A stretch of DNA of 64,000 nucleotides from Sandaracinus amylolyticus (GTDB taxonomy: Bacteria; Myxococcota_A; Polyangia; Polyangiales; Sandaracinaceae). Location: contig NZ_CP070225.1 in the NCBI RefSeq assembly GCF_021631985.1, positions 5,208,001 through 5,272,000 of the forward strand. Reading direction: 5' to 3'. The notes beneath the pieces are model-generated. The model had not been told where the DNA came from. It did not search any database and worked only from the letters and a program-made list of their open reading frames with translations. Shown piece after piece: positions 1 through 64,000 of this stretch. A program made the translations under genes and the position numbers. Positions within the stretch are counted from its first letter, which is position 1, and each line of letters starts with the position of its first letter.

Positions 1-2
1 AG

Positions 3-1172
3 CAGGACGTGCAGGTCGGCTTCGGCGTCAATCTGCTCGAGCTCGGCGTGGGCGATGCGTTCCAGCTCGAGGGCGAGTTCCTGCCGCTGAACATCCGCAG
101 CGAGTGGCGCATGCAGCTCGCGGAGAACGTGCGGACGATCGTCGGCTTGGACATGCAGATCACGCCGCTGAGCCTGCTCTTCCGCGGTCCTCCGATCGGT
201 CAGTCGGAAGGAATGCCGGCGATGCCCACCGACGAGCGCGTCGCCTTCTCGGTCGACGACGTGGTGGGCTATCGCCCCGCGGCCTACGTCGAGAGCGACG
301 TGACGCTCTTCGAGCGGCTCGACCTCGTGCTCGGCGTGCGCGCCGACTGGTATCGCGAGATCGAGGAGCTGACGGTCGATCCCCGCATGACCGCGCGCGT
401 GCGACTGACCGATCAGGTCTCGCTGCGCACCGGTGTCGGTCTCTTCTCGCAGCCCCCGGAATTCCAGGAGACCGCGGAGGGGATCGGCAATCCCGAGCTC
501 GAGCCCATCCACGCGCTCCACGTCGGGCTCGGCGGCGATCTGCGTCTGCCCGAGCACGGGATGTCGTTCTCGCTCGACGGGTTCTACAAGCACATCTGGG
601 ATCGTGTGGTGTCGACGCCGCGCGGCGTCGCGCCGTTCTTCACGAACGACGGATTGGGGCGCATCTACGGCCTCGAGGTCGCGGCGCGCATGGAGCCCGA
701 CGGGCCCTATCCGCTCTTCGGATTCCTCTCGTACACGCTGTCGCGCAGCGAGCGACAGGACGGGGCGGGCCAGGAATGGCGCCTCTTCGACTTCGATCAG
801 ACGCACATCTTCACGCTCGCGCTGGTGTGGCGCATCGGACAGGGCTGGGAGCTCGGCGGCACGTTCCGACTGGTGAGCGGCAATCCGTACACGCCGATCA
901 GCGGCGCGATCCAGGACGTGCGCACCAACACCTATCGACCGATCTACGGCGCGGTGAATTCGGATCGAAATCCGTTCTTCCACCGCCTCGACGTGCGCCT
1001 CCAGAAGCTCTGGAGGATCGGAGACGTGTCGCTGACGTTCTACATCGACGTGCAGAACGTCTACAACAGCACGAACCCCGAGGGGCGCATCTACAACTAC
1101 GACTATTCCGAGTCGCGGGATCTGCCGGGGCTCCCGATCCTTCCGTCGATCGGAATCCGAGGAGAGCTCTGA
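3..1172 (+). CDS. TonB-dependent outer-membrane receptor, C-terminal part (5' end outside window)
   Basis: The frame is already open at the first base, so the start and the plug domain lie upstream of the window. The 390 visible codons read as alternating amphipathic strands with aromatic girdles, typical of the 22-strand barrel of TonB-dependent receptors. Family-like stretches include NPELEPIHALHVGLGG near residue 165, a YKHIWDRV segment, and DFDQTHIFTLALVWRIG followed by GNPYTPISG. It would import an iron chelate, cobalamin or carbohydrate across the outer membrane with TonB energy; the substrate cannot be inferred. The end (GIRGEL) lacks the usual terminal aromatic residue. The stop overlaps the next start as ATGA, so the downstream lipoprotein is probably translationally coupled. 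Confidence 0.88.
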   Translation, partial: QDVQVGFGVNLLELGVGDAFQLEGEFLPLNIRSEWRMQLAENVRTIVGLDMQITPLSLLFRGPPIGQSEGMPAMPTDERVAFSVDDVVGYRPAAYVESDVTLFERLDLVLGVRADWYREIEELTVDPRMTARVRLTDQVSLRTGVGLFSQPPEFQETAEGIGNPELEPIHALHVGLGGDLRLPEHGMSFSLDGFYKHIWDRVVSTPRGVAPFFTNDGLGRIYGLEVAARMEPDGPYPLFGFLSYTLSRSERQDGAGQEWRLFDFDQTHIFTLALVWRIGQGWELGGTFRLVSGNPYTPISGAIQDVRTNTYRPIYGAVNSDRNPFFHRLDVRLQKLWRIGDVSLTFYIDVQNVYNSTNPEGRIYNYDYSESRDLPGLPILPSIGIRGEL

Positions 1173-2140
1173 TGTCGGCGCGCAGCATCGGAGCCCTGCT
1201 CGCGGCAGGCGGCGTGATCGGAGCGTCGATGTCGCTCGCGTGCGGCCCCTCGCTCGATCCTCCGTCGGTGGTCGATCGCACGCGCATCGTGGCAGCGCGG
1301 GTATCGGTGGTCGGCGCGCCGGAGATCGCGCAGCCCGCGCCGGGTGACGCGATCCTGATCGACTGGATCACGATTCGTCCCGAGGAGCCCGAGGAGATCG
1401 CGGCGACGCTGGTCGCGTGCGCACCGCTGCCCGGCTCGACGGGGACGCCCGCGTGCACGCCGGGATCGATCGTCGTGCTCCCGCCGCGCGCGCCGAGCGT
1501 CGAGCCGCTGCGCACCGAGCTCGTGGTGCCGAGCGCGGCGATCGGCGAGCTGCTGATCACCGGCGCGGTGTGCGTCGGCGGCGGCGCGCCCGCGCTCGTC
1601 GATGCGACCGAGGTGCCGGAGTGCGAAGGCGGGCCCGAGGACGAGCGCGCCGAGCTCGTCGTGCTGAACGTCCCCCTCGCGATCGACACGACGAGGCCTG
1701 CGAATCGACATCCGTCGATCGCCGACGAGACGTGGACGCTCGCGGGCGAAGCGTGGGATCCGCCGAGCGTCGAGCCGGGATGCGCCGACGCGGACGTTCC
1801 CCACCTCGCCGCGAGTGATCGCGCCGACCGCACGATCACGATCACGGCGAGCGATGACGATCGCGAGCCCTACGTCGCGCTCGAGGGCGATCCCCCGACG
1901 CAGGTCGATCGTCGTGAGGTGCTGCAGATCTCGCACTTCGCGACCGCGGGTCGCTTCGCACGCACGTTCAGCGCGGTCGACGACACGACGACGCAGGACC
2001 CCGCGATCTCGATCGACTGGGCGCTGCCCGAGGCCGACGAGGTGCCCGAGGGTGGCCTCCTCGTGCGCTTCACCGCGGTGGTCCGCGACGGCCGCGGCGG
2101 CGTGGACGTCAGCGAGCGCGTGGCGTGCGTGGTGCCGTGA
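1172..2140 (+). CDS. Putative lipoprotein coupled to the TonB-dependent receptor
   Basis: This 322-residue protein starts with a hydrophobic signal peptide ending in a lipobox-like SLAC, so it is probably an exported lipoprotein with Cys near residue 24. The rest is Pro, Asp and Glu rich, with four or more further Cys residues and predicted beta structure (for example SDRADRTITITASDDD), reminiscent of Ig-like surface domains. No catalytic motif is seen. The ATG overlaps the receptor stop (ATGA), so it may act as a surface or periplasmic partner of that receptor; this is inference from context. Its last 32 bases overlap the 3' end of the convergent gene on the minus strand. Confidence 0.75.
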   Translation: MSARSIGALLAAGGVIGASMSLACGPSLDPPSVVDRTRIVAARVSVVGAPEIAQPAPGDAILIDWITIRPEEPEEIAATLVACAPLPGSTGTPACTPGSIVVLPPRAPSVEPLRTELVVPSAAIGELLITGAVCVGGGAPALVDATEVPECEGGPEDERAELVVLNVPLAIDTTRPANRHPSIADETWTLAGEAWDPPSVEPGCADADVPHLAASDRADRTITITASDDDREPYVALEGDPPTQVDRREVLQISHFATAGRFARTFSAVDDTTTQDPAISIDWALPEADEVPEGGLLVRFTAVVRDGRGGVDVSERVACVVP

Positions 2141-3659
2141 GCGCTTCGCACACCTCGCGCTCGATGCGCGGGCGTCGATGCCTCGGGCGCAGCGCGATCA
2201 TCTCGTCGAGCACCGGGATCGCGTGCGCACAGTCGCGCTCCGCGAGCAGCGTCTCCGCGAGCCTCGCGCGCGACGTGTAGTCGCCGGGATCGAACCGCGC
2301 GGCGGCTGCGAGCGCGCCCGGCGTTCCGTGGGCGCGCAGCGCGAGCGCCTGGATCTCGATCGCGCGGTGGGTCGCTGCGAGCATCAGGCCGGTCGCGATC
2401 ACGATCCCGAGCCACCGCGGCGCGCTCCACACGCGCACCTCGCGATCGATCGGCGGCACGAGCAGGACCGCGATCGCCGCGAGCGGCGCCGCGATCTGCA
2501 GCACCGAGTCGAAGAGCACGAGCGGGACCAGGGCGGCGAGGCACGCGAGGGACGCTGCGCGCAGCGATCGATCCTCGAGCCGCGAGATCACGATCACGAG
2601 CGCGACCAGACACACGAGGCCCGTGATCGCGCCGATCACGCCGCGCTCGATCGCGAGCGCCGCGACGTCGCTGGTGAGGAGTCGCCCGGTGTGCTCCCAG
2701 GCATCCGCATAGAACGTCGGATCACCCGGCGGGCTCACCGAGGGATATTCGACCGCCCAATTCCCCGGGCCCACACCGAGCCACGGATGCTCGGCGATCA
2801 GCGCGCGCGATGCGTCGATCTGCACGAGCCGTCCGTGCCCGCTCCCGCCGCTCGCATCGAGCAGGCGCTCGAACGTGTCGCGATAGGGATGCGCGGTGCG
2901 CCACGCGAGCGCGGGCCGCGTCAGCACGACTGCGGCGATGCCGCTCGCCATCGCGACCACGCCGCCGAGATGCCGCGCGCGACGACCGCGATCGAGCGCG
3001 GCCCACACCACCAGCGCGATCACTCCGGTCCCCAGCGCGAGCCAGCCGGCGCGGCTCCGAGTCACCACGATCGCGGCGCTCGCGAGCGCGACGACCGCCA
3101 TCGCGCCGAGCCGCGACCGCGCGTGCTTCGCCACGATCGACGCGCGCCACGCGAAGGGCACGACGATCGCGAGCACGTGCGCGACCGTGTTGCGCTGCCC
3201 GAGCGTCGCGCCCGGCGCGCGCCCGTACGACGACATCCCGACGATCACCCCGTAGGCCTCGGCGAGCGTGATCGCGGCGAGCACGCCCGCCGCCGCGATC
3301 ACCCATCCGCGCGCACGATCGCGCGCGTCCTCGTCCTCCTCACGCAATGCGGTCGCGAGCGCGACCGCGGCGACCGTCAGCGCCGCGAGGCGCGCGCCGA
3401 TCCATCCGTTCGTCGCCGTCGCTGCGCTCGCGATCGACACCAGCGCAGCGAGGCCCGTCGCGAGGTCGAGGACGTCCCAGCGCACGCGGCGGGCGAGCCC
3501 GCCGATCGCGAGCGCCGACGCCGCGATCAGCGCGAGCTCCTTCGGCAGCTGGTAGCGATCGAGCGAGAGGTCGGCGAGCGGCGCGAACACGAACATCGCG
3601 GTGATCGCGGCCGTCGCCGCGACCGCCGCGATCACCGCGCTACTTGCAGGTCGGATCAC
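2109..3659 (-). CDS. O-antigen ligase/polymerase-like polytopic membrane protein (Wzy/WaaL type)
   Basis: This protein of up to 516 residues has about ten to twelve Ala/Leu/Val-rich membrane segments. The large loop carries TRSRAGW and, later, EHPWLGVGPGNW, both characteristic of the O-antigen ligase (Wzy_C) superfamily. These proteins transfer or polymerise lipid-linked glycans in the inner membrane. The last 90 residues, after the final membrane segment, look helical and TPR-like (RARLAETLLAERDCAHAIPVLDEM). The listed GTG start overlaps the upstream lipoprotein gene by 20 bases; an ATG at 3594-3596 (MFVFAPL) is an alternative. No glycosyltransferase genes are adjacent, so its glycan is unknown. 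Confidence 0.75.
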   Translation of the reverse strand: MIRPASSAVIAAVAATAAITAMFVFAPLADLSLDRYQLPKELALIAASALAIGGLARRVRWDVLDLATGLAALVSIASAATATNGWIGARLAALTVAAVALATALREEDEDARDRARGWVIAAAGVLAAITLAEAYGVIVGMSSYGRAPGATLGQRNTVAHVLAIVVPFAWRASIVAKHARSRLGAMAVVALASAAIVVTRSRAGWLALGTGVIALVVWAALDRGRRARHLGGVVAMASGIAAVVLTRPALAWRTAHPYRDTFERLLDASGGSGHGRLVQIDASRALIAEHPWLGVGPGNWAVEYPSVSPPGDPTFYADAWEHTGRLLTSDVAALAIERGVIGAITGLVCLVALVIVISRLEDRSLRAASLACLAALVPLVLFDSVLQIAAPLAAIAVLLVPPIDREVRVWSAPRWLGIVIATGLMLAATHRAIEIQALALRAHGTPGALAAAARFDPGDYTSRARLAETLLAERDCAHAIPVLDEMIALRPRHRRPRIEREVCEALTAPRTPRAR

Positions 3660-4995
3660 AGGACCGGCTGTAGCTGCGGCACGTGCCGCCGGTGCACGCG
3701 CCCTGACACGCGGCCATCGTGCGGTGGAACGTCGTGGGCTCGCCCTCGGTGCGACACGCCGCGCCCACGGCCTCGCTCATCACGACCTCGCGCGTGATCG
3801 CATCGCGCGCCACGCATCCACCCGCGCCCGCGCAGAGGTCGTGGCAGGTGCGCACGCGGAAGCACGCCGCGCACGAGCACGAGTTCCGATACGCCGTGCT
3901 CCCGAAGCAGAACTCGGTGCACGCGTAGACGGGATCCGTGTAGCGCAGCATCTGGTACTCGGTGTCTCCGTCCTGCCGCACCAGCTGCACCATGTCCTCG
4001 TCGTGCACGCCGACCGCGCCGTGCATGATCTCGTGGAAGATCGTCTCCGAGAGCTGCGCGTCGGTGCGCCCGTCGATCAGCAGCGTCATCTGCAGCGTCT
4101 CGCCGTCGAGCTGACAGTCGAGGCACCAGCGCCCGTAGAAGCCGCAGCTCCCCGTCGCGCACTGGAACGAGCGCGCGCTGTTCCACATCAGACCGATCGC
4201 GATCAGGCTGCGCGCCCGCACGTCACCACGATCCGCGCCCTGGCTCATCAGACAATCGAACCCGCGCTGGACCACCTGGCGCATCAGTCGACTCAAGCGC
4301 TCGCTCGTCGCAGCGTCGCAGTCGCCGATCTCGCACTCTCCGCCGCCACCACCATCCTGCTCGAGGTGCTCGTCGGTGATGCGCGTGTCGCTCACCGTCG
4401 TCAGCGCTCCGTCGACGAGTTCGTCGCGCGTCTGCCACTCGAAGCCGTCGTCGCGGCGCTCGATCACCGTGCGCTCCTCGATCTCGCGGCTCGACGGATT
4501 GCGGAACACACGCTCGAGTCGGCCCGCGCCGATCGTCTCCTCGATCTCGAAGAACGTGTCGTCGCGCTCGACCTCGTCGTCCGCCTGCAGTCGACCGCGG
4601 ACCACGCCGTCGGTGCCGCGCGTCCACTCCGCGAGCGTGACGATCACCGGCACGAATCCGCCGAGCTCGACGTCGTACTCGACGTCGATCTCGCGCACGA
4701 CGCGGCTCTCCACGAGCACGCCGCCCTCGATCACGCGCTCGTAGCGCACGCACCCGAGCGGCCCGAGCGGGACGCTGATCTCGCCGTCCTCCCACACGTC
4801 GATCTGCTCGATCGCCGCGGCGAGCGTCTCCTCGGTCGGCGTGTCGTCCTGGGACCCCGCGCACCGGAAGAACGCGCCGTCCCACTCGGGCTCCGACGCG
4901 TCCTCGTCCTCCACCGGCGCACTCGGCTCGCACGAGCAACCCGCGGCGATCACCGCGAACAGCGCCACGATCCACGCACGACGGACCTCTCGCAT
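3640..4995 (-). CDS. Cys-rich lipoprotein with metzincin-like zinc-metallopeptidase motif
   Basis: This 451-residue protein has a signal peptide and lipobox (AAGC, Cys 20), so it should be lipid-anchored. Residues 321-331 read HEIMHGAVGVH. The three histidines have the 0/+4/+10 spacing of metzincin zinc ligands, although the usual Gly is shifted by one position. Upstream is an acidic, beta-rich region (residues 30-230) and a Gly-rich linker. Downstream is a Cys-rich tail with more than 15 Cys, probably disulphide-bonded. This suggests a secreted or surface metallopeptidase. The substrate is unknown and activity is inferred from the motif only. It overlaps the next minus-strand gene by 20 bases. 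Confidence 0.72.
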   Translation of the reverse strand: MREVRRAWIVALFAVIAAGCSCEPSAPVEDEDASEPEWDGAFFRCAGSQDDTPTEETLAAAIEQIDVWEDGEISVPLGPLGCVRYERVIEGGVLVESRVVREIDVEYDVELGGFVPVIVTLAEWTRGTDGVVRGRLQADDEVERDDTFFEIEETIGAGRLERVFRNPSSREIEERTVIERRDDGFEWQTRDELVDGALTTVSDTRITDEHLEQDGGGGGECEIGDCDAATSERLSRLMRQVVQRGFDCLMSQGADRGDVRARSLIAIGLMWNSARSFQCATGSCGFYGRWCLDCQLDGETLQMTLLIDGRTDAQLSETIFHEIMHGAVGVHDEDMVQLVRQDGDTEYQMLRYTDPVYACTEFCFGSTAYRNSCSCAACFRVRTCHDLCAGAGGCVARDAITREVVMSEAVGAACRTEGEPTTFHRTMAACQGACTGGTCRSYSRSCDPTCK

Positions 4996-5068
4996 CGACT
5001 GCGACCTCCACGACGACGCACGGCGTCGTCGTCCGGTGTTTGGAGGTTCGCGCCGCGATCCGTCTCAC

Positions 5069-5092
5069 GGAGGGGCTGTCGCCAGCCCCTCC
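5069..5092 (-). terminator. Perfect 10-bp hairpin downstream of the sigma/zinc-finger gene
   Basis: GGAGGGGCTG pairs fully with CAGCCCCTCC around a 4-base loop. It lies about 55 bases past the stop of the minus-strand sigma/zinc-finger gene. No U-tract follows, so intrinsic termination is plausible but unproven in this GC-rich genome. Confidence 0.5.
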
Positions 5093-5126
5093 CGCGACGC
5101 TTCGCGCGGGGCCCCAACCCGCTTGC
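5069..5126 (-). repeat. GC-rich intergenic element, copy A
   Basis: On the minus strand it reads a core with GCAAGCGGG, then GGGGCCCCGCGCG, followed by a GGGAGGGGCTG hairpin. Copies B (24107-24160) and C (46359-46426) share the core and an adjacent G-rich hairpin. All three lie immediately 3' of genes. Confidence 0.5.
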
Positions 5127-5145
5127 CGAAGCGGAAGGATTCTCG

Positions 5146-6627
5146 TCAGCTCCGCGCGACGCGCGCGAGCGTCACGCGGATCACGTCGGGCAGCACGTCG
5201 CGCAGGCGCTCCACCACGCTCTCGCGCGGCAGCGTGCGCCCCTCGGCGAGCGCGAGCACGCACGTCGCGTCCTCGAGCGCGCCTCGATCCGCGCGCGGCT
5301 TCGACATCACGTCGCCGGCGAGCGAGCGCGCGCGCACCGGATCTTCGCCCGCGCCCGCCGCGAGCAGGCGCAGCCGCGCCGCGACCGGATGACGCGCGGT
5401 GTGATCGTCGATCGCGCGGAACGCGGCGTGCGCATCGTCGCGCGCGAGCGCCTCGAACGCGACCAGCGGCGCCTCTTCGTCGGACGGCAGGCCGCGCACC
5501 ACGAGCCCCGAGACCTCGTTGGTCGGCGCCGGACGACCGCCGTGCAGCGATGCCGCGGCGCGTGCGAGGCGCTCGACGTCGCGCGCCGCCCGTCGATCGC
5601 GCTCTTCCTCGCCGCGCACCAGCCCCGCGACCCGGCGCGCGGCCTCGAAGCGCGTGGCCGCGAGACATCCCGCCGCCACCGCGACCGCGCGATCGAGCCC
5701 CGCGGCGTCGCGCAGCACCGGCACGATGCGCAGATCGGTCGAGAGCGTCGCGACCTCGTCCACGCAGCGCGCGCACGATCCCACGTGCCCCTCGCTGCGC
5801 GCGCGCGCCGCACCGCGCATCGTCCCGTCGACGAAGCCCGCGATCGCCTTCTCGTCGAGGCACAGCGCGGTGTGCGGCGCCTTCTTCCCGAGCACGCGCG
5901 CGCGCACGCTGCGCCACGTCGCCTCCGCCATCGTGCGCGCCCCGCGGAACGCCTCGTCGTCCTCGGTGCGCACCGCCGCGCGCGTGCGCTCCGCCGCGTC
6001 GGCCGCGCCGAGCACGATGCGGTACGCCTCGGTCGCGAGCTTCGCCGCGCCTTCGCCGCCCTTCTCGACCTCCTCGCCGATGCGCGCCGCGATGCGCTCG
6101 AAGCTCGCGACGATCACCGCCTGGGCCTGCCCGACCGCCGCCGCGATCTGCTCGCGATCCATCCCCCGCAGCCGCAGCCGCACCAGCGCGCCCGACGTCG
6201 GCGGCAGTCGCTCCAGCAGATCGTGCACGAGGATCGCGCTCTGCTCGGCCTCGACGTCGCGCATGTGCAGCACCGGCGGCGTCGGGAAGAACGCGACGAT
6301 CGACGCGCGCGTGGTGCTCGACTCGGCCTGCCTGCGCGCGACGCCGCGCGCGATCACGCAGAGCCACGCGCGCAGCGTGCTCTCGCGCGGGGTCCACGCG
6401 CGCAGCGCCGCCCCACCCTGTCGTGCGAGGTGATCCCAGAGCGCATCGCGCATCTGCTCGAGCTCGTGCTCGCTCTCTGCGGCCGTCCCCAGCTCGCGCA
6501 GCATCACGACCTCGGCGAGCGGTCCGTGACGCGTCTCGAGCACCTCGTAGGCGTCGCGATCCCCGCGGACACAGCCGTCCACGACGACCTCGTCGTCCGA
6601 CTCGGAGTAAGGACGAGGCAACGTCAC
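5146..6627 (-). CDS. ECF-type sigma factor fused to a zinc-finger (zf-HC2-like) anti-sigma domain
   Basis: This protein has 493 residues. Residues 20-105 resemble sigma region 2 (STLRAWLCVIARGVARR), and residues 130-182 resemble region 4 with its helix-turn-helix (LLERLPPTSGALVRLRLRGMDREQIAAAVG). A linker leads to Cys256, His281, Cys285 and Cys288 (C-x24-H-x3-C-x2-C), the zinc-ligand pattern of zf-HC2 anti-sigma factors. The last 200 residues are helical with no membrane segment. Normally the sigma and anti-sigma parts are separate proteins; here one cytoplasmic chain may carry both, with the zinc module perhaps acting as a redox or ligand sensor (inference). It is divergent from a Ser/Thr kinase gene across 126 bases. 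Roughly twice the usual ECF length. Confidence 0.72.
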   Translation of the reverse strand: MTLPRPYSESDDEVVVDGCVRGDRDAYEVLETRHGPLAEVVMLRELGTAAESEHELEQMRDALWDHLARQGGAALRAWTPRESTLRAWLCVIARGVARRQAESSTTRASIVAFFPTPPVLHMRDVEAEQSAILVHDLLERLPPTSGALVRLRLRGMDREQIAAAVGQAQAVIVASFERIAARIGEEVEKGGEGAAKLATEAYRIVLGAADAAERTRAAVRTEDDEAFRGARTMAEATWRSVRARVLGKKAPHTALCLDEKAIAGFVDGTMRGAARARSEGHVGSCARCVDEVATLSTDLRIVPVLRDAAGLDRAVAVAAGCLAATRFEAARRVAGLVRGEEERDRRAARDVERLARAAASLHGGRPAPTNEVSGLVVRGLPSDEEAPLVAFEALARDDAHAAFRAIDDHTARHPVAARLRLLAAGAGEDPVRARSLAGDVMSKPRADRGALEDATCVLALAEGRTLPRESVVERLRDVLPDVIRVTLARVARS

Positions 6628-6711
6628 CGAGACTCGGATGCTGCGGGAGCGGAGCCCCTTCCGTCAACGGCGTGCGCTTGTTGCGAAGGGTGCGGAAACA
6701 CCTGGGTTTCG

Positions 6712-6740
6712 TTGACAGTGCCCGACTCCGCTGCCACGAT
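6712..6740 (+). promoter_or_regulatory. Possible sigma70-type promoter for the Ser/Thr kinase gene
   Basis: A perfect -35 hexamer TTGACA (6712-6717) is followed after 17 bases by CACGAT (6735-6740), which matches the -10 consensus at three positions. The predicted transcript would begin just before the ATG at 6754, favouring that start over an upstream GTG and implying a very short or absent leader. Confidence 0.4.
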
Positions 6741-6753
6741 CGCGCCTCTCCTG

Positions 6754-8172
6754 ATGGTCGATCGCATCGGCAATTGCCGCATCCTCGGCGAGATCGGCAG
6801 CGGCGGCATGGCCGTCGTCTACAAAGCGGTGCAGGAGCCGCTCGGCCGACTCGTCGCGATCAAGGCGCTGAAGCCGAGCATCGCGGTCGACTCCGGGTTC
6901 GCGAAGCGCTTCGAGCGCGAGGCCCACTTCATGGCCTCGCTGCAGCACGAGAACATCCTCCACGTCTACGACTTCATCAAAGAACGCGGGACGATGTACA
7001 TCGTCATGGAGTACGTGCAGGGCATCGACCTGTACGACCTCCTCGAGATCACGCCGCGTCTCCCGGTCGAGGTCGCATCGATCATCGCGCTGCAGGTCGC
7101 ACGCGCGCTCGACTACGCGCACTTCCGCGGGATCATCCACCGCGACATCAAGCCCGCCAACGTGATGATCAGCCATCACGGCGAGGTGAAGCTGATGGAC
7201 TTCGGGATCGCGCGAGACGACAAGCTCAGCGATCTCACCGAGACCGGCACCGGCCTCGGCACGCCGAGCTACATGTCCCCCGAGCAGATCCTCGGCGACA
7301 AGCTCGACTTCCGCAGCGACATCTTCTCGGTCGGCATCGTGCTCTATCAGATGGTCACGGGGCGCAAGCCGTTCGTCGAGGACGACGCGCGCACCGTGAT
7401 GCAGAAGATCCGGCTCGATCGCTACACGTCGCCGCGGAAGATCAATACGACGGTGCCGCGCGCGCTCGAGCGCATCATGGCGCGCTGCATGGAGAAGATG
7501 CCGGCGAACCGGTATCCGACCACGCAGGCTTTGATCGACGACCTCCAGGACTTCCTCGCGTCGCGCGTACCGATCAACCACAACGCGCGGCTCGTCATGT
7601 ACCTGCGCGAGGTCGGCACGATCAGCGACGAGCAGGCCGACGAGATTCTCGCCGCGAGCGCGCCCAACCGCGTGCGCCGCAGCGCGAGCGACCGGACGCT
7701 GCTCGTACACAACTGGATGGTGCAGGGCGCGCTCTTCGCCGCGATCCTCGGCGGTGGCGGCGCGATCCAGGCGTTCAGCGGACGGCTCGCGGGCGACCCC
7801 GATCAGTTCGCGGCGGAGAGCGGCGCGCCGGTGGTGCCACAACGCGCGGGCTATCTGCGCTTCGTCGTCGACCCGTGGGCCGAGGTGTACATCGACGGCC
7901 AGCACGTGCTGACGACGCCGAGCGCGCAGCGCATCGCGCTCGCGCCGGGACGCCACTTCCTGCGCCTCCACAACCCGTACTTCCGCGGCATCGATCGCGA
8001 GGTGTGGGTCGAGGAGGGCGAGGTGCAGCTGATCGACGAGACGCTCGTCGAGGAAGAGCCCGGTCACGCGACGACGCCCGCCCCGCTCGATCCCGGCGCG
8101 GCGCCCTCGGTGGGCAGCGACGGAGCGACGGCGCAGCCCTCGGTGAGCACGACGGGGGGCGGTCCCGGATGA
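6754..8172 (+). CDS. Membrane-anchored eukaryote-like Ser/Thr protein kinase with PEGA-like C-terminal domain
   Basis: This protein has 472 residues. The kinase domain spans about residues 5-270: glycine loop GEIGSGGMAVVY, VAIK lysine 37, catalytic HRDIKPAN (Asp 131), DFG at 149-151, and an APE-like SPE segment. A membrane segment lies near residues 325-345 (QGALFAAILGGGGAIQAF). A PEGA-like beta module (YLRFVVDPWAEVYIDG) and an acidic Pro/Thr tail follow. It probably phosphorylates cytoplasmic proteins while its outer module senses or binds in the periplasm. The ATG was chosen because of the promoter spacing; an in-frame GTG lies at 6718. The stop overlaps the LysM gene start (ATGA), so the two are probably one unit. 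Confidence 0.88.
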   Translation: MVDRIGNCRILGEIGSGGMAVVYKAVQEPLGRLVAIKALKPSIAVDSGFAKRFEREAHFMASLQHENILHVYDFIKERGTMYIVMEYVQGIDLYDLLEITPRLPVEVASIIALQVARALDYAHFRGIIHRDIKPANVMISHHGEVKLMDFGIARDDKLSDLTETGTGLGTPSYMSPEQILGDKLDFRSDIFSVGIVLYQMVTGRKPFVEDDARTVMQKIRLDRYTSPRKINTTVPRALERIMARCMEKMPANRYPTTQALIDDLQDFLASRVPINHNARLVMYLREVGTISDEQADEILAASAPNRVRRSASDRTLLVHNWMVQGALFAAILGGGGAIQAFSGRLAGDPDQFAAESGAPVVPQRAGYLRFVVDPWAEVYIDGQHVLTTPSAQRIALAPGRHFLRLHNPYFRGIDREVWVEEGEVQLIDETLVEEEPGHATTPAPLDPGAAPSVGSDGATAQPSVSTTGGGPG

Positions 8173-9155
8173 CGCGTTCGCTGCGCGCGCTCTCGTTCGT
8201 GCTGCTCGTGTCGCTCGTCCTGCTGGTCTCGCAGGAGGTCGCGCGCGCGAACTTCCCGGCGTACGTGCACGTCGTGCGCGACGGCGAGACCCTCGCGTCG
8301 ATCGCCCAGCGCTACTACGGCGATCCGCGGCGCGAGAGCGTGCTGGTCGCGGAGAACGGGCTCACGACGCAGGGCGGCAGCGCGATCGTGGTCGGGCTGC
8401 GGCTCGTGGTGCCGACGGTGAACTACCACCGCGTGCGCGCCGGCGAGACCTGGGCGCAGATCGCGGACAGGCACTACGGCGACGCGCGGCGCGCGTACGC
8501 GATCGTCGAGGCGAACCCCGCGGTCGAAGGCTCGCAGCCGCCCGAGGGCGCCGAGCTGCTCATCCCCTACCCGCTGCGCCACGTCGCGGATCAGCGCGAC
8601 ACGCTGAACCACGTCGCGCAGACGTACTACGGCACCACCGACGGCTCGCGCACGCTGCGTCGCTTCAACTCGCTGCGCACGCTGCGCCTCTCGCGCGGTC
8701 AGGTGATCCTCGTGCCGCTGCCCGATCTCGTCCTCTCGGAGGAGGGTCGCCGCATCGTCGCGGAGCGCACCGGCGTGACGCCGAACGACGGCGAAGTGCG
8801 TGACCGCCAGGCGCTGATCGGCGAGCAGCTGCCGACGCTCCAGGAGCAGGTGCGCGTCGGTCGCTATACCGAGGCGGTCTCGCTCGGCAATCGACTGCTC
8901 GGCGCGGGCGAGCTCACGGGGAACCAGGTCGTCACGATCCAGCGCACGCTCGCGATCGCGTACGTGGCGCTCTCGCGCGAGGATCTCGCGGTCGAGGCGT
9001 TCCGCGAGGCGCTCGAGCGGCAGCCGGACCTCGAGCTCGACTCGCGTCGCACCTCGCCGACCGTGATGCGCGCGTTCGATCAGGCGCGCGCCCAGCGCGA
9101 CGCGGCGGGCGACGGCGGCGCGAGCGCGGCGGACGCCGGCACCGCGGCGCCCTGA
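8169..9155 (+). CDS. Exported LysM-repeat protein
   Basis: This 328-residue protein has an N-terminal signal sequence (about residues 5-27). Three LysM-type modules follow, each beginning with a HVVRDGETLASIA-like motif, at about residues 35-80, 88-135 and 140-185. The third is divergent. LysM domains bind N-acetylglucosamine-containing polymers such as peptidoglycan. The C-terminal part is helical and TPR-like (EDLAVEAFREALERQPDLEL), ending in an Ala/Asp/Gly-rich tail. Its start is embedded in the kinase stop, suggesting the kinase and this wall-binding protein act together. The partner is inferred from coupling only. It converges on lgt with a 4-base gap. Confidence 0.85.
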   Translation: MTRSLRALSFVLLVSLVLLVSQEVARANFPAYVHVVRDGETLASIAQRYYGDPRRESVLVAENGLTTQGGSAIVVGLRLVVPTVNYHRVRAGETWAQIADRHYGDARRAYAIVEANPAVEGSQPPEGAELLIPYPLRHVADQRDTLNHVAQTYYGTTDGSRTLRRFNSLRTLRLSRGQVILVPLPDLVLSEEGRRIVAERTGVTPNDGEVRDRQALIGEQLPTLQEQVRVGRYTEAVSLGNRLLGAGELTGNQVVTIQRTLAIAYVALSREDLAVEAFREALERQPDLELDSRRTSPTVMRAFDQARAQRDAAGDGGASAADAGTAAP

Positions 9156-9159
9156 GCGA

Positions 9160-10173
9160 TCAGCGCTTCGCGCTCTTCTTCTTCTTCGCGCCGCTCTTCT
9201 TCGCCTCGGGCGCAGGGACGGCCTCGAGCTCCTCGCTCGGCGCGCTCTCGCGCGCGGGCTTGCTCGGGGTCGCATAGGTCTCGGGCGCGCCGAGGCGCAT
9301 CACCGACACGGGCGACTGCTGCTGCGCCTTCTTGCCCTGCTGGTAGAAGAACGCGGCGATCGGCACCAGCGCGAGCGACACGAGCTGCGAGGTCGAGAAG
9401 CCGAACGCGAAGCCGCGCTCCGGGTCGTCACGCACGTACTCGATCGCGAAGCGCCACACGCCGTAGAACATCGTGAGCGCGAGCAGCACCTCGCCGCGGA
9501 ACGAGCGACGGCGCCACATGAAGAGCGTCACGCCGAGCAGCACGAAGCCCGCGAGGGACTCGTAGATCTGCGTCGGGTGCACCGGGAACGAGTGCGCCGC
9601 GTCGTGCGCGAGATCGTACTGCGCGACGTGATGCGCCCACGCGGGCGAGCCGTTGCCGTCGGCCCAGTGCGGGAAGGTGCCGAGCGAGCGCAGCCACGAG
9701 GGCGCGTCGTCCTCGAGGCGCGCGCCGTAGTCGCAGCCGTAGAGGTAACAGCCGATGCGCGTGAGCGCGAGACCGAGCGCGAGCGTGGGCGCGGCGACGT
9801 CGGCGAACGCGAGCAGCGACCTCTTCTGCGAGCGCAGATAGAAGAGCGCGCCGAAGAACCCGCCGAGGAAGCCGCCGTACGCGACGAGCCCACCGCCGCG
9901 CAGGTTCACGAGATCCTGGATCGACTCGAATTCGTCGGGATTCGTGAGGATGTAGAGCGCACGCGCGCCGACGATCGCCGAGACCGCGGTGATGATGAAC
10001 GTGTTCGCCAGCGTCTCGCGCTCGAAGCCCTCGCGCTCGCCCAGCCACATGATCACGTACCAGGCGACGATCATCGAGGTCCCGAGCATCACGCCGTACG
10101 AGTAGATCGGCAGAGCCCCCCAGGGCGTCGGGATCTCGAACAGGATCGGATGCATCGAGGGGCGACTCTTCAT
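9160..10173 (-). CDS. lgt: Prolipoprotein diacylglyceryl transferase with Lys-rich C-terminal extension
   Basis: Lgt transfers diacylglycerol from phosphatidylglycerol to the lipobox cysteine of preprolipoproteins in the inner membrane, the first step of lipoprotein maturation. Family motifs seen: MHPILFEIPTPWGALPIYSYG near the N-terminus, NLRGGGLVAYGGFLGG, RIGCYLYGCDYG, HPTQIYES, and a late WRFAIEYVRDDPERG. About seven membrane segments. At 337 residues it is longer than usual because of about 60 extra C-terminal residues rich in Ala, Glu and Lys, ending KKSGAKKKKSAKR. Two starts are possible: 10173 (MKSRPSMHP) or 10155 (MHPIL), neither with a clear ribosome site. The abundance of lipoprotein genes nearby fits this function. 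Confidence 0.93.
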   Translation of the reverse strand: MKSRPSMHPILFEIPTPWGALPIYSYGVMLGTSMIVAWYVIMWLGEREGFERETLANTFIITAVSAIVGARALYILTNPDEFESIQDLVNLRGGGLVAYGGFLGGFFGALFYLRSQKRSLLAFADVAAPTLALGLALTRIGCYLYGCDYGARLEDDAPSWLRSLGTFPHWADGNGSPAWAHHVAQYDLAHDAAHSFPVHPTQIYESLAGFVLLGVTLFMWRRRSFRGEVLLALTMFYGVWRFAIEYVRDDPERGFAFGFSTSQLVSLALVPIAAFFYQQGKKAQQQSPVSVMRLGAPETYATPSKPARESAPSEELEAVPAPEAKKSGAKKKKSAKR

Positions 10174-10190
10174 CGCGTGTGACGGGATCG

Positions 10191-11147
10191 TCAAGCTGTA
10201 CGACCCGGCAGGCGTGCCACGGCGCGCACGCAGGTCACGAGCGCCCGCAGCTTGGGCTCGTTCCGCGCGGTGTGCGGGTAGTAGAGGTAGAGCCCGTCGA
10301 GCTCGACCGAGAACGCGTCGAGCACGGTCACCAGGCGCTTCTCGGTGATGGCGCGCGCGGCCTCGGGCTCGGCGACGTACGCGAGGCCCATGCCCTCTTC
10401 GGCGGCGGCGAGGAACAGCTCGACGTCGTCGGAGATCGTCGGGCCGCGCACACTCACCTCGAGCGCGCGACCGCGCTCGCGCAGCGCCCAGCGATGCTCG
10501 CCGCCGTCGGCACGACGCCACGTGAGGCACGCGTGCTCGACGAGCTCGCGCGGGTGCGAAGGCCGACCGCGCGCCGCGAGGTAGCGCGGCGATGCGACGA
10601 CGACCATGCGCAGCCGACCGCTGAGCTGCACGCGCGTCATGTCCGCCTGCAGCGCACGCTTGGGGCGCACCCCCGCGTCGAACCCTTCGCGCACGATGTC
10701 GACGCTCGCGTCGTCGACCACGACCTCGGTGCGCACCGCGGGGAAGCGCCGCGCGTACTCGGCGAGCACGGGCAGCAAGCCGACGCGGCACGCGATGCGC
10801 GGAACGCTCAGCCGCAGCACGCCCGCGGGCGCGTCACTGCCGCGCTGCGCCGTCGCGAGCGCGGTCTGTGCGGTCGCGAGCGCCGGCCCCGCGTCGCGCA
10901 AGAGGCGCTCGCCCGCGGGCGTGACGTTCACGCTGCGCGTGGTGCGCACCAGCAGCGCGACGCCGAGCTCCTGCTCGAGTCGTGCGATCGCCTGGCTCGT
11001 CGCGGAGGGCGACATGCCGAGCGCACGCGCGGCGGCGCTGAAGCTGCGGCGTCGCGCGACCTCCACGAACACCGGGAGCTGCACGAGGCCCGGCGCACGG
11101 ATTGTTTCGTCGTGCTTCAGAGTGTCATCCCGATTCTTCGCATTCAC
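10191..11147 (-). CDS. LysR-family transcriptional regulator
   Basis: This 318-residue protein has an N-terminal winged helix-turn-helix (VFVEVARRRSFSAAARALGMSPSATSQAIARLEQELGVALLVRTTRSVNVTPAG) and a LysR effector-binding domain (about residues 105-318). It is divergent from an SDR gene only 30 bases away, the classic arrangement in which a LysR regulator controls its neighbour and itself. The effector is unknown. The GTG at 11147 gives a 20-residue N-terminal extension. A GTG ending at 11084 (VQLPVF) would give a more typical length and a 93-base promoter region, so the start is uncertain. Confidence 0.9.
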   Translation of the reverse strand: MNAKNRDDTLKHDETIRAPGLVQLPVFVEVARRRSFSAAARALGMSPSATSQAIARLEQELGVALLVRTTRSVNVTPAGERLLRDAGPALATAQTALATAQRGSDAPAGVLRLSVPRIACRVGLLPVLAEYARRFPAVRTEVVVDDASVDIVREGFDAGVRPKRALQADMTRVQLSGRLRMVVVASPRYLAARGRPSHPRELVEHACLTWRRADGGEHRWALRERGRALEVSVRGPTISDDVELFLAAAEEGMGLAYVAEPEAARAITEKRLVTVLDAFSVELDGLYLYYPHTARNEPKLRALVTCVRAVARLPGRTA

Positions 11148-11177
11148 GCCTTCACGGTAGCGCACCACGTTCGCGGC

Positions 11178-11966
11178 ATGACCAACAACGGTGAGCAGAA
11201 GGTCGCGTTGATCACGGGCGCGAGCTCCGGGCTGGGGCGCGCGATCGCGGAGCGGCTCGGGACGTCGGGGTGGATCGTCGGGCTCGTCGCGCGCAGACGC
11301 GATCGGCTCGAGGCGCTGGCGCGCGAGATCGAGGCGCGCGGTGGGCGTGCCCACGCGATCGCGGGTGACCTGCGGGAGAGCGCGTTCGCGGCCGAGGTGA
11401 TCGAGTCGCTGGTGGCGCGCACCGGGAGGCTGGACCTCTTGGTGAACAACGCAGGCGCGCCGACGCCGGCGAGCGATCGGGGCACGTGGGAGGTGGCGAG
11501 CGACGACGCGTTCGACGATGCGTTCGCGCTCAACGTGCGCTCGATCTACCGGCTCTCGCACGACGCGCTGCCGCACCTGCGCGCGACGCGCGGCTCGATC
11601 GTGAACGTCGGGTCGGCGGGGGTCGCGGCGAACCTGCCGATCGATCTCGTGTACCTCGCGAGCAAGGGCGCGGTGGAGGTGATGAGCCGCGGCATGGCGC
11701 GGAAGTGGGCGCCGCTCGGGGTGCGCGTGAACGTGGTGTCGCCGGGGATCGTGCCCACCGAGATCTTCCAGGCGGCGGGGCTCTCCGAGGACGCGGCGCG
11801 CACCGAGGTCGCGCGGGCGATCGGCACGCTGCAGCCCTTGCCGCGGCCGGGCCGGCCCGAGGACGTGGCGAGCGCGATCGTGTACCTCGCGTCCGACGCG
11901 GCAGCGTTCGTGACCGGCGCGGTGCTCGCGGTCGACGGCGGCATGGGCGTGGGAGGCGCGTCGTGA
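11178..11966 (+). CDS. Short-chain dehydrogenase/reductase (SDR)
   Basis: This 262-residue classical SDR carries the cofactor motif TGASSGLG (13-20), NNAG, and the catalytic YLASK (Tyr159, Lys163) with an upstream Ser, plus the C-terminal VDGGMGVGG signature of FabG-like enzymes. It would reduce a carbonyl or oxidise an alcohol with NAD(P)(H). An Arg pair after the first strand (VARRRDR) suggests a preference for NADP(H). It is divergent from a LysR regulator, its probable controller. Its stop overlaps the next start as GTGA, so the SnoaL-like lipoprotein is co-translated. The substrate is not inferable. Confidence 0.9.
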   Translation: MTNNGEQKVALITGASSGLGRAIAERLGTSGWIVGLVARRRDRLEALAREIEARGGRAHAIAGDLRESAFAAEVIESLVARTGRLDLLVNNAGAPTPASDRGTWEVASDDAFDDAFALNVRSIYRLSHDALPHLRATRGSIVNVGSAGVAANLPIDLVYLASKGAVEVMSRGMARKWAPLGVRVNVVSPGIVPTEIFQAAGLSEDAARTEVARAIGTLQPLPRPGRPEDVASAIVYLASDAAAFVTGAVLAVDGGMGVGGAS

Positions 11967-12508
11967 GAGCGCTCGTGGCGCTGCTCGGTGTGCTCGCCGG
12001 ATGTGCGGGCACGACGACGAGGCCCGACGCGCTGGACCGGCTCGCGATCCGCGAGGTGCTCGATCGCGCGAGCGACGCGATCAACCACCACGAGTGGGAC
12101 CGCCTCGAGACGACGTTCGCGTCGCAGATCGTGTGGGAGCGACGCTCGGCCGATGCCTGGCGGCTCGAAGGACGCGACGCGATCCGCGCGTTCCTCACCG
12201 GCAACGCCGAGCACATCGAGGTCCTGCTCTACGCGGTGTCGGCCACGTCGATCGAGCTCCACGACGACACGCACGCGACCGCGCGCTCCACGATGAGCGA
12301 GCACATCCGCGTGCTCGAGACCGGCGCGACGGTGCACGTGGTGGGCACGTACACCGACGAGCTGGTGCGCGAGGACGGCGAGTGGCGCATCGCGCACCGG
12401 ACGTTCGTGCCGCGCTACGAGGAGGACGGGCCACCGCCCGCGCGCCTCTGGTCGAACGGCGCGCCCGCGCGCTCGGCGCTCGACGGGATCGTGGGATCGA
12501 CGGAATAG
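11963..12508 (+). CDS. SnoaL/NTF2-like lipoprotein
   Basis: This 181-residue protein begins with a GTG embedded in the SDR stop. A short signal peptide ends in a lipobox (GVLAGC, Cys 14). Residues 25-150 fit the SnoaL/NTF2-like cone fold: LAIREVLDRASDAINHHEWDRLETTF followed by WERR, a hydrophobic beta sheet, and GEWRIAHRTFVPRYE near the end. This fold is used by small isomerases, hydratases and binding proteins. Catalytic residues cannot be assigned. Coupling with an SDR is common in polyketide-like and steroid-modifying pathways, but a lipid anchor is unusual for such an enzyme. Confidence 0.78.
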   Translation: MRALVALLGVLAGCAGTTTRPDALDRLAIREVLDRASDAINHHEWDRLETTFASQIVWERRSADAWRLEGRDAIRAFLTGNAEHIEVLLYAVSATSIELHDDTHATARSTMSEHIRVLETGATVHVVGTYTDELVREDGEWRIAHRTFVPRYEEDGPPPARLWSNGAPARSALDGIVGSTE

Positions 12509-12532
12509 CGATGCGTGTCAGGCTCGCGCGCG

Positions 12533-14449
12533 ATGACGATCGACGTCGAAGCCGAGCTCGATCGGCTCGCGCGCGCGCTGCACGCCGAGCGGCTCGGGGC
12601 CCGCGCCCGCTTCCGCGAGGAGCGCCGGATGCTCACGCTCGCGCAGCGCGTGGAGCGCGGCCTCGCGCTGCGCGATCTCGCGGTGACCGACACCGACGCA
12701 GCGCCGGGTGGTCGCACGATCCTGTGGATCGCGCCGCGCGAGAGCGGGATGCGCGATCTGCGGATCGGCCAGGGCGATCCGGTGCTGCTCTGGCAGGACG
12801 ATCCCGAGGGGCCCGACGTGGTGCGCGCGATCGTGTCGCGACGGCGCAGCGATGCGCTCTCGGTCGCGATCGACGGCGAGGTGCCGGAGTGGCTGTGGAC
12901 CGAGGGGTTCCGACTCGATCGCGAGGCGCCCGAGGTCACGTTCGATCGCGGCGCGCGCGCGATCGAGCGCGCGAAGCAGGCGAAGAAGGGCAGCGACGAG
13001 GCGAGGTCGGTCGCGACGCTGCTCGGGGCGCGCGCCCCGGACTTCGATGCGAAGTCGTTGGACCTCAAAGCATTCGACCAGGCGCTCGAGGACGATCAGC
13101 GCGTGGCGGTGCAGCGCGCGCTCGCGGCGCGGGATCTCTCGCTGGTCCTCGGGCCGCCGGGCACCGGCAAGACGCGCACGCTGACCGAGCTCGTGCGTCA
13201 GGCGGTCGCGCGCGGCGAGCGCGTGCTCGTGACCGCGGCGAGCCACACCGCGGTCGACAACCTCGCGGAGCGGCTCGTCGATGCGGGCGAGAACGTGGTG
13301 CGCATCGGGCATCCGGCGCGCGTCTCGCCGGCGATGGAGGAGCGCACGCTCGACGCGCTGCTCGAGAAGACCGACGCGTGGAAGCTCGCGCGGCGATGGA
13401 CGCGCGACGCCGAGGATCTCCGTCGCCGCACGCTGAACCGCACCCAGCGCGGCACGCTGCGCGGCGAGGAGAAGCGCGCCGCGTGGACCGAGGTGCGCCA
13501 GCTGATGCGCGACGCGCGCGAGTACCTGAAGGACGCGCAGCGCACGATCCTCTCTCGGGCGCGGGTGATCGCGGCGACGGCGGCGGGCGCGGACGCGTGG
13601 CTCCTCGAGAACGAGGCGTTCGATCGCGTGGTGCTCGACGAGGCGACGCAGGCCCCCGATCCGATCGCGCTCGTCGCGCTGCTGCGTGCGCCCAAGGCGA
13701 CGCTCGCGGGCGATCCGCACCAGCTGCCGCCGACGGTGATCGCACGCGAGGCGCTCGAGCTCGGGCTCGGCACGACGTTCTTCGAGCGCCTCGCCGCAGC
13801 GCAGCACGACGCGCGCGTGGTGACGACGCTGCGCGTCCAGCACCGCATGCACGAGGCGCTCATGGCGTTCCCCAACGAGGCGACGTACGGCGGCGTGCTG
13901 ATCGCGGCCGAGGACGTGCGCACCGCGCGGCTCGAAGAGCTCCCGGGCATCGAGCCCGACGCCTCGCGTGAAGGTCCGTTCGTGCTGATCGACACCGCGG
14001 GGCGCGGCTGGGAAGAGGTGCGCGAGGCCGACGATCCGAGCACGCGCAATCCCGGCAACGCGGAGCGCATCGCCGAGGAGGTGCGGCGGCTCGTCGCGCG
14101 CGGCGTGTCGCCGAGCGACGTCGGTGTGATCACGCCGTACCACGCGCAGGTGCGGCTCTTGCGCGACGCGCTCGAGCCCGAGCTCGCAGCCGGGCTCGAG
14201 ATCGCGACGGTCGACAGCTTCCAGGGGCGCGAGAAGCTCGCGATCGTCGTCGATCTCGTCCGCAGCAACGACGAGGCGCAGCTCGGTTTCCTCGAGGACG
14301 TGCGGCGTACCAACGTCGCGATCACGCGCGCGCGCCGGTTCCTGCTGGTGCTCGGCGATGCGGCGACGCTCGCACGACATCCGTACTACGCAGCGCTGGT
14401 GCGACACGCCGAGGACACCGGCGCGTGGCTCAGCGCGTGGAGCGAGTGA
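12533..14449 (+). CDS. Superfamily I DNA/RNA helicase, UPF1/IGHMBP2-like
   Basis: This protein has 638 residues. An N-terminal region (1-170) with a beta-barrel-like insert precedes the SF1B helicase core. Motif I is GPPGTGKT near residue 204, with VTAASHTAVDNLAERL for motif Ia. Motif II is the variant DEAT (VVLDEATQAPD), with GDPHQLPPTV for motif III, VDSFQGREK for motif V and NVAITRARRFLLVLGD for motif VI. These are the hallmarks of UPF1-like 5'-3' helicases such as IGHMBP2/SMUBP-2, which unwind RNA or DNA with ATP. The ATG at 12533 was chosen; an in-frame GTG lies at 12515. It stands 24 bases after the lipoprotein gene and could be in the same operon. Confidence 0.9.
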   Translation: MTIDVEAELDRLARALHAERLGARARFREERRMLTLAQRVERGLALRDLAVTDTDAAPGGRTILWIAPRESGMRDLRIGQGDPVLLWQDDPEGPDVVRAIVSRRRSDALSVAIDGEVPEWLWTEGFRLDREAPEVTFDRGARAIERAKQAKKGSDEARSVATLLGARAPDFDAKSLDLKAFDQALEDDQRVAVQRALAARDLSLVLGPPGTGKTRTLTELVRQAVARGERVLVTAASHTAVDNLAERLVDAGENVVRIGHPARVSPAMEERTLDALLEKTDAWKLARRWTRDAEDLRRRTLNRTQRGTLRGEEKRAAWTEVRQLMRDAREYLKDAQRTILSRARVIAATAAGADAWLLENEAFDRVVLDEATQAPDPIALVALLRAPKATLAGDPHQLPPTVIAREALELGLGTTFFERLAAAQHDARVVTTLRVQHRMHEALMAFPNEATYGGVLIAAEDVRTARLEELPGIEPDASREGPFVLIDTAGRGWEEVREADDPSTRNPGNAERIAEEVRRLVARGVSPSDVGVITPYHAQVRLLRDALEPELAAGLEIATVDSFQGREKLAIVVDLVRSNDEAQLGFLEDVRRTNVAITRARRFLLVLGDAATLARHPYYAALVRHAEDTGAWLSAWSE

Positions 14450-14453
14450 TCGA

Positions 14454-14801
14454 TCAGAGCGCCGCGGGGTCGCTCGTCGTCGCGACGAGCGACTCGCGGA
14501 TCGTCCCCTCGACCTCGACGCAGACCTCGAAGGGCGCGGGATACACGACGCGCGCGCTCACGTCGTCGAGCGCGACCCCGGGCACGTCGCGCACCGCGTG
14601 CCGCGCGGCTTCGCGCACGTCGAGCTCGCGCACCGGCAGCCCGCCGAGGTGGAACGAGCAGTCGCGCCCCACCGCGAGCGCGGCGCGCCCCGATGGCGGC
14701 TCGGGCACGAAGCTCGGCGCGACGGTGATCGACGCGACGGCCCCGTAACAACCGGAGAGCCCGACGAGCGCGAGCGAGACGAGCGAGAGACGAGCGAGCA
14801 T
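14454..14801 (-). CDS. Small lipoprotein of unknown function
   Basis: This 115-residue protein has a signal peptide and lipobox (VGLSGC, Cys 18). The mature part has two more Cys residues and beta-strand character (VGRDCSFHLGGLPVRELDVREAARHAV). Function is not recognised. The start is set by a strong ribosome site: GGAGG lies seven bases upstream of the ATG ending at 14801, and the open frame upstream of it encodes nothing signal-like. The gene converges on the helicase gene with a 4-base gap. Confidence 0.72.
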   Translation of the reverse strand: MLARLSLVSLALVGLSGCYGAVASITVAPSFVPEPPSGRAALAVGRDCSFHLGGLPVRELDVREAARHAVRDVPGVALDDVSARVVYPAPFEVCVEVEGTIRESLVATTSDPAAL

Positions 14802-14860
14802 CGACAATCCTCCTGCCGACTCGTCTATCGCGGCCACGCGGGCGCGCCGCTCAATCGCGC

Positions 14861-16345
14861 TCAATCCTCGGGCGCGAGGAGCGCGAGAGGGCCGCGGAGC
14901 CGATAGCCGCGCGCCGCGCGCTCGAGATGCTCACCGAGACCGGCGCGACGCAGCGTCGAGATCGCGACGTGCAATCGATGCGTCGCGGAGCGCGGCACGA
15001 GGCGCTCGCCGGGCCACGCGGCCGCGACGAGCTCGTCGTCGCCGACGTCGCGCTCGTCGGCCCAGCCGAGCACGAGGCGCGCGAGGACGCGGCGCACGGC
15101 CGCGTGGCGCGCGACCGACACGCGATGGCCGCGCACCGAGAACGACGATCCGTCGGGCTCGACCGCGAGCGCCGCGTCGGGCTCGGCGGCGGCAGCGACC
15201 GCGCGGGCGAGCGAGACGCCTGCGAGCCGAGCGAAGATGCGCGCGTCGTCGGAGCACGCCGAGGCCGCATCGAGCAGCGCGCGTGCGCGCACCACGCGGA
15301 TCACGGCCTCGCTGCGCGCACCGCTCTGCGCGAGCGCGGTCGCGAGCTCGGCGTCGAGCGCGGCCGAGAGCACTCCGAGCGCGTCGGCGCGCTCGTGATC
15401 GCCGGTCGCAGCGATGCGTCCGAGCGCATCGGCGAGCGCGAGCTCGGCGCGCGCATGGAACCGCGGCCGGCGCGCGTCGAGCACCGCGAGGAGCGCACGC
15501 GACTGCGCCGCGAAGCGCTCGAGCCCCAGCGTCTCGCAGCGCCGCACCGCGGCGCGATGATGGCGCGCCGCGACGTCGTGCTGCCCGAGCTCGTGCAGCG
15601 CGAGCCCGAGGTAGCCCTCGAAGATTGCGACCACGCTCTCGCTCTCGACGCGCCGTCCGAGCCGGATCGCGAGCGCGAATCGCTCGGCCGCGCTCTCGAC
15701 GAGACCGAGATCGTGCTCGACGTTGCCGAGCATCCCGGCGAGCACCGCGATCTCGACCTCGCCTCGATAGGTGCTCGCCGCGCGCAGCGCGCGCTCGAAG
15801 AGCGCCCGAGCATCGAGCTTCTTCCCTTCGCGCAGCGCGTGCATCGCCGCGATCGCATCGACGGACGCGAGCAGGTCGGCCCGAGGCGGGCGGATGCGCG
15901 CGACGATGCGACGCGCGTCCTCGAGGGCCGACGATGCGCGGCCGGTCAGCAGCGCGAGCCGCGCGTCGACGAGCGAGGCGCGCGCTTCGAGCGCGGGATC
16001 GTGCGAAGCACGCGCAGCATCGCGGGCGTGCGCGACGTGCTGCTCGGCCTCGCCCACGCCGCCGCGCTCGAAGGCGACCTGTGCGAGCGCGAGCTCGAGC
16101 CGTGCCCTCGCGGACGCATCGTCGCTGGCCGCGAGGGCGCGGGCGAGCGCGTCGTGCACGTCGGCGCGAGCGCCCTCGACGTCGACCAGTCGCGCGAGCG
16201 CGAGCGCCGCCGACGGATCGTGAGGCGCGCGACGTGCGGCGCGGATCAGCGCGGGTCGCGCGCGCCGGATCGCACGCAGCGACGCACCGTCGAGCGCGTC
16301 GGCCCACGAGCGCGCTCGGTGCGCGATCGACTTCGTCGTGGGCAC
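14861..16345 (-). CDS. TPR-repeat protein with C-terminal winged-helix DNA-binding-like domain
   Basis: This 494-residue protein is mostly helical, with TPR-like pairs over about residues 45-380 (for example SAAERFALAIRLGRR and VAIFEGYLGLALHELGQHDVAARHHR). The last 90 residues read SFSVRGHRVSVARH, then DDELVAAAWPGERLVPRSATHRLHVAISTLRRAGL and a GYRL wing. This matches the OmpR/PhoB-type (Trans_reg_C) winged helix often found in actinobacterial and myxobacterial regulators. It is probably a transcription factor whose TPR part senses a protein partner. No receiver or ATPase domain is present. It lies 59 bases downstream of no obvious partner; the next minus-strand gene upstream is the peroxiredoxin fusion, 9 bases away. 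Confidence 0.75.
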   Translation of the reverse strand: MPTTKSIAHRARSWADALDGASLRAIRRARPALIRAARRAPHDPSAALALARLVDVEGARADVHDALARALAASDDASARARLELALAQVAFERGGVGEAEQHVAHARDAARASHDPALEARASLVDARLALLTGRASSALEDARRIVARIRPPRADLLASVDAIAAMHALREGKKLDARALFERALRAASTYRGEVEIAVLAGMLGNVEHDLGLVESAAERFALAIRLGRRVESESVVAIFEGYLGLALHELGQHDVAARHHRAAVRRCETLGLERFAAQSRALLAVLDARRPRFHARAELALADALGRIAATGDHERADALGVLSAALDAELATALAQSGARSEAVIRVVRARALLDAASACSDDARIFARLAGVSLARAVAAAAEPDAALAVEPDGSSFSVRGHRVSVARHAAVRRVLARLVLGWADERDVGDDELVAAAWPGERLVPRSATHRLHVAISTLRRAGLGEHLERAARGYRLRGPLALLAPED

Positions 16346-16354
16346 CCGCGGAGA

Positions 16355-17086
16355 CTACACCGCGCGCTTCGCGAGCCACTGCTCGAGCTGATCGGCGCCG
16401 CCGATGCGCGTGCCGTCGACGAAGATCTGGGGGGTCGTCGCGGCGCCCGCCATCGCGCGCAGGAGGCGCGGCGTGCTGCGCACCTCCTGCCATCGCAGGC
16501 CCGCGCCCGTGAGGAGCTCGCGCGCGCGAGCGCAGTGGGTGCAGCCGGGCTTCGTGAGCATCGCGACGTCGAGCGGTGAGGGCGCCGCGCCCTGCGAGAG
16601 ATAGCGGAGCATCGTGTCCGCGTCGGAGACGTCGTAGGGATCGCCCGCGACCTCCTTCTCGACGAAGAGCTTCTGCACGACTCCGTCGTTCACGAGCATC
16701 GAGTAGCGCCAGCTGCGCGGGCCGAAGCCGAGCTCGCGCTTGTCGACGAGGAAGCCGAGCGCGCGCGTGAGGTCACCGTTGCCGTCGGGCAGGAGGCGCA
16801 CGCGCTCGACGCCCTGATCGCGGCCCCACGCCTCCATCACGAACGCGTCGTTGACCGAGACGCAGACGATCTCGTCGACGCCGTGCTGCGCGAGGTCTCC
16901 CGCGAGCTCTTCGTAGCGGGGCACGTGCGACGTCGAGCACGTCGGCGTGAACGCGCCCGGGAGACCGAACACGACGACGTTGCGCCCGCCGAAGAGCTCG
17001 CGCGTCGCGACGTCCTTCCACTGCCCGTTCTCGCGCACCCGGAGCGTGAGGTCGGGGATGCGCTGGCCTTCGCGGATCGGCTCCAT
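16355..17086 (-). CDS. Hybrid peroxiredoxin-glutaredoxin (Prx5-Grx fusion)
   Basis: This 243-residue protein fuses two domains. Residues 1-165 are a type 5 peroxiredoxin with the peroxidatic motif PGAFTPTCS (Cys50). Residues 173-243 are a glutaredoxin with a CTHC active site (Cys182, Cys185) and TTPQIFVDGTRIGG for glutathione binding. Such hybrids, known from Haemophilus influenzae and Neisseria, reduce hydrogen and alkyl peroxides with glutathione through the built-in glutaredoxin. It should be cytoplasmic. Start 17086 (MEPIREGQ) was chosen by family length; an ATG at 17098 is in frame. It is divergent from an unknown gene whose start abuts a 12-bp palindrome. Confidence 0.92.
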   Translation of the reverse strand: MEPIREGQRIPDLTLRVRENGQWKDVATRELFGGRNVVVFGLPGAFTPTCSTSHVPRYEELAGDLAQHGVDEIVCVSVNDAFVMEAWGRDQGVERVRLLPDGNGDLTRALGFLVDKRELGFGPRSWRYSMLVNDGVVQKLFVEKEVAGDPYDVSDADTMLRYLSQGAAPSPLDVAMLTKPGCTHCARARELLTGAGLRWQEVRSTPRLLRAMAGAATTPQIFVDGTRIGGADQLEQWLAKRAV

Positions 17087-17152
17087 GAGCCCTCGCATGG
17101 GGCCTCGGGGCGGCGAGACAAGGCGCGGGTGGACGCCGCCGGAAAAATACGA

Positions 17153-17164
17153 GACCGTACGGTC
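17153..17164. promoter_or_regulatory. Perfect palindrome GACCGTACGGTC abutting a start codon
   Basis: This 12-base perfect inverted repeat ends one base before the ATG at 17165, within the short divergent region between the peroxiredoxin-glutaredoxin gene and an unknown gene. Its form resembles TetR-family operators. No TetR gene is seen nearby, so the binder is unknown. Confidence 0.5.
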
Positions 17165-17689
17165 ATGATTTCACCGACACCGCGCGCGCCGCTCGATTCG
17201 TGGCCGGTGCAGGCGTTCGACGCCCGCTTCGGGTTCGGATGGTGGAGCGATCCTGCCGTGCTGGTGTTCCAGGCGACCGTGGAGCGCGCGACCGCGGAGA
17301 ACGCGGAGCTCGTGCAGTCGTGGATCGACCTCGCGCTGCGTCATCGGAAGGACGAGATCGCCGAGGCGGGCGGGCTCTTCATCTTCCACGACTGGCGCAG
17401 CGTGCGAACCTACGACACCGAGGCGCGCAAGGCGTATCTCGCGCGGATGCGGGTGCGACCGCGCGACTACCTGCGGCACTCGGTGACGGTGATCGCGGCG
17501 GCGAGCCCGCTGCTGCGGATGGCGGTCGAGACCGGGAACCTCGTCGCGTCGATGGTCGCGGGGCGGAGGGTGGAGATCGCGCACGATCCCGTGGCGGTCA
17601 TGCGCGAGCACGACGTCCGTCCGCCCGAGCTGGGCACGCGCTTCCCGGGCGTGCACCGGCCGTCGTCGCGTCCTCCGATGGCGCGCTGA
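17165..17689 (+). CDS. Conserved-looking protein of unknown function
   Basis: This 174-residue soluble protein has no signal peptide. It mixes helices and strands: LFIFHDWRSVRTYDTEARKAYL, then YLRHSVTVIAAASPLLRMAVETGNLVA and a VEIAHDPVAVM end. The alternating pattern is loosely reminiscent of STAS/SpoIIAA-type folds, but no phospho-acceptor serine can be assigned, so this is only a suggestion. The start directly follows a perfect palindrome, implying tight regulation and perhaps a leaderless mRNA. It converges on the next gene with an 11-base gap. Confidence 0.6.
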   Translation: MISPTPRAPLDSWPVQAFDARFGFGWWSDPAVLVFQATVERATAENAELVQSWIDLALRHRKDEIAEAGGLFIFHDWRSVRTYDTEARKAYLARMRVRPRDYLRHSVTVIAAASPLLRMAVETGNLVASMVAGRRVEIAHDPVAVMREHDVRPPELGTRFPGVHRPSSRPPMAR

Positions 17690-17700
17690 CTCTCGGGGAC

Positions 17701-18240
17701 TCAGCCGATCATCGCGCGGAGCGTCTCGAGCGTCGGCGGCGCGAGCGGCGGCTGCATCGGGGTGTCGAGGCAGAGCTGCGCGAGGTCGCGCGTGGTGCGA
17801 TCGGCGTCGGCCCAGAGCGGCGCGAGCGCGGCGACGAGCTCCTTGGGACGCGCCTTCCAGCCGCGGAACATCGAGCGCATCTCGTCGGGCCACACGCCGC
17901 GCGCGATCGCGTCCCACACCGCGAACGGGAGCTGGGAGCCCATCACCGGCTCGCCGGGCTCGCCCTCGAGCACTCCGAGGACCGCATCCTCGATCAGCGC
18001 GCGGTGCTCGTTCGGATCGACCCGATCGACGAGGTACCGCTCCAGCAGGAACACCTCCCACGCGAACGGGTGCGGCGAGTCGACGTCGTCCAGCGCGTCA
18101 CGCACGCGATCGACGTCGATCGCGAACACCGCGAGGTGCACGTAGGTCGCGCCGTGCCGGCTCGCGAGCGCGCGGTCCATGATCGTCGGCATCCCCAGGC
18201 CTTCGGATCGCGCGGAGACGGTCGGCAGCTTGACGCGCAT
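17701..18240 (-). CDS. Hypothetical protein
   Basis: This 179-residue protein (start MRVKLPTVSARSEGLGMPT) is a soluble mixed alpha/beta sequence: YVHLAVFAIDVDRVRDALDDVDSPHPF, FLLERYLVDRVDPNEHRALIEDAVL and a Pro-rich end. It is not recognised. The ATG ending at 18240 was chosen because sequence upstream loses protein-like composition. It is the last gene of a minus-strand run that includes the sigma-like unit upstream, with a 46-base gap. Confidence 0.55.
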   Translation of the reverse strand: MRVKLPTVSARSEGLGMPTIMDRALASRHGATYVHLAVFAIDVDRVRDALDDVDSPHPFAWEVFLLERYLVDRVDPNEHRALIEDAVLGVLEGEPGEPVMGSQLPFAVWDAIARGVWPDEMRSMFRGWKARPKELVAALAPLWADADRTTRDLAQLCLDTPMQPPLAPPTLETLRAMIG

Positions 18241-18286
18241 TCGGCGGTGAACATGGACGCCGCCTCGCGCGGCGTCGAGCGTCGGC

Positions 18287-19075
18287 TCAGCGCGTGACGC
18301 GGAGGTCGAAGCGCTCCTCGCCGACGAAGAGCGCGATGGCGAGCGCTCCATCACCGTCGACGTGGCCCGACCAGTAGCCCGGCTGCATCGAGGTGGTGCG
18401 CAGGCCCTGTCCTTCGAGCCGCAGCGCAGCGTCGCTCGTCGCGTACGCCGCGAGCTGCCCGTCGTCGAACGTGTACACCTCGACGAGCGCCGCGCCGGTC
18501 CGCGGATCGTCCACCTGCGCGACGCGCCGTCCGCTCGCGGGATCGCGCATGGCCTCGCCGTCCGCTGCGGCGAGCATCACCGGTGCGCGCGTCGTGTCGA
18601 CGCCCGCCGCGGTCCGCAGCGCCCACGCGAGCTCTTCGCGGGCGCGCGACGATGCCCGGATGCGGCGCGCGATGCTCGCCGCGTCGTACGGATCGAGCCG
18701 CCCCGAGAGCAGGCGCGCGACGTCGCGCGGCGAAGGCTCGGCCGCCGCGTTGGAAGAACGCGGCGCGGGCTCGGGATCGGGCGCGCGGCTCGCCAGCGCA
18801 CGCAGACCGTCACGCGCGAGCGTGATCGCGATGCGCAGCGCCTCCTCTTCGTCCTCGTCGTCGCGGCGCTCCGCACCTGCGTGGAGCAAGGCGCGCTGTC
18901 CGACGCGGCGGAGATCCTCACGCGCGCGCCGCGACGTGTCGGGGAGCGCGCCCGTCACCTCGAGCGCGACCGAGAGCGCGAGCGCCTCGAGCACCGGCCC
19001 GATCGCGTCGCCCTCGCGCCACGACGCGGCCGCCCGTGCGCGCTCTTCCCAGGCCCGCTGCAGCTCGTCCGTCAT
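18287..19075 (-). CDS. Hypothetical protein, third gene of the sigma-like unit
   Basis: This 262-residue soluble protein has an N-terminal helical half (TDELQRAWEERARAAASW), an acidic stretch RRDDEDEEEA, then a segment RDVARLLSGRLDPYDAASIARRIRASSRAREELAWALR. The latter resembles the N-terminal helix bundle found before anti-sigma and DUF-type regulatory domains. The C-terminal third is beta-rich (VYTFDDGQLAAYATSDAALRLEG). There is no membrane segment and no zinc motif. Its ATG overlaps the stop of the 66-residue gene (ATGA), so all three proteins of the unit are probably made together. A role as regulator of the sigma-like protein is an inference from position. Confidence 0.62.
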   Translation of the reverse strand: MTDELQRAWEERARAAASWREGDAIGPVLEALALSVALEVTGALPDTSRRAREDLRRVGQRALLHAGAERRDDEDEEEALRIAITLARDGLRALASRAPDPEPAPRSSNAAAEPSPRDVARLLSGRLDPYDAASIARRIRASSRAREELAWALRTAAGVDTTRAPVMLAAADGEAMRDPASGRRVAQVDDPRTGAALVEVYTFDDGQLAAYATSDAALRLEGQGLRTTSMQPGYWSGHVDGDGALAIALFVGEERFDLRVTR

Positions 19076-19272
19076 CGCGCAGCTCCCTCGATCCCCCCGA
19101 GATCCTCGCACGCCGACCGCGGTCGCTGGTAGTCGTTGGGCACCAGCCGGTCCGACGCCGACATCGCGTTCGGCGACACGGCCTCTCTCTGGAACGAGGC
19201 GGCTCTCGGAGCGGCGACGGCGTGCATCGAGCGCCCCCGACGCCGCGACCGCGACGCGACTGACGCGCTCAC
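19072..19272 (-). CDS. 66-residue overlapping small protein in the sigma-like unit
   Basis: This short gene exactly bridges two neighbours. Its GTG (19270-19272) overlaps the sigma-like stop as GTGA, and its TGA (19072-19074) overlaps the next ATG as ATGA. The 66 residues are basic at the N-terminus (SASVASRSRRRGRS) and polar later, with one Cys and no membrane segment. Function is unknown. The double overlap is the main evidence that it is translated. Without it the two flanking genes would leave an unexplained gap of 193 bases that stays open in just this frame. Confidence 0.5.
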   Translation of the reverse strand: MSASVASRSRRRGRSMHAVAAPRAASFQREAVSPNAMSASDRLVPNDYQRPRSACEDLGGIEGAAR

Positions 19273-20027
19273 GATCCCTCCCCACGGCGGCGCGTCGGGC
19301 GCGGACGTCCCGCATCGGCCCGGCGCGCGCTCACCAGCTCGCGCACCGCGGCCGCGATGTCGGACGCGGTCGAGCCCTCGCCCGCCTCGCGCACCCAGCG
19401 ATCGAGCGCGGCGAGCACCCACGGACGCCCACGCTCGACCCACTTGTAGACGCGATCGCGCGAGAGGGGCTCGCCCGCGTCGAGCGCCGCGGCGATCGCG
19501 TCGAAGTCCGCCTCGAGCACCGCGCGATGGAGGGTCGCCCGCGCCTGCATGCGCTTGAGGTGACGGCTCGCCGCGTTGGGCTCGGTGGCCTGCAGCTCCG
19601 CCTCGACGTGATCCTCGATCGTCGCGAGGACGCGCTCGAGCGCGTTGCCGTCGAGATCGCCCCCCGCGTCGCCCTCGAGGCGATCGAGCAGAGGCGTCGC
19701 GTCGTCGCCCTCGGTGCCGCGATCGAGCCCGCGCTGCACGGGATCGCGCTTGCGCATCCGGAAGCCGTCGACCTTCTTGCGGCGGTGGATCGTCGAGACC
19801 CACTTCGCGGCTTGCAGCGGGACCGAGGCCTCCATCGTCCGCACGTTGCGCGCGATCGCGAGCAGCGTCTCCTGGCGCGCCTCGTCGGCATCGGCGCCCC
19901 CGGCGGGCCAGGTCTCGCGCAGCCACGCATCGACGGCACGCCAGTGCGCGTCGTGGCGCCGCGCGAGGGGGTCCTCGGAGTCGCGGAGCGCGATCAGGGC
20001 GGCGAAGAGCGTGTCGGGCGAGGACAT
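19269..20027 (-). CDS. ECF sigma-factor-like protein
   Basis: This protein has 252 residues. Residues 35-100 (WRAVDAWLRETWPAGG, DADEARQETLLAIARNV, AAKWVSTIHRRKKVDGFRMRK) follow the layout of ECF sigma region 2: the core-binding helix and then the promoter-melting helix with a W-V-x-T-I-x-R-R element. A typical region 4 helix-turn-helix is not evident. LSRDRVYKWVERGRPWVLAALDRW near residue 185 may be a divergent one. The gene begins a three-gene overlapping unit and could direct or modulate transcription of nearby genes. It may instead be a sigma-derived adaptor that no longer binds -35 DNA. Confidence 0.52.
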   Translation of the reverse strand: MSSPDTLFAALIALRDSEDPLARRHDAHWRAVDAWLRETWPAGGADADEARQETLLAIARNVRTMEASVPLQAAKWVSTIHRRKKVDGFRMRKRDPVQRGLDRGTEGDDATPLLDRLEGDAGGDLDGNALERVLATIEDHVEAELQATEPNAASRHLKRMQARATLHRAVLEADFDAIAAALDAGEPLSRDRVYKWVERGRPWVLAALDRWVREAGEGSTASDIAAAVRELVSARRADAGRPRPTRRRGEGS

Positions 20028-20079
20028 CGGAGCTGCGAGCGGAGGGAGTTACCCGATGCGCGGCCAGGACTCAATGCCG

Positions 20080-21978
20080 TCAGATCGCCTCGCACCGCGC
20101 GATCAGCTCCTGCAGCGCGCGCCCGAGCTCGACGTGGCTCTCGAGCGCTCGCTCGACGCGCCCCCGGGCCGCGCCCAGCCATCGAGGCGCGTCGCCCCAC
20201 GTCGGCAGCGCCGCGAGCGCGGTGCGGGTACGCGCCGTCGCGTCCTCGTCGAGCCGTGCGCTCGCGACGCGCACCTCCGCCTCGACGAGCACGTTCACGT
20301 GCGCCAGCGAGCGCAGCCCGGGCTCGAGCGCGCGACCGTGCGCGAGCGTCGAGCTCGCGAGGAGGTGGAGCCCACGCTCGCGCGCGTCGCGATCGTCCCC
20401 TCGTGCGAGCGCGAGCCCGAGATGACGCCGCGCGCGCAGTCCGGGGAGCGGATGCTCGTGCAGCGCCTCGTGTACCGCGGGCACGTCGAGCACCTCGCGC
20501 GCCTCGGACCAGCGACCGAGCGCGACCAGCGCCCCACCCCATCCGGTGCGCACCCAGCTCTCCTTCTTGCCGCGCGCGCCGGGCTCGTCCTCCGCGACCT
20601 CGTCCATCGCGGCGCGCCACATCGCGCGCGCTTCGGCCTCGCGACCGAGCCGCCCGAGCGCCTCCATGAGGTACACGCGGCTGCGCGCTGCGTCCTCGGG
20701 CGCGTGGCGCAGCGTCAGCGCGAGCGCCTCGTCGAAGCACGCGCGTGCCGCGTCGTCGCGCCGCCGGCCCATCTCGACGAGCCCCGCGCAGCCGAGCGCC
20801 TTGATGTGCTCGCCGCGCAGCCGCGCACGCCGGGCGATCGTGATCGCACGCCGCGCTGCCTGCGCTGCAGCGCGGAACCGGAAGAGCTTCAGCTCCGTCA
20901 TCGCGCGCTGTTGCTCGAGCGCGGTGAGCGGCGCGTCGGGGATCGCGTCCGCCTCGCGCTCCGCGATCGCACGCGCGCTCTCGAGCACGCGCAGGCTGCC
21001 CTCGGGATCGCCGAGGTGACGCCGCGCGGCGGCCAGCCGTGAGAGCGCTTCGATCTGCAGATCGGGCCGCGCATCGGGCAGCGTGCCGGCGACGCGCGCG
21101 AGGCGCTCGTCGATCGCAGGCCATCGATAGCCGCGCCATCCCTCGGCGAAGAGCGCACGCGCCTCGCGCACCGCGCGCTCGGGATCGCGACGGGCGCGCA
21201 CCGCGACGAGCGTCGCCTCGAGCAGCGCGTCGATCGTGCCCACCGCGACGATCTCGATCCCCGCGTTGGCGCTGCGCGCTTCGTCCTCCTGCTCCGCCGG
21301 CACGACGATCGCGCCGCACCCCGCGTCGCGCGCCGCGCGCACCTTCGCGGCGATCGCGCCCACCCGCGCGATCACACCGCCGCGCAGCGCACCGGTGACC
21401 GCGATCCCGCTCCGCGCCGCGCGCTCGCTCCACAACGACACCGCGCTCACCAGCGCCGCCGCGCCGAGCGACTCGCCGTCGATCGCCACGCCCTCGAGCG
21501 CGCGGGGCCGCGCCGCCACGAGCCGGAAGCGATCCACCGCGCGCGGAGGTGCCGCCCGCTCGGCACCGATCGCCAGGGCGTCCGCGAACGCCGCGCTCGC
21601 ACGCGCGCCGAGCGCCGGTCGATCGCCACCGCCTCCCGCGGGGTCGAACTCGATCCAGAGCATCCGCACCAGCGCCTCGCCGGCCGATGCATCGAAGAGC
21701 GGCACGCGCACCGCATGCGGGGGCGGCGTCTCCTCGCACGCACCGATCGCGGCCTCTTCGATCCCGAGCGCCCGCGCCCGGGCCCGCAGCGCGATCGCGA
21801 CGCTCCCGGGATCGGCCAGCGAGAACGCGCGCGCCGCGAGCTCGCGTGCGTAACGGCGCCCGGCGACGCCCTCGGCGCGCTCGGCGCGCGCCACGAAGGG
21901 CTCGACGCGCCCGGCGCGCAGCGCGCGCTCGATCGACTCGGGATCGAGCGCGTGCTCGGCGATCGGCAACGCGCTCAA
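20080..21978 (-). CDS. Lon-type (S16) protease-like domain fused to TPR repeats
   Basis: This protein has 632 residues. Residues 115-230 match the proteolytic domain of Lon: EGVAIDGESLGAAALVSAVSLW with Ser170 where Lon has its catalytic serine, then ALRGGVIARVGAIAAKVRAARDAG with Lys212 in the position of the catalytic lysine, followed by GAIVVPAEQ. The Ser-Lys gap of 42 fits Lon (43 in E. coli). There is no AAA+ ATPase part. Instead residues 290-625 form about eight TPR-like helical pairs. A TPR-guided, ATP-independent protease or a protease-derived scaffold is possible. The annotated start is a TTG. It lies 7 bases after the TerB-like gene and is probably co-transcribed with it. Confidence 0.68.
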   Translation of the reverse strand: MSALPIAEHALDPESIERALRAGRVEPFVARAERAEGVAGRRYARELAARAFSLADPGSVAIALRARARALGIEEAAIGACEETPPPHAVRVPLFDASAGEALVRMLWIEFDPAGGGGDRPALGARASAAFADALAIGAERAAPPRAVDRFRLVAARPRALEGVAIDGESLGAAALVSAVSLWSERAARSGIAVTGALRGGVIARVGAIAAKVRAARDAGCGAIVVPAEQEDEARSANAGIEIVAVGTIDALLEATLVAVRARRDPERAVREARALFAEGWRGYRWPAIDERLARVAGTLPDARPDLQIEALSRLAAARRHLGDPEGSLRVLESARAIAEREADAIPDAPLTALEQQRAMTELKLFRFRAAAQAARRAITIARRARLRGEHIKALGCAGLVEMGRRRDDAARACFDEALALTLRHAPEDAARSRVYLMEALGRLGREAEARAMWRAAMDEVAEDEPGARGKKESWVRTGWGGALVALGRWSEAREVLDVPAVHEALHEHPLPGLRARRHLGLALARGDDRDARERGLHLLASSTLAHGRALEPGLRSLAHVNVLVEAEVRVASARLDEDATARTRTALAALPTWGDAPRWLGAARGRVERALESHVELGRALQELIARCEAI

Positions 21979-21985
21979 CGTGCGC

Positions 21986-22312
21986 TCAGGACAGGAGCTG
22001 CTCGAGAAGCGCCAGGTTCTCGCGCTCTTCCTCGCTGATCTCGCCGTCCGCGCCGACGATGCTCTTCGCCATCTCGAGGAAGAGCGCGCGGTGCTCGCGC
22101 GGGATGTCGTTGGGATCGACCTCGTCGGCGCGCGGCGGCAGCTCGAGCCACTTCTGGACCTGCTTCGCCTCGTCGTCGTCCAGCTTGAGCTTGCGCATCA
22201 TCTTCTGGACGAAGCTGCGCTCCTGATCCGCGATCCGCAGATCCGCCCACGCGAAGGAGCACACGAACTTCATCAGACGCAGGCGGTCTTGGCGGTCGAG
22301 GTTGCCGAGCAC
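21986..22312 (-). CDS. TerB-like (tellurite-resistance B family) protein
   Basis: This 108-residue, all-helical acidic protein has the two TerB signatures: an early FVCSFAWADLRIADQERSFV and a late SIVGADGEISEEERENLALL. The Asp/Glu pairs near both helices are the metal-binding positions in TerB. TerB proteins are cytoplasmic or membrane-peripheral adaptors in stress and phage-defence modules; other ter genes are absent here. The GTG at 22312 is chosen because AGGAGG stands five bases upstream. The frame is open to 22348 but lacks a ribosome site there. It probably forms an operon with the Lon-TPR gene. Confidence 0.8.
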   Translation of the reverse strand: MLGNLDRQDRLRLMKFVCSFAWADLRIADQERSFVQKMMRKLKLDDDEAKQVQKWLELPPRADEVDPNDIPREHRALFLEMAKSIVGADGEISEEERENLALLEQLLS

Positions 22313-22354
22313 GTGGTCCTCCTGGGCAAAAGGGGAGCGAGCATACACCGAACG

Positions 22355-22540
22355 TCAGGGCGAGGCGGGCGCGCTCTCGTCGGCGCCGCCGAAGGTGCGC
22401 GCGGCACATCCGGCGAAGGAGCGCGACGTCAGGTGGCTCACGGCCCAGAGCCCTCCCACGCCACCGAGGACGAGCAGCACCACGAGGCGCACCAGGAAGC
22501 GTCGATCGCGCCGGAACGCGTGCTCCTCGAGATCGGCCAT
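22355..22540 (-). CDS. Small single-pass membrane protein
   Basis: This protein has 61 residues. MADLEEHAFRRDRRF is a charged cytoplasmic start. LVRLVVLLVLGGVGGLWAVSHL is one membrane segment. A short outer tail with one Cys (FAGCAARTFGG) ends Ala/Ser/Pro. Function is unknown. It lies upstream of, and on the same strand as, the TerB-like gene (42-base gap) and could be its membrane anchor; that is inference. It is divergent from the 2-oxoacid dehydrogenase E2 gene. Confidence 0.55.
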   Translation of the reverse strand: MADLEEHAFRRDRRFLVRLVVLLVLGGVGGLWAVSHLTSRSFAGCAARTFGGADESAPASP

Positions 22541-22606
22541 CGAGCGCGATGATGCGTCGGCGCGAGAGTCACCGCAAAGCCGTGCCACGCGCAGTGGGCA
22601 TCTCGG

Positions 22607-22635
22607 TTGAAAGGCCCCAGGCAGTCTGGTAGTGA
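22607..22635 (+). promoter_or_regulatory. Possible promoter for the E2 gene
   Basis: TTGAAA (22607-22612) is followed after 17 bases by TAGTGA (22630-22635). The -35 matches 5 of 6 and the -10 is weak. It lies 80 bases upstream of the ATG, whose AGGAGG ribosome site is at 22702-22707. Confidence 0.3.
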
Positions 22636-22714
22636 CAGGCACCTTTTTCCGCGGCTTCCGCGGTGTTCGCGACGCGCCTGCGAGATTCAGCGGGTGCGCG
22701 CAGGAGGAGCTCGA

Positions 22715-24097
22715 ATGGCGACGGTCGTGATGCCTCCGCTCGGCGAGAGCGTGCTCGAAGGGACCGTGGGAAAATGGCTGGTCCAGGAAGGCCAGCGGGT
22801 CGAGCGCGATCAGCCGGTCGTGGAGATCCTGACCGACAAGACCGACAGCGAGATCCCGGCGCCGGCGTCCGGCCTGGTCGTGAAGCTGTTGGTGAACGAG
22901 GGCGACACCGTGCCGATCGGCGCGCGCCTGCTCGAGATCGACGAGAGCGCGTCGGGCGCGGTCGCAGCCGCGGCTCCCGCGCCGGCCGCTGCCGCACCGG
23001 CCGCTGCCGCACCGGTCGCTGCCGCACCGGCCGCTCCGGCGCCGGTCGCCGAGCCGGCGAGCAGTGGTGAGCCCGGCCGTGCCTCGCCCGCGGTGCGCAA
23101 GCTGGCGCGCGAGATGGACGTGGACCTCGGCTCGATCGAGGGCACGGGTCAGGGTGGCGTGATCACGCGCGAGGACGTGCTCCGCGCGTCGACGCCTGCG
23201 GCCCCGCCGGCGCGTCCCTCGGCGCCCGCGATCGCGCCGCCGCCGCCCGCGCCCGTCGCCGCACCTGCGCCGGCCGCTGCACCGCGGACGTCGCCGGGTG
23301 TGCTCGCCGCGTCGGGAACCGCGCCCGCCGGCCTCGCCGAGGCGCTGCGCGTCCTCTCGGGCCAGAGCGCGTTCAAGGTGCCGCCCTACCAGCAGCTGCC
23401 GGGCGACAAGGTCGTCCCGTTCTCGCGCCGCCGCCGGATCATCGCGGACCACATGGTCTACTCGAAGCTCGCGTCGCCCCACGTGGTGACGTTCGCCGAG
23501 TGCGACCTGCACAAGACGTCGACGCTGCGTGACAAGCACAAGGACGCGCTGAAGAAGGAGGGCGTGAACCTCACGTTCCTCGCGTTCGTCACGGCGGCAG
23601 TGGCGCGCGCGCTGCGCGAGTACCCGGTGATGAACTCGCGCATCCTCGAGGACGCGTACGTGCAGCACCGCGACGTGAACCTCGGCATCGCGGTGGAGAC
23701 CGACGAAGGGCTCGTGGTGCCGGTGATCCGCAAGGCGGACGAGCTGCGGGTGCGCGGCATCGCGCGAGCGATCGACGAGATCGCGACGAAGTCGCGCGAC
23801 GGCAAGCTCACGCCGGACGATCTCGCGGGCAAGACGTTCTCGATCTCGAACCCGGGCCGCAAGGGCAACCTCGTCGGCGGCGCGATCATCTCGCAGCCGA
23901 ACGTCGGCATCCTGCGCATCGGCGAGATCAAGAAGCGCGTGGTCGTCGTGGAGAACGACGGTCAGGACACGATCGCGATCCACCCCGTGATGTACATGGC
24001 GCTCTCGTACGATCACCGCGTGGTCGACGGAGTGGTCGCGAACGGGTTCCTGTTCCGCGTGAACGAGCTGCTCGAGAAGGGCGAGTTCGAGATCTGA
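22715..24097 (+). CDS. Dihydrolipoamide acyltransferase, E2 component of a 2-oxoacid dehydrogenase complex
   Basis: This protein has 460 residues. Residues 1-77 are a lipoyl domain with the lipoylated lysine at 42 (LTDKTDSEI). An Ala/Pro linker follows. Residues 123-160 are the E3/E1-binding domain (RASPAVRKLAREMDVDL). Another Ala/Pro linker leads to the catalytic domain (about 235-460) with the SYDHRVVDG motif, His434. E2 transfers the acyl group from lipoate to CoA in the pyruvate, 2-oxoglutarate or branched-chain complex. Which one cannot be decided from sequence alone, and no E1 or E3 gene is adjacent. AGGAGG ends 7 bases before the ATG. A 12-bp hairpin follows the stop. Confidence 0.92.
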   Translation: MATVVMPPLGESVLEGTVGKWLVQEGQRVERDQPVVEILTDKTDSEIPAPASGLVVKLLVNEGDTVPIGARLLEIDESASGAVAAAAPAPAAAAPAAAAPVAAAPAAPAPVAEPASSGEPGRASPAVRKLAREMDVDLGSIEGTGQGGVITREDVLRASTPAAPPARPSAPAIAPPPPAPVAAPAPAAAPRTSPGVLAASGTAPAGLAEALRVLSGQSAFKVPPYQQLPGDKVVPFSRRRRIIADHMVYSKLASPHVVTFAECDLHKTSTLRDKHKDALKKEGVNLTFLAFVTAAVARALREYPVMNSRILEDAYVQHRDVNLGIAVETDEGLVVPVIRKADELRVRGIARAIDEIATKSRDGKLTPDDLAGKTFSISNPGRKGNLVGGAIISQPNVGILRIGEIKKRVVVVENDGQDTIAIHPVMYMALSYDHRVVDGVVANGFLFRVNELLEKGEFEI

Positions 24098-24106
24098 GCG
24101 GTGTTT

Positions 24107-24134
24107 CGGGAGGGGTCTCGAAAGACCCCTCCCG
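24107..24134 (+). terminator. Perfect 12-bp hairpin after the E2 gene
   Basis: CGGGAGGGGTCT pairs fully with AGACCCCTCCCG around a CGAA tetraloop, ten bases past the E2 stop. There is no U-tract. It is in the right place for a bidirectional terminator between the convergent E2 and PEGA genes. Confidence 0.6.
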
Positions 24135-24160
24135 ACCGGCAAGCCGCCTCGGGGCCCCGC
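24107..24160. repeat. GC-rich intergenic element, copy B
   Basis: The hairpin above is followed by GGCAAGC then GGGGCCCCGC (to 24160), the same hairpin-plus-core arrangement, in inverted order, as at 5069-5126 and 46359-46426. Confidence 0.45.
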
Positions 24161-24181
24161 TCCAGTCTGCGCGTGGCGAGC

Positions 24182-25291
24182 TCAGAACGAGCCGAGGACC
24201 ATCGCGCCCGCGAGGCCTTCGCCGACCATCGGGACCACCGCGACGTCGGTCTCTTCGTCGGCGAGCATTCCGCCCTCCTGGGTCGTGATCAGGAGGAACG
24301 CGGTGGTGCCGGCCGCGAGGATCGTCGTGACCAGGAGCGCGTCGGTCACGACCGCGAGCGTGCTCGCGGTGTCGGCCGCGTTGCGACCATCGACGCGCGC
24401 TTGCTCGCGCACTGCCTCGGGCAGGCTGGTGTCCTCGTAGGTCGCGACGTGGCGCTCGAAGTCGTCGTTGGCCGAGAGCGCCAGGCCTCCGGTCACGCCC
24501 GCTGCGATGCCGGCCGCGATCGTGACCGCGCCCGCGATCCACACGCCCTCGAGGATGCGGAAGCCGCCGCCCGAGCTCGGGGGCGTCGGCTCGGGCTCCG
24601 CGATCGGCTCGACCTCGGTCGCCGGCTCCGCCGTCGCGACCACCGGCTCGGTGCCGCCCGGCTCGGTCGTCGGCTCGGCGATCGCGCCCACGCCCGACGC
24701 GGCGACCGCCTCGGCGCGCGCGAGGCGCACGTCGACGCGCGCGGTCTGGCCGCCCGCCACGCTCACGGTGCGGTGCTCGGCGCGATAGCCGTCGAGCTGG
24801 ATGTCGATGGTGTGATCGCCCGCGACCACCCGCACCGGCTCCGCGATCGGCGCGCGCCGCTGCTCGGCTCCGTCGATCGTCACCAGCGCTCCGTCGGGCG
24901 TGACGTGGAGATCGATCTCGCCGACCCGCTGGCGCAGCCGGCGCACCGCGGCGTCGACCTCGCGGCGCTGATCGCGCGACGCGCCCGGGCTCTCCGCGAG
25001 GAAGCGCTCGAAGTGGAAGAGCGCCTCGAGCGGGCGATCGAGCTGCTCGTACGCGTTCGCGATGTTCACGCGCACCATCGGGTGCGGCGCGAGGCGGTAC
25101 GCCTCCTGGAACGCCTCGAGCGCGGTGGGGTAGTCGGCGCGCCCGTACGCGTCGACGCCGCGCTGGAACTCGGTGCGCGCACGCTCGCGATCGACGTCCT
25201 GCGCCGCGGCGCGTGAGCTCGCGATCCCGAGGGCGAGCGCAACGATCCCGACGACCAGAGCGCCGATCGTGGAGCGCGAGAGCGAACGCAT
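24182..25291 (-). CDS. Exported TPR/PEGA-domain protein
   Basis: This 369-residue protein has a signal peptide (ends near ASSRAAAQD). TPR-like repeats follow at residues 30-120 (GVDAYGRADYPTALEAFQEAYRLAPHP). Residues 125-195 form a PEGA module (GEIDLHVTPDGALVTIDG). A long Glu/Pro/Thr linker follows, then two membrane segments (about 265-290 and 325-345). This architecture is common in myxobacteria, often beside Ser/Thr kinases, and is thought to be envelope-located. The start ATG is supported by GGGGAGG six bases upstream. Function is unknown beyond protein or glycan binding. Confidence 0.8.
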   Translation of the reverse strand: MRSLSRSTIGALVVGIVALALGIASSRAAAQDVDRERARTEFQRGVDAYGRADYPTALEAFQEAYRLAPHPMVRVNIANAYEQLDRPLEALFHFERFLAESPGASRDQRREVDAAVRRLRQRVGEIDLHVTPDGALVTIDGAEQRRAPIAEPVRVVAGDHTIDIQLDGYRAEHRTVSVAGGQTARVDVRLARAEAVAASGVGAIAEPTTEPGGTEPVVATAEPATEVEPIAEPEPTPPSSGGGFRILEGVWIAGAVTIAAGIAAGVTGGLALSANDDFERHVATYEDTSLPEAVREQARVDGRNAADTASTLAVVTDALLVTTILAAGTTAFLLITTQEGGMLADEETDVAVVPMVGEGLAGAMVLGSF

Positions 25292-25325
25292 GGAAGACCT
25301 CCCCACCACTGAGCCGAGGGGGACG

Positions 25326-26636
25326 TTACGTTCGCGCTCGGGCGCGCGTCAAACGCAGCGCGACGAGCGCGAGCACGACGAGGAACGCCCCGCCCGGCGC
25401 GCGCGTCCCGGCGCCGGCGCGGCACGAGCAGCCCCCGCCACCGCCCTCCCCGCCGCTCCCCGCGTCCATCCCCACGCCCGCGTCGGGCGGGATGCCCGCG
25501 TCGACCTGGAGATCGAACACCAGGTCGGGCCAGAACATCGGACAGCGCTCGCCGACCTGGGTGTCCGCGGCGCAGCCGACGTCGTTCCGAACGTCGTCGT
25601 AGCTCCAGATCGGCTCGAGGGTCTCGCCGCCGTCGGTCGATCGCGCGAGCGCGAAGCCCGAGACGCGATCGTCGGCGCACACCCAGAGCTCGCCCTCGCG
25701 CTGCGCGAGACAGCGCACGCGGAGCGCGGGATCGAGCGGCTCGAAGGTGAGCCCGCCGTCGACCGAGCGCACCAGCCCGCCGTCCCAGCTCCCCGCCCAC
25801 ACCGTCTGGCCGTCCGCGCTGATCGCGAAGCCGACGATCTCGAGCATCTCGAGCACGGTGCGCCAGGAGTCGCCGCCGTCCTCGCTGATCAGGAGGCGCT
25901 CCGGCACCTCGTCGGCGACCGGGCGCACCATGCGCGCGAACAGGCGATCGGCGTTCGTCGGATCGACGCCGAGCACGTGCACGATGCGCTCGCCCTCGAC
26001 CAGCGGGATCTCGATCGCGCGGAACGACTCGGCGCGATCGTCGCTGCGCAGGACCACGCCGCGGCGCGGCTCGGTCTCGGTCATCAGGATCGCGCCGCTG
26101 GTGTAGACGCGCATCGGATCGCTCGGCGCGACGCGGATGCGATCGGTGAGCGCGGTCGGATGCGGGATCGCGATCGTCGACCAGGTGAGGCCCTCGTCCT
26201 CGCTGCGACGGACCTCGTCGGGCGAGGTGCCCGTCGACGTGATCAGCCATGCGGTGCCGGGCTCGCTCGGGTCCTGCGCGACGTCGACGACGTACTCGTC
26301 GTCGGGCGCGGTCTCGGGCGTGGACCATGCGCACTGCGCCTCGTCGCTGCGGTGCAGGCCGTCGAACGTCGCCGCGACCAGGGCGCGCGACGGGAACATC
26401 ACGATCGCCGGATCTTCGCGGGTGCGATCGAAGGGCACCGCGTCGGCGCACTGCCAGGTCCAGGTCTCGCCGCCGTCGCGCGTCGTGATGAAGCCCCAGG
26501 TCGCGCGCACGACGACGTGATCGCGATCGGTGGGATGGAACGCGATCGCCCCGAGCGAGGGCTCGCGACCGTGCGCCGACGCGCGGGTGGTCACGGCGAG
26601 GACGAGCAGCAACGCGATCGACAGCACGCGCATCAT
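25326..26636 (-). CDS. Exported beta-propeller (BNR/sortilin-like) protein with MYXO-CTERM-like anchor
   Basis: This protein has 436 residues. A signal peptide (1-22) leads to repeated WxxxTIAI and S-x-D-x-G-x-T/S-W elements (TTRDGGETWTW, SEDEGLTWST, SEDGGDSWRT, STDGGETLEP), the BNR/Asp-box signature of sialidase- and VPS10-type propellers. A Gly/Asp-rich linker leads to GGGGCSC, a hydrophobic stretch and an Arg-rich end, matching the MYXO-CTERM sorting signal that anchors proteins at the myxobacterial surface. There is no catalytic sialidase triad. It probably binds a surface ligand. Its ATG overlaps the upstream stop as ATGA; all four genes from 27659 to 25326 look like one operon. Confidence 0.82.
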   Translation of the reverse strand: MMRVLSIALLLVLAVTTRASAHGREPSLGAIAFHPTDRDHVVVRATWGFITTRDGGETWTWQCADAVPFDRTREDPAIVMFPSRALVAATFDGLHRSDEAQCAWSTPETAPDDEYVVDVAQDPSEPGTAWLITSTGTSPDEVRRSEDEGLTWSTIAIPHPTALTDRIRVAPSDPMRVYTSGAILMTETEPRRGVVLRSDDRAESFRAIEIPLVEGERIVHVLGVDPTNADRLFARMVRPVADEVPERLLISEDGGDSWRTVLEMLEIVGFAISADGQTVWAGSWDGGLVRSVDGGLTFEPLDPALRVRCLAQREGELWVCADDRVSGFALARSTDGGETLEPIWSYDDVRNDVGCAADTQVGERCPMFWPDLVFDLQVDAGIPPDAGVGMDAGSGGEGGGGGCSCRAGAGTRAPGGAFLVVLALVALRLTRARART

Positions 26637-27049
26637 TCGAGGGGAGCTCCCTGCACCACGACGAGATCCACGTACCAATAGCCCGCGTCGTGCTCGAGCT
26701 CGACCGCGATCGGCGCCTCGCCGTCGGGTGTGACGAGCACTCCGTCGAGCACCGCGGTCTCGCCGTCGATCGTCGCGTTCATGAACGTCGCGTCGGTGTG
26801 GCGCGCCAGGCGCGGCACGCGCTCGACCTCGCGCTGGAAGCGCGCGGCGTCGTGATCGCGCTGGTACGCCGCGCTCGTACGCTGCAGCGCGCTCTGCCAC
26901 TGCGAGGCGCGCACGTCGGCGAGGAAGCCCTGCGCGGCGTCGCGCGCGGGCGCGGGGAGCACCGCGTAGCAGGCCACCGACGTCGCACAGGTCGCGAGCA
27001 GCGCGAGCAGGCCGCAGCCCAGCCCGGCGATTCGGAGCGCACGGCTCAT
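26633..27049 (-). CDS. Exported or membrane-anchored small protein, NTF2-like tail
   Basis: This 138-residue protein has an N-terminal hydrophobic segment (residues 6-32) with Cys residues, a likely signal anchor. The rest (QGFLADVRASQWQSALQRTSAAYQRDHDAARFQREVERVP, then PIAVELEHDAGYWYVDLVVVQG) fits the DUF4878/NTF2-like pattern found in exported bacterial proteins. Function unknown. Both ends are embedded in a coupled minus-strand operon: its stop overlaps the BNR gene start, and only 7 bases separate its start from the upstream gene. Confidence 0.68.
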   Translation of the reverse strand: MSRALRIAGLGCGLLALLATCATSVACYAVLPAPARDAAQGFLADVRASQWQSALQRTSAAYQRDHDAARFQREVERVPRLARHTDATFMNATIDGETAVLDGVLVTPDGEAPIAVELEHDAGYWYVDLVVVQGAPLE

Positions 27050-27056
27050 GCGCGGA

Positions 27057-27659
27057 TCAGCGTCCCCAAGGATCGAGGACTTCGGAGAACGTCCGATGAC
27101 GCGCGGCGATGGGCGCGAACGGATCGATCACCTCGGACGCGATCGCGATCTCGCGGCGCGGCGGGGGCGGCGTGTGCGCGAACGGATCGAGGATCTCGTC
27201 GGCCCACACCACGTACGTCGTGTCGGCCGAGGAGCGCGCGGCCGGACGCGTGGGCGCGGAGCGCGCGGCGGCCGCGGCCTCGACCTCGCCGACCACGCGC
27301 CGCGCGGCGTCCGCGATCGTCTCGTCGTAGAGCCCGGAGCGCGTGATCTCCGCGACCGTCGACGCCGACGCGCCGGTCGCGTCGAAGCGCACGAGCCAGC
27401 GCGCGCGCGCCGAGTGCGCGACGGTGAGCGTGCCCGACGCGCCGTGGGCCTCGGGATCGGTGATGCGCACGAGCTCGCGGCCGAGCGCGGTCGCGATGGT
27501 GCGACGCAGCCGCTCCGGGTTGATGCGCGCCTGGCCGGGGTCGACCACCAGCACCACCGCGCCCCGCGCGTCCTGCGCAGCGACGAGCTGCGGGCATGCG
27601 GCGACCTGCAGGCACAGCGCGGCGAGGGCGATCACGAGCGCGGAAAGGAAAGCACGCAT
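27057..27659 (-). CDS. Exported protein with three C-terminal DPF/DPW repeats
   Basis: This 200-residue protein has a signal peptide (1-30, ending VAAQD). A domain at about 35-125 (VVLVVDPGQARINPERLRRTIATALGRELVRITDPEA) resembles a periplasmic helical-beta module. The C-terminal 50 residues carry three copies of a short motif: DEILDPFAH, SEVIDPFAP and SEVLDPWGR. Such repeats may be docking peptides for a periplasmic or outer-membrane partner; this is inference. It is not otherwise recognised. It heads the four-gene minus-strand unit that ends with the MYXO-CTERM protein. Confidence 0.66.
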   Translation of the reverse strand: MRAFLSALVIALAALCLQVAACPQLVAAQDARGAVVLVVDPGQARINPERLRRTIATALGRELVRITDPEAHGASGTLTVAHSARARWLVRFDATGASASTVAEITRSGLYDETIADAARRVVGEVEAAAAARSAPTRPAARSSADTTYVVWADEILDPFAHTPPPPRREIAIASEVIDPFAPIAARHRTFSEVLDPWGR

Positions 27660-27712
27660 CGAGAAGGCAAGCGTAGGAGACCTGCGGCCCCCCGAGCAAC
27701 CCCGTGGCGGGG

Positions 27713-27922
27713 TCACCCCCGCTGCCGACGCAGGGCGCGGACGCGATCGACGACGCGCGCGATCACGGTGACGCACGGATCGCAGAAGCCGCCGCAGCAG
27801 GTGCGCCAGCTCTCGTCGGGCGCGTCGACGCGGGCACGGACCTCGTCGCGCAGATCCTCGGGCAGGCCGAGCTCGCGCAGCGCGTCGGTGATCACGTCGT
27901 CGAGATCGCGCGCGGCCGTCAT
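27713..27922 (-). CDS. Small Cys-motif protein
   Basis: This 69-residue protein starts MTAARDLDDVITDALRELG and has a helical first half and a CCGGFCDPCVTV motif near residues 42-53, four Cys in nine residues. The spacing would suit a metal or redox site. The C-terminus is basic (RVRALRRQRG). Function is unknown. No strong ribosome site is visible. It is divergent from the TGS1-like methyltransferase gene (57-base gap). Confidence 0.45.
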   Translation of the reverse strand: MTAARDLDDVITDALRELGLPEDLRDEVRARVDAPDESWRTCCGGFCDPCVTVIARVVDRVRALRRQRG

Positions 27923-27979
27923 CGGGAGGGACGAGCATGCCGCGCCAACGCGCGAGGTGCAGCATGGCAGACTCGCGCG

Positions 27980-29473
27980 GTGCGCGACGACGAGGTGATC
28001 GCGGAGCTCGAGCGCGCGCTCGGGGTGCGGCTCGAGGCCCGACCGAGCGAGCTGCCCGCGGATGGTCCGCGCACGTGGTGGATCGGCGATGGTGTCGTCG
28101 CGTGGAGCGCGACCGAGGCGCGGGTGCGCGACGAGCTCGCCGGGATCGCGCGGGGCGCCGCGCATCCGCTCGCGCCGCGCGTGCTCGGCCACACGGCGCG
28201 CGCGATCGCGCTCGCGGCGACGCCCGAGGCGCCCGAGGACGCGCTCGAGACGCTGATCGCGTCGGCGCCGCGCGAGGTGCGCACGATCGAGGCGACGGTT
28301 CGCGCGCACCTGGAGAGCATCGCGTCGCCGGTCTCGGTGCCGCGCGCGCTGGCGCGCATCGTGGGTCGGGCACGCACCGATCGGCTGCTCGCGCGCACGC
28401 TGCGCGTCACGACGCGGGTGGGGCCGATCCTCGGAGGTGTGCATCCCGGGTGGCTGAGGCGCGCGGAGGGACGCGTCGCGTCGCTCTCGATGCGTCACGC
28501 GCAGCGCGAGGGCTGGAGCGCGATCGATCTCGCGGCGCCCGAAACGTTCGGGCTCGGCTCGCTGCGCGAAGAGGACGACGTGGCCTACGATCTCGCGCTG
28601 CTCGCGGCGCTCGCGCGCGAGGCGACGCTGGCGCGTGGAGACGACGCGGAGGACGCGGCCGAGCGAGCGCGCGACGTCGTCGATCGGCTGCTGCCGCGCG
28701 AGACCGCGCGCGTGGTGCGGGTGCGCGTCGAAGGGCCGGCGTGGCTCGACGCGTCGCGATGGACCGGCGAGCTGCCGGCATCGCAGGCGCGATGGGCGCT
28801 TCGTGAGCTCGACGGGCTCGCGCTCGGCGGTGAGATCGTGCGGGTGCACGTCGATCCTCCGCTCCGCCCCGGTCGTGCGGCGCCGCCCTGGCGCCCCCGC
28901 GACGAGCGCCGTCGCGAGCTCTTCTCGCGCTGGGACCGCGGCATCCAGGCCGACGACGAAGGGCTCTTCTCGGCGACGCCCGAGGCCCTCGCCGAGCGCA
29001 TCGCCGAGGGCGCGCACGGCGTGGTGATCGACGGAACGTGCGGCATCGGATCGATCGCGATCGCGCTCGCCCGCCGGCCCGAGGTGCGCGAGGTGATCGC
29101 GGTCGATCTCGACGCGTCGCGGCTCGCGATGGCGGCCCACAACGCGCGGATCTACGACGTCGCATCGCGCATCCGCTTCGTGCGCGGCGACGTGCGCGAG
29201 GTGATCGCGCGCGAGCGCGCCGACGTCCTGGTGCTCGACCCGCCGTGGGGCGGGCGCGACTACGATCGATCGCGCGTCGTCGCGGAGGCTCTCCCGCTCG
29301 ACGTGCGCCCGCTGATCGCGGCCTTCGAAGGCGCGATCGTGCTCAAGCTCCCGCGCAGCTTCGACGTGCGCACGCTGCCGCCCGGGTTCGTGACCGAGCC
29401 CGGCATCGACGGGCGCGGCGTGATCAAGATGCTCATCGCCCGCCGCGCCGCGCGGCGGCCTGCCGGCGGATGA
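27980..29473 (+). CDS. SAM-dependent methyltransferase with TGS1-like catalytic motif
   Basis: This protein has 497 residues. The C-terminal third is a Rossmann methyltransferase: the SAM motif VVIDGTCGIGSIAIALA near residue 348, an acidic EVIAVDLDASRL loop, and VLDPPWGGRDYD near residue 420. The D/S-PPWGG-x-(D/E)Y element is the signature of TGS1-type guanine-N2 methyltransferases (trimethylguanosine synthase-like), also found in some RNA N2-guanine methyltransferases. The N-terminal 300 residues are helical with no recognised RNA-binding domain. The true target may be rRNA or tRNA. GTG start; no strong ribosome site. Confidence 0.78.
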   Translation: MRDDEVIAELERALGVRLEARPSELPADGPRTWWIGDGVVAWSATEARVRDELAGIARGAAHPLAPRVLGHTARAIALAATPEAPEDALETLIASAPREVRTIEATVRAHLESIASPVSVPRALARIVGRARTDRLLARTLRVTTRVGPILGGVHPGWLRRAEGRVASLSMRHAQREGWSAIDLAAPETFGLGSLREEDDVAYDLALLAALAREATLARGDDAEDAAERARDVVDRLLPRETARVVRVRVEGPAWLDASRWTGELPASQARWALRELDGLALGGEIVRVHVDPPLRPGRAAPPWRPRDERRRELFSRWDRGIQADDEGLFSATPEALAERIAEGAHGVVIDGTCGIGSIAIALARRPEVREVIAVDLDASRLAMAAHNARIYDVASRIRFVRGDVREVIARERADVLVLDPPWGGRDYDRSRVVAEALPLDVRPLIAAFEGAIVLKLPRSFDVRTLPPGFVTEPGIDGRGVIKMLIARRAARRPAGG

Positions 29474-29754
29474 GGGCGGGCTCGCCGCGGCGATCGGCGG
29501 CCCCGCGGAACTGATCGGTGCCCCCGATGAAGTGATCGGTGGGGTGCGGCACCCCCACTGCCGGCCTCGTTTTCGCGATCGGCGGCCTCGGTTTCGCGAT
29601 CGGAGGGCTCGAAACGACGCACGGCGGCACCGTTGGCACGCACGGCGGCACCGAACCGGCGCCCAGCGGCACCGAACCGGCGCGCAGCGGCACGAAGGCC
29701 GAGCGCGGCGGGCACCAGGCCGAGCGCGGCGGGCACGAGGCCGTCCGGCGCGCA
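29474..29754. other. Non-coding region between convergent genes, mostly minisatellite
   Basis: 281 bases between the methyltransferase stop and the MFS stop, almost filled by a 21-bp tandem repeat. Open frames exist through it but their heptapeptide products have no plausible start or context. Confidence 0.7.
29492..29743. repeat. 21-bp minisatellite, 12 degenerate units
   Basis: The 252 bases divide into twelve units of about 21 bp. Early units start GATCGGYGG, middle ones CGCACGGCGGCACCG, late ones GAGCGCGGCGGGCAC. Neighbours match best and similarity drifts along the array, as expected for tandem duplication plus point mutation. In the + frame they would encode heptads such as THGGTEP and ERGGHQA, so a coding role is not excluded, but no gene structure supports it. 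Confidence 0.75.
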
Positions 29755-30957
29755 CTACTCCCGCGGAATCACTGCGTTTTGCACCCGTGTCGCGAGCACA
29801 CGCGCGTCCCAGCTGTAGAAGATGAAGCCGCCGATCACCGGCACCACCGCGGCGACCGCGAAGGTCGTGCGCAGCGACGTCGCGTCGGCGAGCGCGCCGA
29901 AGATCGGGCTCGCGAACAAGATCCCGGCGTCGAAGATCGCGCTGAAGAGCGACATCGCGGAGCCGCGCTCCTCGTCGCGCGCGCGCCCCGCGGTCATGCC
30001 GCTGACGATCGGGAACGCGAACGAGTGACCGAGCCCGGCGAGCGCGCCCGCGAGCGCCATCGACCACGCATCGCGCGCCATCGCGAGCGCGGCGAGCGCG
30101 ATCGAGATCGCGACGAGCGAAGGCGCGAGCACGCGCTTCGGGCCCACACGCTCGGGCACCCATCCCGCGGTGAGGCGCAGGAGGATCGCCATCGCGGCGT
30201 ACCACCCGTAGAAGAGCCCGACCGAGCCGATGTGCTCCTCGAGCACGAAGGTCGCGAGGAACGCGTAGGTCGCGCCGAGCGCGCTCGCGAACGCCAGCCC
30301 GACGAACCACACCGGCAAGAGATCGTGCTGCAGCGCGACCGCGACGAACCCGCGCTGTGCCCGCACGTTCGTGTGCACGGCGTCGCGCCCGTGTCGCGCG
30401 CCGGTCTCGGGCAGCGCGAGCGTGACCAAGAGCCCGAGGCTCGAGCACGCGAGCATCAGCACGAAGAGCTCGGTGAACCCCGCATGCTGCAGCACGAGAT
30501 CGCCGATCAACCCGCCGAGCGCGACCGGCATGAGCCCCGACACCCCGAACGTCGCGAGCCCTTCGACGCGACGCGCCGCGGGCACGAGGTCGGTCGCCGA
30601 CGTGAACAGCGCCGCGAGCGCCGCGCCCGATCCCAGACCGTGCGCGACGCGCACCATCCACAGCAGCGGCCCGACGTGATCGACGAACAGGTAGCCCGCG
30701 CACGCGAGCGCGTGCACGAGCCCACCGATCACCATCACACCGCGCCGCCCTGCCCCGCCGTCCATCGCGCGACCGGCGAAGGGGCGCACCGCGACCGCGC
30801 CGACGCCCGCCGCCGCGACCACCAGACCGACGGTCAGCGCGCTCTCGCCCCACCGCTCGAGCAAGCCCGGCAGGTGGAGCGTCAGGAGCACCCCGAGCCC
30901 GTGCAGGAAATTCGCGGCGAACGCGACGAGGAACGGACGCGTCCAGATGCTGCTCAC
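29755..30957 (-). CDS. MFS transporter
   Basis: This 400-residue protein has about twelve membrane segments. The MFS family layout is seen: a loop 2-3 motif GRAMDGGAGRRGVMVIGG, a central loop with ETGARHGRDAVHT, and a second-half counterpart WVPERVGPKRVLAPS. It probably exports or imports a small molecule by proton coupling; the substrate is unknown. The start is a GTG (30955-30957) directly after an 11-bp hairpin that fills the gap to the thioesterase stop. Convergent with the methyltransferase gene across a 21-bp minisatellite. Confidence 0.88.
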   Translation of the reverse strand: MSSIWTRPFLVAFAANFLHGLGVLLTLHLPGLLERWGESALTVGLVVAAAGVGAVAVRPFAGRAMDGGAGRRGVMVIGGLVHALACAGYLFVDHVGPLLWMVRVAHGLGSGAALAALFTSATDLVPAARRVEGLATFGVSGLMPVALGGLIGDLVLQHAGFTELFVLMLACSSLGLLVTLALPETGARHGRDAVHTNVRAQRGFVAVALQHDLLPVWFVGLAFASALGATYAFLATFVLEEHIGSVGLFYGWYAAMAILLRLTAGWVPERVGPKRVLAPSLVAISIALAALAMARDAWSMALAGALAGLGHSFAFPIVSGMTAGRARDEERGSAMSLFSAIFDAGILFASPIFGALADATSLRTTFAVAAVVPVIGGFIFYSWDARVLATRVQNAVIPRE

Positions 30958-30985
30958 GCGCGCGGAGGTGTACGCCTCCGCGCGC
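30958..30985. terminator. 11-bp hairpin filling the gap between thioesterase and MFS genes
   Basis: GCGCGCGGAGG pairs perfectly with CCTCCGCGCGC around a 6-base loop. It exactly fills the 28 bases between the thioesterase stop and the MFS GTG on the same strand. It could terminate the upstream unit, or fold in the mRNA and limit MFS translation. Confidence 0.45.
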
Positions 30986-31381
30986 TCACGCGCCCGCCTG
31001 CACGCGATCGATCACGCTCTTGGGGATCGGCACGAGCTTCTTGTTCGCGTCGACGCAGACCATGTGCACGACGCCCTGCACGAGGAGCTCGCCGCGCCGC
31101 CACACGTCCTGCTGGAACACGATGCGGAACCCGCTCTCCATGCGCGGCGTGCTGCGGATCTCGAGCGTGTCGCCGAACACCGCGCCCTGCTTGAACGTGA
31201 GCTCGCACTTGTAGACGACGAAGCCGACGCCGTCCTGGTGGAGCAGCCGCACGAGCTCCTCGACGCCGAGCAGGTGCTCGCGCGCCCGCTCGAAGTACTT
31301 GAGGTAGTTCGCGTGGTAGACGAGGCCCGAGTGATCGGTGTCCTCGTAGTAGATCTGCACGGGGAACGTCGCGGTCGTCAT
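30986..31381 (-). CDS. YbgC-like acyl-CoA thioesterase (4HBT hot-dog fold)
   Basis: This 131-residue protein has the 4-hydroxybenzoyl-CoA thioesterase signature YYEDTDHSGLVYHANYLKYFERARE, with the catalytic Asp in EDTDHSG. YbgC-type enzymes hydrolyse short or medium acyl-CoA and, in Proteobacteria, work near the Tol-Pal envelope system. No tol genes are nearby here. The ATG overlaps the upstream GMC oxidoreductase stop (ATGA), so the two are co-translated and may share a sterol or lipid pathway (inference). Confidence 0.9.
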   Translation of the reverse strand: MTTATFPVQIYYEDTDHSGLVYHANYLKYFERAREHLLGVEELVRLLHQDGVGFVVYKCELTFKQGAVFGDTLEIRSTPRMESGFRIVFQQDVWRRGELLVQGVVHMVCVDANKKLVPIPKSVIDRVQAGA

Positions 31382-32979
31382 GCGCTCTTCGCGAGCTCCC
31401 GCTGCGCGTTCTTCGCGGGGATCTTGCTCATCGCGCGCTCCGCGAGCGCGGTGATCGTGAGCGAGGGGTTCACGCCCGGGTTCGCGCTGATCGCGGAGCC
31501 GTCGATCACGTAGAGCCCGTCGTAGCCGAACACGCGGTGGTCGCGATCGATCACGCCCTCGCTGGCGTCGCGGCCCATGCACGCGCCGCCGAGGATGTGC
31601 GCGGTCGTCGGCGTGCCCGCGAGCGTCTCGGTGAGCATCGTCATCGCGACGCCGCCGACCTTCTCGGCGAAGCGACGCGCGAGATCGGTCGCCTCCTCGA
31701 TGAACGCAGCAGGCGCCTCGCTGCCCGGGCTGAGCGTGCTGACGAGCCCGCGCTGGAACCCGGTGTACGCGCTGCGGCCCAGCCGCAGCGAGAGCGTGCC
31801 CTCGAGCGTGCGCATGTAGAGCAGGATCTGGCTCGCCTTCGCGAAGTCGCCGACGGTGAGCGCCTTCAGCCAGAGCGCGGGCTGGCGGAAGAAGCTGCGC
31901 ACCGAGCCACCGATGCGCGTGAGCACGTTCGAGCCCGGCGAGTGCGGCAGCACCATCGTGCGGAAGAAGCCCGAGCCCTCGGCGTAACGCACCGGCTCGA
32001 TGTGGCTGTGCTCGTCGGTCTCGAGGATCGACGTGATCGCGATCCCCTTGCTGAAGTCTTCCTTCCAACCGGGCGCGATGATGCCGATCAGCGCCTCGCT
32101 GTTGGTGCGCACGAAGTCGCCGACGTGCTCGCTGAGCTTCGGCAAGGCCTCGGGGTCCTCGCGCATCTTGAGCAGCAGCGGGATCGTGCCCATCACGCCG
32201 CCCGAGAAGATCACCTTGTCCGCGGTGAACACGCGCTTCTTGCTGCCGAACGTGTGCTTCGTCTCGACGCGATAGCCCCCTTCGGATCGCGGGCGCACCG
32301 CCGTGACCTCGGTCTCCGGCTCGACCTTCGCGCCGCGCTTCTCCGCGAGATAGAGGTAGTTGCGATCGAGCGTGTTCTTCGCGCCGACGCGACAGCCGGT
32401 CATGCACGCGCCGCAGTAGTTGCAGCCGACCCGCGCGGGGCCGTCGCCGCCGAAGTAGGGGTCCGGCACTTCCTGATCGGGCGTGCCGAAGAAGACGCCG
32501 ACCTCGGTGGAGTGGAAGTCCTTCTCCTTGCCGATGTCCTTCGCGATCGACTTGAGGATGCGATCACCGGGCGTGACCGTCGGGTTCGTCGCCGCGCCGA
32601 GCATGCGCTTCGCGGTCGCGTAGTGCGGGAGCAGCTCCTTCTTCCAGTCCGCGAGGTGCGCCCACGACGTGTTCTGGAAGAAGCCGTCCTTCGGCTGCGG
32701 GAGCGTGTTCGCATAGACGAGCGATCCACCGCCGACGCCGACGCCGTGGAGGATCGTGACGTGCGAGAGGAACGACATCTGGAAGATGCCCTGGAGGCCG
32801 ACCTCGGGGCGCCAGAGCCAGCGGCGCACGTCCCAGTTGGTCTTCGGGAAGTCGGCCTGCGAGAAGCGCTTGCCCTTCTCGAGCACCAACACGCGATAGC
32901 CCTTTTCGCTCAAACGAAGCGCGGAGACACTGCCGCCGAACCCCGACCCGATCACGATCCAGTCGAAATGCTCGTCCAT
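31378..32979 (-). CDS. GMC-family flavoprotein oxidoreductase (cholesterol-oxidase-like) with Cys cluster
   Basis: This protein has 533 residues. The FAD motif GSGFGGS lies at 11-17, followed by LHGVGVGGGSLVYANTLP (79-93), where GMC enzymes bind FAD. A Cys cluster at 186-196 (CNYCGACMTGC, C-x2-C-x2-C-x3-C) precedes GAKNTLDRNYL and is ferredoxin-like in spacing. The C-terminal HILGGACMGRDASEGVIDRDHRVFGYDGLYVIDGSAI and PGVNPSLTITALAERA are classic for the ChoD/cholesterol-oxidase branch. It oxidises a steroid or lipid alcohol in the cytoplasm or membrane interface. Whether an iron-sulphur centre is really bound is not known. Coupled to a thioesterase. Confidence 0.88.
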   Translation of the reverse strand: MDEHFDWIVIGSGFGGSVSALRLSEKGYRVLVLEKGKRFSQADFPKTNWDVRRWLWRPEVGLQGIFQMSFLSHVTILHGVGVGGGSLVYANTLPQPKDGFFQNTSWAHLADWKKELLPHYATAKRMLGAATNPTVTPGDRILKSIAKDIGKEKDFHSTEVGVFFGTPDQEVPDPYFGGDGPARVGCNYCGACMTGCRVGAKNTLDRNYLYLAEKRGAKVEPETEVTAVRPRSEGGYRVETKHTFGSKKRVFTADKVIFSGGVMGTIPLLLKMREDPEALPKLSEHVGDFVRTNSEALIGIIAPGWKEDFSKGIAITSILETDEHSHIEPVRYAEGSGFFRTMVLPHSPGSNVLTRIGGSVRSFFRQPALWLKALTVGDFAKASQILLYMRTLEGTLSLRLGRSAYTGFQRGLVSTLSPGSEAPAAFIEEATDLARRFAEKVGGVAMTMLTETLAGTPTTAHILGGACMGRDASEGVIDRDHRVFGYDGLYVIDGSAISANPGVNPSLTITALAERAMSKIPAKNAQRELAKSA

Positions 32980-33066
32980 GCGGTCGCCATTCTGGTGCCG
33001 GTCCGGGGTGGAAGCGAGCGCGTATCAACGCGAGACGACCGCTGATACGATGTTCCGTGGGGGAGC

Positions 33067-33981
33067 ATGGCAGTACGCAGGGCTCACGTGCTGATCGCAG
33101 TGGTCGCGGCGATCGCGAGCAGCGGATGCGTCGCGCTCCTCGGGCCGCGCAACGCGCGCCGCGCGGGGCTGGTCGAGGAGCCGCGCCCCGAGCCCGCGCC
33201 GGCATTGGCGCCAGCCGCGCCCGACGCCGATCTGCACCCCGTGATCTTCGCGTACCGCGAGTCGCTGCGGCCCTTCCTCGGCGCCGACGAGCAGGCTGCG
33301 CTCGATGCGATCGACTGGGCCGGCACCGCGCGTGGGGATGCCGAGCGGCTGCGCTTCCTCGCCGCCGATCACGCGATTCGTCGCGTGCTCCCGCTGGTGC
33401 TCGAGGCCGAGGGCTCGGAGATCCTCGTGCACCACGCGGAGCGGCTGCGCGCGCTCCCTCCGCTCTTGAACCGCGACACCGACGTGGTGCAGCGGCTCGC
33501 GGTGATCGAGGCGATGGTCGCGCTCGAGCAGGTGCGCCGCGGCATCGATGCGCGCGAGCCGAGCGTGCTGCCGGTCGCGGGTGAAGCGGCGCCGGTCGAC
33601 ACCGGCGATGCGCCGCCGAGCGACCCGCTCACCGACGCGCTCGCGAGGCTCCCGCGCGAGCGCACCTACGACGTCGATCCCGAGGGCGAGGCGGCGATCG
33701 CCGAAGCGCTCGCGGAGTACGCGACCGAGTACGCGCGCGTGCACGGCGTCTCGGAGCTCCACGGCGCGGCAGCAGCGGCGGCGGCGGCGGACATGGTCGA
33801 CGTCGCGTTCATGCTCGGCCGCGCGATGCAGCAGGGCGTCGGGCGCGAGCGCTTGTTCGAGGAAGCGCTCGCGATCGCCGACGGCATGTGCAGCGCGGCA
33901 CGGCGCGGAGAGCGGCTGCCGAGACTGCACCGCGAGGAGCGCCCTCCCTCGCGCGACGACGCCGTCGGCAGCCAACCCTGA
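33067..33981 (+). CDS. Hypothetical lipoprotein
   Basis: This 304-residue protein has a signal peptide and lipobox (AIASSGC, Cys 21). It then has a Pro/Glu/Ala linker and a mostly helical body (AYRESLRPFLGADEQAALDAIDWAG, later ADMVDVAFMLGRAMQQGVGRERLFEEALAIADGMC). No family is recognised. The ATG is preceded by a GGGGGAG ribosome site eight bases away. Its stop touches the stop of the convergent next gene with no gap. Confidence 0.68.
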   Translation: MAVRRAHVLIAVVAAIASSGCVALLGPRNARRAGLVEEPRPEPAPALAPAAPDADLHPVIFAYRESLRPFLGADEQAALDAIDWAGTARGDAERLRFLAADHAIRRVLPLVLEAEGSEILVHHAERLRALPPLLNRDTDVVQRLAVIEAMVALEQVRRGIDAREPSVLPVAGEAAPVDTGDAPPSDPLTDALARLPRERTYDVDPEGEAAIAEALAEYATEYARVHGVSELHGAAAAAAAADMVDVAFMLGRAMQQGVGRERLFEEALAIADGMCSAARRGERLPRLHREERPPSRDDAVGSQP

Positions 33982-34944
33982 TCACTCGGCGACGCCGCGC
34001 GTCGCGATCCAGCCGCGACGATCGCCGGGCTGCGGAGCCGCGAGCTCGCTCTCCGCGAGGCGCTCGAGGTCGCTCATCAGCGCGTCGCACTGCGCGAGCT
34101 CGGTCACCGAGCACGCATGGCGTCGCAGCACCGCTTCGGTCGCGAGGCGATCGCCGCCGATCTGGATGTGCCAGACCTCGAGCTGCGCGCGGCCCGCGAG
34201 CTCGCGCTCGAGCTGCTCGCGCTCCTGGCCCTCCGCCATGACGACGTCGAGCAGGCGCAGGCCGGGGTGGCGCGCGACGAACGACTCGTGGTCCGCGCGC
34301 GACACGAACGCGAGGCGCAGGCGCGTGAAGCGGCGCTGCTCGAGCACGACACGCGCGACGACGGGCCCGTCGCAACCCTCGACCCGCTCGGCATCGTCCG
34401 CGAGGCGCGCCTCGCCCCAGCGCGCCGAGGTGCGCAGATCCTCGGTGAGCGCGAGCTCGAGGCCCATGCCCTCGAGCACCTCCTCGAGCTGCGCGGGCGG
34501 CGTCATCTCGGGGCCGATGGGGATCGCGGCGAACCCGAGATCCTCCGCCGACGCAGCGCGGTTCGAGGCCCAGCTCGCGACACCGCCCGCGGGGTCGGGC
34601 ATCAGCACCTCGGCACCCCGCACGCAGCGCTCACCGAGGCCACGGCTCGTGGGATCCCACGCACGGCCGAGCGCGAGATCCGACTCCTCGACGAAGAGCG
34701 CGCGCACCGGCTCGGCCTCTTGCTCGAAGGTGCGCGGCGGCACGTTCGGCGGTCCCCCGAAGAGCTGCGACGGATCTTCGATCGCCGGCAGCGAGCGCGG
34801 ACCGATCGCCGCGTCCGAGTCGTCGCCCACGCCTCCGTCACCGAGCGAGACGGTCGCGCGAGGATCGCCTTCGCAGGCCGCGAGAGCGAGCGCGAGGCCG
34901 AGGCACGAAGCGAGACGAGTGCGAAGAGGACGATCGATGGTCAC
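33982..34944 (-). CDS. Hypothetical lipoprotein
   Basis: This 320-residue protein has a signal peptide and lipobox (ALALAAC, Cys 25). The body is mixed alpha/beta with Cys and an Asp-rich start (SLGDGGVGDDSDAA). Sequence such as ARVVLEQRRFTRLRLAFVSRADHESFVARHPGLRL could be a periplasmic binding module. Function unknown. The GTG start at 34944 is set by AGGAG six bases upstream; the open frame continues upstream but no ribosome site is seen there. Confidence 0.66.
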   Translation of the reverse strand: MTIDRPLRTRLASCLGLALALAACEGDPRATVSLGDGGVGDDSDAAIGPRSLPAIEDPSQLFGGPPNVPPRTFEQEAEPVRALFVEESDLALGRAWDPTSRGLGERCVRGAEVLMPDPAGGVASWASNRAASAEDLGFAAIPIGPEMTPPAQLEEVLEGMGLELALTEDLRTSARWGEARLADDAERVEGCDGPVVARVVLEQRRFTRLRLAFVSRADHESFVARHPGLRLLDVVMAEGQEREQLERELAGRAQLEVWHIQIGGDRLATEAVLRRHACSVTELAQCDALMSDLERLAESELAAPQPGDRRGWIATRGVAE

Positions 34945-35156
34945 GGCAAGCTCCTGATGGCGCGAGGCGCGAGGGCGCTCGCTGCGACCCGCCCTGAGCA
35001 CTCGCCGTGCCGATGCCGTTTCGCGCCACACGCACACGTTTTCGCGCCGCCGCCCATGCGCCGCCCATGCGACGCCCACGGGGCTCGAGGTTCACGACGT
35101 GATGTGCAGTGCACACCCACGCGTTGCGCGGCACGGTGCGGCGCGGGTGGAGACGC
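34945..35156. other. Promoter-proximal intergenic region
   Basis: 212 bases upstream of the lipoprotein gene. It holds an 11-bp imperfect triplicate (CGCCGCCCATG, 35048-35080) and a 13-base inverted repeat TGTGCA-G-TGCACA at 35103-35115. No gene seen. Confidence 0.55.
35103..35115. promoter_or_regulatory. 13-base inverted repeat TGTGCAGTGCACA
   Basis: Perfect TGTGCA-G-TGCACA palindrome between the end of the lipase-like gene and the start of the lipoprotein gene, on the side of the latter's promoter. A candidate operator; the binder is unknown. Confidence 0.35.
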
Positions 35157-35750
35157 TCACGCGCGGAGGATCGCGGCCACGCGCTCGATCGCGCGCTCGT
35201 CCTCGATCATCCAGCGGTGCAGGGCGACGTTCATCGCGGTCTCGCTGCGCGCGCCGCGCAGTCGGCTCGAGGTCGCGGGGACGATCATCAGATCCAACGG
35301 CGTGTAGAGCACGTGCACCTCGACGTCGCCCCACGGGTCGGCATCGGACTCGAGCTGCGCGAGGAACGCGCTGCCGGGGCGCATGTCGCGCGTGCCCGCG
35401 AAGGGGAGCGCGAACGCGGTGGCGGTGCCGCGATGCGGGCCCGAGATCGACACGAAGCGACGCACGCGCGCCTTGCCGCCGAGGCGCTGCACGTACGTGC
35501 GCGTCACCAGCGCGCCCATGCTGAAGCCGACGACGTCGACGCGCTCGGTGCCGTGCTCGCGCGCGAGCTCCGACGCGCGCGACGCGACCTGCTCCGCGAG
35601 CACGAGGATCGGCGCGCGTCCGTCGTTCGGAACCAGATCCATCGCGCGCACCGGAGCGATGCCGCGCCGCTCGAGCCCGCGCTGCAGCGCTGCGAGATCC
35701 GCGGCGCGATCCCAGATGCCGTGGACGAGGAGAACCGGAACGAGGCTCAC
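35157..35750 (-). CDS. Alpha/beta hydrolase (lipase/acyltransferase-like)
   Basis: This 197-residue soluble protein has LVHGIWD near the N-terminus (oxyanion loop), the nucleophile elbow GFSMGA (Ser77) and a probable His near the C-terminus in LHRWMIEDERA. It belongs to the alpha/beta hydrolase family of triacylglycerol lipases and acyltransferases. It is short and may lack a lid. The chosen GTG is at 35748-35750; 5 bases separate it from the upstream porin-like gene, suggesting the same operon. Substrate unknown. Confidence 0.72.
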   Translation of the reverse strand: MSLVPVLLVHGIWDRAADLAALQRGLERRGIAPVRAMDLVPNDGRAPILVLAEQVASRASELAREHGTERVDVVGFSMGALVTRTYVQRLGGKARVRRFVSISGPHRGTATAFALPFAGTRDMRPGSAFLAQLESDADPWGDVEVHVLYTPLDLMIVPATSSRLRGARSETAMNVALHRWMIEDERAIERVAAILRA

Positions 35751-35755
35751 GACGA

Positions 35756-36466
35756 TCAGAACACGTAGCGGAGGTAGGCTGCTCCCTGCACGCCGATCGC
35801 CATCTCGCCGTCGAACCCGTCGAGCGAAGGTGCGCCGCGCACGCCACCGTGGAGACCGATCGAGTAGTGGCGGCTGTGGAAGTGCGCATCGACCCCGAGG
35901 TCCGCGCCCCACGCGAAGCCCACGCTCGTCGCGTCCTGCAGCCCGTAGAGCACGAGCACGTCGTTGGTCGCGATGATCATGCCCGCCTGGCCCTCGAGCC
36001 AGAGCGCGAATTCCGCGGTCGGATTGATCTGCAGCTTCACCGCGCCGAGCGCGGAGAAGAGCTCGAACACCGTCGTGTCGGGCGGCGCGGGCGCCGCGGT
36101 CTCGTGGATCGAGAGGTCCGCGATCGCGCGCACGAAGAGCCAGTCGAAGAGCTCGTAGCCGAAGCCGATCGCCGCGAAGGGCCCGGGGCTCGACACGTCG
36201 CCGATGCCCCCGATGAACCCGCGCCCGCCGACCGATGCCTCGATGAAGAAGCCGTGCGCGTAGAGATCGCGGGTGATCCGGATCGCCTCCGGAGGCAGCC
36301 GCTCCACGTCGAGGCGCGTGGCGTCGGGCTCCTCGACGGTCGCGCCGGTCCCCTCGGGCTCTGCGGTCGTCGACACCGGCGTGGTCGTCTGCGCCCGCGC
36401 GAGCGCTGGGACGACGAGCAGCGAGAGCATCGACGACGCGAGGATCGCGGCGGTTGTGCGTCGCAC
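35756..36466 (-). CDS. Outer-membrane beta-barrel protein
   Basis: This 236-residue protein has a signal peptide (1-25, ending ARAQT), a Thr/Glu/Pro linker and a C-terminal barrel of alternating strands (YAHGFFIEASVGGRGFIGGIGDVSSPGPFAAIGFGYELFDW, later DAHFHSRHYSIGLHGGVRG and AYLRYVF at the end). The terminal Phe and the size fit an eight-strand barrel. Possible roles are surface binding or gliding-motility outer-membrane proteins, but no specific family can be asserted. It lies between the lipase-like gene and a membrane protein gene, all on the minus strand. Confidence 0.72.
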   Translation of the reverse strand: MRRTTAAILASSMLSLLVVPALARAQTTTPVSTTAEPEGTGATVEEPDATRLDVERLPPEAIRITRDLYAHGFFIEASVGGRGFIGGIGDVSSPGPFAAIGFGYELFDWLFVRAIADLSIHETAAPAPPDTTVFELFSALGAVKLQINPTAEFALWLEGQAGMIIATNDVLVLYGLQDATSVGFAWGADLGVDAHFHSRHYSIGLHGGVRGAPSLDGFDGEMAIGVQGAAYLRYVF

Positions 36467-36498
36467 GCCGCGAGCGTATCCACCCCGCGGCGAAAGGG

Positions 36499-37101
36499 TC
36501 AACCGCGCGTGCGCGTCGGATACAGCCCGAAGAGCGCGCGGCGTCGGACCGTCACCGCTTTCTTCGCGATCTCCGCGTTCGATCCGCCCGCGAAGCGCGC
36601 GTCGAGCACCCAGGGATCGTCGCCGTCGATCACGAGCACGATCGCGTCGCGCTCGGCGTCGTGGCGGACGTCGTCGATGTCCTCCCAGCGCGCGAATCGA
36701 CGGGCCTCGCCGTGCACGAAGAGCACGCCGTCGACGCGCAGCGCGAGGTAGCTCTCCTCGCTGAGCACGCGCCGCAGGCCGAGGATCGCGACGAGCCCAC
36801 AGCCGACGACCAGCGTGAAGCCGAGCGCGGCCCAGAGGAACGTCGTCGGCGCGACGCTGCTCTCGGGCCACAGCACCGGGTAACGCGCGGGGGAGCGCGT
36901 CGCGTAGCGCACCACGTGGGGCGCGGTCATCACGAGCCGCGCGATCGAGACCGATCCCGCGAGCATGCCGGTCGCGCCGATCGCGAGGAGCTTCGCGATG
37001 CGGCGCGTCGCGTCGACGCGGAACCACTCGATGATCGGCGCGGCCGGGATCGCCAGCGGATCTTCGGGATCGGTGCGCTCGCGGACCTCGGCGATCGTCA
37101 C
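36499..37101 (-). CDS. Integral membrane protein, PH-like C-terminal part
   Basis: This 200-residue protein has two membrane segments (about 35-55 and 85-110). The soluble tail (YLALRVDGVLFVHGEARRFARWEDIDDVRHDAERDAIVLVIDGDD) has the W-x-D-I-x-x-V pattern of bacterial PH-domain-like (bPH) proteins. Function unknown. Two starts are possible: GTG at 37099-37101 (chosen) or GTG at 37162-37164, which would overlap the next gene by 19 bases. Confidence 0.62.
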   Translation of the reverse strand: MTIAEVRERTDPEDPLAIPAAPIIEWFRVDATRRIAKLLAIGATGMLAGSVSIARLVMTAPHVVRYATRSPARYPVLWPESSVAPTTFLWAALGFTLVVGCGLVAILGLRRVLSEESYLALRVDGVLFVHGEARRFARWEDIDDVRHDAERDAIVLVIDGDDPWVLDARFAGGSNAEIAKKAVTVRRRALFGLYPTRTRG

Positions 37102-37145
37102 GACGGCAGAGCATGGGCGCGGAGCGGCCGCGCATCCAGAGGTGA

Positions 37146-37706
37146 TCAGCGTCGCATGCGCCACAGGCCCCAGATCGTGAAGGCCAAGAGGATCAGGCCG
37201 ATCACGACGAGCAGCGGCCCCTTGTGGTCGACGATCGCGGCATAGAAGCTCGCGGCCGCGCCGAGGCCGGCGCAGAGCGTGGGCACGAGGCCGAAGCCGT
37301 CGTCGCGCTGCGGCCGGCGCACCCGCGTGTCCGTCGTGACGATGCCGTGGCGCGCGAGCTGCTCGAGCATCGAGGCCTCGGTCTCGCCGTGGAAGATCAT
37401 CACCGAGCCACGCTCGGTCGCGCCGAGCGCGAGCAGATCGATCTCCACGAGCTCGCCACGACGCAGCGTCGCGAGCGCCGCATCCGGGAGCACCACGAGC
37501 GCGCGCGCCGCGCTGCCGACGTGCGCCCGATAGATCGGGACCTGCGGATCACGATCGTGCGCGATGACGAAGATCCCCGTGCCGAGCTCGACCTCGTCGG
37601 CGTGGAATTGGATCGCCTCGCCTCCACGCAGTCGCTCGAGGTTCGCCGACGAGAGCCCCAGCAGCATGACCAGACCGTTCGGTCCGCGCTGCGCGGCCTT
37701 GAGCAT
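37146..37706 (-). CDS. Membrane-anchored hypothetical protein coupled to a Ser/Thr kinase
   Basis: This protein has 186 residues. The soluble N-terminal domain (MLLGLSSANLERLRGGEAIQFHADEVELGTGIFVIAHDRD) is beta-rich and not recognised. It ends with two membrane segments (about 135-155 and 160-182, VVIGLILLAFTIWGLW) and a basic tail. Its ATG overlaps the kinase stop (TGATG), so it is a probable partner or substrate of that kinase. Confidence 0.66.
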   Translation of the reverse strand: MLKAAQRGPNGLVMLLGLSSANLERLRGGEAIQFHADEVELGTGIFVIAHDRDPQVPIYRAHVGSAARALVVLPDAALATLRRGELVEIDLLALGATERGSVMIFHGETEASMLEQLARHGIVTTDTRVRRPQRDDGFGLVPTLCAGLGAAASFYAAIVDHKGPLLVVIGLILLAFTIWGLWRMRR

Positions 37707-39280
37707 CAGCGCTCCGCGCGCGGGGCGCCTCGGCGCGCCCGCTCGAGCGAGACGTCGAGCTGGTGCGGCCCGTCGGCGATCACGTCGACCTGTCGTGGGC
37801 GATAGCCGCGCGCGCTCACCTCGAGGCGATGCGAGAGCCCGTCGAACGGAACGTCGAAGACGGGGCCCTCGATCGGCGCGCCGTCCCACGTGAAGCTCGC
37901 GCTCCCGGGGGCGCCGGTGAGCGTGATGCGCACGTGCTCGACGCGTCGCTCGACCGGCGTCTCCACCGGGGCAGGCTCGCGCGCGATCACGCCGATGCGG
38001 CTCTGCTCCTCGGCGCGTCGCTGCTCGAGGCGCACGCGATGGAAGTAGAGCATCGTGCCGATGCCACCGACGAGCAGGACGACGGGCACGAAGCGCAGCG
38101 CGCGGCGCAGCGGGCCCCGGCCGCGCACGAACTGCTCGGGCCTCACGAGCTCGGCGGGCGGCGGCGTGAAGATCTTCGCGTGCACCTCTTCGGGCGGAGG
38201 CTCGAACGCGAGGGGATCGGCGAGCAGATCGAGCAGCGCCTTGCGCACCACCGCCGCGCCGTTGGGGCGCTCGGTCGGCAGCTTCGCGAGCAGCGCGTCG
38301 ACGAGCTCGTCGAGCGCGCGCGGCACGTAGAGCCCCGACGTGACCGAGTCGCGCAGGCGCGGCGCGGGCGTGCGCAGGTGATGGCCCATCAGGATCACCG
38401 GCTCGCGCTCGGCGAACACCGGACGCCCCGCGATCATCTCGAAGAGCATCGCGCCGAGCGCGTAGAGATCCGCGGCGGGACCGACCGGCAGCCGCGCGAC
38501 CGCCTCGGGGCTCATGTAGCGCGGCGTGCCGAGCATCTGCCCGACCTCGGTCAGCCCCGCGTCGCTCTGACGCTGCGCGCCGCCGGTCTGGCCGCTGCGA
38601 TCGACGATCCGCGCGATGCCGAAGTCGAGCACCTTGAGCTTGCCCGCGCCGGGCAGGAAGGGCTCGGTGAGCAGCACGTTGTCGGGCTTGAGATCGCGGT
38701 GCACGACACCCGCTTCGTGCGCGGCCTCGAGCGCGCCGAGCACCTCGATCGCGATGCGCACCGCCTCGCGCGGTGGGAGCGCGCCGTCGCGACGCATGCG
38801 CTGGAGCAAGCTCTCGCCGGAGAGCAGCTCCATCACCATGAAGAGCGTCGCGTCCACGTCCTGCCCGAAGTCGTGCACCATGACGACGTTCGGGTGGTGC
38901 ACGGCGCTCGCCGCGCGCGCCTCGCGCTGGAAGCGCGCCGCCATCGCGGCATCGCCCGCGAAGTCCGCGCGCACGACCTTGAGCGCGACCCGGCGTTGGA
39001 TCGCGACCTGCGTCGCCTCGTACACCGCGCCCATCCCGCCGACGCCGATCAGCCGCTCGATGCGATAGCGGCCCGCGACCACGACCCCCGGTCGCAGCGG
39101 CGCGGCCTGCTGCACGTCCATGCGCGACGGCCGGCGCACCGCGCGCGAGTCCGAGCCGCCCTTCCCCGCAGGGGCGTTCTCGACCGCGCCCGCGTCCATC
39201 ACGCCGGTCGACGTGCCGGTGCGCGGGTGAAGCGCTCTCGCTTCATCGATCGGACGCGTGGGGCGATCGCGCTCGGCCAT
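37706..39280 (-). CDS. Membrane-anchored eukaryote-like Ser/Thr protein kinase
   Basis: This protein has 524 residues. An N-terminal tail of about 70 residues precedes the kinase domain (VVVAGRYRIERLIGVGGMGAVYEA with VALKVV, HRDLKPDNVLL, DFGIARIVD, GTPRYMSPEA). A proline-rich linker, one membrane segment (about residues 395-415, FVPVVLLVGGIGTMLYF) and a beta-rich outer module related to PEGA (VRITLTGAPGSASFTWDG) follow. It heads a minus-strand series of five genes (to 35157) that includes a beta-barrel protein and a lipase-like enzyme. A start at 39280 (MAERDRP) was chosen; an in-frame start at 39304 is possible. Confidence 0.88.
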   Translation of the reverse strand: MAERDRPTRPIDEARALHPRTGTSTGVMDAGAVENAPAGKGGSDSRAVRRPSRMDVQQAAPLRPGVVVAGRYRIERLIGVGGMGAVYEATQVAIQRRVALKVVRADFAGDAAMAARFQREARAASAVHHPNVVMVHDFGQDVDATLFMVMELLSGESLLQRMRRDGALPPREAVRIAIEVLGALEAAHEAGVVHRDLKPDNVLLTEPFLPGAGKLKVLDFGIARIVDRSGQTGGAQRQSDAGLTEVGQMLGTPRYMSPEAVARLPVGPAADLYALGAMLFEMIAGRPVFAEREPVILMGHHLRTPAPRLRDSVTSGLYVPRALDELVDALLAKLPTERPNGAAVVRKALLDLLADPLAFEPPPEEVHAKIFTPPPAELVRPEQFVRGRGPLRRALRFVPVVLLVGGIGTMLYFHRVRLEQRRAEEQSRIGVIAREPAPVETPVERRVEHVRITLTGAPGSASFTWDGAPIEGPVFDVPFDGLSHRLEVSARGYRPRQVDVIADGPHQLDVSLERARRGAPRAER

Positions 39281-39349
39281 GAGCCCAGCGCGTGAGCGTA
39301 GCACGCGGTCCTGCGGCGCGATTCGTCGTTTCTTCGTGGCCGCAGTGCG

Positions 39350-40486
39350 TCAAATCCGTCGCATCGCGGGCGCGCGGAGGTACGTGAGCGCGCGCCAGAG
39401 CCACTCGAACGGCCCGTGCTGATAGCGCCGGAGCCACAGCATCGCGACCGTCGCCTCGAAGGCGTAGACCGCGAGCGCGACCAGCACCCCCTGCGCGGGC
39501 CCGAGCGCGCCGTACATCGCGAGCCCGTAGCCGTAGAAGAACAGCGTGAAGCAGAGGGTCTGCACCAGATAACAAGTGAGCGACGTGCGCCCGACCGCGG
39601 CGAACGGCGCGAGCCAGCGCGCGTCGGGATCGCGCAGGGCGATCCAGAGGAACCCGAGCGCGTAGCCGATCGCCATCACGTCGCCCGACGCGAGATAGAG
39701 CACGGGGGTGACGAGCATCACCGCGACGCCGAGCCCGATGCCCAGCGCGATCGCCGCGAGCGCGAGCACGCCGATGCGCGCGCGGTGCTCGTGGAGACGC
39801 GTGTGGATCCCGCTTCGCTCGATCGCGAGGCCCAGCGTCGCCATCGCGAGCACGTTCGCGCGGTAGCTGAGGTTGTAGGTCGCGAAGTACGAGAGCATCT
39901 CGCTCCACCGATGCTGCGAGATCGAGGCGAACGTGCCGTCGTGATAGACGCGCATCTCGCGCTCGACGTACGCGGCGTGCTCGGCGAGCGCCGCGGCGTC
40001 GTCGGCCTGGAACATCCAGGTGTCGAACAGGAGCGAGAGCCCCTGCGCGAGCGCGAAGAAGAGGAGCGCCAGCGCGAAGAGCACGCGCGGTCCGAGCCGC
40101 GCCATCAGCGCGAGCACGATGCCGGCGAGCGCGTAGTTGAGCAGCACGTCGCCCCACCACCCGAACGTCGCGTGCAGCACGCCGAAGATCAGCAGCGCGA
40201 CGATGCGCCGCGCGTAGATCGCGAGGCCGCGATCGAGCAGCAGCCCGGTGCCGAAGCCGAAGAGCGCGCTGAAGATCGGATAGAAGCGCCCCTCGCAGAG
40301 CCCTTCGACCGCGACCGCCGCGACCCGATCGATCGGCGCGAGCGCGTCGGGCTCGCGAAGCAGCGAGAGCAGCGACTCGCGGAACCCGATCCACGGCACG
40401 TTCACCAGCGCGATGCCGACCAGCGCCCATCCGCGCAGCGCATCGATCGGCCGCTGGCGCGTGCCGGGCTCGGTCGGTGCGCTCAC
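39350..40486 (-). CDS. DUF418/YeiB-like integral membrane protein
   Basis: This 378-residue protein has about ten membrane segments. RPIDALRGWALVGIALVNVPW at the N-terminus, GRFYPIFSALFGFGTGLLLD, and the C-terminal TSLTCYLVQTLCFTLFFYGYGLAMYG and QHGPFEWLWRALTY are the signatures of the YeiB/DUF418 family. Its members are thought to move or acylate a small molecule, but no biochemical role is established. The start GTG overlaps the stop of the beta-propeller gene (GTGA). Confidence 0.85.
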   Translation of the reverse strand: MSAPTEPGTRQRPIDALRGWALVGIALVNVPWIGFRESLLSLLREPDALAPIDRVAAVAVEGLCEGRFYPIFSALFGFGTGLLLDRGLAIYARRIVALLIFGVLHATFGWWGDVLLNYALAGIVLALMARLGPRVLFALALLFFALAQGLSLLFDTWMFQADDAAALAEHAAYVEREMRVYHDGTFASISQHRWSEMLSYFATYNLSYRANVLAMATLGLAIERSGIHTRLHEHRARIGVLALAAIALGIGLGVAVMLVTPVLYLASGDVMAIGYALGFLWIALRDPDARWLAPFAAVGRTSLTCYLVQTLCFTLFFYGYGLAMYGALGPAQGVLVALAVYAFEATVAMLWLRRYQHGPFEWLWRALTYLRAPAMRRI

Positions 40487-42612
40487 CGCGTTCGACGCCG
40501 CGGGGTCGTCGTGGTGGGCGCCGCGCCCGGCACCGTGATCTCGATCTCCGCCGAGCCGACGTTCCCGCCCGCGTCGGTCGCGCGCACCGCGACGATGTGG
40601 GAGCCCGGCGCGAGCGACGAGAGGTCGAGCTCGAAGCGCTCGTCGCGGGTGTCGAGCAGATCGTCGGCGGGGAAGAAGACGAGCCACTCGCCGCCGTCGA
40701 CCGCGTACTCGAGCCGCGCGATCGGACCGACCGTGTCCACCGCGCGACCGGTCACGCGCGCACCGCTGGCGCCGAGCGGCTCGATCACGGGCGCGTGGTT
40801 GTCGACGAGGATCGGCTCGGACTCGAACGTCGATCGCAGCGCGAGCGACGCAGGGTTGCCGAGCTCGTCGCTCGCCTCGACCTGGATCACGTACCAGCCG
40901 TCGGGCACGGCGCTCGTGTTCCACGTGTACTCGGTCGCGCTCAGCGTCTCGTGCTCGCGGAGGATGTCGCGCCAGGTGCGCTGGCTCTCCTCGCGATAGC
41001 GGAGCCGATAGCGGATGCGATCGGAGTCCGGATTGTCGACGCGCCACGTGAGCCCGACGTTCGCCGACGGCGAAGGGAGCGCGTCGAGGTCACGCACGGC
41101 GGGCGTCGTGGGCGTGGTCGACGCGCCCTCGGTCGTGCTCGCCGCGCCGCGCTTGGTGCGCGCCTTCGTGCCGACGTCGGTCACGACCGGGCGCTGGTTC
41201 TGCGGCAGGTAGTACGCGGTCACTGCGCGCAGCGTCGCGCTGGGATCGTTGCCGAAGATCGCGCGGATCTGCAGGAAACGCGCGGCCCCGCTGCGGATCG
41301 GGCCGGGGGCCGAGAGGCTCGAGCTCCACTCGCTCCACGACGCGTCGGGGCGCTCGGTGTTGCCGCTGCGCGTCTGGAATTCGATCGGTCCGGTCCCGCG
41401 CCACGTGAGCTGGCCCCAGCGCGCGGGGAAGTCCGCGTCGAGCACCTTGCTCTGCCAGATCGCCTGCTGCGGTCGCTCCGCGAGCACGCGATAGACCGCC
41501 GCGCCGTCGCCGGTGGTGAGGTACGGCTGCGCGCCGAGCAGATCGAGCGAGAGCACCTGTCGCTCGTCGACGTCGACCCACACCGCGCTGGTGCGATCGG
41601 GCGCGATGCGAACCACGCGTCCGTCGTGTCCGATCGCCGCGTAGATCGTTCCGTCGTCGGCGAGCTGCAGCTGCGTGACGTGGCCTTCTTCCTGGCCCCA
41701 CACGCGCTCGGCGCGACCGTCGGTGCCGACCGTCCACACCCGCGCCTTGCCGGGCCGGGGGCGCGATGCGCGCGCGCTCGTCGCGCTGTGCTTCGTCGCG
41801 CCGCCCGACGACACCGCGGGCGCCTCGGGGAACTCGTTCGCCGCGACCGCGAGACGCCCCGCGCGCCATGCGAGCGAGGTGATCTCGTTGCCCGGGAAGT
41901 CGTGCACCACCTCCACGCGACCGGGCGCGGTGCTGCGCACGACGATCGCGTCGTCGCTCGTGCCCGCGTAGAGCGCGCCGTCGTCGGCGAGCGCGAGGCT
42001 CATCACGTGCGTCGCGCTCGAGTCCCACCACGTCTGGACGGACCCGTCGGGCGCGATCGCGTAGACGCGACCTTCGGGCCCGGTCGCCGCGAAGAGCACG
42101 CGACGGCGCGCGTCCCACACGAGGCTCCACACGTGCTCGGTCGCATCGGGCCGCGCGAGCTCGCGCACCGCGCCGCTCGCATCGATCGCGTAGATGCGTC
42201 CCTCGGGGAGCGTGCCCGCGTAGACGACGCCACCGTCGCCGATCGCCAGCGCGCTCACGAGGAGCTGACCGGTCTGCGCGAATGGCTCGACCGCGTCGCC
42301 GCGCAGCCGGAACACGCGACCGTCGTTGCCGGTGCCGAGGTAGACCGTGCCGTCGGCGGCGCGCGCCGAGGACCACACGAGCGCGACCTCGTCGGGCAGA
42401 CCGAGGCGACGCAGCTCGAGCCCCGGCGTCACGCGTCCGTCGGAGTAGACCGCGGTGCGTTGCAGCTCACCGGCCGCGAGCGACGTCGCGTCGTCGAGAT
42501 CGAACGAGCGTGTCGCGACCGCGCCTGCGCTCGAAGCACCGAGCCCGACGACGATCGACGACACCAGAGAGACAGCACCGGTGAGCAGGAGAACGCGGGC
42601 TCGGGTCTTCAT
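40483..42612 (-). CDS. Large exported beta-propeller protein with C-terminal Ig-like domains
   Basis: This 709-residue protein has a signal peptide (1-32). Residues 60-440 carry about six to eight repeats of the type ADGTVYLGTGNDGRVFRL, VYAGTLPEGRIYAID and LFAATGPEGRVYAIAPDG, which form a YVTN/SMP-30-like beta-propeller. Residues 460-705 look like fibronectin/Ig-type beta sandwiches (YRLRYREESQRTWRDI, ARLEYAVDGGEWLVFFP), ending in a Pro/Thr/Arg tail. Probably a surface or periplasmic ligand-binding protein. It is translationally coupled to the DUF418 gene and lies 14 bases after the S55-type gene. Confidence 0.8.
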   Translation of the reverse strand: MKTRARVLLLTGAVSLVSSIVVGLGASSAGAVATRSFDLDDATSLAAGELQRTAVYSDGRVTPGLELRRLGLPDEVALVWSSARAADGTVYLGTGNDGRVFRLRGDAVEPFAQTGQLLVSALAIGDGGVVYAGTLPEGRIYAIDASGAVRELARPDATEHVWSLVWDARRRVLFAATGPEGRVYAIAPDGSVQTWWDSSATHVMSLALADDGALYAGTSDDAIVVRSTAPGRVEVVHDFPGNEITSLAWRAGRLAVAANEFPEAPAVSSGGATKHSATSARASRPRPGKARVWTVGTDGRAERVWGQEEGHVTQLQLADDGTIYAAIGHDGRVVRIAPDRTSAVWVDVDERQVLSLDLLGAQPYLTTGDGAAVYRVLAERPQQAIWQSKVLDADFPARWGQLTWRGTGPIEFQTRSGNTERPDASWSEWSSSLSAPGPIRSGAARFLQIRAIFGNDPSATLRAVTAYYLPQNQRPVVTDVGTKARTKRGAASTTEGASTTPTTPAVRDLDALPSPSANVGLTWRVDNPDSDRIRYRLRYREESQRTWRDILREHETLSATEYTWNTSAVPDGWYVIQVEASDELGNPASLALRSTFESEPILVDNHAPVIEPLGASGARVTGRAVDTVGPIARLEYAVDGGEWLVFFPADDLLDTRDERFELDLSSLAPGSHIVAVRATDAGGNVGSAEIEITVPGAAPTTTTPRRRTR

Positions 42613-42626
42613 TCGGTCCGTTGTCT

Positions 42627-44585
42627 TCAGTCCGCCTCACGCGCGACGCGACGCACGCTCAGCTCCACCCGTGCTCCACCGCTCAGCACGACGTCCATGG
42701 GCACTTCGGCGCGGCGGTGCGTCACGAACGCGCGCGCGCGATCGGAGTCACCCGCCTGCTGCAGCGCATCGAGCGCCGAGCCCGGCAGCGAGCGCACGAC
42801 GTGGCCCGCCATCCGCAATCCGCGCGAGGTCGGAAGTCGCGTCGACACCACCATCGACGTGCGCGCGTAGCGCTCGCGCACCGCATCGATCGCGTGATCG
42901 AGCGTGCGCGGCTCGGGCCGCTCGACCTCCACCTCGGAGCCCGGCTGCACCATCACCGAGATGCTCTGCCCGGCTGCGCTCTCCGGCACGTCCACCGGCA
43001 CCATGCGCACTTCCTCGGGCATGCCGTAGCGACGCAGCACCACGCGCACGTTCACGCGCTCGCCGGGATCGACCTCGGTGCTCGCGACCGACGCATCGAC
43101 GATCTCCGCGGTCTCGTGGGCGAAGCGCATCGCGAGCTCGATCTCGATGCGCGTCGGGCGCGTGACCACGAAGGGGTTCACGAACGCGAGCTCGACGAGA
43201 TCGAAGCCGCGCAGCTGCTGCAGCGCGCTCGACGCGGCGGGACCGCTCGCGGAGAAGCCCGCGTCGTGCACCTCGACCGGCGTGGTGCGCCCGTCGATCC
43301 ACACGCGGCTCGTCGCGTCGAACATCACGTCGGCATGATCGGCCGCGACCGACTTCACCGCGTTCGTGATGCTCGTGAACACGAGCAGCGGCGTGAGCGC
43401 GCGGTGCGACGCGACCTCGAAGTTCCACTCGCTGCGCTGCGCGTCGGGCACGCCGGTCAGGCGCAGGCGCACCGGGATCATCGCGGGCTGCAGCTGCTGA
43501 TCGACGACGATCGTCGCCTGTCGGTCCTGCACCAGCGCCCCCACCGGCGCGACGGGCTCGGCGATCTTGAACGAGCGCTGGAAGCTCGCGAGGATGTGCA
43601 GCACGCGCGCGACCGCGGTGGGCAGACCGGTCTCGCCCGCCTCGAGCATCGGGTGCCCGAACGCGACGAGGCGATCACCCTGCACGTGGGTGACGGTGCC
43701 GACGACGTTCGACGCGATGTCGCCGCGTGCGAGCGTGACCGCGAGGCCACCACCATCGACGAAGCGCGCGGGCGGACCGCTCGTGGTCGTCGCCATCGTC
43801 CCGCCGCCGCCGGCCTGCAGCACGTCGAGCCCGAAGGGCGCGAGGTGCTCGCTCAGCATCGCGACGACGGAGGGCTCGAGCCCACCGACGAGCAGCGGCG
43901 TCGAGACGGGGATCATCGACGCGCCGCTGGTCGCCGCGGTGCGCGGGATCGCGAGGCGGCGCGACTGCTCCTCGAGCGCTGCGAACGCGCCGCGCGGCTC
44001 GGTGCCGAGGTACGGCCTCGCGCCGCGCAGGCGGTGCTCGAGCGATGCAGCACGGCGACCCGATCGCTCCTCGCGCGTCGCGGGCATCGGCATCGCGCCG
44101 GGGAACGAGTCGGGGCGCACCGGGCGATCGATCTCCGCGAGCATGCTGCGGATCGGCGTGACGCCTGCGACCGGCTGACGGCCGTAGGGCCATCCGTACG
44201 CGTACGCGCCGACGAGCCGATCCTCGAGATAGATCGGGCTGCCGCTCATCCCACCGACGGTCGGCGCCTCTTCGAGGATCGGATGGATGGTGCGGACGAG
44301 GATGAGGTCCTGATCGGGTCGGAAATCGTGAAGGACGTCGATGACCTCGACCTCGAAGCGCTCCGGCTGCGTGCCGCGGAACACGGTGAGCCCGTATCCG
44401 CGCATCCCGGGCCGGACCTCGGAGACCTCCATGATCGCCGCGCCTACTCCGCGCAGCTGACCGATGGCGATCGGTGCGTCGGAGAGCGCAGTGCCCGCGC
44501 AGACGAGCGCGAGCGCAGCGAGAAGGACCGTCAGAGCGCGGCGCAACGACACTGCACGCGCGGGGCGAGGCGAGGAGGCTCCCAC
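42627..44585 (-). CDS. SpoIVB-type (S55) peptidase-like exported protein
   Basis: This protein has 652 residues. A signal peptide (about 1-38) precedes a region with VRPGMRGYGLTVFRGTQPERFEVEV, then GGMSGSPIYLEDRLVGAYAYGWPYG (Ser114 as the candidate nucleophile), and later GDIASNVVGTVTHVQGDRLVAFGHPML. These are the motifs of the SpoIVB peptidase S55 family. In SpoIVB the FGxxGH element precedes the GMSGSP serine; here the order is reversed, as in a sub-family known from deltaproteobacteria. The C-terminal half is beta-rich. It may be an envelope protease or a non-proteolytic relative. The GTG start has no clear ribosome site; a GTG near 44551 is an alternative. Confidence 0.78.
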   Translation of the reverse strand: MGASSPRPARAVSLRRALTVLLAALALVCAGTALSDAPIAIGQLRGVGAAIMEVSEVRPGMRGYGLTVFRGTQPERFEVEVIDVLHDFRPDQDLILVRTIHPILEEAPTVGGMSGSPIYLEDRLVGAYAYGWPYGRQPVAGVTPIRSMLAEIDRPVRPDSFPGAMPMPATREERSGRRAASLEHRLRGARPYLGTEPRGAFAALEEQSRRLAIPRTAATSGASMIPVSTPLLVGGLEPSVVAMLSEHLAPFGLDVLQAGGGGTMATTTSGPPARFVDGGGLAVTLARGDIASNVVGTVTHVQGDRLVAFGHPMLEAGETGLPTAVARVLHILASFQRSFKIAEPVAPVGALVQDRQATIVVDQQLQPAMIPVRLRLTGVPDAQRSEWNFEVASHRALTPLLVFTSITNAVKSVAADHADVMFDATSRVWIDGRTTPVEVHDAGFSASGPAASSALQQLRGFDLVELAFVNPFVVTRPTRIEIELAMRFAHETAEIVDASVASTEVDPGERVNVRVVLRRYGMPEEVRMVPVDVPESAAGQSISVMVQPGSEVEVERPEPRTLDHAIDAVRERYARTSMVVSTRLPTSRGLRMAGHVVRSLPGSALDALQQAGDSDRARAFVTHRRAEVPMDVVLSGGARVELSVRRVAREAD

Positions 44586-44695
44586 GTCGCGCCGACTGTA
44601 ACAGAGCGTCGCGAGCGAAGCTCGCAGCGCCCCGGTCGTTCAGCGAGGGACGGAAACCGCTCGCGGCGCTCGGTCCGCGAACCCACGAAACGGAG

Positions 44696-44726
44696 CGAGC
44701 CCCGCGCCTCTCGGCCGCGGGGCTCG
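44696..44726 (-). terminator. Hairpin downstream of the lone receiver gene
   Basis: CGAGCCCCGCG pairs with CGCGGGGCTCG around a 9-base loop, about 20 bases past the minus-strand stop at 44746. No U-tract. Confidence 0.55.
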
Positions 44727-44745
44727 CGTCATCGAGTCGACTGGG

Positions 44746-45261
44746 TCACTCGGCGGGGGCGAGCTCGCCGTCGCCGTCCACCAGCTCTTCGACCAGCTCC
44801 GCGCCCGCGTTCGTCAGGCGCTGCAGGAGCTCGAAGAGCACCTCGACGCGGAACGGCTTGATCAGCATCAGCGCCGCGCCCGCGACCTTCGCGGCGAGGC
44901 GCAGGTCGTGGCTCTCCTCGCTGCTCATCAGCACGACCGGGATGCCGGGGTGCTCCTGGCGGATGCGCCGCGCGACCTCGAGCCCGCTGATGCCGGGAAG
45001 CCCCTGATCGATCAGCACGAGGTCCGCGGGCCACTGCGCGATCACCGCGAGCGCCGCCTCGCCGGAGCTGGTGCCCACGACGCGCGCGCCGTGCACCGTC
45101 AGCATCCTCGCCAGGCGCCACTGCGTGTCGGGGTCGTCCTCGACGACGAGGACACCGCTCTCGCGCGGCATTTTGGCGACCACCTCGTCCGCGACCACCT
45201 CTGCGGTCACGACCTCGTCGGGTCCTTCGATCTGGAATTCGATCTCGCGCGTGTCGGCCAT
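44746..45261 (-). CDS. Stand-alone response-regulator receiver protein
   Basis: This protein has 171 residues. A short acidic N-terminal tail (1-45) precedes a complete receiver domain: acidic pair EDDPDT, phospho-acceptor VLIDQGLPG, Ser/Thr switch position in MSSEES and the conserved LIKPFR lysine. There is no output domain. It probably acts as a diffusible phospho-signal or is phosphorylated by an unlinked histidine kinase. The ATG at 45261 (MADTREI) was chosen. Transcribed alone from a 300-base upstream region. Confidence 0.86.
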   Translation of the reverse strand: MADTREIEFQIEGPDEVVTAEVVADEVVAKMPRESGVLVVEDDPDTQWRLARMLTVHGARVVGTSSGEAALAVIAQWPADLVLIDQGLPGISGLEVARRIRQEHPGIPVVLMSSEESHDLRLAAKVAGAALMLIKPFRVEVLFELLQRLTNAGAELVEELVDGDGELAPAE

Positions 45262-45567
45262 CGTTCGGGTCTCTTCCGGAGAGAACGGCTGGTTCGCCGG
45301 AAAAATGACTGCAGCTCTCGAGGAACACTGCGGGGAACGTCTCGGGTCGACCGACCCCCTCCTCCTCCTCCCCCCTGGAGAAGGCGTCGTGTGCGTGCTG
45401 GAAACCACGCGAATCACGACGTCGGAGGCCTGTCGGCCTGGCCCAATAACGCTTGAGTGGAGCCGAGTATGCGAGCCCCGGGGCCGAGCCGCAACGCATA
45501 TGGGGCCGCGTCCCCGGAACGCAACGCGTCGTTGCCCGCGTCGTCACGCGCAAGCTAATCTCGCGCC
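45262..45567. other. Divergent promoter region (306 bases) without a gene
   Basis: Lies between the receiver gene (minus) and the HAD gene (plus). It holds a C/T-rich run (45355-45380), no convincing open frame, and a possible promoter next to the HAD start at 45532-45561. Confidence 0.6.
45532..45561 (+). promoter_or_regulatory. Possible promoter giving a leaderless HAD mRNA
   Basis: TTGCCC (45532-45537) and TAATCT (45556-45561) are 18 bases apart. The GTG begins six bases after the -10, so a start at +1 would make a leaderless transcript. The -10 matches 4 of 6. Confidence 0.35.
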
Positions 45568-46317
45568 GTGCGACCGCCCCCCCTTCCTCATCAGACGAAC
45601 GTCCTCCGCGCCGCGCTCGAGCGCATCGCGGGATGGAGCGAGATCGAGGGCGCGCGCACGCCCGTCGTGGTGTTCGATCTCGACGCGACGCTCTACGACA
45701 ACCGCCCGCGAACGCTCGAGATCCTCATGGAGTATCGCGAAGAGGTCGTGGAGTCGGAGCCCGAGGTCGCCGACTCGCTGGCGACGCTGACGAGCGAGCA
45801 CATCGAGTATCTGCTGAGCGACACGCTGCGCGGCTGTGGGATCACGGCGGCGAGCGTGGTGGCCGACGTCACGCGGTACTGGCACGACCGGTTCTTCACC
45901 GACGACTACCTGCAGCACGATGCAGCGCTCGACGGGGCAGCCGAGTACGTGCGCGCCTGCCACGAGGCAGGAGGCATCATCGTGTACCTCACGGGGCGCG
46001 ACATCCCGGGGATGTTCCTCGGCACGGTCGCGAGCCTGCGCGACAGCGGCTTCCCGATCGGCGTCGCGGGGACCGAGCTGGTGCTGAAGCCGGACGCGAA
46101 CCTGCCCGACGAAGCCTTCAAGCGCGGCGCGCTGCCGACGCTCGATCGACTCGGCGATCTCGTCGCGTTCTTCGACAACGAGCCGGCGAACTGCAACCTC
46201 GCGAAGGCGATGTACCCCGACTGCACCGTGGTGCTGCTCGAGACGCAGAAGGTGCCGTACGCGCCGGATCCCGCGGCCGACGTCGAGGTCGGCGTGAGCG
46301 ACTTCCGCATCGGCTGA
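45568..46317 (+). CDS. HAD-superfamily hydrolase
   Basis: This 249-residue protein has motif I FDLDATLYD (nucleophile Asp37, general acid Asp39), motif II YLTGRD and motif IV FFDNEPAN, with a conserved Lys between them (KRGALPTLDR). This is the haloacid-dehalogenase phosphatase fold, probably acting on a phosphorylated metabolite in the cytoplasm. A helical cap lies at about residues 45-120. The start is a GTG with a possible leaderless promoter just upstream. No operon partner. Confidence 0.86.
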   Translation: MRPPPLPHQTNVLRAALERIAGWSEIEGARTPVVVFDLDATLYDNRPRTLEILMEYREEVVESEPEVADSLATLTSEHIEYLLSDTLRGCGITAASVVADVTRYWHDRFFTDDYLQHDAALDGAAEYVRACHEAGGIIVYLTGRDIPGMFLGTVASLRDSGFPIGVAGTELVLKPDANLPDEAFKRGALPTLDRLGDLVAFFDNEPANCNLAKAMYPDCTVVLLETQKVPYAPDPAADVEVGVSDFRIG

Positions 46318-46358
46318 CCGGCGGCGCTCTTACGAGAGCGGGCCCTCGCGAGCACGAC

Positions 46359-46426
46359 GCAAGCGGGGCTGGGGCCCCGCGCGCAGCGCGAAGCGGCCGG
46401 GGGTCGACAGGGGGGCGGAGCCCCCC
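46359..46426. repeat. GC-rich intergenic element, copy C
   Basis: GCAAGCGGGGCTGGGGCCCC (46359-46378) is followed by CGCGCGCAGCGCGAAGC and a G-rich hairpin (46410-46426, GGGGGGC with GCCCCCC). Same plan as the elements at 5069-5126 and 24107-24160. It lies between two convergent genes. Confidence 0.55.
46410..46426. terminator. G-rich hairpin between convergent HAD and exported-protein genes
   Basis: Seven-base stem GGGGGGC/GCCCCCC with a GGA loop. It lies nine bases past the stop of the minus-strand gene and 93 bases past the HAD stop. It could act in both directions. Confidence 0.45.
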
Positions 46427-46434
46427 GGGGAAGC

Positions 46435-46971
46435 TCAGCGGAACTCGCTGAGGTGCGTGATGTACCAGCGGTCGTCCCACGCGATCATCGTGCGGACCTC
46501 GATGCGGCGCTCTTCGTCGCCGACGCGATAGACGAGCCAGTTGTGGCGCTGCGCCCAGTACGGCAGCCGGTTCGACTCCTCGCGCAGGCGCACCCACGCG
46601 CGACGGCGCGAGAGCTCGAAGCGCACGAACTCCGCGCGTGACGCGTCGGCGCCGAGCTGCGCGTGCAGCTCGTGGATGTCGTCCTCGTACATGCGGAAGA
46701 TGCGGTCGTAGAGCCCGTCGGGATCGGCGATGCCCTTGATCGCGCGGAACGCCTCGCGCGAGAGGAAGAAGTCGTGCGCGAGCGCGGGCTGGTCCTGCGC
46801 GATCGCCTGGATCAAGCGGCGGGCGCGCTCGTCGATGTCGCCCGGGCCCGGGCGCGGCGGCGCCTCGGTGAGCTCGGCGCGGTTGTGCTCGGGGATGACG
46901 ACGTCCTGTGCGAGCGCGAACGTCGGGATCACGAGGAGCGCACACAGCGCGAGCACGAAGCGGCGGGTCAT
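46435..46971 (-). CDS. Exported protein of unknown function
   Basis: This 178-residue protein has a signal peptide (1-23, ending ALAQD). A helical body (DERARRLIQAIAQDQPALAHDFFLSREAFRAI) contains conserved-looking charged and aromatic positions and ends RTMIAWDDRWYITHLSEFR, a late strand pair reminiscent of NTF2-like folds. Function unknown. The ATG at 46971 was chosen; GGAGG lies 11 bases upstream. Confidence 0.66.
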   Translation of the reverse strand: MTRRFVLALCALLVIPTFALAQDVVIPEHNRAELTEAPPRPGPGDIDERARRLIQAIAQDQPALAHDFFLSREAFRAIKGIADPDGLYDRIFRMYEDDIHELHAQLGADASRAEFVRFELSRRRAWVRLREESNRLPYWAQRHNWLVYRVGDEERRIEVRTMIAWDDRWYITHLSEFR

Positions 46972-47050
46972 GGCGCGCGGAACCTCCACCGTCGTGCTCG
47001 CTCGCGCAAGCGTCCGTTGACGGCGGGGCCGCGCGCGGCAACCGTTCGGT

Positions 47051-48856
47051 GTGCACTCGCATCGCTCTTCGATGGCGCTCGCGCTCGTGCTCTCGGTCGG
47101 CTGCGCGAGCGGTGGAGGAGATCGGACCGACTCCGGCGCGACGCTGGAAGACGCGCCTCCGTCGAGCTCGATCGACGCGCCGATCGTCGACGGCGAGCCG
47201 CGCGCCGATCACCGCCGTCCGAGCTGGACGTGGTCGGTGCCCGAGGGCGCGACCGCGTTCCGGCTGCGCGTCGACGGCGGGCTCTGGGGCGACGTGCCGC
47301 TCGCGACGACGACGTACACCGCGATCACCGATCTCGTCGATGGACGGCACACGTTCGAGGTGCAGGCGCGCGATGCGATGGGCGGCTACGGGCCCTCGGG
47401 CACGTTCGAGACCGACGTCGTCGTGCGCGAGGGCGGCGGATGGTGGCGTCAGGATCGCGTGATGGCGACGACGCCGTACGAGCACGTCGCCGCGATCTCG
47501 GCGCACAACGCGTACGAGGACGGGCTCGCGACCGCGGCGGAGAACCTCGATGCGACGCTCGCGCGCATGCACGCGGCCCAGACGGCGGGCGCGGATCTGA
47601 TCGAGCTCGATCTCGTCGACGGCGGTGAGGCCGTGCTGATCGATCACGACGACACCGGCGCGACCGCGCGTGCAGCGCTGTCCGACGTGCTCGACGATCC
47701 GATGCTGCGCGAGGGCGATCAGGTGCTCTTCCTCGAGATCAAGGAGAGCACCGCGAGCGAGCCCTTCGTGCGCAGGTTGCTCGACGTGATCGCCGCGCAT
47801 CGTGCCGACTACGCGCGCGCGGGGCGGCACGTGGTGCTGCGGGCGTTCCACTCGGTGCGCACCCATCTCGACATGGCGCGCGCGCTGCTCGACTCCGACG
47901 AGTACGCGCTGCTGCGGCCCTACGTGCGGCTCAGCGTGCTCTTCGAGCGCAATGCCGCGACGGCCGAGCTCGTGAGCGCGGCCGCGAGCAACGGCTACGA
48001 CATGGTCGAGCTCGAGTACATGACGCGCGAGCTGATGACCCACGTGGTGCGGGCGCGCGCGCTCGGGCTCGGCGTGAACGTGTTCACCGTGCCGGTCGCG
48101 TTCGGCGAGGTGTTCGTCGCGAACGCGCGCGAGAGCGTCGACGCGATCACGGTGGACTATCCGGTCGCGTCGGCGCGTGCGGTCGTGGAGGACGACAACG
48201 CGCTCTTCTTCGTCGACGCGTCGCGCGTGACCGATGCGAGCACGACGACGATCCCGTGGTACCGCGCCGACACGACCGCGCAGTCCCTCGCGGTGGGCCG
48301 CGCGGGCGCACCGCTGCTGCGCATCGGCGCATCGACCGATGCGCTCGTGTTCGGGCACCTCGTGTTCGAGTCGAGCGCGACGCGCGCGGCCCCGCTCTAC
48401 GATGCCGACGCGCGCGCTGGCGAGGGCGTGCTGCTCGCGACCGTCGTGCGGTTCGCGAGGACGACGATCGCCGACGGGACGACGATGAGCGTGATCGCGA
48501 AGAGCGACACCGGCGCGTGGGCGCTCGAGCTGTTCGACGCGGCAGGCGAGCCCGCGACCGTGCTGCGCTTCGGCGTCTACGTGGGCGGGGGATACCAGTA
48601 CGCGACGGTGCCCGCGACCGCGCTCACGACGACGCGCGCGCACTTCGTGACGTGCGCGTACGACGGCGACGGCGGCGTGCGCATGTGGATCGACGACGAC
48701 GACACCGCGGTGACGGTGGTGAGCACGACGGGCGAGATCGCGAACAACGACGTGCCGGCGACGCTCGGTGCCGATCCCCAGGCCGACGGCACGACGCGCT
48801 TCCACTTCGACGGCGCGATCCAGATGGCGCTGATGCAGGCGTGGGGCCCGCACTGA
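47051..48856 (+). CDS. Lipoprotein with GDPD-like phosphodiesterase and LamG-like domains
   Basis: This 601-residue protein has a signal peptide and lipobox-like VLSVGC. A beta-rich region (55-125) precedes a TIM-barrel phosphodiesterase-like domain (about 145-385): the AISAHNAYEDG motif (His, Asn), LIELDLVDGGEAVLIDHDD with the acidic pair and His, and the late NVFTVPV and DAITVDYP. GDPD enzymes hydrolyse glycerophosphodiesters to glycerol-3-phosphate. The C-terminal 200 residues (LLRIGASTDALVFGHLVFESS) look like a LamG/concanavalin beta sandwich that may bind glycans. The first histidine is in an SAHN context rather than HRG, so PI-PLC-like or sphingomyelinase-D-like activity is possible. 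A GTG at 47051 or an ATG at 47072 may start it. Confidence 0.74.
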   Translation: MHSHRSSMALALVLSVGCASGGGDRTDSGATLEDAPPSSSIDAPIVDGEPRADHRRPSWTWSVPEGATAFRLRVDGGLWGDVPLATTTYTAITDLVDGRHTFEVQARDAMGGYGPSGTFETDVVVREGGGWWRQDRVMATTPYEHVAAISAHNAYEDGLATAAENLDATLARMHAAQTAGADLIELDLVDGGEAVLIDHDDTGATARAALSDVLDDPMLREGDQVLFLEIKESTASEPFVRRLLDVIAAHRADYARAGRHVVLRAFHSVRTHLDMARALLDSDEYALLRPYVRLSVLFERNAATAELVSAAASNGYDMVELEYMTRELMTHVVRARALGLGVNVFTVPVAFGEVFVANARESVDAITVDYPVASARAVVEDDNALFFVDASRVTDASTTTIPWYRADTTAQSLAVGRAGAPLLRIGASTDALVFGHLVFESSATRAAPLYDADARAGEGVLLATVVRFARTTIADGTTMSVIAKSDTGAWALELFDAAGEPATVLRFGVYVGGGYQYATVPATALTTTRAHFVTCAYDGDGGVRMWIDDDDTAVTVVSTTGEIANNDVPATLGADPQADGTTRFHFDGAIQMALMQAWGPH

Positions 48857-48882
48857 GAGCGCCGTGAACGCGCCGCGCTCAT

Positions 48883-49809
48883 GTGTCCGCGGTGCAGCCC
48901 TGGCTGAACTACCACCACCTCCTCTACTTCTGGACGATCGTTCGGGAGGGCGGCATCTCCGCGGCGAGCCGCAAGCTGCGCCTCGCGCAGCCCACGGTGA
49001 GCAGCCAACTGCGGGCGCTCGAGGACGCGCTCGGCGTGCAGCTCTTCCATCGCGAGCGCGGGCGGCTGGTGCTCACCGAGACGGGCGCGCACGTGTATCG
49101 CTACGCCGACGAGATCTTCACGCTGGGCCGCGAGCTGCAGGACTCGCTCGCCGGGAAGGCGGCGGCGCGTGGGCCGCGCCTCGTGGTCGGCGTTGCCGAC
49201 GAAGTCCCGAAGCTCATCGTGCAGGTGCTGCTGCAGCCCGCGACGGAGCTGCCCGGTCCGGTGCGCTTGATCTGTTACGAGGACCGCCAGGATCGGCTGC
49301 TCGCCGATCTCGCGACGCACTCGATCGACGTGGTCATCGCGGAGGCGCCGGTGCCCGGCGATGCGCCGATGCGGGCGCACAGCCACTTGCTCGGTGAGTC
49401 GGAGATCGGGATCTTCGGCGCGGCAGCGCTCGCGAAGCGGCTCCGCCGGGACTTCCCTCGCTCGCTCGACGGCGTGCCCTTGCTCGTGCCGATCGAGAAC
49501 ACGATCACGCGCCACGTGCTCGCGACGTGGTTCGACGAGCACGAAGTCCGGCCGCTGATCCGCGCCGAGCTGCAGGACAGCGCGCTGCTCGGCGCATTCG
49601 GGCGCACCGGGCTCGGCGCGTTCGCGGCGCCGCTCGTGATCGCGCAGGAGGTCTGCTCGCAGTACGACGTCGAGCGCGTCGGCACGCTGGAGGGACTGCG
49701 GCAGCGCTACTACGCGCTCACCGTCGAGCGTCGCATCCGTCACCCCGCGGTCCGCGCGCTCACGGAGAGCGCACGCTCGAAGCTCTTCGCGCGGCGCGCG
49801 GCTCCCTAG
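48883..49809 (+). CDS. LysR-family regulator, NhaR-like
   Basis: This 308-residue protein starts VQPWLNYHHLLYFWTIVREGGISAASRKLRLAQPTVSSQLRALEDALGVQLFHRERGRLVLTETG, which is closely NhaR-like in helix-turn-helix and wing. The effector domain (about 95-300) is typical for LysR proteins. NhaR activates nhaA and other genes under sodium or high-pH stress in enterobacteria, but no nhaA is present here, so the target may be unlinked. It stands alone, 26 bases after the GDPD gene. The start is a GTG; a second GTG nine bases on is also possible. Confidence 0.87.
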   Translation: MSAVQPWLNYHHLLYFWTIVREGGISAASRKLRLAQPTVSSQLRALEDALGVQLFHRERGRLVLTETGAHVYRYADEIFTLGRELQDSLAGKAAARGPRLVVGVADEVPKLIVQVLLQPATELPGPVRLICYEDRQDRLLADLATHSIDVVIAEAPVPGDAPMRAHSHLLGESEIGIFGAAALAKRLRRDFPRSLDGVPLLVPIENTITRHVLATWFDEHEVRPLIRAELQDSALLGAFGRTGLGAFAAPLVIAQEVCSQYDVERVGTLEGLRQRYYALTVERRIRHPAVRALTESARSKLFARRAAP

Positions 49810-49865
49810 AGCGAGCCCCTGGGCTGTTTCCGCGCGTGAAGCGACCGCTGTGCGCTGCGCGCGAA

Positions 49866-50588
49866 TCAGTGCGGAGCTGCGTCGAGCATGAACGAGATCG
49901 CGCGCACGTAGGTCGACTCGTCGGGGATCTGGTGGCTGCCGCCGAACTCGAAGAGCTCGCTCGCGATGTGCGCGTCTCTCGCGCGCTCGAACGCGCGCCG
50001 GATGCCGTCTCGTCGCCGGCTCTCGTCTGCCGTGCCGATCACGAACGCGAGCCGCGCACCGCGCGTCGTGAGGCTCTCGATCGCGCTGCTGCGCAGCGAT
50101 GCGCTCGCGCGGGTGCCCATCACCATCGCGCCGCGGAACCGCGCGGCCTGACGCGCGAGGAGCGCCCAGGCCGTGTCGCCTCCGAGCGAGAAGCCCACGA
50201 GGTACACGCGCTCCGGGTCGACGGGATGCTCTCGCAGCGCGCGCTCGAGATCCGCGAGCACACGCTCTTCCATCCAGCCCACGTAGCTGTTGAAGCTCGG
50301 GAGGAAGTCGCTCGTGCTCGGGACGCCCGGCGTGCGCATCACGAAGAAGCCGGGCACCGGCACGGAGCGCTCGAGCGCCGGAGGCAGACTCGCGCGCGAA
50401 GGGCTCGACACCGGCGAGAACAGGACGAGCAGCGGTGCGCGCGTGCCCGGCGCGATCCGTCCGACCTGCTCGATCGTCGACGGTTGATCGAAATACGCGG
50501 GGCGCGTCTGTGCGCTCGCAGGGGCGACCGCGGTGATGGCCAGGAGCGCGAGCGCTCCTGCGATGGCGAGACGTCGGGCCGAGGTCAT
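49866..50588 (-). CDS. Exported alpha/beta hydrolase
   Basis: This 240-residue protein has a signal peptide (1-26, ending ASAQT). It then has the alpha/beta hydrolase elements: an oxyanion region PLLVLFSPVSS, the nucleophile elbow VGFSLGG and a C-terminal FEFGGSHQIPDEST with the probable catalytic His. Similar folds occur in feruloyl and acetylxylan esterases and in exported PHB-depolymerase-like proteins. Substrate unknown. It lies 50 bases downstream of the GlpT-like transporter on the same strand, possibly in one unit. Confidence 0.76.
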   Translation of the reverse strand: MTSARRLAIAGALALLAITAVAPASAQTRPAYFDQPSTIEQVGRIAPGTRAPLLVLFSPVSSPSRASLPPALERSVPVPGFFVMRTPGVPSTSDFLPSFNSYVGWMEERVLADLERALREHPVDPERVYLVGFSLGGDTAWALLARQAARFRGAMVMGTRASASLRSSAIESLTTRGARLAFVIGTADESRRRDGIRRAFERARDAHIASELFEFGGSHQIPDESTYVRAISFMLDAAPH

Positions 50589-50638
50589 GGCTCGGCGAAC
50601 GTCTCACCGCGCGGTGGGATCGCGCAACCGGCCCTCGC

Positions 50639-52048
50639 TCAGTGCGCGGCTGCAGCGCCCTTCGGTCGCGCGTTCCACACGCGCGTCGCGAGCGCGAGCC
50701 CCAGCAACGACACCGGGATCATCCCGACCGGCCACGCCCACCAGTTCGCGGGCACCTCGTTCGCCGGTGCTTCGCTCGGCAGGGCGTGGCCGAGCGTCAT
50801 GTACTGCACGCCCTGCCCGAGATAGACGAGGCCGTCGATGATCCCCACGACGACGCCGACGTTCTTCCTGCCGCCGAAGTCCATGCTCGCCGCGCCCGAG
50901 AGCATCCCGTGCACGCCGATGATCGCGAGCATCATCACGACCACGACGCCGCTGAGCATCGGCGTGGTCTCGAGCGAGAACGTCATCGCGATCGCGCCGC
51001 CGAGCATCACGCCGTAGAGGATCGACGCGACCGGGCCGCGTCGCGATCCGAACACGCGATCGCTGATCACGCCCGCGACCACACCGCCGAGGATGCCGGC
51101 GATGCACTGCATCATCCCCCAGTTGTCGGCGACGAAGTCGCCGGTGACGTGGGTCTGTCGCGTGAAGAGCGCGTACCAGTCCATCAGCGCCGAGCGCAGG
51201 AAGCCGCTGCAGAACTCGATCGCGCCGATGATCAGGATCACCGGCTGCGAGAGCATCATGCGGCCGACCTTGATCACGCCGGCGATCGTCCCGCGCAGGC
51301 CCGGCGCCGGCGCGACGTCGTCGCCCCACGTCGCGTCGCCGGTCTCGAAGTCGGTCTGTCCCGCCTGGCCCGGCGTGTCGCGCACGAGGAACCAGTCGAT
51401 GACGAAGAACACGAGCAGCAGCGCGGCCGGCACGAAGAAGACCCACTCGGTCGGCGCCGCGTCGGCGATGAATGCGCACCAGTCGAACGCGAAGTAGAGG
51501 CCGAGCGAGATCAGGATCCCGAAGATGCCGCCGAACGTGCCGCGCTCGCGCAGGTGGAACCACGCCGCGTTGACCTTGACGATCGAGACCGCGCCGAAGC
51601 TCTGGAAGTACATGTTCGCTGCGTAGAGCAGCATGAAGAGCTCGACGACGTGGTCGCGCGTGCCGCTGACGAGCAGGCCGCCCATCGCGATGTTCGCAGC
51701 GGCCGCGCCGAGCGCGGCGAGGAGCATCGTCGCGCGCCCGCCGATGCGATCGGTGAGCGGCCCGTTGATCAGGAACGAGATGCCGTAGACGACGGTGCCC
51801 GCCGCTTTGATCGTGCCGAAGTCCTCGTTGGTGATCAGGTCACCGAGATCGTTCTTCGCGGCCGCCAGGTTGTAGCGGGCCATGTAGAGGAACGCGTAGG
51901 TGAGCCCGAGCGGGAACCAGTTGAGGAAGCGCCGTGTCGTGAACGCCTTGCTGTGCCCGAGCTCGACCTTGGGCAGGCGCGCGACGACGATCGTGATGAC
52001 CGCGAGGAGGATCGCGATCGGGAGGAGACGGCTGAGCCAGATCGGCAT
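50639..52048 (-). CDS. MFS transporter, organophosphate:phosphate antiporter (GlpT/UhpT) type
   Basis: This 469-residue protein has about twelve membrane segments. FLNWFPLGLTYAFLYMARYNLAAAKNDLG in the first third and DFGGRKNVGVVVGIIDGLVYLGQGVQ in the second half match the organophosphate:Pi antiporter family. It would exchange an organic phosphate such as glycerol-3-phosphate for inorganic phosphate across the inner membrane. The nearby GDPD-like and phytase genes fit a phosphate-scavenging theme. The exact substrate is unknown. Confidence 0.87.
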   Translation of the reverse strand: MPIWLSRLLPIAILLAVITIVVARLPKVELGHSKAFTTRRFLNWFPLGLTYAFLYMARYNLAAAKNDLGDLITNEDFGTIKAAGTVVYGISFLINGPLTDRIGGRATMLLAALGAAAANIAMGGLLVSGTRDHVVELFMLLYAANMYFQSFGAVSIVKVNAAWFHLRERGTFGGIFGILISLGLYFAFDWCAFIADAAPTEWVFFVPAALLLVFFVIDWFLVRDTPGQAGQTDFETGDATWGDDVAPAPGLRGTIAGVIKVGRMMLSQPVILIIGAIEFCSGFLRSALMDWYALFTRQTHVTGDFVADNWGMMQCIAGILGGVVAGVISDRVFGSRRGPVASILYGVMLGGAIAMTFSLETTPMLSGVVVVMMLAIIGVHGMLSGAASMDFGGRKNVGVVVGIIDGLVYLGQGVQYMTLGHALPSEAPANEVPANWWAWPVGMIPVSLLGLALATRVWNARPKGAAAAH

Positions 52049-52117
52049 GATGGCGGTCCGCGACCGGTCCTTGTATCACGCCGGGCGCGGCCGCCTCACG
52101 CGGTTTCCACGTGACGA

Positions 52118-53215
52118 TCAGCGCACGCACACGCCGTCGAGCTCGAAGCGCGGCGCGCCGCGCGTGCGCGCGTCGACGTACGTGACCTCGCAGAACCCAC
52201 CGACGCCGCCGGGGCCGCTGCAGAGCGTGATCGTCGTCGGGTCCTCGGGGTCGTCGACGTAGAAGCCCCATGCCGCGGTGGCGCACGCGCTCGCATCGGC
52301 GACGCGGGTCGCGGTGCGCGAGGTGTCGTCGGCGAAGCGCAGCGTGATCGTCGCGGGCGCGTCGGCGCCGGGCGGCAGCATGCGGGTGCAGATCGCAGCG
52401 CGGTCCTGGAGGTCTTCGATCATGTTCCCCGCGGAGCGCGCGACGTCCGTGCGGCTCCCGTTCACGATCGCCGGGTACCCACCACCGGCCTCCGCGATGT
52501 CGAAGACGCGCGAGATGTGATCGGGCGGGATCGCGCTGCCGATCACGCTCATCACGTGGACGTGCACGCCGCCGCGACGGCCGTCGTCGAACCCGGCCTC
52601 CGCGATCGTCGCGACCTCCTCCCACGTCGTGTCGCACGCCTCGTCGGTGCCCGGCGACGCGTCGGTGACGAGCACGACGTGCGTGGAGCGCCAGCGTGAC
52701 TCCGCGGCGCGTCCGCGCGCGATGGTGATGGCGCCTTCGAGCGCGGGACCGAGCGGGCTCTCTCCGTCGAACGGATGGCCCGCGAGCTCGTCCGCCATCG
52801 ACTGTCCGCTCGCGCCGAATTCGAGGTCGACGGTCTCGTAGTCCGACGGCTCGCACGACGCGATGATCGCCTCGGGGTCGGGCACGAAGCGCGGGAACAC
52901 GAGGAGCGCGTGCTCGGCGTCGCTCCACGCGTCGGTCCCTTCGACCAGCGCGTCGATCGCGCCGGCGTAGCGGTCGGCGCGGCTCTCCCACGAGTCGGTG
53001 GTGTCGACGACCCAGAGCACGTCGGCGGGCGCGGGCTCGAGCTCGACGAACGTGCACGGCGGAGGCTCGCTCGCGTCCTGCGCGCCCGTCGCGGCGTCGG
53101 GCATCGGCGGCGTCGTGCCCCCGTCGATCATCACCTCGCCGCGCGGTGGATTGCACCCCGCGAGCGCGAGCACGAGCGCAGCGACCGCGATCCGAGCCTT
53201 GGACTCTCCGTTCAT
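52118..53215 (-). CDS. VWA-like lipoprotein with Asp/Gly-rich start
   Basis: This 365-residue protein has a lipobox at LALAGC. The body contains PADVLWVVDTTDSWESRADRYAGAIDALVEG, a von Willebrand factor A domain start in which the usual MIDAS DxSxS is DTTDS. It then has GHPFDGESPLGPALEGAI, HVVLVTDASPG (second metal site Asp) and several Cys pairs. VWA lipoproteins are common on myxobacterial surfaces and bind ligands through a metal. The ATG at 53215 is fixed by GGAGG five bases upstream. Divergent from the phytase pair across 260 bases. Confidence 0.75.
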   Translation of the reverse strand: MNGESKARIAVAALVLALAGCNPPRGEVMIDGGTTPPMPDAATGAQDASEPPPCTFVELEPAPADVLWVVDTTDSWESRADRYAGAIDALVEGTDAWSDAEHALLVFPRFVPDPEAIIASCEPSDYETVDLEFGASGQSMADELAGHPFDGESPLGPALEGAITIARGRAAESRWRSTHVVLVTDASPGTDEACDTTWEEVATIAEAGFDDGRRGGVHVHVMSVIGSAIPPDHISRVFDIAEAGGGYPAIVNGSRTDVARSAGNMIEDLQDRAAICTRMLPPGADAPATITLRFADDTSRTATRVADASACATAAWGFYVDDPEDPTTITLCSGPGGVGGFCEVTYVDARTRGAPRFELDGVCVR

Positions 53216-53475
53216 CACGTCCTCCGAGCGGTACTTGGAGAGCGCGTCGCGCTTTCGTTTCCTACGTTCTCCTTAACGCTCCTTCAGAGATCGCTCTCGC
53301 TGCGGATTGGTCGCGGCGCTCGAGATCCGTCTCGCGCGATCGCGGCGTGGGCTGCCGAGCCGTCGAGCGCGAGCCGACCCTGGTTCGCACCGGAGCGTTT
53401 GCGCGCGCGTCACCGGCACGTGACCGGCGCCTGAGAAGCCACCGCGCCGCGGACGGGGCGGCATGGAGGTGACTC

Positions 53476-54117
53476 GTGGGGACATGCTCTCGGGTTCTGT
53501 TCGCGCTCGCGCTCGTGGGGTGCGCCGAGTCGGGTGAAGGACGTGACGCGCCGCGCGAGTGGCAGGGCGAAGCGACGCACGTGGACGCAGTGGGCACGAT
53601 CGACGGGCTCGCGGTCGACTTCGATCTCGACGCGAGCGACGCAGCGGAGGTCTTCTGCGAGCGCAACTACGTCGTCCCGGACGTCGACGATCCCGCGACC
53701 TGGTCCTCGGGGTACCTCGAGAAGGTCGAGGTGAAGTGGCTCGTCGTGGTCGACGGGACGGAGCGCGAGTATCAGCTCGAGCTCTCCGCGCACGACTTCG
53801 GTGCTTCCGCGGACGGGCAGACGCTCTCGATCGTCGGGTACGAAGAGGGCGCGGCCCGCGCGCCGACGACGATCCAGGTCGCAGCCGACGCGGAGTGGGA
53901 GGAGGACGGCAGCGAGCGAGAGCACGTGTCGCTCTCGGGGACTGGCACCTTCGTGCGCGGCGTGGTCACCGGCACGCCGGGCGGCGACGGAGTCGTGGTG
54001 CCCGACGGACAGGGCACGTTCGGCGGGTATCTGCACCTCGAGTCGGCGGGCGGCGAGTCGCTCGACGTGTCGTTCACCGTGCCCTGCGGCGACAACGATC
54101 TGGACATCGGTGCCTGA
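53476..54117 (+). CDS. Lipoprotein coupled to the phytase gene
   Basis: This 213-residue protein has a signal peptide and lipobox (ALALVGC, Cys 16), then acidic, beta-rich sequence (DAVGTIDGLAVDFDLDASDAAEVFCERNYVV) with one pair of Cys. Function unknown. GTG start with GGAGG six bases upstream. The phytase start overlaps or lies just after its stop, so they are probably co-translated. Confidence 0.68.
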   Translation: MGTCSRVLFALALVGCAESGEGRDAPREWQGEATHVDAVGTIDGLAVDFDLDASDAAEVFCERNYVVPDVDDPATWSSGYLEKVEVKWLVVVDGTEREYQLELSAHDFGASADGQTLSIVGYEEGAARAPTTIQVAADAEWEEDGSEREHVSLSGTGTFVRGVVTGTPGGDGVVVPDGQGTFGGYLHLESAGGESLDVSFTVPCGDNDLDIGA

Positions 54118-54118
54118 C

Positions 54119-55171
54119 GTGCGGACTTCGATGCTCGCAGTCGCCTCCGCACTGGCGACCTGCGCGTGCGAGAGCGCCTCCGTCGACGCGATCCCGGTCG
54201 TCCACGCCGCGGTGGAGACCGAGCCCTCGGGAGGAGATCCCGATGACGTCGCGATCTGGGTCGACCCGCTCGATGCGACGCGCAGCCTGGTGATCAGCAC
54301 CGACAAGTCGCTCGGGTTCTTCGTGCACGACCTCGAGGGTCGGTTGCGACAGTCGCTGCTCGGCTCCGAGCCCGACAACGTCGACCTGCGATACGACTTC
54401 GAGCTCGGCGATCGGCGCGTCGTGCTGCTCGCGGCCGTCGATCGGCGCGACGACTCGATCACGCTCCTCACGCTCGACGAGACGACTCACACGCTCGCAG
54501 TCGCGCCGGGCTCCGGCATCTCCATCGCCGACATGGACGATCCGTACGGGAGCTGTCTGATGCGGAGCGCCGATGGGTCGGTGTTCGTGTTCGTGAACGC
54601 GAAGTCCGGCGAGTACCGCCAATATCGACTCTCCGGCGAGTCCGGGACCATCGAGGCGGCGCTCGTGCGGACGTTCTGGGTGGAGTCGCAGCCCGAGGGC
54701 TGCGTCGCCGACGACGAGCACGGCTGGCTCTACGTCGGAGAAGAGGATCTGGGCGTCCACCGCATCCGCGCCGCGCCCGACGGCGGCACGCAGCCCGAGC
54801 TCGTCGACGACGCGTCGGGCGGCCGGCTCGAGCCGGACATCGAGGGGCTCGCGATCTACCGCACCGCCGACGGCGGCGGATATCTCGTGGTGTCGAGCCA
54901 GGGCAACGACACGTACGTGGTCTATGAGCGCCGGCCACCGAACGCGTTCGTGACGAGCTTCCGGATCGGCCAGGGCGCGATCGACGCGGCGACCGACACC
55001 GACGGAGTCGAGGTGGCGCACGCCGATCTCGGAGGGCCGTTCCGCGAGGGTCTCTTCGTCGTGCAGGACGATCACAACGAGGGCTTCACGAGGAACTTCA
55101 AGCTCGTCTCGTGGGGCGAGATCGCGGAGGCGGCGGGGCTGACGATCGACACCACGGCCCCGATCCGTTGA
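54119..55171 (+). CDS. Beta-propeller phytase (3-phytase family)
   Basis: This 350-residue protein matches beta-propeller phytases: ETEPSGGDPDDVAIWVDPLDATRSLVISTDKSLGFFVHDLEGRL, the SQPEGCVADDEHGWLYVGEEDLGVHRI region with calcium and active-site acids, DIEGLAIYRTADGGGYLVVSSQGNDTYVVYERR, and the late FVVQDDHNEGFTRNFKLVSW. It removes phosphate from phytate outside the inner membrane. A signal sequence with LATCAC suggests a lipid anchor. The exact start is uncertain: GTG 54110, GTG 54119 (chosen) or ATG 54131. It follows a lipoprotein gene without a gap. Confidence 0.88.
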   Translation: MRTSMLAVASALATCACESASVDAIPVVHAAVETEPSGGDPDDVAIWVDPLDATRSLVISTDKSLGFFVHDLEGRLRQSLLGSEPDNVDLRYDFELGDRRVVLLAAVDRRDDSITLLTLDETTHTLAVAPGSGISIADMDDPYGSCLMRSADGSVFVFVNAKSGEYRQYRLSGESGTIEAALVRTFWVESQPEGCVADDEHGWLYVGEEDLGVHRIRAAPDGGTQPELVDDASGGRLEPDIEGLAIYRTADGGGYLVVSSQGNDTYVVYERRPPNAFVTSFRIGQGAIDAATDTDGVEVAHADLGGPFREGLFVVQDDHNEGFTRNFKLVSWGEIAEAAGLTIDTTAPIR

Positions 55172-55194
55172 CCGCGACGCGCATGAGCACGAGA

Positions 55195-55226
55195 GGGCCG
55201 ACCCGACGCGGTGCGCGGGCCGGCCC
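55195..55226. terminator. Imperfect hairpin between convergent phytase and small-protein genes
   Basis: GGGCCGACCCG pairs with CGGGCCGGCCC (10 of 11 pairs) around a 10-base loop, 24 bases past the phytase stop and just before the stop of the minus-strand small gene. Possible bidirectional terminator. Confidence 0.5.
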
Positions 55227-55232
55227 CTTCGA

Positions 55233-55370
55233 TCACTTCTTCGGCTTCGCCTGCATGTCGCCGCCGGGCGACTGCGGCGTGCGCGACCGGCGCGCCTCCT
55301 CCTTCGCGGCCTTCTCGTTCTTCTTCTGCTGCGCGTTCCGACTCTGCTGCTTCGGAGACTTGTCTCCCAT
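55233..55370 (-). CDS. 45-residue GDKSPK small protein
   Basis: The sequence MGDKSPKQQSRNAQQKKNE, then AAKEEARRSRTPQSPGG, is Lys/Gln/Arg rich with no hydrophobic part, and is probably disordered or nucleic-acid binding. From recalled knowledge, short proteins starting MGDKSPK occur widely in soil bacteria; no function is established. A GGGAGAG ribosome-site-like stretch precedes the ATG. Composition is unlike the neighbouring GC-driven frames, which supports its being real. Confidence 0.6.
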   Translation of the reverse strand: MGDKSPKQQSRNAQQKKNEKAAKEEARRSRTPQSPGGDMQAKPKK

Positions 55371-55435
55371 CGTGCTCTCCCCTCCCTCGCACGCGCGGAC
55401 GGGATTGCCCGGCGCGCGCGAACCTCTCGCGGCGC

Positions 55436-56155
55436 TCAGGTCGGCGCGCTCGCGCGCGCGGTGTCGGTGGTGCGGCGCTTGGCGAGCATCGCGAGCAACG
55501 CGCGCGCGGCGTCGGCGGACGAGGCCGGGTTCTGCCCGGTGATCAGGTTCGCGTCGACGCGCACGTAGGGCTTCCACAGCGGGCCCTTCGAGAAGCGCGC
55601 GCCCTTCTCCTTCAGCGCGTCTTCGAGGAGGAACGGCACGACGTCGGTGAGCCCGACCGCCGCCTCCTCTTCGTTGGTGAAGCCGGTGACGTCGCGACCG
55701 CGCACCAGCGGCGATCCATCGGGGGCACGCGCGTCACGCAGCGCGCCCGGTGCGTGACACACGGCGGCGAGCGGCTTGCCCGAGGCGAACGTCTTCTCGA
55801 TCAGCTCGATCGACGCGGGGTCCTTCACGAGATCCCACATCGGCCCGTGCCCGCCCGGATAGAACACCGCGTCGTAGTCGGACGCCGAGACGGTCGCGAG
55901 CTTCTTCGTCGTCGCGAGCGCGCGCTGCGCGGCCGCGTCGTTGCGGAACCTTCGGGTGTGCTCGGTCTGCGCGTCGGGGGCGTCGCTCTTGGGATCGAGC
56001 GGCGGCTCACCGCCTTGCGGCGATGCGAGATCGATCGTCGCGCCCGCGTCCCGGAAGACGTAGTACGGCGCGGCGAGCTCCTCGAGCCAGAACCCCGTCC
56101 GCTTCCCGGTGTTGCCGAGCGTGGCGTGCGACGTGAGCACCATGAGGATGCGCAT
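55436..56155 (-). CDS. DJ-1/PfpI-family protein (Hsp31/glyoxalase-III-like)
   Basis: This 239-residue protein has the Glu26 position in TGFWLEEL and Cys133-His134 in LAAVCHAPGAL, the nucleophile elbow of the DJ-1/PfpI family. GGHGPMWDL and NLITGQNPASS match the Hsp31/YhbO branch. Such proteins degrade methylglyoxal without cofactors or act as chaperones or deglycases. It is probably cytoplasmic. The ATG is clear; no operon partner. The region upstream is 80 bases shared with the divergent phase of the metallo-beta-lactamase-fold gene's 3' end. Confidence 0.88.
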   Translation of the reverse strand: MRILMVLTSHATLGNTGKRTGFWLEELAAPYYVFRDAGATIDLASPQGGEPPLDPKSDAPDAQTEHTRRFRNDAAAQRALATTKKLATVSASDYDAVFYPGGHGPMWDLVKDPASIELIEKTFASGKPLAAVCHAPGALRDARAPDGSPLVRGRDVTGFTNEEEAAVGLTDVVPFLLEDALKEKGARFSKGPLWKPYVRVDANLITGQNPASSADAARALLAMLAKRRTTDTARASAPT

Positions 56156-56235
56156 GGCGCCGCAGATAGCCCCTGATCCTACAGCTCACACCGCCACGAT
56201 CGGAGCGCGTCACACGTGCGTCCTCGCGCGCGGGC

Positions 56236-57063
56236 TCACGCGATCGCGAAGCGCGCCATCTCGACCGCGCAGTGCGCGGAGAACACGCGCACGTCCTGCG
56301 CGTGGTCGCGAGCGAGCGCGCGGAGGCGCGCCTGGTTCGCGCGGCGCGCGGCGTCGTCCGAGGAATTCAGGCGCTGGAACAGCGCGAGCCCGAGCGGCGT
56401 GCGCGGCGCGACCGGATCGATCTCGCGATGGCTGAAGTACGCGTCGCCCGCGTGGAAGAGCCATCCCGCGCCGTTCTTCACCGCGACCCCGCAGTGTCCC
56501 TCGGTGTGCCCGGTCAGCGGCACGAGGAGGATCTCCGCGTCGAGCCCCGGGATCACGCGCACCGCGTCGAAGTCGCGCCAGCGCTCGCCGTCGACCGTGT
56601 AGCGCACCCAGCGCGGGCCGTGGGCCCACTGCAGCGGGCGGTAGCCCGCGCGCCGTCTCTCGCTCGCGCCGAGCGCGGCGTCGTGCTCGTCGGCGAACAC
56701 GTGCACCTGCGCGTCGGGGAAGTCGCGCAGCCCGCCGACGTGATCGAGATCGAGATGCGTCGGGACCACGTGCCGCACGTCCTCGCGCCGGAAGCCGAGC
56801 CGCTCCACGTGCGCGAGCGCGGTCTCCTGGGGATCGAGGCGCGGCGCGTTGCGGCGCAGGAACGTGCGCCCGAGCCGCGCGCGGGGCTCGCCGAGATCGT
56901 GGGTGCCGAGCCCGGTGTCGACGAGCACGAGCCCGTCGCGATCGGTCTCGATGAGCAAGCAGTGACAGACCAGGCGGGCCCGCGTGAAGACGCCGCCCTC
57001 GCCGGTGACGAATCGCGCGCTCGCGGGGCAGAGCGTCCCGCAGTTCAGGTGATGCACTCGCAT
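56236..57063 (-). CDS. Metallo-beta-lactamase-fold hydrolase
   Basis: This 275-residue protein carries the metallo-beta-lactamase zinc motif THLDLDHVGG (H-x-D-x-D-H), plus PLTGHTEGH and HAGDAYFSH ligands and a final SAHC. These motifs fit the quorum-quenching lactonase and glyoxalase-II-like groups. Substrate unknown, cytoplasmic. The ATG at 57063 (MRVHHLNCG) was chosen; the frame is open to 57114. Confidence 0.86.
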   Translation of the reverse strand: MRVHHLNCGTLCPASARFVTGEGGVFTRARLVCHCLLIETDRDGLVLVDTGLGTHDLGEPRARLGRTFLRRNAPRLDPQETALAHVERLGFRREDVRHVVPTHLDLDHVGGLRDFPDAQVHVFADEHDAALGASERRRAGYRPLQWAHGPRWVRYTVDGERWRDFDAVRVIPGLDAEILLVPLTGHTEGHCGVAVKNGAGWLFHAGDAYFSHREIDPVAPRTPLGLALFQRLNSSDDAARRANQARLRALARDHAQDVRVFSAHCAVEMARFAIA

Positions 57064-57185
57064 GTTCCCGAGCCTGGGGCGCGCGGGTGGACGCCCATTG
57101 GAAGGATCGGACACGACGAACAGCGCACGAGACCGTCACCACGACGTTGGATCCGACACCAGGCGGCGGTGTCAGGGTGCGTCCC

Positions 57186-57512
57186 ATGACGAGCCCGACG
57201 AACGACGCGGATCAGCTCCTCGCCCTCGCGAAGCTCGACGCGGTGCGCGCGATCGAGCACGTGCGCGCGTCCCTCCCCTGCATCTCCTCGGCGGGCGCGC
57301 GCTCGCTCCTGCGCGAGGCCGATGACCTCTTCGGCCTGCTCGACGGGGTCGCGACGTGCACCAGCCTCGCCGAGCGTGCGAGCGACGAGCGTGATCGCTA
57401 CGCCCACGCCGCGGACGCGCGCGGCCTCGCGCGCTCGGCGTACCTCGAGGCGCTCCGGCGCGTCGAGCTCGCGCGCTCGACCGACGGCGTGCGCGTGCTC
57501 CGCTTCGCGTGA
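57186..57512 (+). CDS. Small helical hypothetical protein
   Basis: This 108-residue, all-helical soluble protein (LLALAKLDAVRAIEHVRASLPCISSAGARSLLREADDL) has two Cys and no signal. It is not recognised. It converges on a histidine kinase gene with a 7-base gap. Confidence 0.55.
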   Translation: MTSPTNDADQLLALAKLDAVRAIEHVRASLPCISSAGARSLLREADDLFGLLDGVATCTSLAERASDERDRYAHAADARGLARSAYLEALRRVELARSTDGVRVLRFA

Positions 57513-57519
57513 AGCGTCC

Positions 57520-58875
57520 TCAGGTCGGCGAGGGGATCGCCGAGGGCTCGGTGACGATCGCGTGCTCGCGCGGCGCGCTCTCCTCGGTCGCACGCGGCAG
57601 GAGCAAGGTGAACGTCGAGCCGGCGCCGGGCTCGGAGTCGACCCGCAGCGACCCCTCGTGCATCGCCGCGATGCGCTGCGCGAGATAGAGCCCGAGGCCG
57701 AGCCCGCCGTGGTGCTTCCACGAGACCCCGCGGTGGAACCGGTCGAAGATGCGCCCGTGCTCCGACGTCGCGATGCCGGGGCCCCGATCGCGCACGATCA
57801 CCGTCGCGTCGCGCGCGCTCGCTTCGATCGTCACGTCGATCGGCCGGCCCGCGCCGAACTTGATCGCGTTCCCGACGAGCTGCATCAGGACCTGCTCGAG
57901 CAGGGCGCGATCCCAGCGCCCGACGATCGCCCGCGGGACGCGCAGCGTGATCGTCGAGCCCGAGCGACGCAGCTCGAGGTCGTGCGCGGCGACCACGTCC
58001 TGCGCGAGCGCGCCGAGGTCGACCGTCTCGCGCATCAACGTGCGGCCCACGTCGAGGCTCGTGACGTCGAGGAACGACGAGACGAGCCGCTCGAGCCGTC
58101 GCACCTGTCGATCGAGGCTCTGGACGACACGATCCTCGGCGCGCTGCTCGGCCCCGAGCGCCTGCACCTGCAGCTTCAGCGACGTCAGCGGCGTGCGCAG
58201 CTCGTGCGATGCGAGCGAGAGGAACTCGTCGCGCGCGCGCGTCGCGTCCTCGGCGGCCCGGCGCGCCGCGATCTCGGCGGCGAGCAGCTTGCGATAACGC
58301 TGCTGCACCGCGTGGGTCACGCCCGAGAGGAAGATCGTGCTGCCCGCGACGGTGAGCCAGGTGCGCAGCCACACGAGCACGCCCGGCGGCGCGCGGGTGG
58401 GCCACCCGGGCCCGAGCGGGCCGTCCCTGCTCGCCCACGCGACGAGCGCGAGGACGCCCAGCGTCGCGCTCACACCACCGATCATCCCGGCGCGACCGAA
58501 GAAGAAGGTCCAGCACACGCACGACGCCGCCATCAGCGTGCCCACGCCGAGGATCGGGCCGTAGTGGACCAGACCGAGCCACGCGGTCGCGGTCAGCGCC
58601 GTCGCGACGACCGCGGCCTGCAGCCGCGTGGAGGCACGCCACATCGACAGCAACAGCACGGCCGCGATCAGGATCCCCGTCATCAACGCGATCAGCCACG
58701 GCGTCATCGTCCGATCGCGCGCGCCCTGGACGATCGCGAGCGTGCCCGCGGGCACGGTGGTGATGATCGCGAGCCAGCGCGACAGGCGCACCGCGACCTG
58801 CTCGGGCTCGGCGAGACAACCCGGTCGCGCTTCCGGCGCCGCGGGATCGTGCTGCGCGTCGTCGCGGCCCACCAC
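57520..58875 (-). CDS. Membrane histidine kinase
   Basis: This 451-residue protein has about six membrane segments (residues 40-185), a linker helix, then the dimerisation H-box LASHELRTPLTSL with the phospho-His, and an HATPase_c domain (N-box VGNAIKFG, DRGPGIA, GLGLGLYLAQ). No cognate response regulator is adjacent; the lone receiver at 44746-45261 is a remote candidate only. The N-terminal membrane part is not a known sensor. The start is a GTG. The gene is divergent from the flavin monooxygenase. Confidence 0.9.
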   Translation of the reverse strand: MVGRDDAQHDPAAPEARPGCLAEPEQVAVRLSRWLAIITTVPAGTLAIVQGARDRTMTPWLIALMTGILIAAVLLLSMWRASTRLQAAVVATALTATAWLGLVHYGPILGVGTLMAASCVCWTFFFGRAGMIGGVSATLGVLALVAWASRDGPLGPGWPTRAPPGVLVWLRTWLTVAGSTIFLSGVTHAVQQRYRKLLAAEIAARRAAEDATRARDEFLSLASHELRTPLTSLKLQVQALGAEQRAEDRVVQSLDRQVRRLERLVSSFLDVTSLDVGRTLMRETVDLGALAQDVVAAHDLELRRSGSTITLRVPRAIVGRWDRALLEQVLMQLVGNAIKFGAGRPIDVTIEASARDATVIVRDRGPGIATSEHGRIFDRFHRGVSWKHHGGLGLGLYLAQRIAAMHEGSLRVDSEPGAGSTFTLLLPRATEESAPREHAIVTEPSAIPSPT

Positions 58876-58884
58876 CTCGATCTA

Positions 58885-58918
58885 AGCCCCGCACGGGGCG
58901 GCCCCGAACGTCGGGGCT
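58885..58918. other. Inverted repeats in the divergent kinase/monooxygenase promoter region
   Basis: AGCCCCG (58885-58891) pairs with CGGGGCT (58912-58918), and GCCCCG/CGGGGC within it gives a second possible hairpin. Could be an operator or mRNA fold; not assigned. Confidence 0.3.
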
Positions 58919-58958
58919 CCCACCAGCGAGCGATCGAGCGCACCATGCGCGGACCTCG

Positions 58959-60143
58959 ATGCCCACGCCCTCGATCGTCATCGCCGGCGCAGGCCCGGCC
59001 GGAATGGTGCTCGCGTACCAGCTCGTCGAGCGCGGCGTGCCGGTGCGCGTGCTCGAGCAACACCCGGACTTCGAGCGCGAGTTCCGCGGCGAGCTGATCG
59101 GGGCCTCGGTGCTGCCCGCGCTCGAGCAGCTCGATCTCGTCGCGCCGCTCGTCGAGCGAGGCCTCGCGCGCACCGACGTGGAGCGGCGCATGTTCGTCGG
59201 CGCGTCGCGACGCGTGACGCTCCCCGGTGGGACCGAGCGCGGCGCCGTGATCTCGCAGCCCGGCTTCCTCGCGCTGCTGCACGAGCGATGCAGCCGGCAT
59301 CCCCACTACCGGCTCGACTTCCGCACCACCGCGATGCGCGCGATCCGCGAGGGCGAGCGCGTCGTCGCGCTCGAGACGCGGCGCGAGGGCACGACCGATC
59401 GCGTGACCGGCGATCTCTTCTTCGTGTGCAGCGGGCGCAACAGCAAGGTGCGCAAGGACCTCGTGACGCTCGAGCTCGACGAGAAGCCGGACGACACGCT
59501 GTGGCTGCGCTTCGATCTCGCCGACGCGCCGCAGGCGCTGCCGGGCCCGGTCGAGGTCCACATGTTCGGCGGCGGCGTGGTCGTCGTGCTCAGCGCGACG
59601 ACGCGCTCGCGCCTGCAGGTCGCGTACAGCGCGCCCGGCGACCTGGGCGCGCTGCGCAAGGACCTGCCGCGGCTGCGCGAGGCGCTGCTGCCGCGCATCG
59701 CCGAGCCGCTCCGCGCGCTCCTCGCGGCGAAGCTCGACGAGAAGACCGAGTCGCAGGTGCTGCGCGTGTCGATCGATCGGCTCGCGCGCTGGCACGTCCC
59801 CGGGCTGATGTTCCTCGGCGATGCCGCGCACACGATGGGCCCGGCCGGTGCGCAGGGCCTCAACCTCGCGATCCGGGACAGCATCGTCGCGGCGAACCAC
59901 GTGCTCGACGCGATCGCGGAAGGACGTGCGATCGACGACGGCGTGCTCGCTGCGATCGAGGCCGAGCGCAGGCCGGAGATCGAGGCGGCGCAGAGCGGTC
60001 AGCTGCGCGCGTACCGCATGGTGCAGAAGCCGCTCGTGGTGCAGCACCTGATGTTCACGATGCTCGGCGCGGTCATGAAGGTGAAGCCGATCCCGGGCGT
60101 GGTGAGCGCACCGGTGCAGCCGAAGCACGCGACGCGTACCTGA
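58959..60143 (+). CDS. FAD-dependent monooxygenase (PHBH/group A type)
   Basis: This 394-residue protein has the Rossmann FAD motif IAGAGPAGMV near the N-terminus, a DxxR-like region (ELIGASVLPALEQL), and the second FAD motif GLMFLGDAAHTMGPAGAQGLNLAIRD. This matches the para-hydroxybenzoate hydroxylase family of aromatic or lipid hydroxylases. The C-terminal 80 residues have hydrophobic helices that could meet membrane substrates. Substrate unknown. It precedes a lipase-like gene on the same strand (67 bases). Confidence 0.87.
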   Translation: MPTPSIVIAGAGPAGMVLAYQLVERGVPVRVLEQHPDFEREFRGELIGASVLPALEQLDLVAPLVERGLARTDVERRMFVGASRRVTLPGGTERGAVISQPGFLALLHERCSRHPHYRLDFRTTAMRAIREGERVVALETRREGTTDRVTGDLFFVCSGRNSKVRKDLVTLELDEKPDDTLWLRFDLADAPQALPGPVEVHMFGGGVVVVLSATTRSRLQVAYSAPGDLGALRKDLPRLREALLPRIAEPLRALLAAKLDEKTESQVLRVSIDRLARWHVPGLMFLGDAAHTMGPAGAQGLNLAIRDSIVAANHVLDAIAEGRAIDDGVLAAIEAERRPEIEAAQSGQLRAYRMVQKPLVVQHLMFTMLGAVMKVKPIPGVVSAPVQPKHATRT

Positions 60144-60210
60144 GGCTCGTCGTCCGGCGACATCGCGCTGGGAGGCGCGACGGGCGCGCGACGTCGCTAG
60201 GTTCACGGCG

Positions 60211-61422
60211 ATGCATCGCGAGACGCCCGACGATCTGATCGTGCTCGTGCCGGGCTTCCTCGGGTTCGAGTCGATCTTCAACGTGCACTACTTCGGCAAG
60301 CTCGTCGCGGAACGGCTCGAGCTCGCGCTGAAGAACGAGCACGGCATCGCCACCGAGGTGCACGTCGCGCGGACGCTCCCCGCGGCGCGCCTCGATCGGC
60401 GTCGCGAGCGGCTCGTCGGCTCGCTGCGCGCACGCTTGCGCGGCCGCCGCAGGACGCCGCGCATCCACCTCGTCGGGCACAGCACCGGAGGGCTCGACGC
60501 GTACGCGCTCGCGACCGGGCTCTACCCGAGCGACGCGCCCGACGAGCCCGCCATCCGCGACTGCATCCGCACCGTCGTCACGCTCGGCGCGCCGATGTGC
60601 GGCACCTCGATCGTGCGAGCGCGCGCAGTGCGCGAGGCGCGCGGACCGTGGTTCGCCCTCCGCATGCTCGCGTCGTTCCCGGCCGAGGCGCGGCACGCCG
60701 TGCTCACCGACCCGCTGACGCGCGCCATCGTGCTCGATCTCGCGCCGCGTCCCTGGCACGCGCTGCGGTACGCGTACGAGCTCGCGACCGACGACGCGCT
60801 GCTCGACGATCTCGATCCCGACGCGAGCGCGTGGGTGTGCCCGCCGCATCGCGACGGGCTGGCGATCGCGCACTACGTCACCCTCGCTGCGGGCTCGTGG
60901 TGCCCGCCTTCGAGCATCGAGCGCCCGAACGGTCACGGCACGCTCTACGAGTCGTTCATCGGCCTCGTGCAGGACGGTCAACGCCACCTGTCGCGCGTGA
61001 GACGCGCCGCGCGCTGGCCGGCGATCGCATCGCGCATCGAGTCCGGCGACGTGATCGCGAGCGCGGAGGGTCGGAGCAAGCTGGACGGCGTGAGCGACGC
61101 CGCGTCCGACGGAGTCGTCGACTCGGCGCTCCAGGTCGTGCGCATCGAGGATCTGCGCGGCGTGGTCATCGCGGATCACCTCGACGTGGTCGGCCACTAT
61201 CGCGACGGGGGTGCGCCGCGCGCGCAGGGCCACACCGCGCTCCTCCAGTCGGAGGTCGGATTCCTCCACAGCGGCTCGGGCTTCGGCCACGTCGAGCACC
61301 ACGAGCTCTGGCGCTCCATCGCCGACGTGATCGCGAACCGCCTCCGGCCCCGCCCGATGCGCGGCGTCCGCGAGACCCTTCGCCGCTCGATCCGCTCCGG
61401 GCTCGAGAGCGTGATGCGCTGA
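60211..61422 (+). CDS. Lipase-like alpha/beta hydrolase
   Basis: This 403-residue protein starts with LIVLVPGFLGFESIFNVHYFG, then has VGHSTGGLDAYALA as the nucleophile elbow and VGHYRDGG and HVEHHELW near the C-terminus for the late catalytic histidine. The PGFLG start and GHSTGG resemble triacylglycerol lipases and LCAT-like enzymes. There is no signal peptide, so it may be cytoplasmic or surface-adhering. A -10-like TAGGTT (60198-60203) sits seven bases before the ATG. Substrate unknown. Confidence 0.78.
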   Translation: MHRETPDDLIVLVPGFLGFESIFNVHYFGKLVAERLELALKNEHGIATEVHVARTLPAARLDRRRERLVGSLRARLRGRRRTPRIHLVGHSTGGLDAYALATGLYPSDAPDEPAIRDCIRTVVTLGAPMCGTSIVRARAVREARGPWFALRMLASFPAEARHAVLTDPLTRAIVLDLAPRPWHALRYAYELATDDALLDDLDPDASAWVCPPHRDGLAIAHYVTLAAGSWCPPSSIERPNGHGTLYESFIGLVQDGQRHLSRVRRAARWPAIASRIESGDVIASAEGRSKLDGVSDAASDGVVDSALQVVRIEDLRGVVIADHLDVVGHYRDGGAPRAQGHTALLQSEVGFLHSGSGFGHVEHHELWRSIADVIANRLRPRPMRGVRETLRRSIRSGLESVMR

Positions 61423-61428
61423 CGCTCG

Positions 61429-62781
61429 CTATCCCGGCGACGCCTCGTCGCGCAGCATCCGCTCGCTCATCTTCGCGGCGGCTTCCATCAGCGAGGGCGA
61501 GAGCATGTTCCGGCGCGCGAGCACCGGGACGAGGTAGTTCGCGACCTCCTGGAAGCTGTTCACGTCGGGGTCGAGCTGCTTGCCGATCCCCTCGGCCGTC
61601 ACGAGCCCGACCATCATCAGCGTCATGTCGGGCACCGGTCGCACGCCGTGCTTGCGGCCCACCGCGAAGATCTTGTCGATCAGCTGGCCGAACTCGAGCT
61701 CGCGCGTGCTGCGCGTGCGCCACTCCGCGTTGAACGTCGCGACGTCCTTCTCGAGCTCCGCCCAGTCGACCGTGCCCTCGACGTACGAGTGATAGCTGCG
61801 CAGGTGACGCATGAAGTCGTCGACGTCGCCCATCACGAGACAACGATTGAAGTCGATGTAGTGCTCGAGCAGCTTCTCCGAGAGCTGCTTCACCAGACCG
61901 ACGTCGAAGATCGTGACCGTTCCATCGCGCGACACGACGAAGTTCCCCGGGTGCAGATCCGCGTGGAGGAACCCGTCGTCGAAGCACATCTTGAGGAACA
62001 CCTCGCGCAGGTGCCGCGCGAAGCCCTCGGGCAGCTGATCGCGCGGGATCGCGTCGACCTTCTCGCCGCGCACGAACTCCATCGTCATCACGCGCTCGCC
62101 CGATCGATCCGCGAACACCTTCGGGAAGCGCACCTTCTTCACGCGCCGGAAGTTCTCGCGGAAGCGCTCGTAGTTGCGCGCCTCGATGCGCAGATCGGTC
62201 TGCTGGACGATGCCCTCGACGAAGTGCTCGAGGTGCACCGCGAGCTCGGCGTGGCGCGCCCGCCCCGAGACGCGCTCGAGGATGCGCGCGAAGAAGAGCA
62301 GGATGCGCCCGTCGCGCTCGGCGTTCCTGCGCACGTCGGGCCGCAGCACCTTCACCGCGACCTCGGTGCCGTCGAGGAGCACCCCGCGATGCACCTGCGC
62401 CACCGACGCCGCCGCGATCGGCAGCTCGTCGAGCTCGCGGAAGAGCTCCCCGATCGGCGCGCCGAGCTCGCGCTCCACGATCGCGCGCGCGTTCGGGAAC
62501 GCGGGCAGCTTGTCCTGCAGGTGACGCAGCTCGGCGATGAGCTCGGGCGCGAAGAGGTCGGGCCGCGTGCTCATCACCTGGCCGAGCTTGATGAAGGTCG
62601 CGCCGAGCGCCTCCATCGCGCTGCGCAGCACGCGACCTCGCAGCGCGGCGACGCGCGCCCGCTTCACGTCGGGGTCTCGCACGAAGACGAGACCGGCGCG
62701 GAGGATCGCGTAGCGGAGGAGCGACCACCACGCGACGAGCCAGATGAACGAGCCGCGGACGAGGAAGCCGAGGGCCTGCAT
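61429..62781 (-). CDS. UbiB/ADCK (ABC1) family atypical kinase
   Basis: This 450-residue protein has the family motifs FIKLGQVMSTRPDLF (KxGQ), IAAASVAQVHRG (A-rich loop), AVKVLRP (lysine), HADLHPGN (catalytic) and FDVG (metal). A hydrophobic N-terminal segment (5-30) may anchor it. UbiB proteins are ATP-binding atypical kinases needed for quinone or lipid metabolism; the protein is thought to act on lipid extraction rather than on a clear protein substrate. Quinone genes are not adjacent. It converges on the lipase gene with a 6-base gap. Confidence 0.9.
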   Translation of the reverse strand: MQALGFLVRGSFIWLVAWWSLLRYAILRAGLVFVRDPDVKRARVAALRGRVLRSAMEALGATFIKLGQVMSTRPDLFAPELIAELRHLQDKLPAFPNARAIVERELGAPIGELFRELDELPIAAASVAQVHRGVLLDGTEVAVKVLRPDVRRNAERDGRILLFFARILERVSGRARHAELAVHLEHFVEGIVQQTDLRIEARNYERFRENFRRVKKVRFPKVFADRSGERVMTMEFVRGEKVDAIPRDQLPEGFARHLREVFLKMCFDDGFLHADLHPGNFVVSRDGTVTIFDVGLVKQLSEKLLEHYIDFNRCLVMGDVDDFMRHLRSYHSYVEGTVDWAELEKDVATFNAEWRTRSTRELEFGQLIDKIFAVGRKHGVRPVPDMTLMMVGLVTAEGIGKQLDPDVNSFQEVANYLVPVLARRNMLSPSLMEAAAKMSERMLRDEASPG

Positions 62782-62830
62782 CGCGCGCGCGAGTCTGGAT
62801 TCGGCGCGCGAGCGCGTCGACTCGACGCGC

Positions 62831-63883
62831 TCAGATCGCCGGGTAGTCGACGTACCCCTCGGCGCCCGGCGTGTAGAACGTGCTGGGATCCGGGGTCGCG
62901 AGCGGGGCGCCGCGCTCGAGGCGCGCGACGAGATCGGGGTTCGCGATGAAGGGCCGACCGAACGCGATCAGGTCGCCGCGACGCTCGGCGATCGCAGCCT
63001 CGGCGCGCGACCGATCGTAGCCGCCGTTGAGCACGATCGGGCCCTCGTAGGTGGCGCGGATCGCCTTCGCGGTCGCGGCGAACCCCTCGTTCGCGCTCTC
63101 GACGAGGTGCACGTACACGAGCCCGCGGAGGCCGCGCGCGAGCGCGGTGTACTGCGCCTCGACCTCGTCGTGCGCCGGCAGGTCGTTGAACGTGCTGAAG
63201 GGCGAGAGTCGGATGCCCACCCGCTCCTCGCCGATCGCGCCGGCGGTCGCAGCAGCGACCTCGGCGACGAAGCGCGCGCGGTTCTCCACGCTGCCGCCAT
63301 AGCCATCGGTGCGGCGGTTCGTGTGCGGGTGGAGGAACTGCTCGAGCAGGTACCCGTTCGCTCCGTGCAGCTCGATGCCGTCGAAGCCCGCCTCGATCGC
63401 GTTGCGCGCGGCGTGCACGAATCCGTCGCGCGCCTCGCGCACGTCGCGCTCGCTCATCGCGTCGGGCTCGGCCTCGGGCTGCAGGCCCTGCTGATCGGTC
63501 CACATCATCCCGTGCGCGCGCACTCCGCTCGGCGAGACCACGCGCGCGCCCTCCGGCGTGTTGTGCGGGTGCGCGATGCGCCCGACGTGCATCAGCTGCG
63601 CGAAGATGCGTCCGCCGCGCGCGTGCACGGCGTCGGTCACCGCGCGCCATCCGCGCACCTGCTCGCTCGAGAAGAGCCCGGGCGTGCGCGCGTAGCCGAG
63701 CCCGTCGGCCGAGGGTGCGATCCCCTCGGTGACGATCAGCCCGGCGGACGCGCGCTGCGCGTAGTAGTCGCGCATCAGCTCGTTGGGCACCGCGCCGATC
63801 GCGCGGCTGCGGGTCATGGGGGCCATCACGACGCGGTTCGCGAGCTCGAGCGAGCCCAGTCGGTAGGGAGTGAAGAGCGGCAT
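62831..63883 (-). CDS. Old Yellow Enzyme-family NADH:flavin oxidoreductase
   Basis: This 350-residue protein is a TIM-barrel flavoenzyme: NRVVMAPMTRSRA at the N-terminus, IELHGANGYLLEQFLHPHTNRRTDGYGGSVENR with the His/Asn pair (HGAN) that holds the substrate, and IAFGRPFIANPDL near the end. Family members reduce the C=C bond of enones and nitroesters with NAD(P)H. The ATG at 63883 is fixed by AGGAG seven bases upstream; 63907 is a possible GTG/ATG alternative. A divergent regulator may start at 63973. Confidence 0.9.
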   Translation of the reverse strand: MPLFTPYRLGSLELANRVVMAPMTRSRAIGAVPNELMRDYYAQRASAGLIVTEGIAPSADGLGYARTPGLFSSEQVRGWRAVTDAVHARGGRIFAQLMHVGRIAHPHNTPEGARVVSPSGVRAHGMMWTDQQGLQPEAEPDAMSERDVREARDGFVHAARNAIEAGFDGIELHGANGYLLEQFLHPHTNRRTDGYGGSVENRARFVAEVAAATAGAIGEERVGIRLSPFSTFNDLPAHDEVEAQYTALARGLRGLVYVHLVESANEGFAATAKAIRATYEGPIVLNGGYDRSRAEAAIAERRGDLIAFGRPFIANPDLVARLERGAPLATPDPSTFYTPGAEGYVDYPAI

Positions 63884-63936
63884 CGACGTGCTCCTGTGGT
63901 GGGTCACGCGCTCACTCTGAGGATCTCGGGATGCGT

Positions 63937-63968
63937 GGACAATGGAGGCTCATACGGACACATTGTCC
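63937..63968. promoter_or_regulatory. Inverted repeat GGACA-N3-TGTCC near the Old Yellow Enzyme gene
   Basis: GGACA (63956-63960) and TGTCC (63964-63968) form a palindrome around CAT, and GGACAAT (63937-63943) also pairs with ATTGTCC (63962-63968). Three half-sites in the divergent promoter region suggest a dimeric regulator's operator. Confidence 0.4.
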
Positions 63969-63972
63969 GGCC

Positions 63973-64000
63973 ATGCGGACGACGCGAGAAGCCGATCCCA
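63973..64000 (+). CDS. Possible start of a divergent gene (partial)
   Basis: An ATG five bases after the inverted repeat begins MRTTREADP and is open to the window end. Only nine residues are visible. A regulator of the Old Yellow Enzyme gene would be expected here (for example HxlR or TetR type), but that is inferred from arrangement only. Confidence 0.3.

Follow-up and report, generated by a model that had tools for sequence, protein, structure and literature searches.

A Lon-type proteolytic domain joined to TPR-like repeats is encoded with an ECF-type sigma factor and a probable soluble anti-sigma factor in Sandaracinus and other Polyangia

Analysis of a 64,000-nucleotide stretch of the Sandaracinus amylolyticus genome (hereafter, the window) identified three neighboring genes on the minus strand. 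The first, LonTPR (20080..21978, (-)), was an open frame of 632 aa with a TTG start and was present in one copy in the 10.96-Mb genome. It was followed, 52 nt downstream, by the gene of an ECF-type sigma factor of 252 aa (19269..20027, (-)) and then by that of protein x, a probable soluble anti-sigma factor of 262 aa (18287..19075, (-)). Directly upstream of LonTPR lay a TerB-like gene (21986..22348, (-); PF05099, 9.9e-9), whose stop was 7 nt from the LonTPR start, and the co-oriented, near-contiguous arrangement given in the initial annotation was thereby upheld. The conservation of that arrangement was limited to the closest family (a TerB neighbor was present in genomes G000, G001, G003, G004, G005, G007 and G008), and TerB was ruled out as a core part of the module because of its confinement to one family. 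Other neighbors at the locus were chromosomal genes, e.g., those for E2, peroxiredoxin and PEGA-type proteins. One further gene near the module (14861-16345, (-)) encodes a TPR protein of 494 aa, the C-terminal stretch of which looked winged-helix-like by eye; it may be a separate regulator.

Searches with the LonTPR sequence placed it in the Lon proteolytic-domain family. Residues 165-258 matched Pfam Lon_C (PF05362; E 1e-6) with 28.9 bits, well over the gathering score of 21.1, and this was the similarity set beforehand as a test of the initial annotation. In a sequence search of the PDB, the higher-scoring matches were all Lon proteins, the best of which was B. subtilis LonBA (8dvh, 9.9e-8). 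LonTPR also matched Pfam TPR_2, with a score of 27.0 at a cut-off of 27. No AAA/ATPase family was identified in the Pfam scan, and no full-length Lon model in NCBIfam scored over its cut-off. As the AAA+ domain that an ATP-dependent Lon carries in the same chain was looked for in both scans and not found, LonTPR is not an ATP-dependent Lon. These data agreed with the initial annotation of a Lon-type protease domain that lacks AAA+ and carries TPR repeats.

The AlphaFold2 model of LonTPR, for which an alignment of 18 relatives was the input, had a pLDDT of 90.6 and a pTM of 0.88. It comprised a helical N-terminus (residues ~13-82), a mixed alpha/beta domain (~85-261) that was the Lon/S16 proteolytic domain, and 18 helices across residues 266-631. 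The alpha/beta domain superposed on solved Lon proteolytic domains with Z scores of up to 22.4 and an rmsd of 2.5-2.6 Å over 172-173 residues. The 18 helices represented approximately nine TPR-like pairs; the replacement of the ATPase by TPR repeats had therefore been annotated correctly, although the number of pairs had been put at about eight. Comparison of this helical arm to TPR proteins gave Z scores of 19.8 for LGN, 19.4 for NprR and 18.7 for RapI. Such repeats easily score high, and for this reason we limit our description of the arm to a "TPR-like solenoid".

Two residues of the Lon domain form a predicted catalytic dyad, Ser170 (21469..21471, (-); IDGESLGAA) as the nucleophile and Lys212 (21343..21345, (-); VGAIAAKVRAA) as the general base. 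In the alignment to 8dvh, Ser170 was paired with the serine of DGPSAG and Lys212 with the lysine of GGVIPKIKAA. Their spacing of 42 residues, which had been noted as Lon-like, was confirmed from the codons and compares with 43 residues between the aligned Ser and Lys of 8dvh. In the predicted model, the Lon-fold superposition (~172 residues, 2.5 Å) covers both residues. Ser170 was invariant in 15 of 15 relatives and Lys212 in 16 of 16, and four other residues of the same pocket region (G168, L171, S178 and V206) were likewise invariant. As identity among these relatives is 27-93%, the alignment indicates that the invariance of both predicted dyad residues is beyond chance, and it argues for an active enzyme as opposed to a dead fold.

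A Lon-like fold does not always denote proteolysis. In RadA, a Lon-like domain serves without acting as a protease, and for TPR proteins of the Rap/NprR type binding alone is the means of regulation. Both the RadA domain and TPR proteins of that type were among the structural matches of LonTPR, consistent with LonTPR being a non-proteolytic partner switch in which the TPR arm binds x or the sigma factor and displaces the other. We consider such a switch improbable, since the invariance of Ser170, Lys212 and their motif environment would be unexpected were catalysis dispensable.

Profile searches identified LonTPR in 16 of 115 related genomes, the source genome included. Matches in G006 and G064 proved to be ordinary Lon proteins and were left out of this count, as were order-wide profile matches of ~1e-11 to 1e-18, most of which were ordinary Lon with open frames near 800 aa. 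At E 1e-22, no LonTPR was found beyond these genomes among 377 sampled from the phylum, and peptide-pattern searches with the single protein gave no matches. A search with a 5-row alignment identified five loci, in Sandaracinus, Sandaracinaceae, Polyangia and Deltaproteobacteria MAGs, and the same alignment had no matches in viral contigs. The named relatives of LonTPR belong to Sandaracinus and other Polyangia.

Assignment of the gene downstream of LonTPR was based on its family. All 12 members examined matched Sigma70_r2 (Sigma70 region 2), the best at 1.1e-7, and the family profile retrieved solved ECF sigma factors (best SigL, 7e-7); the window member alone scored 0.0088 (16.3 bits) against Sigma70_r2, under the cut-off of 24. 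A match to Sigma70 region 4 was obtained for one of the 12 members and was weak (0.037), and a conserved helix (YKWVERGR) was present at the expected place. Homology thus indicates that the gene encodes an ECF-type sigma factor, with region 4 the less firm part of the assignment. An identity with CAS_III-E_sigma (NCBIfam) was rejected, as the match (0.018) was far under the cut-off. The C-terminal tail of the family is basic and conserved. Beyond the closest family, sigma members (L026:12723-13802, L029:5166-5972, L031:3238-4119, L027:1264-2097 and L081:898-1614) had in common a V(S/R)P...TSVQ-like C-terminal tail, possibly a binding or processing motif.

The AlphaFold2 model of protein x (pLDDT 86.1, pTM 0.60) had no membrane helix and consisted of a helical N-terminal part (residues 3-157), a disordered linker (159-173) with pLDDT below 50, and a beta domain (183-261). 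Alignment with hhalign and conserved motif columns located an anti-sigma (zf-HC2)-like segment at residues ~112-155 (18611..18742, (-)). The zinc anti-sigma motif, HX3CX2C, was kept in the same columns of the x proteins of G016 and G014 and was lost in that of the window; zf-HC2 was also the sole Pfam match of the G016 protein (E 0.12). When the x profile was compared by hhalign to anti-sigma domains from the same order, it scored 27.3, with 15.8 the highest value that 300 column shuffles gave, and removal of the members with the zinc motif left a score of 17.8, which one of 300 shuffles exceeded. The hhalign probability of these matches was low (10-22%), and we therefore consider them a strong lead and not proof. 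The whole of x matched no known family over threshold, anti-sigma families included. Foldseek returned nothing significant for the x model and the helical part had no fold match; a second fold search matched only the beta domain, to adaptin-ear/Ig-like structures with Z scores of no more than 6.7, which may reflect a common arrangement only. Together, its adjacency to the sigma gene, the HX3CX2C motif in two members and the profile score above those of shuffled columns point to x as a probable soluble anti-sigma factor.

The low-confidence linker of x contains the residues LAA (168-170; 18566..18574, (-)). At this position, [LVI]AA was present in 16 of 16 intact members, and the residues just before it varied. 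The motif is a candidate cut site or degron, although its conservation may instead be structural. A second sigma-x pair was observed in G016 (L081:898-2144), in which the x copy was truncated and the LAA motif gone.

Protein x was found in exactly the 16 genomes with LonTPR and in none of the 99 others, as determined by profile search of the 115 related genomes, and none was found in the rest of the 317 genomes of the class. As the x profile was built from 12 of the 16 x genes, chosen as neighbors of LonTPR, the independent part of this co-occurrence is the presence of x in the four remaining LonTPR genomes and its absence from the 99 without LonTPR; the counts are raw ones for genomes related by descent. 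The sigma partner was identified by profile search in 15 of the 16 LonTPR genomes. The sigma profile also matched, more weakly (1.9e-14), a locus in G028 (G028:C417:1017-1556), which has neither LonTPR nor x.

Gene maps showed LonTPR, the sigma gene and x clustered in 12 genomes, despite inversions, insertions and changes of order and strand; in G002 and G043, for example, x and sigma were on the strand opposite to LonTPR. The x gene adjoined the sigma gene wherever both were assembled. In G014, LonTPR and x were on separate short contigs, with x at a contig end, so neither their linkage nor the missing sigma gene can be judged. The clustering exceeded background synteny, as TerB, E2 and PEGA-type neighbors were conserved only in the closest family. 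In two genomes, G003 and G005, a protein of 472-475 aa was encoded between LonTPR and sigma (L024:11408-12835 and L033:1218-2636), whose features were a coiled coil at the N-terminus, a probable membrane helix and repeated beta segments, and which had no significant Pfam match.

The genes that a sigma factor controls often lie next to its own gene, and LonTPR might thus be a target or effector of the regulon, with the sigma factor, freed by other means, driving expression of LonTPR, which would degrade other proteins under stress. In keeping with this, LonTPR was unlinked from the sigma-x pair in three genomes (G004, G008 and G011), where it was on a different contig and sigma and x stayed adjacent. 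In addition, genes for PrsW family intramembrane peptidases (PF13367, ~1e-48 to 1e-51; L025:7950-9062 and L080:3674-4732, with 59% mutual identity) were observed in or beside the sigma-x cluster of two distant genomes, G016 and G011. PrsW starts the proteolysis of RsiW (PMC10202637), so its presence beside sigma and x fits anti-sigma proteolysis and offers another possible protease for that role, although it may act on something else. However, the x model had no transmembrane helix, which makes an intramembrane protease an unlikely direct cutter of x, and it is LonTPR and not PrsW that is common to all 16 genomes. We consider the effector role unlikely.

Based on these findings, we think it reasonably probable that LonTPR, the sigma factor and x form a three-protein regulatory module in which LonTPR cuts x and thereby frees the sigma factor. 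As LonTPR is encoded beside a sigma factor and its likely inhibitor, it would probably turn genes on by cutting that inhibitor. In the proposed mechanism, x would bind and block the sigma factor. LonTPR would need no ATP, because its AAA+ motor is replaced by the TPR solenoid, and the solenoid would act as a sensor, a substrate-docking arm or both. Binding of a signal molecule or of the x-sigma complex to the solenoid would cause the Lon domains to align or oligomerize, and Ser170 and Lys212 would then cut x, most likely in the linker between the sigma-binding helices and the beta domain, the part of x that contains the conserved [LVI]AA. The sigma factor would be released, perhaps after a housekeeping protease had degraded an x remnant with an exposed LAA-like end, and would redirect transcription to its putative target genes. 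The idea of an LAA-type degron comes from ssrA- and RseA-like tails, and we speculate that the cut leaves one on x.

With regard to the putative signal, a gene for a Fur-like regulator adjoined x in G007, G003 and G005 (L023:6871-7248, L024:14933-15346 and L033:4391-4816; Pfam FUR 5.3e-37 in G007, with assignment by eye in G003 and G005), and a peroxiredoxin-glutaredoxin gene was near the module in the window (16355-17086). These neighbors offer a weak hint that the signal is related to redox state or metals.

Regulated proteolysis of anti-sigma factors is known for RseA, which is cut by DegS and RseP, and for RsiW, which is cut by PrsW and RasP. The outcome proposed here, release of an ECF sigma factor by anti-sigma proteolysis, is the same; unlike in those systems, no membrane step would be needed, as x is predicted to be soluble and LonTPR cytosolic. 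Relative to LonA, LonB and LonC (MEROPS S16), LonTPR has the same proteolytic fold and Ser-Lys dyad context, but it has a TPR array in place of the ATPase and TGA or variants in place of the conserved TGE.

Two AAA-free precedents are from CRISPR systems. In CalpL, a Lon domain is joined to a SAVED sensor that binds cA4; the protein oligomerizes and cleaves CalpT, an anti-sigma factor, so that CalpS is set free (PMC11417357). LonTPR similarly has a Lon domain with a presumed sensor instead of AAA+ and is encoded beside genes for an ECF sigma factor and a putative anti-sigma factor, but that sensor would be a TPR solenoid that follows the Lon domain, x is not recognizably CalpT, and the cleavage role of LonTPR is a predicted one. 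In type III-E systems, the TPR-CHAT protease Csx29 cuts Csx30, the inhibitor of CASP-sigma (PMC10028731). The likeness here is of a TPR-carrying, ATP-independent protease encoded with an ECF sigma factor and with a sigma inhibitor that has a candidate loop for cleavage; the differences are that the protease domain of LonTPR is Lon (Ser-Lys) and not CHAT (Cys-His), and that there is no Cas7-11 or CRISPR. No SAVED or CARF domain was identified in LonTPR, for which the Pfam scan gave only Lon_C and TPR. A PADLOC match to CARF_LON (1.5e-4) was rejected, as it fell on the Lon region (residues 174-273), and a CRISPR or defense setting was likewise rejected, the PADLOC matches being weak and on the Lon domain. 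No 24-mer that would indicate CRISPR repeats occurred at least three times in the window, and no cas genes were seen at the locus. LonTPR is therefore CalpL-like in its proposed mode of action, yet it is not CalpL, having neither SAVED nor a CRISPR link. By analogy, the locus would combine a CalpL-type Lon catalytic domain with a Csx29-type TPR arm, without CRISPR repeats in the window.

Both of these AAA-free precedents cut the anti-sigma side, which bears on the alternative that the sigma factor, and not x, is what LonTPR cuts or degrades, thus shutting the response off. In an alpha-proteobacterium, the AAA+ Lon protease is reported to degrade SigT, a sigma factor (PMC10662116), and the conserved basic C-terminal tail of the sigma family could be read in the same way. 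A LonTPR without an unfoldase, however, should favor limited cuts in flexible loops, a preference that the x linker with its conserved motif fits. We regard degradation of the sigma factor as quite improbable and retain cleavage of x as the preferred reading.

A more specific form of the preferred reading, which we offer tentatively and think on balance doubtful, is a cascade independent of both CRISPR and ATP. A TPR-gated Lon protease would cut a soluble anti-sigma factor at [LVI]AA to leave an LAA-like C-terminal degron, a housekeeping protease would take the remnant and the ECF sigma factor would be freed; CalpL, CalpT and CalpS would in that case represent one instance, recruited by CRISPR, of a broader class of Lon-sensor fusions in control of sigma factors. 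Our search of the open literature (5.39 million papers), outside of which most subscription papers lie, found no published description of a LonTPR-sigma-x module and brought up the two CRISPR systems.

The analysis provides testable functions for three families that are now labeled "TPR protein", weak sigma factor and hypothetical protein, in a compact cytosolic system of which the protease, candidate substrate and output can all be tested. If the proposal is correct, the control of sigma factors by AAA-free Lon proteases would be a general signaling design and not a peculiarity of CRISPR, with exchangeable sensors on the Lon domain, SAVED in CalpL and TPR in LonTPR.
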